A DNA stretch of 26,262 nt from a virus: positions 1 to 26,262 of the IMG/VR virus record IMGVR_UViG_3300018424_000204. One strand, 5' to 3'. Below, piece after piece: positions 1-26,262 of the stretch. A program made the position numbers and the translations under genes. Within the stretch, counting starts at the first letter, position 1, and every line of letters starts with the position of its first letter. The notes beneath the pieces were generated by a model. The model was not told the DNA's origin. It saw only the letters and a program-made list of their open reading frames with translations, and searched no databases.

Positions 1-2
1 TA

Positions 3-7
3 CTCCT
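3..7 (-). promoter_or_regulatory. Shine-Dalgarno of the next gene (probably gp19)
   Basis: On the minus strand the bases just after the gp18 stop read AGGAG and the window then ends. In T4-like phages the tail tube gene 19 follows the sheath gene 18. This is therefore probably the ribosome binding site of gene 19, whose start codon lies outside the window. The AGGAG is seen; the gene assignment is inferred from synteny. Confidence 0.5.
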
Positions 8-13
8 GTGCGC

Positions 14-1735
14 TTAAACAAGCCCAACGACTTCATCGAAGTCCACGCCAGTTCTAACAGCCACGAAGTTAAGAGTAACGTAGTTGATAGAACGTGCAGG
101 CTTAACGAAGACCGAAGCGACAAACTGATTGTTATCAATGATCTCCGCTGTGTTGTTTGTTTCGTCACAGACAACACGGAAATCAGTGATACCGCGTCGA
201 CCCTTAATCTCTCTCAAGAAAGGCTCGACAATGTTAACGAACTCTGCTCTTGTGAATTCATCATTGAATTCAAACATAACGTTTTGTGCTGCAGACTTGA
301 TTGCGCGCTCCATCACCAAGAACAGGCGACGAACGTTAATGCGATCAAATGCAGACGGGCGACCAAGCTTGGTCTTATCACCGAACAGAAGAATACCTTG
401 ACCAGGCAGATTCACAATCGGGTTCACTGCTGCTTTGTAAAGCGTATCTCTTTGCGACTTGGTTGGGTTGTATGCCAACGCTGTCACACCGAAATACTGC
501 CCGCGACGCTGACCTGCAGGCGAGAACCAAGGTGCGCTGTTATTGTCAGCAGCAGCCATGATACCAGCAGTCGAAGCCGCAGCAGGGACAAACACATACT
601 TGTCTCTATACTTATCATAGACTTTAACGTAGTTATTGTCCAGGATGACGTAAGAAGAAGAGTTAAGAGTGTTAGCCCAAGTTGCAGTTGTGGACGCAAT
701 TGTGGAAGTATTTGTCTTATTCACAACAAGATTGCGAGAAGGCGATGCAACAGCAACGCAATCTTTTCTTTGAGTGCTAGCAATCGAAGCGAGATAGTTG
801 ATGATGGTTTTTTGATCAGCATCAGCTTGCATGCCAGGTGCAATCAAGAAATCAACTTGAATTGTGTCTGGATCATTGTACTGATCAAAGCCTGTCTGAT
901 AGTCACCAACGTCTAGTGCAACGTGAGCACCGCCACCGAGCGAATAGTTGTTAACATCTGTAGAACCAGGTGCTGTAAACGCTGCGCTAGTGGTGATACC
1001 AGTGAACTCAGTTGCAAGGCTTGCAGCCCACACATACGAAGACTGATTGTTCAGAATGTCAACAACATAGTTGGTCGAACCATCGTCTTTCTTTGCATCA
1101 GTTGCGAGAGACGCATAGGGGAATGTCTCAAGAATGGTGCCAGGTGTGCCGCTGATCTTACCGTCTTCGTCATACACAACAACGTGAACTTCGTCGTATG
1201 CTGTAGCAGAGCTAAGAGCAGAAACGTGAGCGGAAGTTGCAGGCGCACCGTCAAAGAGCGCAGACATGTCCACACCGTCAACAGTCCAGTTGTCAAATGC
1301 GCTGTCGCTAGTAGAGTGAGGGCAAATAGAAACTTTAATGCTGTTTCCAAGAGTGCCAGGATACTTAGCAACAATCTTGTTGGATGTCAGAGTTTGGGCG
1401 TTCCAGTTGTCAAGATTCTTTACAAGAGGCGCAGTACCAGCAGCACAAGCGTTTCTGTCAGAATCGCCAACTGCACGAGTCACATAAGCGCTACCCGAAT
1501 ACTTGAGGAACATTGCTGCAGACAGAAAGTCAGAAGCGTCTGCAGAATCTAAAGCAGGAGATCCAAAAGTTGAAACAAGCTCAGCCTCGTTACCCACAAG
1601 GATAGGCTGCTCAACTGGACCCCAATTAAAGTCTCCTACCAACGCACCCGTCGAAGTAGTCACGGCTGGCACAACACCAGACAGATCGAATTCCTTCACG
1701 AGAATGTTGGGAGACTCAGATGGTATTAATGCCAT
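14..1735 (-). CDS. 18: Tail sheath protein gp18
   Basis: 573-residue contractile tail sheath subunit, which polymerises around the tail tube and contracts to drive it through the host envelope. The N-terminus (MALIPSESPNILVKEFDLSG) has the PSVxxxExD-like form usual for sheath proteins. The region from about residue 455 (GRPSAFDRINVRRLFLVMER) and the C-terminus (FVAVRTGVDFDEVVGLV) carry the conserved core that forms the sheath mesh. The middle, about residues 90-330, is more variable and is expected on the outer surface. It is slightly shorter than T4 gp18 (659 aa), as is usual for marine relatives. The ATG at 1735 has an AAGGA Shine-Dalgarno seven bases upstream, and an exact late promoter core lies about 63 bases upstream. 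The gene follows gp17, the normal T4 order. Confidence 0.95.
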   Translation of the reverse strand: MALIPSESPNILVKEFDLSGVVPAVTTSTGALVGDFNWGPVEQPILVGNEAELVSTFGSPALDSADASDFLSAAMFLKYSGSAYVTRAVGDSDRNACAAGTAPLVKNLDNWNAQTLTSNKIVAKYPGTLGNSIKVSICPHSTSDSAFDNWTVDGVDMSALFDGAPATSAHVSALSSATAYDEVHVVVYDEDGKISGTPGTILETFPYASLATDAKKDDGSTNYVVDILNNQSSYVWAASLATEFTGITTSAAFTAPGSTDVNNYSLGGGAHVALDVGDYQTGFDQYNDPDTIQVDFLIAPGMQADADQKTIINYLASIASTQRKDCVAVASPSRNLVVNKTNTSTIASTTATWANTLNSSSYVILDNNYVKVYDKYRDKYVFVPAAASTAGIMAAADNNSAPWFSPAGQRRGQYFGVTALAYNPTKSQRDTLYKAAVNPIVNLPGQGILLFGDKTKLGRPSAFDRINVRRLFLVMERAIKSAAQNVMFEFNDEFTRAEFVNIVEPFLREIKGRRGITDFRVVCDETNNTAEIIDNNQFVASVFVKPARSINYVTLNFVAVRTGVDFDEVVGLV

Positions 1736-1797
1736 GGTCGTGTCCTTTTTTCGTTAACATATGATAAGAGAACATAATACGGAAGATTCACAGTATT

Positions 1798-1805
1798 TAT
1801 TTATA
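1798..1805 (-). promoter_or_regulatory. T4-type late promoter for gp18
   Basis: Exact TATAAATA on the minus strand in the 82-base gap between gp17 and gp18. Expected initiation a few bases downstream would give a leader of about 55 nt carrying the AAGGA Shine-Dalgarno of gp18. A separate promoter fits the high copy number needed for the sheath protein. The rest of the gap holds no gene or clear hairpin. Confidence 0.8.
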
Positions 1806-1817
1806 AAATGCGCGTTT

Positions 1818-3434
1818 TCAGTACACATCTTCCCATATTTGCCACGGTTCGTACTTCATTTTGTCTTTCTCTTCGATTTCTCTTATCGCTTCACTACCAT
1901 CATCGACAAAGCCAAAAGGCACGATTGCTTCTTCGATCTCTCGCATTTTATTTTCGAACATCATTTGTTTTAGATTGATGTCTGTCATGTCAGCAAACAT
2001 TTGAGTCGATATAAAATAACCAAGCATGACAAGATTCATCATCAAGTCGTCATGATTGCCATCACTTGCTTCGTATGATTGCCCTTTTGAGACAAACGTA
2101 GATACTTCTAGAATCGTCTGCTCGTCACAAATGTCAAGCTTTCTTTCTTCAAGCAAGTCTTTAATACCCGAGCATCCAAGACGCTTGACTTTGCGATTCA
2201 TTTCAATGCCAATTGCGTTTGCTTTGACAGCAGATTCGACATGGACATTTTCGTATTCAAGGTCGTAGTACAGACCATTACAAACTACAGCACCTTGATC
2301 ATTTGACTCAATGACCACATATGCGTTATTGTAGACTTTCGCAAATTTATAGATAATATCAGGGAAGAGTATTGGAGAGATACGATTATTTCGATACACT
2401 GCGACCTGTCTAAAGGGGCGCTCAGATATATCGATGACATTAAATGTCGAATAGTCCTGTCCTCTTCCTTTCGCTACGTCAACCATCATGAGATATTCAT
2501 GCTTCTCTTTGGTCTCTTCGTAGATTTTTACATCACCGCTTTCAAGAATTTTCTTAGGTGGTTTCGCTCTTAAATCAAGCAGCGTTTCTGCATTGATCAG
2601 AGTGTCGCCTGTACCAAAGAATGTGTTACCAAATTCTTGGTCGAACTGCATCTGCGAAGTGTTCGCGATTGTCTGACGCTTCCACTCATCGTCACGCCCG
2701 GGCACGTCCCACCAGTTAACAGTAAACGCTTTGTATTCATTTGTCTTCTGAACTGCACCTTCCCAAATCTTGTGAAAAGTATTACCTATTCCGTTCGCTG
2801 TAGATGTGATAATAACTTTGGTGTCTTTACCCGCGGATATAACGGGATACGTCGAAGTATAGAATTCACTTGCTCGCTCAACAAAAGCAAACTCATCAAG
2901 AAATAGTAAGTTAACAGACATGCCCCGAATAGAGCTACCAGAAGTAGCAGCAGCAATGATCCGAGAATTATTTGAAAACTCAATACTACCTTTGTTAAGA
3001 GCCCTACAGCCCGGTTGTAAAAAGAAGGGTAAATTTTCCAAAGCCAATGTAACACGAGCAAGCATCTCCCTAGCAGTTGCACCTTTGTTCGCAAGAACCG
3101 CAATAGTTTTTTCGGGATGAAAGATTGCATACCAAAGAAGATAGACAACAGACGAAATAGATTTGCCAGACTGACGACAAGCAAGAACAATAGAGAATCG
3201 ATTACCATTGAAGTGATCGAACATCTTTTCTTGATAAGGATACAAATTAAAGTTGACAAGACCTTTGTCAAGTGATATAATCTTTACATAATTTCTTGCA
3301 AAGTATGCAGGATCGTGCATGCATTTTGCATACTCACGAACTTCGTGTTCAGACCATTCCTGTTGAACACCGTCCGCTTTTACATTAATGTTGCCTAAGT
3401 AATGTCTTTGATCATTCATTCGTAGGGCTAACAT
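1818..3434 (-). CDS. 17: Terminase large subunit gp17
   Basis: 538-residue packaging motor ATPase/nuclease that drives genome translocation into the prohead and cuts the concatemer. Numbered from the ATG at 3434, the ATPase domain has a Walker A (ACRQSGKS, about 85-92), a Walker B (LLFLDE, about 176-181) and a coupling motif (TSTANG, about 210-215). The RNase H-like nuclease domain shows the acidic triad: Asp319 in MMVDVAKG, Glu376 in VVIESND and Asp462/463 in HDDLMMNL. All key residues are intact and no intein or intron interrupts the gene. The frame extends one codon further to a TTG at 3437, but the ATG at 3434 has an AAGG six bases upstream and is preferred. The start overlaps the end of gp16 by 23 bases, suggesting translational coupling. 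Confidence 0.96.
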   Translation of the reverse strand: MLALRMNDQRHYLGNINVKADGVQQEWSEHEVREYAKCMHDPAYFARNYVKIISLDKGLVNFNLYPYQEKMFDHFNGNRFSIVLACRQSGKSISSVVYLLWYAIFHPEKTIAVLANKGATAREMLARVTLALENLPFFLQPGCRALNKGSIEFSNNSRIIAAATSGSSIRGMSVNLLFLDEFAFVERASEFYTSTYPVISAGKDTKVIITSTANGIGNTFHKIWEGAVQKTNEYKAFTVNWWDVPGRDDEWKRQTIANTSQMQFDQEFGNTFFGTGDTLINAETLLDLRAKPPKKILESGDVKIYEETKEKHEYLMMVDVAKGRGQDYSTFNVIDISERPFRQVAVYRNNRISPILFPDIIYKFAKVYNNAYVVIESNDQGAVVCNGLYYDLEYENVHVESAVKANAIGIEMNRKVKRLGCSGIKDLLEERKLDICDEQTILEVSTFVSKGQSYEASDGNHDDLMMNLVMLGYFISTQMFADMTDINLKQMMFENKMREIEEAIVPFGFVDDGSEAIREIEEKDKMKYEPWQIWEDVY

Positions 3435-3768
3435 CAATCACCTTTTCATCATCATGTTTCATTAATAATCTTTGCAAGTCAGTAGTGCTGCCAATAAACA
3501 CATTGTTATTGGTGATTGCCTTTTGGTCTTGTTTCTTATCTTGTTGAGTCACATCTCGCGTCTTCTTGTTAAGCTCCATAAGCTTATCATTAACGTCTGA
3601 GATATTCTTAATCATGTTCGAAAGAACTTCGAACGCGCGAGGATGCTCGGATTCGCGAGCGACTTCAATCATCAGATCAAGCGATTCTCTTCCCTTGTCT
3701 ATTAGTTCGTAATAGGTTGCGCGAGAATAATCGTAGTCTGACTTGATGTTTGGATCATCATCTTTCAT
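3412..3768 (-). CDS. 16: Terminase small subunit gp16
   Basis: 118-residue protein directly upstream of and overlapping gp17, in the position of T4 gene 16, whose product recognises phage DNA and stimulates the gp17 ATPase. The central region, about residues 15-75 (SRATYYELIDKGRESLDLMI and following), is predicted helical or coiled-coil, as in T4-like gp16, which forms a ring. The C-terminus is polar and ends in SPTNE. It is shorter than T4 gp16 (164 aa) but normal for marine relatives. The start is odd: no Shine-Dalgarno precedes the ATG at 3768, and a perfect late promoter core lies only five bases upstream. An mRNA from it would be nearly leaderless. Confidence 0.88.
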   Translation of the reverse strand: MKDDDPNIKSDYDYSRATYYELIDKGRESLDLMIEVARESEHPRAFEVLSNMIKNISDVNDKLMELNKKTRDVTQQDKKQDQKAITNNNVFIGSTTDLQRLLMKHDDEKVIDVSPTNE

Positions 3769-3773
3769 AATAT

Positions 3774-3781
3774 TATTTATA
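3774..3781 (-). promoter_or_regulatory. T4-type late promoter next to gp16 start
   Basis: Exact TATAAATA on the minus strand in the 18-base gap between the 1047-residue fibre gene and gp16. The usual spacing would put initiation at or within a base or two of the gp16 ATG. The motif is certain; its use as a promoter is inferred. Confidence 0.65.
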
Positions 3782-3786
3782 ATTTA

Positions 3787-6700
3787 TTAGAAGCTGGCTG
3801 CATCCGCATAAGCTTGGGTTCTAAACTTAAACGTGGCTAACAGTGCATCGCTATAGCCAGACGCTCTACCATAGTATTTGACAGTGTAATCTTTACCAGA
3901 GAATACGTCAGCACCTGCACCTGCAGTTGCTGAAGCACCCATCTGAATCGACTCTTCAATTCCATTCGAAGGTGTTGCTTGCCATCCAAGATCAATTTCA
4001 GGTCCAGTAATTCCAATAGGCTGAGTCGTTATGCTATACACAATCTTAATTTCATCAGGAACAACTGCTGTGTTGGTGTAGATTGTCACAGGAGAAGTTG
4101 TCAGCGTATTTGGCGAATCAATTGGCTGATACCAAAGTGTCGTATCATTTGCTTCGTCAAGTTCAACTGTAATCTTAAATCCGTCGCTCGCGCGAGAAAA
4201 TCTTGTAGTAAGTTTTGCTGTGGCGGTTACAGTTTCGCCATCGTCAGAAGCTTCTTCGTCGCGAATGTATGCAGCAAAGGTGTTACCTTCTTCGGGGCGC
4301 TGTGCAATGAACGTGCCTGCAGGAATGTTCGACGTATCGTTAATCGTAATAAGCGGGCTAGTGCGAGACAACGGAGTGCCGCTTACTGTACCAGAGACAG
4401 ATGCACTAAACGTTTCTGCAGACTCAACCACACCATCAGCAGAAGGAGTGACAGTAAACGAGCCTGCATTGCTTGTTATTGTTACAGTGCCCGAACTGAC
4501 ATCAAAGTCGCCTGCATTCGACACAGACCAATTCAGAACAGTGCCATCAGGAACATTAGATGTCGTCACATTAATTGTTGCATCTTCACCTTCGTTCACA
4601 TCGTTCGGACCAACAACAGCATCAAGAGAAGGTACTGGCGTTGTCGAAGTGTCATTGATGGTGATTGTAGTAGATTCTGCGAGCAGACCACCCGACGGCG
4701 CATTCGATACTTTCACCACAAATGTTTCTGTACTTTCTGTCGTCAAATCTTCCGCAAGTGTCAGTGTAAACGAACCAGTTCCGCCAGTTACAGAGAATGC
4801 TATTCTGCTAGCTTCTGAAGCCCAACCAGAAGAGAAGTCTGCTTGTGCAACTGTTCCAGAAACGCTTTGAATCCAGTAGTAATATAGACCGTCGTCACCA
4901 GACAGGGTGAAGTTAACAGAACCGCCTTCGTTTACGCTTGTTGTGCTTGGTGTCAGCGTATATGTGGTTCCAGCAATTGTAAATTGCTGAGACTTAAGCA
5001 GCGTTCCGCCTGTCGATGCAGTGTATAGAAGACCTGCAAACAATTCATTGCTTAGTTCAGAACTGTCAGAAAGCGTCACTGAGTTTGTAGTACCAGAATT
5101 ATTTGTAATCGTTACCGCTTCTCGGCTAGAACTTGTAGGTCTGCTACTCAGAAAATCATATTCATCTGTTGATATGTCATCAAGATAGAAGTAATAAGTG
5201 CCGTCTTGAATATTGCTACCTGTTATATTAAATGTAACAGTATCACCTTCTTCAATGATTGAAGGAGTTGAAGTAATGTTATACACAGGTGCAGCGTCGT
5301 CGATAGTGAATGCACTAGAAACGCTAATAGCAGGAGAATACTTTGTATTGGTTACGGTGAAGGTACCAGACACCGAACCTACATAGCTGTCATTTGAAGT
5401 CACAGCAACCACAATGTTTTGACTTGTCGAAGTCAGCACGGTCGTACCAGAAGTTAACGCAAGTCTACTATCGCTTGCTGCTGCACCCGTAATCGCCCAG
5501 TTTAATGTATCACCAATGTCAACTGTATCAGCAGTAATTGCTGCGGATATGCTATTGCCTTCTGTTACTGTACCAATAGACGCAAGACTAAACGTCGGTG
5601 CGTTATTTGCAATTGTTATGGTCGCAGAATCTTTTTTGATTCCATCGAACGTCTGGATGATAACTTTGAATTGCTCGCCCGAGTCTGTCAGACTAGGATC
5701 AATTGCAGGTGTTATAGCAAATGAGCCCGTGCTGTTTCGAATAAAGAATGGCGCAGGCGATGCAGAGTCCGGCGGTGCTGTAGCAAAATCAGAATCGCTA
5801 GTGGTAATATGCTCCACATAGTAATACAGAGTTGTGCTACCACTTCTTGGGACATTTGTACCAGTTGCTGTAAACGTAACAGGCAATCCTTCGCCAATCA
5901 GCGTAGTACTAGGTGCAAGAGAATATGCAGACGCAACATCATTGATTGTTACTGTGGTCGAACCTCGTGTTCTGCCCAGTGTGTCACGCAATATCACAGA
6001 AAATTGTTCAGAACTTTCCGTTTCGTCGCTATCAATAATTGGCGTAATTGTAAAACGACCAATTGCAGTACCCGCGCTATCATTGATTGACAGATAGCCA
6101 GAGTTTAGCAGCGTCGGTGCATTTGTAAAGTCGGACGGTGTTGTACTATCATGACTAACATAGTAGTAGATAGAACCAATGTTTTCAGGTACGTTAGTTG
6201 CTGTAACTGTCAGTGTAACAGGGCTACCTTCGTCAACACTACCAGGAGAAGGTGTAATTGTAAACTCACTGGTCGATCTTTGTGATACCGCAGAATCTAA
6301 CATCACCGCGCTAATTGCTTCGGTAACAGTATCTTCGACAGACACTTCTGCGCCAAGATACATGCCGGCAGGATGCGCAAATAACTTGAAGATATCGCGC
6401 CACTTCGAAATGGGAACACCAACACGAACCAGCAAAGCAAATGTTTGATACAACTTATCGTTCGTCAGATAGCGTAAAGAGTCCGGACCAATCTGAGATG
6501 CGGTATCGTTTAATGTAAAAACATTTTCTTTTGGGTAATCAACTTCGGCGTCGAGCCCGTAGAACGATCTAAAGAACCATTCAATCGCAAACTTCGTACC
6601 TTTCGATCTAAACAAATGATTCGAAAAGTTTGCGGCTGCTCTTTTCTCAGCATCAGTATCACCAAAGCCTTCGAAATATGCTTCGCCAAGAAGAAACTCG

Positions 6701-6930
6701 TCTTCAATAAACGAAAGCAAAGTGATATCTGTTTCATTGATATCACGCGCAGCAAACAGGTGATCAAGAAGTTCATTAGGATTGTTCTGATCTTGCCACT
6801 CGTAGTAGCGCTTGAGCAGAGAAATAAACTTAGGATATAATTGAGCAAAATGTTCAGGCAGAACACTTTCGACCTGCGTTTGACGCAGATTAAGATGCCT
6901 TCTTCTTCTGTCAAGAAATCCGTTATGCAT
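3787..6930 (-). CDS. Tail/baseplate structural protein with Calx-beta-like repeats
   Basis: 1047-residue virion protein of modular design. Residues 1-210 form a mostly helical globular domain (VLPEHFAQLYPKFISLLKRY; FRSKGTKFAIEWFFRSFYG; FKLFAHPAGMYLGAEV) of a kind found at the N-terminus of structural proteins in marine T4-like phages, probably the virion attachment. About six Ig-fold Calx-beta-like repeats of roughly 100 residues follow, at about 222-333, 334-442, 445-543, 548-655, 656-761 and 766-866. Several open with a P(S/T)xxSVxEGxxV-type strand and close with TITINDT-like strands. Residues 867-1047 form a distinct C-terminal domain, possibly receptor-binding. The start at 6930 lies five bases after the preceding stop and has no clear Shine-Dalgarno, so re-initiation is likely. 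Assignment to the tail rather than the head is inferred from the fibre neighbours. Confidence 0.75.
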   Translation of the reverse strand: MHNGFLDRRRRHLNLRQTQVESVLPEHFAQLYPKFISLLKRYYEWQDQNNPNELLDHLFAARDINETDITLLSFIEDEFLLGEAYFEGFGDTDAEKRAAANFSNHLFRSKGTKFAIEWFFRSFYGLDAEVDYPKENVFTLNDTASQIGPDSLRYLTNDKLYQTFALLVRVGVPISKWRDIFKLFAHPAGMYLGAEVSVEDTVTEAISAVMLDSAVSQRSTSEFTITPSPGSVDEGSPVTLTVTATNVPENIGSIYYYVSHDSTTPSDFTNAPTLLNSGYLSINDSAGTAIGRFTITPIIDSDETESSEQFSVILRDTLGRTRGSTTVTINDVASAYSLAPSTTLIGEGLPVTFTATGTNVPRSGSTTLYYYVEHITTSDSDFATAPPDSASPAPFFIRNSTGSFAITPAIDPSLTDSGEQFKVIIQTFDGIKKDSATITIANNAPTFSLASIGTVTEGNSISAAITADTVDIGDTLNWAITGAAASDSRLALTSGTTVLTSTSQNIVVAVTSNDSYVGSVSGTFTVTNTKYSPAISVSSAFTIDDAAPVYNITSTPSIIEEGDTVTFNITGSNIQDGTYYFYLDDISTDEYDFLSSRPTSSSREAVTITNNSGTTNSVTLSDSSELSNELFAGLLYTASTGGTLLKSQQFTIAGTTYTLTPSTTSVNEGGSVNFTLSGDDGLYYYWIQSVSGTVAQADFSSGWASEASRIAFSVTGGTGSFTLTLAEDLTTESTETFVVKVSNAPSGGLLAESTTITINDTSTTPVPSLDAVVGPNDVNEGEDATINVTTSNVPDGTVLNWSVSNAGDFDVSSGTVTITSNAGSFTVTPSADGVVESAETFSASVSGTVSGTPLSRTSPLITINDTSNIPAGTFIAQRPEEGNTFAAYIRDEEASDDGETVTATAKLTTRFSRASDGFKITVELDEANDTTLWYQPIDSPNTLTTSPVTIYTNTAVVPDEIKIVYSITTQPIGITGPEIDLGWQATPSNGIEESIQMGASATAGAGADVFSGKDYTVKYYGRASGYSDALLATFKFRTQAYADAASF

Positions 6931-6935
6931 TAGAT

Positions 6936-7634
6936 TTAGACAATATTAATCGTATTGCCCATAGCAGAGTTGGCTGTGGACTGATAATAAAGAGAGGACG
7001 GAGCGCTCATCGAAACTGCAAAGACAACCGTACCTGACCCACCATTGTTTGTAACACCAGTAGAGTATGCAGTACCGCCATCGCTATCTCTTATTTCAAG
7101 AGGATCAGCGACCGGAACGTTTGTGAATCGATAAGTCTCACCTCTGCGAAGATACAGTACAGGATCGTTTTCAGCAGTCGGGAACCAAACGCTATTTGTA
7201 TCGCTGAACGTGTAATTCGTCGAACCAGCGGTAGAGCTTAAATCAAAAGTATTCGTAACCGGAGTGTTTTGCACATAAGCAATCACTGCGCCAGTAGTAG
7301 GAATGTAGCCGGAGCTATCGTAATTTTCAATGCCATCTGCTGCTGTAATGAACCCATAGGTTGTGATATCATTGATTATATCAGTCAAAGAACCAAACTT
7401 AATATCGCCTGTCATATCAACATTACCGCCAATAATCAAATCATTGTTGACGGTTAGGTCTTGATTGACAATCGCATTGTCACCCGAGTCTGTGACATTA
7501 CGAGTGATGCCTGAAAGGAAATTCAGTCGAGTAATTTTCTTTGTGGTGACTGCAGAGGTATCATTGATTACAAGAACGTCATTGTCTTCGACATTCTGTA
7601 ATTCTGCTAGCTCTGATATTCTAATGTCTGCCAT
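6936..7634 (-). CDS. Short tail fibre with cupredoxin-like C-terminal domain
   Basis: 232-residue fibre protein. The N-terminal 35 residues (IRISELAELQNVEDNDVLVI, then TTKKIT) match the start of the two genes upstream, suggesting a shared attachment module. The middle (FGSLTDIINDIT, then IPTTGAVIAYV) also resembles the 219-residue S74 fibre. Residues 126-232 look like the cupredoxin-type beta-sandwich common in marine phage fibres (DPVLYLRRGETYRF; STGVTNNG; APSSLYYQSTANSAMGNTIN). The His/Cys/Met ligand pattern of true cupredoxins is absent, so metal binding is unlikely. The ATG at 7634 has a strong GAGGAAAG Shine-Dalgarno and its own late promoter core. Confidence 0.72.
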   Translation of the reverse strand: MADIRISELAELQNVEDNDVLVINDTSAVTTKKITRLNFLSGITRNVTDSGDNAIVNQDLTVNNDLIIGGNVDMTGDIKFGSLTDIINDITTYGFITAADGIENYDSSGYIPTTGAVIAYVQNTPVTNTFDLSSTAGSTNYTFSDTNSVWFPTAENDPVLYLRRGETYRFTNVPVADPLEIRDSDGGTAYSTGVTNNGGSGTVVFAVSMSAPSSLYYQSTANSAMGNTINIV

Positions 7635-7658
7635 TGTCTTTCCTCAACGCTATAGCGA

Positions 7659-7666
7659 TATTTATA
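7659..7666 (-). promoter_or_regulatory. T4-type late promoter fused to stop codon
   Basis: Exact TATAAATA on the minus strand, 25 bases before the 232-residue fibre gene. The TAA inside it is the stop codon of the preceding 348-residue gene (7662-7664). It is followed at once by the perfect 10-base palindrome CGCTATAGCG (7649-7658), which covers the expected transcription start. Confidence 0.75.
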
Positions 7667-8708
7667 GCGACGCGCTTTGTGTTAGGGTGCCTGCCATGAA
7701 GACATTACCATCCGAATCTATCTTGACTTTCTTGACGCCTTGATAAGCAAAGAAAAGCTTGTTTGCACTTTCATACATTTCCCAATTTGCTGTCGAGAAA
7801 ATACTTGTAGAAAGTTTTTGTGTCGATGGAATATAAGTTAAACCAGTATTGACATTTACATTGTCATTACCAGAACTGATGCTTCCGAGATGTGGATAGT
7901 AAGTAGAACTATCTGCAGAAGTAACAGCCGTAACTTTAACCGACGTAGCAAGAGTTGCACTGTCAGCAGAAATATTGGTGAGATTAGATCCGTCGCCAGA
8001 GAAGAAACTAGCGCTAAGAATATTCGTTTGCGGATCATAAACCAGATCCGAGATTGTGCTTACACTGTCGTATCCAGTCTGTTTGGTGCGCAGCATGAGA
8101 TAATGCACACCGTTAGAATCTAGAATTTTAGCGTCTGTCTGCTCAGCAGTTGTAGTCACTGCAGTGCTTGTAATACCTGTAAGACCAGAACCATCGCCGT
8201 AAAGCGTCCCTGTGACCAGAACATCATCAAAAGCATGAATAACACCTTTGACATAAAGATCACTATCGATGGTTGTCTCGCCGTAGATTCTAACACCAAG
8301 TGCAGAATCATCAGCATTCGACAAGGCATTTGCTGCTACTAGAGCAAACGAAGCATTTAGCGCACTATCTGCTTTGACATTGCCCAACAAGCTTCCATTA
8401 CCAGAAAAGAATGGTGCAGACAAAACGTTCAGATTTGGATTATAATTAAGATCCGAATCGGTTTTTGCGACATACGCACCATTTACAGAATCGACAAATG
8501 TCAAATAAAATAAATCGTTTGAACTGTCTTCTTGAACAACAATCTGAGCAGCAACTGCTGCGGTTTCTGCAGCAGAAGCGCCTGCAAGCAATTCGCTTAC
8601 AGTAACCTGCTTTGTTTGATTTTCGTTAGTATCGACAATGATTAGAACATCATCGTCTGCTGGCGTAGCGCCAAGAGCATCTAAGTCTGTTATTCTAATG
8701 CCAGCCAT
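7662..8708 (-). CDS. Tail fibre protein with GDGS-type repeats
   Basis: 348-residue fibre-like protein. Residues 1-37 (IRITDLDALGATPADDDVLI) repeat the N-terminal module of the genes on either side. An internal duplication is visible: residues 88-115 (YNPNLNVLSAPFFSGNGS) and 224-251 (YDPQTNILSASFFSGDGS), with a third GDGSGLTGI copy near 171-179. Such G(D/N)GS(G/N)L(T/L)xI units form trimeric beta-fibre shafts in many phages. The C-terminus (about 307-348) has a strand-rich KKVKIDSDGNVFMAG segment usual at fibre ends. It has no S74 chaperone domain, so folding may depend on another protein. The ATG at 8708 has an AGAGG Shine-Dalgarno that runs into the stop codon of the preceding gene, suggesting coupling. 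Confidence 0.72.
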   Translation of the reverse strand: MAGIRITDLDALGATPADDDVLIIVDTNENQTKQVTVSELLAGASAAETAAVAAQIVVQEDSSNDLFYLTFVDSVNGAYVAKTDSDLNYNPNLNVLSAPFFSGNGSLLGNVKADSALNASFALVAANALSNADDSALGVRIYGETTIDSDLYVKGVIHAFDDVLVTGTLYGDGSGLTGITSTAVTTTAEQTDAKILDSNGVHYLMLRTKQTGYDSVSTISDLVYDPQTNILSASFFSGDGSNLTNISADSATLATSVKVTAVTSADSSTYYPHLGSISSGNDNVNVNTGLTYIPSTQKLSTSIFSTANWEMYESANKLFFAYQGVKKVKIDSDGNVFMAGTLTQSASL

Positions 8709-8710
8709 TG

Positions 8711-9370
8711 TTAACCTCTTTCAATCTGTGATTTCAGCGCACTGACTTCATCTTGTAATTCTTTTATTGCAGCGAGCAGAATAGGAACCATCTTACTGTA
8801 GCTAACCGTTTGATATTTTGGTGTGCCGTTGCTATGAAGTGCATCTTTATCACCATTGACCAGATAAGGAATCTGCTCTTGAAGTTCGTGGGCAATCACA
8901 CCGATTTCTTTTTCTAGAGAAGTCGTAATGTTGAATTCATATATGTCAATATTTGTAAGTTTATCTAGCGCACCCGTAAATGGTTTGATATTTGACTTAA
9001 CACGATAGTCAGACACAATACCGTCAACATATGCTTTGACAGCACCAGTGGTCGGAATCGTAGTGTCATTGTCATTGCTTGCAACACCATCGGCAGTATC
9101 GACAAATTTCGTGACAGTGATGTTTTCAATCGCATCTTTCAAAGAACCAAAAGTGACGGTATCATTGACCGTTAAATTGTTTGTTGTGAAATTATCGACA
9201 AACGCACCCGTAGCAGAATCTCTAAGATTGCTTGCATAGTTCTTAAACAAATTGGCAAAGGTAATTTTCTTAGTCGTGTCTTGACTGGCATCATTAATGA
9301 CCAGATAGTCATTAGACGCAGCAGTTGTAAGCTCTCTCAGACTAGATATTTTAACGCCTGCAATTGCCAT
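8711..9370 (-). CDS. Short tail fibre with S74 self-cleaving chaperone
   Basis: 219-residue fibre. Residues 1-36 are the anchor module shared with the next two genes, residues 65-117 a short shaft (LTVNDTVTFGSLKDAIENIT; IPTTGAVKAYV), and residues 118-219 an intramolecular chaperone of auto-processing domain family S74 (endosialidase type). The SDYRVKSNI motif shows the catalytic Ser120 and Lys125 at the usual five-residue spacing. GVIAHELQEQIPYLV and the terminal coiled coil (IKELQDEVSALKSQIERG) also match the family. In characterised members the domain drives trimerisation and then cuts itself off just before the Ser; that would leave a mature fibre of about 119 residues. The ATG at 9370 has a TGAGGAT Shine-Dalgarno and a late promoter core. 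The family call is strong; its place on the virion is inferred. Confidence 0.87.
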   Translation of the reverse strand: MAIAGVKISSLRELTTAASNDYLVINDASQDTTKKITFANLFKNYASNLRDSATGAFVDNFTTNNLTVNDTVTFGSLKDAIENITVTKFVDTADGVASNDNDTTIPTTGAVKAYVDGIVSDYRVKSNIKPFTGALDKLTNIDIYEFNITTSLEKEIGVIAHELQEQIPYLVNGDKDALHSNGTPKYQTVSYSKMVPILLAAIKELQDEVSALKSQIERG

Positions 9371-9397
9371 GTTAAATCCTCAAAAAATCGTTTAAAG

Positions 9398-9405
9398 TAT
9401 TTATA
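9398..9405 (-). promoter_or_regulatory. T4-type late promoter fused to gp15 stop
   Basis: Exact TATAAATA on the minus strand 28 bases before the S74 fibre gene. Its TAA is the stop codon of gp15 (9401-9403). It would start a late transcript covering the fibre cluster that follows. Confidence 0.75.
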
Positions 9406-10699
9406 ACGGTATCACGGTAATATTGACCGTGCCAATCTCTGACTTACCACCAGTTGGTGTTGCTCTATAAACAAAAGTGTCTGTGCCCGAGAAGCCAGCA
9501 TCAGGTGTATATCTGAAAACACCAGTGTTTGTATTCAGAACAGACAGCGAACCATTCGACGGATATCCGCCCGCAGCAATTGTGTACTTGACTTCATCTG
9601 CTTCGAAAGTATCGTTCGACGCCACATTGATATCGATGAAGTTCTGCCCTAAACCAAGGTCGAGTGTTGCAGTATCGCCAATAGCATCAGCCTGTGAAGA
9701 GACAACAACCGCAACAGTGGTTCGAATGCTCCCGCCCCCTATTGTATTTGCTTGCACAACAAAACTGTCTGTACCATGCCAGTCAGAATTTGGTGTGTAA
9801 GACCAAGAACCTGATGCAACAATACGACCTGTTTGCGTAGTGGTGTTTCCTGTCAAAGACGCAGTTGCAGTTCCGTTTGTAGGTTGTGTCGATATTTCTA
9901 GCGACTCAATATTTCTTGGTGCATAATTAATCTTGAAGTTGCTGTTTGTAACTGTACCACCGTCTTCGCTAATCGTGCTAGTAAGCCCTTCTTGACTGAA
10001 GCCACCAAGCGAAACATTTCCTAGAACGCCAGTCTTGCCAATCTCATAGAAGTTAACATCTGCTTGAGTAATGATAGAACTTGACGAAGAAACGTTTTTA
10101 AACAGACTCAACTTCATTTCAAAATCAAGTGTATAGATGATTGATCTTCTCGCTTCAAGCAAGCCTTCAAAGTCATCACTAAAAGTAATACCTGTCAGCG
10201 AAATAGGCGTATCTTCCTTTGTATCAAAATCATCAAGTGGCTTGACAGTCACCGTATACTGTGGTGTAAAGTATGGTAGAATCTGTTCAACAATCTGCAG
10301 CGCATCGTCTTGTGCTTTTGCGTATATATTCAACTGAAAACTTACAGTGTACGGAACTGGTGTATAAACTTCTTGCGCACGATCTTGTAGCCCATCAGGA
10401 AATGCTACGCACTTATTCATCTTCGGTAACTGACGAGAAGCATCATAGTTCATTGCCATAATTTCAAAGGACATTCTTGGCAGCTTGATTGCTACTTGAC
10501 GCTCTGCTTCTTCGCCGTTCTGCATTGCGTCAATTCTAGCAAGAAAGTCTCGCTTAGGTGCGTATGACAGAGGCACCTTGACTTGGCTAATAACATCACC
10601 TGCAGCGTCAGTTCTTACAACATTAATATTGTTAAACAGTGAACCAAATACAGCCACTGCTTTGCGAATTCTTTGATGGTAAAAATACGGACCAAACAT
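9401..10699 (-). CDS. 15: Tail completion/sheath terminator gp15 with Ig-like extension
   Basis: 432 residues. Residues 1 to about 215 match T4-like gp15, which caps the contractile tail and joins it to the neck (MFGPYFYHQRIRKAVAVFGS; VPLSYAPKRDFLARI; VPYTVSFQLNIYAKAQDDAL; VEQILPYFTPQYTVTV). After about residue 248 come two tandem Ig/cadherin-like repeats with near-identical closing strands, WSYTPNSDWHGTDSFVV (about 299-315) and FRYTPDAGFSGTDTFVY (about 395-411). This is the Big_9/tandem-cadherin type seen in bacterial adhesins. T4 gp15 is 272 aa, so the extension is large; domain repeats would be displayed at the head-tail junction. The ATG overlaps the gp14 stop by one base (TAATG), indicating tight coupling. 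Core call is strong; the extension call rests on motif resemblance. Confidence 0.9.
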   Translation of the reverse strand: MFGPYFYHQRIRKAVAVFGSLFNNINVVRTDAAGDVISQVKVPLSYAPKRDFLARIDAMQNGEEAERQVAIKLPRMSFEIMAMNYDASRQLPKMNKCVAFPDGLQDRAQEVYTPVPYTVSFQLNIYAKAQDDALQIVEQILPYFTPQYTVTVKPLDDFDTKEDTPISLTGITFSDDFEGLLEARRSIIYTLDFEMKLSLFKNVSSSSSIITQADVNFYEIGKTGVLGNVSLGGFSQEGLTSTISEDGGTVTNSNFKINYAPRNIESLEISTQPTNGTATASLTGNTTTQTGRIVASGSWSYTPNSDWHGTDSFVVQANTIGGGSIRTTVAVVVSSQADAIGDTATLDLGLGQNFIDINVASNDTFEADEVKYTIAAGGYPSNGSLSVLNTNTGVFRYTPDAGFSGTDTFVYRATPTGGKSEIGTVNITVIPL

Positions 10700-11589
10700 T
10701 ATGCAGGGTCTCCAAACGGATTGCTTTCAGAGAAGTCAAGAATATTCGTAGCTTCGGTGTCAAACACTGCGTTCTGCTGACTTTCTTGCAAGTCTTCTTC
10801 ACCCACTGCAGTTGGCTTGCCACCAATACCGTTCTGATTCTCTACGCGATACTGTGTGCTGAATGTATGAAACTCACCATCATCTGCACCCGCATGCGCG
10901 ACCCATACTTTGTAGTTAGACGAATCTGCGGCGTCAATCTTCACAACATCACCAGTGACTGTAAAGCCATTTGGATTTGTCTGTGTCAGTGTATCGCCAA
11001 TCTCAAACTTACCAGTGTTTTGTGCTAGATCAAATGTAAGCAAACGCTGATATGCGTGGTAAGTTTCGATATTGTCAATCTCAAGCCCAGTGTCGAAATC
11101 TTCATCATTATATTCAAACAATTCTGCACGAATACGAAACACGGGGAGGTCTTTCAGTTGATAGAAAGGATTCTCAGTCTCCACTTTCGTAATCTCAAAA
11201 AAAGACTTCGACAGTGTGAGATAGATTAGATCGCCTTCGCGAGGGCGATAAAAATTGCTGGTGTCTGTATTCTCATAGTATTGAATCGCACTGTTCCAGC
11301 GACGACGCGCAACAATGAATGTCGCAGCGTCACGAATTTCTACACCAAATTTTGTGAAAAGATCCCCTTCCCCATCAAAGCCTTCGGTGTTTTCAATGTA
11401 CATTTCAATACGATATGCATTGTCAAACCTAGAAGTTGCGTCATCGTCAAAAATGGTATCGCGCTTGACAATTTCACGAGGTAAATAATAAACATCTTGC
11501 CCATAGATTTTCATCGACTCTATTATAATATCTTCATAAAGTCTCTGCTCTGATGGCGTGCCTTGAGTGAAATATCTATTGACTGCCAT
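10699..11589 (-). CDS. 14: Neck protein gp14
   Basis: 296-residue neck protein, which with gp13 completes the head and forms the docking site for the tail. The N-terminus (NRYFTQGTPSEQRLYEDIII, then YGQDVYYLPRE) and the middle (GDLFTKFGVEIRDAATFIV; FYRPREGDLIYLTLSKSFFE; ENPFYQLKDLPVFRIRAELF) follow the conserved T4-like gp14 pattern. It is longer than T4 gp14 (256 aa), partly from a polar C-terminal tail after about residue 200 rich in Asp, Asn and Gln. It sits between gp13 (one base gap) and gp15 (one base overlap). The start at 11589 is preceded by only a weak GTGGG, so expression probably depends on coupling to gp13. Confidence 0.92.
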   Translation of the reverse strand: MAVNRYFTQGTPSEQRLYEDIIIESMKIYGQDVYYLPREIVKRDTIFDDDATSRFDNAYRIEMYIENTEGFDGEGDLFTKFGVEIRDAATFIVARRRWNSAIQYYENTDTSNFYRPREGDLIYLTLSKSFFEITKVETENPFYQLKDLPVFRIRAELFEYNDEDFDTGLEIDNIETYHAYQRLLTFDLAQNTGKFEIGDTLTQTNPNGFTVTGDVVKIDAADSSNYKVWVAHAGADDGEFHTFSTQYRVENQNGIGGKPTAVGEEDLQESQQNAVFDTEATNILDFSESNPFGDPA

Positions 11590-11590
11590 G

Positions 11591-12346
11591 TTAACCCACG
11601 AAGAAATCGACAGGCAATTCTTGCTCGGATCTCAACTTCTCTTCTAGTCTTTCGATGTCTGCGCTAGCATCTTCGAAGATTTGACGACCATTAAGTGTAA
11701 CACCGCCAGGTAATTGCATCCCTTCAAACTTGCTAAGATTCGCGCCCCATTGCTGCTTGATCAAAGCGGTTGTGTAGTCTTTAATGAACATGTCATTATA
11801 GATGCTTGTATGCGTCTCGGGATCAATTGTCTGATAAACTTCAGCCACGAGATAATCATCTTCTTGAAGGTCTTCGTCTTCGAAATCGCCCCAAATATAC
11901 AGACGATTTTGACGACGCGAGAACTTCACAGTAGGATGCCCGTGAAGTTGTTGATCGATCATGCTCAGATATTGCTCCATCTGATACAGATACGCAAGAT
12001 CACCCGCAAAGTTAATGAAGTCGCCCATGTTATTCAAAAACATCTGATAACGGATGTCAAACAGATTACCAGAGGAACCATAAGTCGAAGAGAACGGAAA
12101 CACTTTCGAAACAAAAATAATGTTCGACGAAATAGGCACATAGCCGTTCGTAACATCATCTGCAGTTATTTGATACTTTAAATAAGTACGAATGGTCGCA
12201 TCACTATGAAACTCTTGGTATTTCTGAATGGCATCGTCAACTTTGTCTTCGATTTGATCGACATCAACATTGACTTCAAGCACAGGCTCACCGAGTCTGC
12301 GCAAGCAAAAGTCAATCAGTTCTTGTCTAGATGTTGGTGATGCCAT
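11591..12346 (-). CDS. 13: Neck protein gp13
   Basis: 251-residue neck protein, the head-completion partner of gp14. Its conserved N-terminus (RQELIDFCLRRLGEPVLEVN, followed by DQIEDKVDDAIQKYQEFH), the central segment (LFDIRYQMFLNNMGDFINF) and the C-terminus (IKQQWGANLSKFEGMQLPGG, then LPVDFFVG) match the gp13 family of marine T4-like phages. It is shorter than T4 gp13 (309 aa), as is normal in that group. The ATG at 12346 has a GGGGA Shine-Dalgarno overlapping the stop of the preceding fibre gene. It is followed by gp14 and gp15 in canonical order. Confidence 0.93.
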   Translation of the reverse strand: MASPTSRQELIDFCLRRLGEPVLEVNVDVDQIEDKVDDAIQKYQEFHSDATIRTYLKYQITADDVTNGYVPISSNIIFVSKVFPFSSTYGSSGNLFDIRYQMFLNNMGDFINFAGDLAYLYQMEQYLSMIDQQLHGHPTVKFSRRQNRLYIWGDFEDEDLQEDDYLVAEVYQTIDPETHTSIYNDMFIKDYTTALIKQQWGANLSKFEGMQLPGGVTLNGRQIFEDASADIERLEEKLRSEQELPVDFFVG

Positions 12347-12349
12347 GTG

Positions 12350-13606
12350 TTATCCCCAAAGAACTCCGCCAGCAGAATCGTAGATTACTAGCCGTCTGCC
12401 CGAACCGTCTAAGAATTGCCCACTAAACTGCAGATCAGAACCAACCGAAACGCTATCAGTGGTTGTCAGTTTCTTGACAGTGATTGCATTGTCTGTAGAG
12501 TCGCCGCGTGTGGTGACAGTGTGTAATGTGTCTTGCTCAGAGTCTGCAACAATCTCTCTAAAACCAATTACATTATTGCTGTCAATCGTCAAGAAGAAGT
12601 TTTCGAACGGTGCGCTGTCTAGCTGAGTGAGACGAAGTTTACCAAACGTCAGACGATTGAGTGCAGGATTATAGCTGAAACTAGAATCAACGTTTGCGCT
12701 ATCAACACCGCTTAAAGTACCTACAAATGCTGGGAAGAACTCAGCATTCGAATCAGTAGTTTCTACAATGATTTGACCAAATGCGCTGTCAGCTTCGATT
12801 GGTGAAGAGAAAACTTCACCAGTAAGTTCGTCGATATAAAGCGCTAGATTTGTTTTGTTCGACTGAACATTACCAATAAACAGTTTGCCTTCGACGGTCA
12901 AATCTGATTCTATGATAAGCTCTTTGTTCATCAACCAAGCATCGGGCAAAGCCTTATAGTAGAACTTTGCGTTTGCGCCAGCAATCGTAATACCAGCACT
13001 GTCTGCTGCTGCAGCGTTTGGTGCGCTATCTGCTAGAACAATGTTCTTGTCATTGACAGAAAGAGTGGTCGAATTAACAGTGGTTGTGGTACCATTGACC
13101 TGAAAGTCACCATTGACGATAAGACGACCCGAAATAAATGCTTCGTCATTTACTGTCAGCTTATCATTGACGACAAGAGTACCATTGATGATACCAGAAC
13201 TGTCGACCGTCAAAGCAGCAACTTGAATTGGTCTGTCGGTTACATTACCACGAGTTGCAACTGTATCAAGAGTATCAGCATCGAAAATACCATCATCAAG
13301 ACGACGATAACCAATACTATCATCACCACCGTCTAGAGGATCACCTTTAATGAATAGGGCATAAAGAGAAGAAGCATCTGCAGAATCAAGCGATCCATTT
13401 TTAAAAGACAAACCACTGAGTCTAGGATCAGTGGTAAATCTTCTCGTGCCATCGACATTAGAAACCACGAGAGCGCCATCAGAGTCTGGGCGCCCAAAGT
13501 TAGGTTCTGCTTGATCAAGCGACAGGTATGTAAAGCGATCGGAGTCTAATTGACTCTGTGATCTAAGCTTTACCTTCCCGCTTATATGCTCTATTTGTTT
13601 AGCCAT
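12350..13606 (-). CDS. Tail fibre-like structural protein
   Basis: 418-residue fibre-like protein. Residues 1-60 (HISGKVKLRSQSQLDSDRFT, then LDQAEPNFGRPDSDG) form an N-terminal domain. The middle (about 125-200) is a run of short beta repeats with VNGTL/VNDKLTVND/VNGDFQVNG/VNSTTLSVNDKNIVL motifs, typical of trimeric phage fibre shafts. A segment TLDTVATRGNVTDRPIQVAALTV (112-134) recurs near 360-385 as TLHTVTTRGDSTDNAITVKKLTT, giving two comparable blocks. The sequence is rich in Asp-Ser pairs, as are several neighbours. The ATG lies eight bases inside the end of the preceding gene in another frame, without a clear Shine-Dalgarno, so re-initiation is likely. Which fibre or collar it belongs to cannot be told; gp13 follows directly. 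Confidence 0.7.
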   Translation of the reverse strand: MAKQIEHISGKVKLRSQSQLDSDRFTYLSLDQAEPNFGRPDSDGALVVSNVDGTRRFTTDPRLSGLSFKNGSLDSADASSLYALFIKGDPLDGGDDSIGYRRLDDGIFDADTLDTVATRGNVTDRPIQVAALTVDSSGIINGTLVVNDKLTVNDEAFISGRLIVNGDFQVNGTTTTVNSTTLSVNDKNIVLADSAPNAAAADSAGITIAGANAKFYYKALPDAWLMNKELIIESDLTVEGKLFIGNVQSNKTNLALYIDELTGEVFSSPIEADSAFGQIIVETTDSNAEFFPAFVGTLSGVDSANVDSSFSYNPALNRLTFGKLRLTQLDSAPFENFFLTIDSNNVIGFREIVADSEQDTLHTVTTRGDSTDNAITVKKLTTTDSVSVGSDLQFSGQFLDGSGRRLVIYDSAGGVLWG

Positions 13607-13958
13607 TTAGAGATTCCAGATAACTTAGTACCAACTTCATGTTGCTGCCCGAACCTGGAGATGCAGAGCAACGCACACGATTTGTTTCTTCAACAATCAA
13701 CTTGCCAGTAATCAGTCCAGCAGCATCTTTTGGCAGAATCGGAAAATCTTTTACAAGTTCTGTCGTCAACACAGCGTCACGATCATAGTGAGAGAACGTG
13801 ACAGTATGCTCAGCAGAATCCAGATTAGCGACCTGCGCCATCAGAACGATTGCTGTAATACCAGACGGAACAACATAAATGACATCGCTATCCCCAGTAA
13901 TGGGACCTTCTGGGATGACCGCAGTTGTTGTTTTAAATGTATTTAGTGGGATAGCCAT
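13599..13958 (-). CDS. Small conserved virion protein
   Basis: 119-residue, strand-rich protein of a type found among structural genes of marine T4-like phages. No catalytic motif is visible. VIYVVPSGITAIVLMAQVAN (about 27-46) resembles the start of small jelly-roll-like or Ig-like decoration proteins. KLIVEETNRVRCSASPGSGS (86-105) followed by a hydrophobic strand closes the fold. The ATG at 13958 has a GAGGG Shine-Dalgarno that begins before the preceding stop codon. It lies between the beta-helix protein and the 418-residue fibre, so a fibre-accessory or connector role is likely but unproven. Confidence 0.62.
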   Translation of the reverse strand: MAIPLNTFKTTTAVIPEGPITGDSDVIYVVPSGITAIVLMAQVANLDSAEHTVTFSHYDRDAVLTTELVKDFPILPKDAAGLITGKLIVEETNRVRCSASPGSGSNMKLVLSYLESLNG

Positions 13959-13961
13959 TTA

Positions 13962-16298
13962 TCAACCCTCAAGAGCTAGGATGTATGGAGTTAGAATTGC
14001 GTACAGCGATCTTTCGAAAGTCTCACCTTCGATTCGACCAGCCTGTCTGCGGATCGTAAGTTCAGCACCGATTCTAAAGTCACCGAGCTGATCTGTACTT
14101 GTGAATACCACCAAGCCTTCGTTTGTTTCCGAATCGAACACAACTTCTTTTGTTGCGTCAGGAACACCACCGTTCTGAGGAATGGCAGTGAACGTGTTTG
14201 TACCTGCGCCCACATATTCAAATGTGTGAGAACTTGAGGTAATTACAGAACGCTGTCTGAATGAAATTGTCTGATTACGCTTCATGTTTTGATTCAACGG
14301 CGGTTCGAACTGTACGTTATACACCCCAGGACCGACAGAATCAACACCGAGAACTGTATAATAATAGTTTTCAGAATCAAACTTGATTGCATCACCATAG
14401 TTTGGCTTCTTATATGCGCCGTATGTATTCAGCCAATCAGAAGAGTCTAGATTGATAATTTCGTTAACTTGAACAATATCATCAAACTTCTGATAATCTG
14501 AATCAAGAACACCAGAGTAAAGAACTGGGCTACTACCTGTTGCTACAAGACCGAAGTCACCAAAACTGGTGTTAGAGTTTGTGATAGAGCATTGCCCACC
14601 AGTCTCTGCACGAATCGAAGTCGCAGTAGAAATTGTGAAGATAGATACCAACTGAGCATAGCCACGATTCAGTAGATATACACCAGTTCCCGCAGCGTTA
14701 TATTGAGTGAATGCGTCAGATACCATCGAACGCAGACCCCAGCACTTCGAACCATCAATCTTCATACCGATACCATCGGTCGTGATAGAAGTACAGTTCT
14801 GCACATAAGGAGACTGGATGATGAACGGTCCTGCTCTTGGCGAGTCAACATTCGGGTTGAATGCTACGCAAGCAGCGCCGCTCTGGTGATCACGGAACGT
14901 AATGTCTTTCAAGAAGCATCCGCTCTTCACATAGAATAGATCAGAGTCTACACTGTTCGGGCGAATGGTTGTGGTTCTTAGGTTGTCACCAACAATAGCA
15001 ACTTTCTCGGGTAACTGAATTGGGTTCTGAATGACATAATCGCCAGACTTGAGATAGATCGTAATATCGTTAGTAGCATTAGCGCGTTGTACAGACTGAG
15101 TAATGATTAGATTTCTGTCGTCATTAATAGACTGAATCGCATCACGCAATTCAGTGCTTACACCACGAGATACCAGATTCGGTTCTACAGCAGCAGCAAC
15201 ACTATCAAGATTGCCCGCAGTAACTGCGCCAATCAGAATGTCAAGAAGTGAATCTGTTACCGCTTCTTCTGTAGTTGTAGCATATTGCCCGCTATTACCA
15301 GAAGTGTCAGCACCTGCAGTCAGATTCGAAGTCAGGTTATTCGTGATGATTTCACCAATAATATCTTTCAAGTGACCGTAAGTCTGTGCAGTTGCAACTA
15401 CTTCAGGATCAGCAGCGCTATCACCAAGTTGATTTGCACCAAAAGAATAGTATGCTCTTGTTACAATATTCGTGGCAAAAGTACCGCCATACATTACGTC
15501 AAAGGTAAGACCGTCTACAATAAAACCAACGTCTCTTCTGCATCGAACACTGTCGTATTCTAACCCAGGGATGTTGGTCGAAACATATTCGATGATTTCG
15601 CCTTTGAACCACTCACGGTTGTTTTGTAGAATAACTGCAGCATCATTTGCATCGGGCGTAGGAAGAACAGACGGCTCTGGAAAAATAAGATCATCTGCAG
15701 CAACTTCTGTGCTTTGCTGCCCATTGACCAGAATGTCAACCACTTCTGACCAGTGTCTTGCATTTCGTGCAAGCGCACCGTCATAGCCAGTGCTGAGTTT
15801 TACTGGATCAAGTGACGCAATCGCACCCTTTGCTTCGTTAAATGCGCTTCGTGTTGCGACAATCTGTTCATCAATAACTTTGACAGAGCCTGCTCTTTGA
15901 TACGCAAGACCAGAAGTCACCGCGTTGTAGTTTGTTCCAAAAGCAATATCGTACTGAAGACCGTCAAGAATAAGCCCTAAGTCACGGCGGCAGATAGATT
16001 CGTCGAATTCAAATTCTTTGAGAGTTGTGATAAGGTCAACAGCAGAGTCAATCGTTTGAAAAGCATCAGCAAGAGAAGTACCTAAATTACCAGGCTTACC
16101 AGATTTAGCAACATAATATACATTTGGTGTAGGATCGTCACCGACAAGCACAACATCGACGACACCATTTTGATCCCTCTTGAGGTACATTTTACCATCA
16201 TGAGTATTGATCGCAATCTCGCCGAGAACAAGATCGGAACTATCCGGTCTTCTGTTCGGTACGCTCGAAATTTTATTGATTAATCTTGTGTCTGCCAT
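13962..16298 (-). CDS. Tail structural protein with predicted beta-helix
   Basis: 778 residues. The N-terminus (LVLGEIAINTHDGKMYLKRD, about 23-42) is the GEIAxNxxDxKxYxK module common in tail fibre and spike proteins. Two copies of a helical motif follow: CRRDLGLILDGLQYDIAFGT (103-122) and CRRDVGFIVDGLTFDVMYGG (253-272). This repeat is typical of a large structural protein in marine T4-like phages. About 410-590 shows short strand periodicity (IYLKSGDYVIQNPIQLPEKV; TTTIRPN; GCFLKDITFRDH; SITTDGIGMKIDGSKCWG), as in parallel beta-helices of pectate-lyase type. No enzyme active site can be identified, so depolymerase activity is only possible. The C-terminus is strand-rich. The start has an AGAGAG-type Shine-Dalgarno and a near-consensus late promoter. 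Confidence 0.75.
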   Translation of the reverse strand: MADTRLINKISSVPNRRPDSSDLVLGEIAINTHDGKMYLKRDQNGVVDVVLVGDDPTPNVYYVAKSGKPGNLGTSLADAFQTIDSAVDLITTLKEFEFDESICRRDLGLILDGLQYDIAFGTNYNAVTSGLAYQRAGSVKVIDEQIVATRSAFNEAKGAIASLDPVKLSTGYDGALARNARHWSEVVDILVNGQQSTEVAADDLIFPEPSVLPTPDANDAAVILQNNREWFKGEIIEYVSTNIPGLEYDSVRCRRDVGFIVDGLTFDVMYGGTFATNIVTRAYYSFGANQLGDSAADPEVVATAQTYGHLKDIIGEIITNNLTSNLTAGADTSGNSGQYATTTEEAVTDSLLDILIGAVTAGNLDSVAAAVEPNLVSRGVSTELRDAIQSINDDRNLIITQSVQRANATNDITIYLKSGDYVIQNPIQLPEKVAIVGDNLRTTTIRPNSVDSDLFYVKSGCFLKDITFRDHQSGAACVAFNPNVDSPRAGPFIIQSPYVQNCTSITTDGIGMKIDGSKCWGLRSMVSDAFTQYNAAGTGVYLLNRGYAQLVSIFTISTATSIRAETGGQCSITNSNTSFGDFGLVATGSSPVLYSGVLDSDYQKFDDIVQVNEIINLDSSDWLNTYGAYKKPNYGDAIKFDSENYYYTVLGVDSVGPGVYNVQFEPPLNQNMKRNQTISFRQRSVITSSSHTFEYVGAGTNTFTAIPQNGGVPDATKEVVFDSETNEGLVVFTSTDQLGDFRIGAELTIRRQAGRIEGETFERSLYAILTPYILALEG

Positions 16299-16324
16299 CT
16301 TTGCTCTCTATGCTTGCAATACTT

Positions 16325-16332
16325 TATTTATT
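16325..16332 (-). promoter_or_regulatory. Near-consensus late promoter for the 778-residue gene
   Basis: AATAAATA on the minus strand, one base from TATAAATA. It overlaps the stop codon of the preceding gene (TAA at 16331-16333) and lies 26 bases before the ATG at 16298, the same geometry as the exact copies elsewhere. Confidence 0.45.
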
Positions 16333-17416
16333 AGAATGTTCCGCCGGTCAAAGTTTGTGCTGTAACCAAACCTTCTACTGACACCGAGAATTGTTCTGAA
16401 TCAAAGAATACAACACCAGGCGTGTTTGTTGTAGCAGTAGGTACTGCAATTGTCAACTTGTCGCTATCATCACTATAAGTCAGTGTAATTGCCTGCCCTG
16501 CGCGAAGAAGTTGGAAAACATCGCTGTCAATAAACTCGCTGAGGGTTCTGTCTCCAACAAAAATATCTCCGTTGAGTCTTGCAGCCCCGCCAATCGTGAC
16601 ATCAGAATCAACCGAAAGATTTGCAATCGATGCAGAGTCTAACGTAGAAAGACCAGCAACGGTCAGATCATTAGCGACCGTAACACTAGAATCAAATGTT
16701 GCACGACCCGCAACGTTTAGCGTACCATTAATTGTGACATTGTTAAGAATTGCATCACCAGTGGTAATCAATTCATTAATGGTAAGAATGCTAAGAACTT
16801 GCAGATTGTTGATTAGCGCAGAATCACCGACATAAAGCCCGCTGATATTTGCGCTGTCAGCAAAGAGTGCGTCAGAACGAAGTGTATCGACGCTACCAGT
16901 AGAGTCTACAATAATAGCGCTAGAAGCAGTCAGTGTGCCATGCGGATGATTGAGCAGATCAGTGAAATACTTACCACCAATGACATCAATTCTTTCTGCT
17001 TGCAGAACACCGTCTACAGAAGAGTCGCCGCCCGCACCAATGAAGAGTCGATCACCACCTGCACCAAAGCCGTCTGCAGCGCTTCCAGAATCTGAGAAGT
17101 AAGAATATGCAAGTTCGCCAGTGCGCAGCACCAGCGGGTCGCCAGCAGTGCCAGAGCGACGAATAAGAATCTGTGCGCGATCAGAGTCAGAAGGATATGT
17201 ACGCCCATCGATAATTTGCTTCGACAGCGTAAGAACAGGGCGCCAAGTTTCGGTGTCAGAGTCATATGCAAACAGCGAACCGTCAACAGCTCCAGCCGTT
17301 ACAAGACCTGTGATTGCATCGATGTCAGCATTAGAAGAAATAACGGCGGCACGATAAGGCGTACCATATGTTATTTTACTTACGAGTGTTCTACTGCCTA
17401 CTTGTACTATTGACAT
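16331..17416 (-). CDS. Tail fibre-like structural protein
   Basis: 361-residue fibre-like protein. Residues 60-135 contain a fibre module with LTLSKQIIDGRTYPSDSD, LVLRTGELAYSYFSD and GGDRLFIGAGG segments, the last like the NKLYVGDG-type units in phage fibres. Residues 185-290 are a run of short strand repeats (LSILTINELITTGDAILNNV; VTINGTLNVAGRATF; VTVANDLTVAGLSTL; VTIGGAARLNGD), the usual layout of a trimeric beta-structured shaft. The C-terminus ends TNTPGVVFFDSEQFSVSVEG. Asp-Ser pairs are very frequent. The ATG at 17416 has a GAGGT Shine-Dalgarno that overlaps the TGA of the previous gene region, and the two genes are seven bases apart. Exact place in the tail is unknown. Confidence 0.7.
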   Translation of the reverse strand: MSIVQVGSRTLVSKITYGTPYRAAVISSNADIDAITGLVTAGAVDGSLFAYDSDTETWRPVLTLSKQIIDGRTYPSDSDRAQILIRRSGTAGDPLVLRTGELAYSYFSDSGSAADGFGAGGDRLFIGAGGDSSVDGVLQAERIDVIGGKYFTDLLNHPHGTLTASSAIIVDSTGSVDTLRSDALFADSANISGLYVGDSALINNLQVLSILTINELITTGDAILNNVTINGTLNVAGRATFDSSVTVANDLTVAGLSTLDSASIANLSVDSDVTIGGAARLNGDIFVGDRTLSEFIDSDVFQLLRAGQAITLTYSDDSDKLTIAVPTATTNTPGVVFFDSEQFSVSVEGLVTAQTLTGGTF

Positions 17417-17423
17417 GCTGACC

Positions 17424-17777
17424 TCATGTTACCGAAGGAGTTACAGTGATAAGCCCTTCAAGAACTCTTTCTACGATTACGTTAGAATCGCTATCCATGT
17501 ACGATATTTCCATATCATAAACGTAGCGTCTTCTACTATTTAGCGTACTTGTAACAGTGTTTGAAAGAGACAGATTCACAATACCGGCAGAAGTAGGTAC
17601 GGTAACATAAGCAGTGAATGGAATTTTATCAGAGTCTGAGACATCGTACCGCGTACTCATTTTAGCCGCAGCAGAAAATCCAGATAAATCTTTTGGAGAG
17701 CCATCGACATTTGTGAGATAGACATCTAGAGAAACGTCAGATCCCTGATCAATGGTCAATTCTTCATATCTTGCCAT
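17424..17777 (-). CDS. Small Ig-like baseplate/fibre-associated protein
   Basis: 117-residue all-beta protein. The pattern LTIDQGSDVSLDVYLTNVDG, then PKDLSGFSAAAKMSTRYD, then SAGIVNLSLSNTVTSTL, then a final VERVLEGLITVTP strand resembles the N-terminal BppU-like domain found in baseplate upper proteins and in small proteins of marine T4-like phages. It probably bridges fibres or baseplate parts; no enzymatic residue is evident. The start codon lies inside the 3-prime arm of an eight-base inverted repeat placed just after a perfect late promoter, and only a weak GAGA can serve as Shine-Dalgarno. The fold call is by resemblance only. Confidence 0.65.
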   Translation of the reverse strand: MARYEELTIDQGSDVSLDVYLTNVDGSPKDLSGFSAAAKMSTRYDVSDSDKIPFTAYVTVPTSAGIVNLSLSNTVTSTLNSRRRYVYDMEISYMDSDSNVIVERVLEGLITVTPSVT

Positions 17778-17810
17778 AAGTCTCTAATCCAAAAACAAAA
17801 CCTTATGGCT
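17774..17810 (-). promoter_or_regulatory. Inverted repeat enclosing a start codon
   Basis: Perfect eight-base arms GCCATAAG and CTTATGGC (17803-17810 and 17774-17781) are separated by 21 bases. The second arm contains the ATG of the 117-residue gene. The first arm begins about two bases after the late promoter core, close to the expected RNA 5-prime end. In RNA the pairing could hide the start codon. The repeat is seen; any regulatory effect is inferred. Confidence 0.4.
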
Positions 17811-17812
17811 CT

Positions 17813-17820
17813 ATTTATAA
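17813..17820 (-). promoter_or_regulatory. T4-type late promoter
   Basis: Exact TATAAATA on the minus strand, five bases after the stop of the oxygenase-like gene and 36 bases before the 117-residue gene. It marks a break between the modification-enzyme genes and the following fibre genes. Confidence 0.78.
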
Positions 17821-17824
17821 TATT

Positions 17825-18499
17825 TTAGGCGTGAATGTCTTCAATAATCCAATCTTGAATGCCTTGTGACATTTCAGATCGATCAAGCACAAACGCGATT
17901 GTCATTCGTAGAGAGTCATTGGTTCTTGCTGTGTGATAAACTAATTTTTCTTCGGGATCTTCATACGCACCGAAGTACCCTGCTTTACATTGCCATCCTT
18001 TAACATCGGGAATGACAACCATTTCTTTCTTCTCATTGTCCCAGTGTTTCCAGTATCCGTCTCCTGTATCACTCCATGTGAAAATGAAGTTGAACGCAGA
18101 AGCATTGGCATTGTTATGCCAAGAAATATAACCCCCAGGAGGATACACACTAAACAGTGCATTTCTTTTTAAATTAAAAGTGGTCTGTATCTTTGTCAAA
18201 AAACTTTCTAGATGAGAAGACACAGCTCCAATTTTTTGTGTTACTTCATTTCCTCTTGCAAAATTTAACTTACCTACAGCAAACGAATGTGAAGTAACAA
18301 TTTCAGGAAATCCATTATGATTTCTTCCCATTGATTTCACAACATCAAAGTATTCATCGCCTGTGTAGTAATCAGCATCTTTCTTAGTAAGTCTTTTTTC
18401 GCAACCACAAACCACAGATTTGTAATTTTCGTCTTGCACAAACCATAGCGACTCGTTTAAAATGTCAAGAGCAAAATCATTTAAAGGAATATCTTTCAT
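17825..18499 (-). CDS. 2-oxoglutarate/Fe(II) oxygenase-like protein
   Basis: 224 residues. The C-terminal half has the layout of the 2OG-Fe(II) oxygenases common in marine T4-like phages: SVYPPGGYISWHNNANASAF (about 117-136), FTWSDTGDGYWKHWD, a GWQCKAGYFGAYED turn, and VYHTARTNDSLRMTIAFVLD (about 187-206). By position, His128 and His189 would be iron ligands and Arg198 would bind the 2OG carboxylate. The expected Asp of the HxD motif reads Asn (HNN, 128-130), so the iron site may be altered or the Asp supplied elsewhere. The target is unknown; proteins, lipids or nucleotides are all possible. The ATG follows the glycosyltransferase stop directly (TAAATG), so the pair is probably made together, though a late promoter core within that gene could add a separate transcript. 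Confidence 0.75.
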   Translation of the reverse strand: MKDIPLNDFALDILNESLWFVQDENYKSVVCGCEKRLTKKDADYYTGDEYFDVVKSMGRNHNGFPEIVTSHSFAVGKLNFARGNEVTQKIGAVSSHLESFLTKIQTTFNLKRNALFSVYPPGGYISWHNNANASAFNFIFTWSDTGDGYWKHWDNEKKEMVVIPDVKGWQCKAGYFGAYEDPEEKLVYHTARTNDSLRMTIAFVLDRSEMSQGIQDWIIEDIHA

Positions 18500-19231
18500 T
18501 TAAAACTCTTCGTGTTTGGCAGATGCGGCTGAATAATGCCTAATCACCACTGGCTTAATATTGTGCTGATATTTATACCGCGAAAAAAAGTTCCATCTAG
18601 CGTCATCTTCAAAGATGCCTACTTTTAAATTTTGATACTTTGGTTCTTTCTTGACAAGCCACCAGAGCGAGAACTGGTCCCATCTTGAAAGTGATCGTGG
18701 ATAAGTATGAGTATCCCAAGTGCCGTCACTCTTTGTCGGCCACCATGTTCCTGCATATTGTCTTACGGTCAAATCATACCAATCATTCATAAACTCACGC
18801 ACTAGAGGATTGCGCATGTCATAGAGACAAACAGCACCACATAATTCAAATTGACCAGCCGGGAACTTCAGTTCAGCATAACAATAAGAGCGCTCTTCAG
18901 GCAGACCAGTAAACAGTACGTCATAGTCGCCTAGTTCATCAAAGACATGTTCAATGTCTTCATGCTCTACTTCTGTGTCTGCATCGATATAGAAGCTAAG
19001 ATCCCACGGTGATTTTGCCATACCCCAAAGCTTTGCGCGACGATGATCATCACACAAAACAATTTCGTCAGCAATTGATTCTCGCCCGTCAAGAAACTTT
19101 TCTTCTGTGACTAGGCAGACTTTTGCTTCGGGATAGAAGTCGCGAATAGATTTGATCAAATTTAAAGCAGAGACATAGAAGAAGCTTCGGCGCGACGCTA
19201 CAACAACGTATCCTTTACTCGGCTCGCTCAC
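18500..19231 (-). CDS. GT-A-type glycosyltransferase
   Basis: 243 residues from a GTG start. YVVVASRRSFFYVSALNLIK (8-27) forms the first strand and helix of a Rossmann-like GT-A fold. WDLSFYIDADTEVEH (76-90) carries the DxD metal/nucleotide-sugar motif (Asp83, Asp85) in the FYIDADT form typical of GT8-like and phage enzymes. FELCGAVCLYDMRNPLVREF (128-147) and RWDQFSLWWLV (183-193) fit the acceptor side. The likely role is sugar transfer to a virion protein or a host surface glycan; donor and acceptor are unknown. The frame is open to a TTG at 19246, but the GTG at 19231 has a GGAG nine bases upstream and is preferred; either way it overlaps the preceding gene in another frame. It directly precedes the oxygenase-like gene. 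Confidence 0.8.
   Translation of the reverse strand: MSEPSKGYVVVASRRSFFYVSALNLIKSIRDFYPEAKVCLVTEEKFLDGRESIADEIVLCDDHRRAKLWGMAKSPWDLSFYIDADTEVEHEDIEHVFDELGDYDVLFTGLPEERSYCYAELKFPAGQFELCGAVCLYDMRNPLVREFMNDWYDLTVRQYAGTWWPTKSDGTWDTHTYPRSLSRWDQFSLWWLVKKEPKYQNLKVGIFEDDARWNFFSRYKYQHNIKPVVIRHYSAASAKHEEF
18570..18577 (-). promoter_or_regulatory. Late promoter core inside the glycosyltransferase gene
   Basis: Exact TATAAATA on the minus strand within the last 80 bases of the glycosyltransferase coding region, 70 bases before the oxygenase-like gene. It could give that gene a separate late transcript. It encodes a YKYQHN-type stretch as protein, so chance occurrence is possible. Confidence 0.5.
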
Positions 19232-19691
19232 TAGATTTGTCTCCAAACATACCCAATTCTTTTGCGATTAGAATGGTTGCAAGTGCATTCATTTCAACTT
19301 CGTTTTTTGCGCGGCGAAGTTTTGTGCGTAGAACACGATCATTTGAGTTTTTAATTTCATCAATCTCAAACGCTTGAAGTTTTAGATTAAAAAGTTTTTC
19401 TAGCTGAGCAGTCTTTTGCTTCTGTTCAGCGATAGCTCTTTTTTCTTTTTCTTCGCGGTTCTTTCTTTCTTTACGCTCTGCAGTGTTCTGATCTATTCTT
19501 TGAATACCAAACTTTTCGACAACTTCTTTGTAGTTCGGGCATTCAGAACCATCAGGGCGAGTCTTCTTAAATTGAAGAACATCTTTTTTCTTTTTATTAG
19601 ACTGTTCATCTATCGTGGTCAGTCTAATACATTTAACTATTGATCTATCTTCAGTTTCCCAATATGCATTATCCAGATATTCATATTTCAT
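19215..19691 (-). CDS. Basic coiled-coil protein of unknown function
   Basis: 158 residues; I do not recognise a named family, though similar small proteins occur beside structural genes of marine T4-like phages. Residues 1-60 (YEYLDNAYWETEDRSIVKCI, then TIDEQSNKKKKDVLQFKKTR) look like a small beta-rich domain with a Lys-rich loop. Residues 67-110 (NTAERKERKNREEKEKRAIA and following) form a highly charged helix or coiled coil, and 110-150 another helix (LRRAKNEVEMNALATILIAK). Its placement between the octad-repeat protein and the glycosyltransferase suggests an assembly or chaperone role, which is inference only. The ATG at 19691 has a GAGG that overlaps the preceding stop. Confidence 0.65.
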   Translation of the reverse strand: MKYEYLDNAYWETEDRSIVKCIRLTTIDEQSNKKKKDVLQFKKTRPDGSECPNYKEVVEKFGIQRIDQNTAERKERKNREEKEKRAIAEQKQKTAQLEKLFNLKLQAFEIDEIKNSNDRVLRTKLRRAKNEVEMNALATILIAKELGMFGDKSSERAE

Positions 19692-19694
19692 AAA

Positions 19695-22600
19695 TTACCT
19701 CACAATCAAAGCCAATCCATCCGACAGAATCATTGCATCAGCACCCAAGGGAGCAAAGATGAGAGACTGCGCAGTTGTTCGCACATACAGCGTATAAGTC
19801 TCAAGTTTAACAGGCGTTGAGAGTCGCTGCCCTTCATCCAAATACGGTCCAACATCAGTATCATACACTGCATACTCATTACTATATTCAGCAGTATATG
19901 TCGCACCTTCATAATCAGTAGTATATGTTTCAATAATATCAGTACCAACATACTCTGCAGTATAATCTCCTTCGTATGTCAGACCTTCATAGTTTGGTGT
20001 ATAGTCACCAATGTACGATATTGAAACTGTTCTTGTGTACTCAGAAGTGTAGTCACCAACATATGTAGATATGTAGTCAGCAGAAAAATCGCCAGTATAA
20101 TTTTCACTGAACTTTCCAATGTATACAGCATCAGATTCACTAGCGTAATCGCCAAGATAGGTTGTTTCACTTTCACTGGTGTAAACTGCATCAGATTCGC
20201 TGACATATTCGCCTTCGTATACTAACTCACTTTCACTTTCATAGTTTGCGCTGAAATCACCAGTGTAAGTTGCATCAGATTCACTGGTATAATTACCTTC
20301 GTAATTTATTTCAGCGTCAGTAATGTAATCTATAGTTGATTCGCTGGTGTAAGTACCTTCATAGTTTATGAATACTGGACCAGCATAGTCACCAATATAA
20401 TCTATGTCGATTGAAGTGGCACCACTGCTCAGTGCTGTACACGAACCAGACGCACCACCGGGGCTTGCTGCATAAATAAAACCTGAATAAGTTGATCCAG
20501 ATACAAAGCCAAAACTAAATCCTGTCTTATTGCTGAGAGGCGGGTTTTCTAATCTAAATCCAGATTTTCTTAAGAAAGTGCTTCCGCCAACAGTTTCATA
20601 AACATACCAATTATAACCAGGATTGGCAAATATAAACTGATACGACCAACCAGGCGGGGCTGAATATGTCAGATGAGTGTAAGTACCGATGTAGTTTTCT
20701 TGAGGCAGTCCTACATAATCGCCTTCATATACTGCTGAACTTTCGCTTGTATAAACAGCATCAGATTCGCTCGTATATGTGCCTTGATAAGTTATAGAAC
20801 TTTCACTAGTATAATCGGCTGTTGAGTCACCAGTGTAATCTGCAATGTAATCAATGGTGCTTTCGCTGGTGTAGTCTGCGCTGAAGTCACCAGTGTAATC
20901 AATTGTGCTTTCGCTAGTATACGGTTGATTATAAGTCGCAGTGCTTTCGCTGGTGTAATCTGCGCTAAAGTCGCCAGTGTAAATAATACCAGATTCGCTA
21001 ACGTATTCGCCTTGATATACTGCAGAGCTTTCGCTTGTATAATCAGCGCTGAAATCTTTTATGTAGTCTATTGTACTTTCACTGGTATAATCAGCGCTAA
21101 AATCACCAGTGTAAGTTATTGAGCTTTCACTGGTATAATCAGCGCTAAAATCACCAGTGTAAGTTATTGAGCTTTCACTGGTGTATGTTGCACTAGATAG
21201 TACTCGGAAAAGTCCGACACTAATTTGATCACCTCTATAGTATCCAGTAGTCCCTATTTGTTGACCAGAAATAACCGGATATCCATTGAATCCTATGCCA
21301 GACCCAGAAAGTGTTCCACCAAAAGTATAATTGTAAACACTTGAATCCCCTTCTTCAGGATCAATGCTTACTGTAGCGCCAGAAACTTCAGAAAGACCAA
21401 TATAATCCGTAGTAAATTCTTTTGCATAACCTATTGAACTTTCGCTAGTATAAGTTGCACTGAACTCTTTTGCATAACCTATCGAACTTTCGCTAGTATA
21501 AGTTGCGCTAAAATCACCGGTATAAGTTATTGTACTATCACCAGCGTAATCAGCAGAAAAATCACCAGTATAGTCACCAGTGTAAGTTTCGGTGAAATCA
21601 CCTAGATAATCTATTGTGCTTTCGCTTGTATATGTCGCACTAAATTCTTTGACATATCCTGCTACATAATCAGCAAGAAAATCACCGGTGTAAACTATAC
21701 TGCTATTACCTTCGTATGTTGCACTAAAGTCTTTAACGTAAGTAACGCCAGTGTAATCAGCAGAAAAATCACCGGTATAATCAGCAGTAAATTCTTTTGC
21801 GTAATCGCCCACATAATCTGCGCTGAAGTCGCCAGTGTAATCAGCAGAGAATTCAAGTGTGTACTCACCAGTATAGGTAACAAATACGCTAGGACCTTGA
21901 TAATCGCCTACATAGTCGGCACTAAATTCTTTAGTATAATCACCTACATACAGCCCAGAATAATCACCAACATATTCTGCAGTAAACTCTTTAATGTAAT
22001 CTGCTGTGCTTTCGCTCGTATAGACTGCTTGGAAATCACCAGTGTAATCACCGATAAATGTTGCCGTGAAATCACCAGTATAATCAGCAGAGAATTCGGT
22101 CGTGTAATCGCCAATATAAGTTGCGTCAAAATCACCAGTGTATGGAAGTTCTGATTCGCTAGTATAATCTACAGAGCTTTCGCTTGTATAAGTAGCGCCT
22201 TCGTAGTCACCAGAATATGTCAGCAGTATATCAACGCCTTCATATTCTGCGGTATATGTTTCAAGAATATCAGAACCTTGATATGTGCCTACATAATCGC
22301 CAACATAAGTTTCTTCGTATGTTGGGCTATAATTACCTTCGTATTCTGCTGTGTAATCAGCAACGTAAGGTTCAACGTAGTCTATTTCGAAGAGCGCAAG
22401 ACCAAGATAGTTTTGATCTTCTTCGTATTCTCTTACGGTGTTAACAGCAGAACCTTTTGCGAGCCAGATACCGGCTTCAGTTGGCGGCCCTTGTTCAGAA
22501 GAGCGCAGTTGATATGTCCCGATCTTTGTGGACATGATCAGACTCTTCATTCGCTCACCGAATGTAAATTCAATTTCGGGGTCTGTCAGTTCTTTGATGC

Positions 22601-23654
22601 CCGCAAATACACCACTGAGTCTGAAAGGCGCTAGAGGGCGAACAGTCGACGGAATAGCTTCTGCTTCTTGCTTGATCCAGATAGAATAACTTAGCTCGGA
22701 GCCATCGCTTCGCGTATCGACAAAAACGTCTTCAAGAAATACTGCCCAGTTTGATCCAGGTGAAACCGAAGCGAGTTTAAACGTACCAGGATAATCGTTC
22801 TGAAAAATAGACGATAGAAGTCTTGTACAAATTAAATCAAGTTCGAAGTCATTAACTTCTCTCAGACCAGCAGGATCAAGGTCTTTGTCCCAGAAGAATG
22901 GATTTCTTTTAAAAGAACTTTCTGTGATAATACTTGCAACGCTAGAATCGTTTTGATACAGATCATAGACATCTGTACTACTAGCAGGTCTTTGCTGAGG
23001 CTCGACGCGAACAGTACCAAGATAGAGACTATCGTTCGAAGTCTGAACAGGATTATTCAGATCAGTAGCAGCAGCATTGACAATAATGTCAAGCAGACCT
23101 TCTTGAGTTGGCTGAATTCTAAAAGTAGCACGATATAGAGAGTTTAGAGACGCATTCTCAAAATCTTCCCACGTTACTTCAGTTTGTGTGGTGTTAGTAG
23201 CAGCAGGTTCTGCAAAAGAAGATTGTGTGCGCAGGGCAGAACCAGACAAGTTTATCTGGTATTCAATTTCATTGAATCCAGTACCTGTGTGAAGAACGTT
23301 ACCAACAACAACAATATCAAGAACATCACCAACGAAAATTGTTGAAGGAAGTGATGTGTATACTGCATCAAATGTAGTTGCGTGAGTAGAATTGTCTGGT
23401 ACAGAACTGTGAATGACTTCGAAAGTTCTAACATGAGCTTCTTCTAGCGGAACCGTAGAAGTGTCATTATTGTAATAAGTGTTTTCGTATTGACCTATTA
23501 GTGTTGCTGCGGTGTTCGTAGACAGCGCAGAGAGGTCATTAGGCGACATCTTTCCAAGATGAACACCAGCGCGATATGCAAGGTAATCTTCTTCTGTTAG
23601 TAGAAGTTCCTTAAACGCGCCAGAGCCAAAATGTTTGAGAGGTCGTAATGACAT
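19695..23654 (-). CDS. Giant octad-repeat fibre-like protein
   Basis: 1319 residues. Residues 1-425 are a non-repetitive N-terminal part opening with SLRPLKHFGSGAFKELLLTE, probably the virion attachment region. About 426-1265 is an array of eight-residue units, each beginning with Tyr and often with a second aromatic at position 5 and Asp or Glu at 4 and 8. The main types are YTGDFSAD, YTSESTID and Y(I/A/V/T)KEFSAD. I count 19 TSES, 14 TGDF and 8 KEF/KDF cores. Two non-repeat inserts break the array at about 752-820 and 990-1090. Residues 1266-1319 form a C-terminal cap. Aromatic-acidic short repeats of this kind occur in some marine phage structural proteins; their fold is not established to my knowledge, and a beta-solenoid is plausible. 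A late promoter precedes the ATG; the Shine-Dalgarno is weak. Confidence 0.82.
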   Translation of the reverse strand: MSLRPLKHFGSGAFKELLLTEEDYLAYRAGVHLGKMSPNDLSALSTNTAATLIGQYENTYYNNDTSTVPLEEAHVRTFEVIHSSVPDNSTHATTFDAVYTSLPSTIFVGDVLDIVVVGNVLHTGTGFNEIEYQINLSGSALRTQSSFAEPAATNTTQTEVTWEDFENASLNSLYRATFRIQPTQEGLLDIIVNAAATDLNNPVQTSNDSLYLGTVRVEPQQRPASSTDVYDLYQNDSSVASIITESSFKRNPFFWDKDLDPAGLREVNDFELDLICTRLLSSIFQNDYPGTFKLASVSPGSNWAVFLEDVFVDTRSDGSELSYSIWIKQEAEAIPSTVRPLAPFRLSGVFAGIKELTDPEIEFTFGERMKSLIMSTKIGTYQLRSSEQGPPTEAGIWLAKGSAVNTVREYEEDQNYLGLALFEIDYVEPYVADYTAEYEGNYSPTYEETYVGDYVGTYQGSDILETYTAEYEGVDILLTYSGDYEGATYTSESSVDYTSESELPYTGDFDATYIGDYTTEFSADYTGDFTATFIGDYTGDFQAVYTSESTADYIKEFTAEYVGDYSGLYVGDYTKEFSADYVGDYQGPSVFVTYTGEYTLEFSADYTGDFSADYVGDYAKEFTADYTGDFSADYTGVTYVKDFSATYEGNSSIVYTGDFLADYVAGYVKEFSATYTSESTIDYLGDFTETYTGDYTGDFSADYAGDSTITYTGDFSATYTSESSIGYAKEFSATYTSESSIGYAKEFTTDYIGLSEVSGATVSIDPEEGDSSVYNYTFGGTLSGSGIGFNGYPVISGQQIGTTGYYRGDQISVGLFRVLSSATYTSESSITYTGDFSADYTSESSITYTGDFSADYTSESTIDYIKDFSADYTSESSAVYQGEYVSESGIIYTGDFSADYTSESTATYNQPYTSESTIDYTGDFSADYTSESTIDYIADYTGDSTADYTSESSITYQGTYTSESDAVYTSESSAVYEGDYVGLPQENYIGTYTHLTYSAPPGWSYQFIFANPGYNWYVYETVGGSTFLRKSGFRLENPPLSNKTGFSFGFVSGSTYSGFIYAASPGGASGSCTALSSGATSIDIDYIGDYAGPVFINYEGTYTSESTIDYITDAEINYEGNYTSESDATYTGDFSANYESESELVYEGEYVSESDAVYTSESETTYLGDYASESDAVYIGKFSENYTGDFSADYISTYVGDYTSEYTRTVSISYIGDYTPNYEGLTYEGDYTAEYVGTDIIETYTTDYEGATYTAEYSNEYAVYDTDVGPYLDEGQRLSTPVKLETYTLYVRTTAQSLIFAPLGADAMILSDGLALIVR
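19860..22379 (-). repeat. In-gene array of 24/48-base coding repeats
   Basis: Degenerate 24-base units (eight codons) often pair into 48-base units (16 residues, YTGDFSADYTSESxxx). The clearest tandem copies are 21073-21120 and 21121-21168, which differ at two bases; identity continues so that 21076-21134 equals 21124-21182 (59 bases). Two non-repetitive segments interrupt the array, at about 21195-21401 and 20397-20687. Reading frame is kept throughout. Confidence 0.85.
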
Positions 23655-23680
23655 GAATTTCTCGACAAGTCAAAAAGCAA

Positions 23681-23908
23681 TTATATCTTATTTATAAGAA
23701 TTTTAAGCATGCTTTTTATTTCGGTAAGTTCGCTTTCCATCGCGTCAACTTTATCTTTGAGGCTCTGTTCGCTTTGTCTTTTCTCAAGCTTGAGGCGTTT
23801 GCGCTCTCGGGCTTGTTCGATCTCTGCAGCATTGAGGTTAATCAACGCATTTGATTCAGTATCACGAACAAGCCCGGAGTGCCCTTTCACCGGCACATAT
23901 TTTGACAT
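23681..23908 (-). CDS. Small coiled-coil virion-associated protein
   Basis: 75 residues. The N-terminus (MSKYVPVKGHSGLVRDTESN) plus the segment INLNAAEIEQARERKRLKLE match a short conserved protein found beside structural genes in marine T4-like phages. Residues 30-75 form one long charged helix ending in a heptad-like leucine/isoleucine pattern (VDAMESELTEIKSMLKILIN), a probable coiled coil. The ATG follows the TAA of the large structural gene directly, so it depends on coupling; a GGCGG a few bases upstream is a poor Shine-Dalgarno. Function is unknown; a fibre or baseplate assembly partner is plausible. Confidence 0.68.
   Translation of the reverse strand: MSKYVPVKGHSGLVRDTESNALINLNAAEIEQARERKRLKLEKRQSEQSLKDKVDAMESELTEIKSMLKILINKI
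23689..23696 (-). promoter_or_regulatory. T4-type late promoter for the octad-repeat gene
   Basis: Exact TATAAATA on the minus strand inside the last codons of the 75-residue gene, 35 bases before the ATG of the octad-repeat gene at 23654. Expected initiation would give a leader of about 27 nt. Confidence 0.75.
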
Positions 23909-25765
23909 TTATACCGCCAAATAACGTAGTCTTAGGTTTCTCATCGATGGAGAAGCATCAGCACCTTTCATCACAAACTTCACTTGCACTTGGTTAAACG
24001 GCTTGAGTGTACCGCCCTTACCTCCTGCGAGCCATTGTGCTTCACGGAATCTGCCGCTGTTGTCATAAGGTACTGCATCAACAAGAGGCTGTTGTGTCCA
24101 ATACTTCTCATAAATGTTTTCATCAGCAGACGCAGTACGATAGTACATTACGATGTCGGTAGCATCTGGAATATTGATTGCGGCTCGTGCTTCAATACCC
24201 ACTGCAGCTTGCTCAAGGAACACTGGAGTTGTAATATGCTTCGAACCAGTTGTTCCACCATACGGCTGAGTCTCATCAACAGGATTGATTGCAGGTGTCA
24301 CATCCGGATTGTCAATGCAGAAGCCCACGAGAACAAGCGACGCTCTTTGTAGATCAACCACAGGCGAAACATAGTCGCTTGCTGTCTTCAGATCCACTTT
24401 GACATAAGAAGACGACACGCCAGCACCAAGATTTAGAGTTTCTGCAGCAACATTATACACTGCTTTTGGTGTTGCAAACTCAACGTTTTGCTTAGGCGTG
24501 ATGCGCGAGTATTCTTCGTCTTGCGACCAACGTCCCGCAGCAGTGATTCTTGTACTAGAAATGTTCTTACCTTCAGTGAACTTAGCAGAAACATCAATCG
24601 AAGTATTGTTCGGAATGAGTGTTTCAATATAAGGATTAGTCACATTGAAGATTGCGTTTCGACGCGACAACACTTTAGAACCACCACCAATCGAAGAACT
24701 GGTAGCATTAGGTGCAGAACCACTCGCAGAATCATATCTGAAAGTAAAGCCATGAATGTCTGCAGAATCGACAGTGTGGCTGCCGTTGAGCCATGCCGAT
24801 GCTGTGATACCGCCAACGTCTTCTGCGCTGTCGATAAACGCTAGATCGCCTGGCTCAAGCCCGTGACACATGTGATGCACATAGACTTTCTTTGTACCTG
24901 CATATGTCTGCAGAGGATTGCTCTTGAGCAGCTTAGCAGGCAGACTTGCATTCTTCAGAATCAAGCTTGCACCACCAAGATCGAAGCTTGCTCTCTTCAG
25001 CTTGTACATGAGGTCTTGGTCTTTAGTCTCAATCCAGAACATACCATTCTGAGGCAAGAACAGAGAACCAGGTGCAGGCTGAGTTGTCACAATCTTCGAC
25101 GTAGAACCAAATACGGGCTCTTTTGTCTTCGCGCTGTATAGCTCATAGTCAGTAGACTGAGACGAAACAACAATTGCGTAATGTGTCCATGGGTCTAGAT
25201 AGATGGGCTCATCAAACGTAAATGTTGTGGGCTTAGACTGAATCACAGAAAGCGTAGCATCAGCGCCGATTTCTGTAACGCTACCTGGATTCAGATACAC
25301 ATGAGAACCAGGTACAATCTCGTGATTCGACGGGCGACTATTTACTACAGGGCGCAGATGAATCGAAACAGGCAGATTACCAGTGTCTTTTGTCTTGAAG
25401 TATAGTTGAATGCTGGTCAAAACCACACCAAACTGATTGTCAACATAGAATGTCTGTGCGAGCGGATTCTGAGGTGCATTCATTGTCGAAACAATGTTAG
25501 ACGCAAACTGATTCTTGTCAACGTCAACATAGTCCGAAAGAACTTGAGACATTTCACCAGTGTTGTCAAGCCCGCGCAGTGCAGCAACGGACAGACCAGC
25601 AGCACCAGGACCATACTTACCTGCTAGCTTAGGATCGACAATCTTGACCTGTGCTTCGCGAACTTGGTTCGTATAATCTTGCAGTTCTTTTGCACTATAT
25701 GTTTGCGGGAAGTTTGCCCAGTAAGGAATCGGCCAGTTATACTCATTCGGGCGAGTGCTAGTCAA
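23909..25765 (-). CDS. Large virion structural protein, part after in-frame stop
   Basis: C-terminal part (618 residues from TTG 25765) of a large structural protein typical of marine T4-like phages. The same frame is open without a start codon upstream through 25888, where it meets the TAA at 25889-25891; the 41 codons in between (RYRSGIREFKLLDIDTNDWA and on) look like normal conserved protein. Recognisable stretches are STRPNEYNWPIPYWANFPQT, PLAQTFYVDNQFGVVLTSIQ, YFKTKDTGNLPVSIHLRPVV, EPIYLDPWTHYAIVVSSQST and the C-terminus VQVKFVMKGADASPSMRNLR. These suggest jelly-roll or Ig-like domains of a tail or baseplate appendage. A separate start at TTG 25765 has a GGAG four bases away but would discard conserved sequence. 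The gene is best read as one with the next entry, interrupted by a stop. Confidence 0.7.
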   Translation of the reverse strand: MTSTRPNEYNWPIPYWANFPQTYSAKELQDYTNQVREAQVKIVDPKLAGKYGPGAAGLSVAALRGLDNTGEMSQVLSDYVDVDKNQFASNIVSTMNAPQNPLAQTFYVDNQFGVVLTSIQLYFKTKDTGNLPVSIHLRPVVNSRPSNHEIVPGSHVYLNPGSVTEIGADATLSVIQSKPTTFTFDEPIYLDPWTHYAIVVSSQSTDYELYSAKTKEPVFGSTSKIVTTQPAPGSLFLPQNGMFWIETKDQDLMYKLKRASFDLGGASLILKNASLPAKLLKSNPLQTYAGTKKVYVHHMCHGLEPGDLAFIDSAEDVGGITASAWLNGSHTVDSADIHGFTFRYDSASGSAPNATSSSIGGGSKVLSRRNAIFNVTNPYIETLIPNNTSIDVSAKFTEGKNISSTRITAAGRWSQDEEYSRITPKQNVEFATPKAVYNVAAETLNLGAGVSSSYVKVDLKTASDYVSPVVDLQRASLVLVGFCIDNPDVTPAINPVDETQPYGGTTGSKHITTPVFLEQAAVGIEARAAINIPDATDIVMYYRTASADENIYEKYWTQQPLVDAVPYDNSGRFREAQWLAGGKGGTLKPFNQVQVKFVMKGADASPSMRNLRLRYLAV

Positions 25766-25888
25766 TTGACTCCAAACAGAACCTTTCGCTGCATAGTACG
25801 CAAACGCTTTGCTACCTGCGGCAGCCCAGTCATTGGTGTCAATGTCAAGAAGCTTGAACTCACGAATACCAGAACGATATCTTTGCCC

Positions 25889-25891
25889 TTA
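25889..25891 (-). other. In-frame TAA inside a structural gene
   Basis: TAA on the minus strand between ARVKT and GQRYRSG. The frame is open for at least 123 codons before it (to the window edge) and 659 codons after it. TAA ends many normal genes here, so it is not reassigned. A single change from CAA would restore an uninterrupted reading frame. Confidence 0.8.
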
Positions 25892-26262
25892 TGTCTTAAC
25901 TCTTGCTTTTTGATTTACTTTAGAAAGATAGAAGTCAGGTGTAATGTTAGGCACAAAGAAAGAACCAATGATTTCACCATTCGCGTCAGAGATAAGATCG
26001 GTAGATCCGCTTGGGTGTGCAGTGATTGCTTGGTGAGTACGCTGGTTACCGTTGTCATCTGTGCGATCAGAGAACTGCACAAACGTGGCTTCTTGACGAC
26101 ACCACTGTGTCACCTTCTCGCCATCAAAGAACGGAGTGAACTTGGTGTTTGGCTTCAAGCCCTTTGCATGGAAGTAAATCTTTCTAGAACGAATCCATGG
26201 AATCAAGGCAAGATCAACAATTCGCTTACCTACAGTTTCGCGCAGAGTGTCAGAAGGAACAA
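25889..26262 (-). CDS. Large virion structural protein, part before in-frame stop (5-prime end outside window)
   Basis: The frame is open from the right edge of the window (PSDTLRETVGKRIVDLALIP and on) to the TAA at 25889-25891, so the true start lies outside. The segments IPWIRSRKIYFHAKGLKPNT and FTPFFDGEKVTQWC match the IPYxRSRxVxFxxxGLKPNTxxxxFFDG motif of a very large structural protein of marine T4-like phages. ANGEIIGSFFVPN is the beginning of a small beta domain that normally runs on without a break into an FRTGxREFKL-type segment, here found after the stop. The TTG at 26206 is not a plausible start because the preceding codons look like the same protein. It forms one gene with the downstream part. 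Confidence 0.75.
   Translation of the reverse strand, partial: VPSDTLRETVGKRIVDLALIPWIRSRKIYFHAKGLKPNTKFTPFFDGEKVTQWCRQEATFVQFSDRTDDNGNQRTHQAITAHPSGSTDLISDANGEIIGSFFVPNITPDFYLSKVNQKARVKT

Follow-up and report, generated by a model that had tools for sequence, protein, structure and literature searches.

What does a protein do when some 840 of its residues consist of short tyrosine-led repeats in seemingly irregular order? The question is raised by a gene on the minus strand of IMG/VR record IMGVR_UViG_3300018424_000204, of which positions 1 to 26,262 were analysed here at full length (hereafter, the window). This putative hairpin-fibre gene (19695..23654, −) is an open reading frame of 1,319 amino acids plus a stop codon, with full-length relatives in L009 (1,348 aa) and in phage C48C1 (WJE88074.1, 3,347 aa, record OQ984149), the latter annotated only as hypothetical. 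The initial annotation described the array as octads in a single register, with three core types alternating like a written code. The Tyr repeat and the core types were recovered: within the array (residues ~426–1265), the distance from one Tyr to the next is 8 residues in 56 cases and 4 residues in 40, and the TSES, TGDF and KEF/KDF cores occur in ~23, ~15 and ~11 copies, respectively, in irregular order. The single register had to be given up, given that the unit is one of 4/8 residues, with the tetrad also occurring singly (YxGD, YVGD, YQGT), that one-residue shifts are present, and that two non-octad domains (~758–820 and ~993–1090 in the HMM segmentation) break the array. The description of the array as strand-friendly, very acidic and nearly devoid of Cys was borne out: the 840-residue stretch contains 145 acidic (D/E) and 16 basic (K/R) residues, a single His and a single Cys, which falls inside a non-octad domain. 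The fibre proteins of the window, L009 and L027 contain no Arg. Arrays were segmented with a tetrad HMM trained by expectation maximization (EM), which, across the family, has Tyr/Phe (also Arg/Ser) at position 1, Thr/Ala/Val/Ser at position 2, Gly or Arg at position 3 and Asn/Thr/Asp at position 4, and no His. If such a tetrad forms part of a beta strand, residues 1 and 3 point to one side, and residues 2 and 4 to the other.

Sequence searches against Pfam, PHROGs, NCBIfam and the PDB yielded nothing relevant for the fibre protein and linked it to no characterised repeat family; in particular, no Pfam family was matched by the window protein at E ≤ 1, RTX/Ca2+ beta-roll repeats included. Residues 1–425 had no match in Pfam, PHROGs or PDB sequences, and the domain at 993–1090 had none in Pfam or PHROGs, whereas the octads were weakly similar to PHROGs of unknown function. 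The initial statement that no structure of such repeats has been solved agrees with the PDB searches. Matches of the fibre protein to pyruvate carboxylase and head-morphogenesis proteins were attributed to chance, and a match in Enterococcus phage Riverwalk was rejected because it is intergenic in the annotation and falls within a repeat of low complexity (FATCYLGD). AlphaFold2 models of window residues 335–1319 (two sequences in the alignment) and of L134 (10 sequences) reached mean pLDDT values of 31.8 and 27.9, respectively, and, being of low confidence, were counted neither for nor against a hairpin. No description of such repeats or of a pairing rule was found in the open-access literature, and the mirror-pairing rule presented below is not known to us from any described protein family.

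Relatives of the repeats in other aquatic phages, as anticipated from the sequence, were found in IMG/VR and in C48C1. A degenerate octad pattern matches at least 120 stretches in IMG/VR, and a profile of the N-terminal domain retrieved 132 relatives there, 80 of which were kept; among 50,697 records of a phage collection, only one, that of C48C1, contains the family. The family sample comprised 110 complete proteins, 38 of them non-redundant, with arrays of 179 to 3,067 residues. All complete relatives share N-terminal modules, an array starting just past a GTWxxxGTATDTR motif and a TIETYTLYVRTA-type strand at the C-terminus; the window protein has the same layout, with its N-terminal module, octad array and C-terminal YTLYVR strand. 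We read alignment A1 as suggesting that the array was inserted into the final copy of an N-terminal module that occurs repeatedly. In most relatives, Asn/Thr and numerous Arg take the place of the acidic residues of the window protein.

The arrays are symmetric in length. Across 21 members with arms of 106–820 aa, the lengths of the left and right arms are nearly identical (r = 0.9989; median difference, 5). In members without a side domain, the tetrad HMM places the interruption at ~0.50 of the array (L027, L163, L203, L195, L052, L041, L074, L069, L078, L134, L080 and others), and turn-like motifs, such as AGGGK, GGSGGG and STPAPYG, are found at 0.49–0.53. Even where no interruption was called, the midpoint is often a Gly-rich turn, for instance, AGGGKGGNAYN. 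Overall, the array centres hold Gly-rich turns, loops or domains of up to 165 aa. In the window protein, once the side domain is set aside, the mirror centre is residue 788, inside the non-octad segment 758–820.

The two halves also match in sequence when residue i is compared with residue C−i, where the two end motifs determine C. In most relatives, Tyr/Phe stands opposite Arg or Gly, and Phe opposite Ser. By simple correlation, the register given by the end motifs was the best in 19 of 37 members; with a pair table learned without the tested member, it was the best of 241 registers, within one or two residues, in 22 of 38. In the outer quarters of 22 members, 866 Arg–aromatic, 14 Arg–Arg/Ser and one aromatic–aromatic pairs were counted, totals that tally residues of kindred members and hence are not independent events, an effect lessened, if not removed, by the use of a non-redundant set and per-member tests. 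Octad shuffles of one arm gave 641, 239 and 26 such pairs, respectively, and none of 1,000 shuffles came close. In the printed alignments of L163 and L060, the matching runs on to the tip. In L052 and L172, the anchor is offset by one residue (register −2). The Arg code was not seen at the predicted register in L015, L030, L200, L024, L037, L049 and others.

Insertions and deletions in one arm displace this register by their own length. L169, L155 and L151 carry a domain of ~230 residues in the return arm (233 aa in L169), and their inner registers are shifted by 233, 230 and 229 residues, respectively; after the shift, the inner arms form 59, 80 and 51 Arg–aromatic pairs with no clashes. In L083, 24 residues present in L047 are missing from the return arm, and from there on the register is displaced by exactly 24. 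A dynamic-programming fold of the C48C1 protein, in which skips were free on both arms, produced 1,059 pairs, including 187 Arg–aromatic ones and no Arg clashes; its outgoing arm runs unbroken from residue 275 to 1333, the tip is the non-array segment 1334–1366, and every skip, corresponding to a side domain, falls on the return arm. The dynamic-programming score exceeded those of all right-half shuffles in 26 of 28 Arg-containing members.

Because the window protein lacks Arg, a separate pairing rule was tested, with the expectation set by geometry: TSES octads (inner-facing Y, S, S, I) should lie opposite TGDF/KEF octads (Y, G/K, F, A), giving the pairs Y1–G3′, S3–Y1′, S5–A7′ and I7–F5′. A register scan placed the top Phe–Ile/Leu/Val correlation at i + j = 1575 (0-based), with a value of 0.46 against 0.32 for the runner-up; this maximum over all registers (0.459) was reached by none of 400 shuffles. 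In the inner segment (637–757), the 31 Tyr residues are opposed by G (13), S (11), K (5), Q or A, and the 13 Phe residues by I (11) or A (2). The 11 Phe–Ile/Leu/Val pairs compare with 3.4 expected, and at the fixed register, none of 50,000 octad shuffles attained 11. The outer arms align as well, ~443–590 with 1244–1095, requiring few bulges, and the gap of ~105 residues between the inner and outer registers is explained by the side domain at 993–1090. The comparison of the core types to a written code was thus apt in that a code exists, but the units do not follow one another freely: their order is fixed by mirror pairing, TSES pairing with TGDF/KEF.

The resulting domain map, in which the overall architecture, the equal arms, the mirror code and the positions of the tip and side domain can be read from the protein sequence itself, is as follows. 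The N-terminal domains (residues 1–425; 22380..23654, −) comprise, in alignment A1, a conserved 'EEDYLAY' start, a ~150-aa insert common to L027, and two similar modules (~263–342 and ~352–411), with the array beginning just past the second. The outer part of the outgoing arm (residues 426–594; 21873..22379, −) matches 1244–1095 antiparallel with small bulges, and its inner part (595–757; 21384..21872, −) pairs with 820–992. The tip domain (758–820; 21195..21383, −), a non-octad segment at the symmetry centre that diverges from its L009 counterpart, is the candidate receptor-binding part. On the way back, the inner return arm (821–992; 20679..21194, −) mirrors the inner outgoing arm and is followed by the non-octad side domain (993–1090; 20385..20678, −), in which the array's sole Cys is located and across which the inner and outer registers lie ~105 apart, and by the outer return arm (1091–1265; 19860..20384, −), which aligns antiparallel with the outer outgoing arm. 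The C-terminal segment (19695..19859, −) contains the conserved strand LETYTLYVRT, a motif that terminates nearly every relative and is thought to close the last N-terminal module.

Comparison of the window protein with L009 shows how such a protein varies. Identity is 91%–97% away from the tip, 41%–60% in the tip region and 41% in the tip itself, and the differences are concentrated at residues 700–871, a block symmetric about the mirror centre. Read at their own register, the inner arms of L009 preserve every Phe partner (I, A, V) and the majority of the Tyr partners. At one fixed register, about one-third of the Tyr residues in and next to the swapped block lie opposite T, E, D, V or N, which we ascribe to small slips there. 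The clustering of differences about the mirror centre would be expected if a receptor-binding tip were exchanged together with the arm segments on either side of it.

The genomic setting is that of a T4-like tail module: within the 26 kb window, PHROGs identify a tail sheath, terminase, sheath stabiliser, neck proteins and several tail fibres. The terminase is closest to that of phage C48C1 (75%), followed by those of cyanophages (<48%); psbA, sought as a sign of cyanobacterial hosts, was not found in eight large records. Downstream of the fibre gene, the order of three genes is maintained. Of the 110 loci whose fibre gene is complete, 97 contain a relative of a 158-aa companion gene (19215..19691, −), which in most cases adjoins the fibre gene on its downstream side and lies ~2.5–3.8 kb downstream where an extra gene intervenes. 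It is followed by a gene for a putative 248-aa GT-A-like glycosyltransferase (18500..19246, −; 93 of 110 loci) with an invariant DxD motif; seven of 19 relatives match Pfam GT2 (best E, 4e-4), the window's own copy having no Pfam match. The third gene (17825..18499, −; 91 of 110 loci) encodes a 224-aa product which, judging only from the conserved H128, H189 and R198, is a possible Fe(II)/2-oxoglutarate-type oxygenase, with no match in Pfam or the PDB. A homologue of an 'L-shaped tail fiber protein assembly' protein (17424..17777, −; phrog_1084, phrog_3304) is present in 71 of 110 loci. Loci without cassette genes mostly have short flanks. In tblastn searches of phage records, the window's glycosyltransferase was found only in C48C1, and the cassette accordingly seems tied to the fibre.

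The equal length of the two halves and their residue-by-residue match make it probable that the protein is a very long tail fibre that runs out and back. Specifically, we consider it very likely that the array is a self-complementary antiparallel beta hairpin that serves as the fibre shaft, the fibre itself being most plausibly a tail adhesin. Under this model, in which the beta hairpin, trimeric assembly, extended shape, receptor-binding tip and tail-fibre role are all inferred, the chain would leave the base as one long strand and turn at the tip, which would bear the receptor-binding part; the return arm would hydrogen-bond to the outgoing arm, with side domains standing outside the register, and the C-terminal strand would complete the last N-terminal module. 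Three chains would probably join into a shaft resembling the needle of T4 gp37, in which the chain also runs out and back. With an extension of ~0.33 nm per residue, the arm of the window protein (~330 residues) would measure ~110 nm, and that of C48C1 ~350 nm. It is plausible, albeit by a weaker argument, that the glycosyltransferase and oxygenase encoded nearby modify the fibre.

An identical mirror code would be expected if the pairing took place in an antiparallel homodimer, with residue i of one chain facing C−i of the other in a two-headed fibre. Such a dimer needs no turn or domain at its exact centre, yet turns, loops and domains of up to 165 aa are present there, and its N-terminal domains would lie at both ends, which is odd for a tail fibre; we therefore regard it as improbable. 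The inverted symmetry could also be sought in the DNA, as a by-product of inverted repeats or of assembly, the sources being metagenome contigs and L083 resembling a 24-aa collapse or deletion. However, Tyr codons reverse-complement to Val/Ile codons rather than to those for Gly/Arg/Ser/Lys, inverted repeats in the gene are only weak and short, and the pattern recurs in the annotated phage record C48C1 and in many independent contigs, leaving this explanation a negligible probability.

The functions originally proposed for the array fared differently. A Ca2+-binding beta solenoid or RTX-like stalk of uniform octads, suggested by the regular acidic residues at positions 4 and 8 in the window, is very unlikely: it predicts neither equal arms nor a central tip nor the mirror complementarity found instead, no Pfam match to such repeats exists, and most relatives carry Asn/Thr and many Arg rather than acids. 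We find it similarly hard to believe that the array is a disordered elastic tether or low-complexity linker whose unit order drifts by recombination; the repetitive, metagenome-derived sequence and the very low AlphaFold2 confidence would fit, but drift cannot preserve matches between the arms by the hundred, nor arms of equal length, and both features speak for an antiparallel self-complementary hairpin. An aromatic ladder for glycan binding is still conceivable for the faces of the ribbon, although the aromatic residues are accounted for by their cross-strand partners.

The self-complementary hairpin invites comparison with gp37, the long tail fibre protein of T4. Each gp37 chain runs out, makes the head and returns, and the needle core is held by HxH-bound iron. 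The tip, which Bartual et al. reportedly described in 2010 as a needle with a head domain, is presented in PMC9659904 as a six-stranded antiparallel needle and a head with a putative receptor-binding domain, the receptor-binding region being given as ~215 residues. The mirror code, equal arms and end motifs suggest that the family shares with gp37 an out-and-back chain with both ends at the base. Unlike in gp37, the arms are 106–1,059 residues long, the HxH iron ladder has no counterpart in a window array with one His and a tetrad profile with none, and the code pairs aromatic residues with Gly/Ser/Lys/Arg; neither the full window protein nor the N-terminal profile gave a relevant PDB sequence match to gp37. 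The hairpin fibre thus appears to resemble gp37 in outline without being a member of its family. With the other, PHROG-annotated T4-like tail fibres of the window it has in common the tail-module context, a long modular protein and a fibre assembly protein nearby, but unlike them, its N-terminal modules, tip and side domain match no sequence family. The C48C1 protein shares the family, gene neighbourhood and mirror hairpin with that of the window but, besides being 3,347 aa long, differs in its Arg-type code and several side domains on the return arm.

We think it likely that these fibres are a protein counterpart of the nucleic-acid stem-loop, in which arms of up to more than 1,000 residues each recognise one another by a strict residue-pairing code that compensating changes maintain, with a tip and side domains open to exchange and with enzymes dedicated to modification. 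If so, the order of units would be readable, one arm predicting the other, the turn would locate the probable receptor-binding part, and side domains could be excised by eye. The pairing of aromatic residues with Gly/Arg/Ser/Lys and of Phe with Ile would amount to a folding rule for beta fibres whose length may reach hundreds of nanometres and would offer a template for programmable self-complementary protein fibres. The family itself would then represent a widespread, large and hitherto undescribed group of adhesins of aquatic phages, absent from current libraries.

The octad fibre recurs in a divergent form in the subfamily of L015, a relative whose group belongs to the same hairpin-fibre family; its members are 847 aa long and built from octads such as NYSGGYSG, which are rich in Gly and Ser and in which Arg is rare, and at their midpoint there is again, as elsewhere in the family, a Gly-rich turn (FFGGF). 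Four other relatives share a side domain of about 230 aa (RYSDQSNLL...VDD), located in L155 at residues 1470-1705, in L169 at 1196-1429, in L151 at 1121-1347 and in L131 at 1816-2077. The domain weakly resembles phrog_5499, a PHROG for host range and adsorption (E 5e-4). Side domains lie in the return arm in the members examined.

In L083, encoded on the same contig as L175, the return arm is shorter by 24 residues (three octads) than that of L047, without a compensating change in the other arm; this deletion is probably a repeat collapsed during assembly, or else a natural bulge. The product of the gene upstream of the fibre gene comprises 1,798 aa in L009, a close full-length relative, and in L010, but the frame of the window copy is broken at ~25765, leaving only the last 618 aa open. 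The stretch concerned is 25766-26262 (minus strand), and the break is a frameshift, either natural or introduced by assembly close to the contig end. The tail-fibre module of the window also includes a 361-aa protein (16331-17416, minus strand) that matches bactofilin weakly (E 0.002).

Some phages carry two family genes in tandem (L166, L171, L191, L196-L198), a short one of about 490-580 aa followed by the second. Two further members, L213 and L214, reside on contigs that binning placed in MAGs of Sphingobacteriales and Thiotrichaceae; these may be phage contigs swept into the bins or, possibly, a clue to the hosts.
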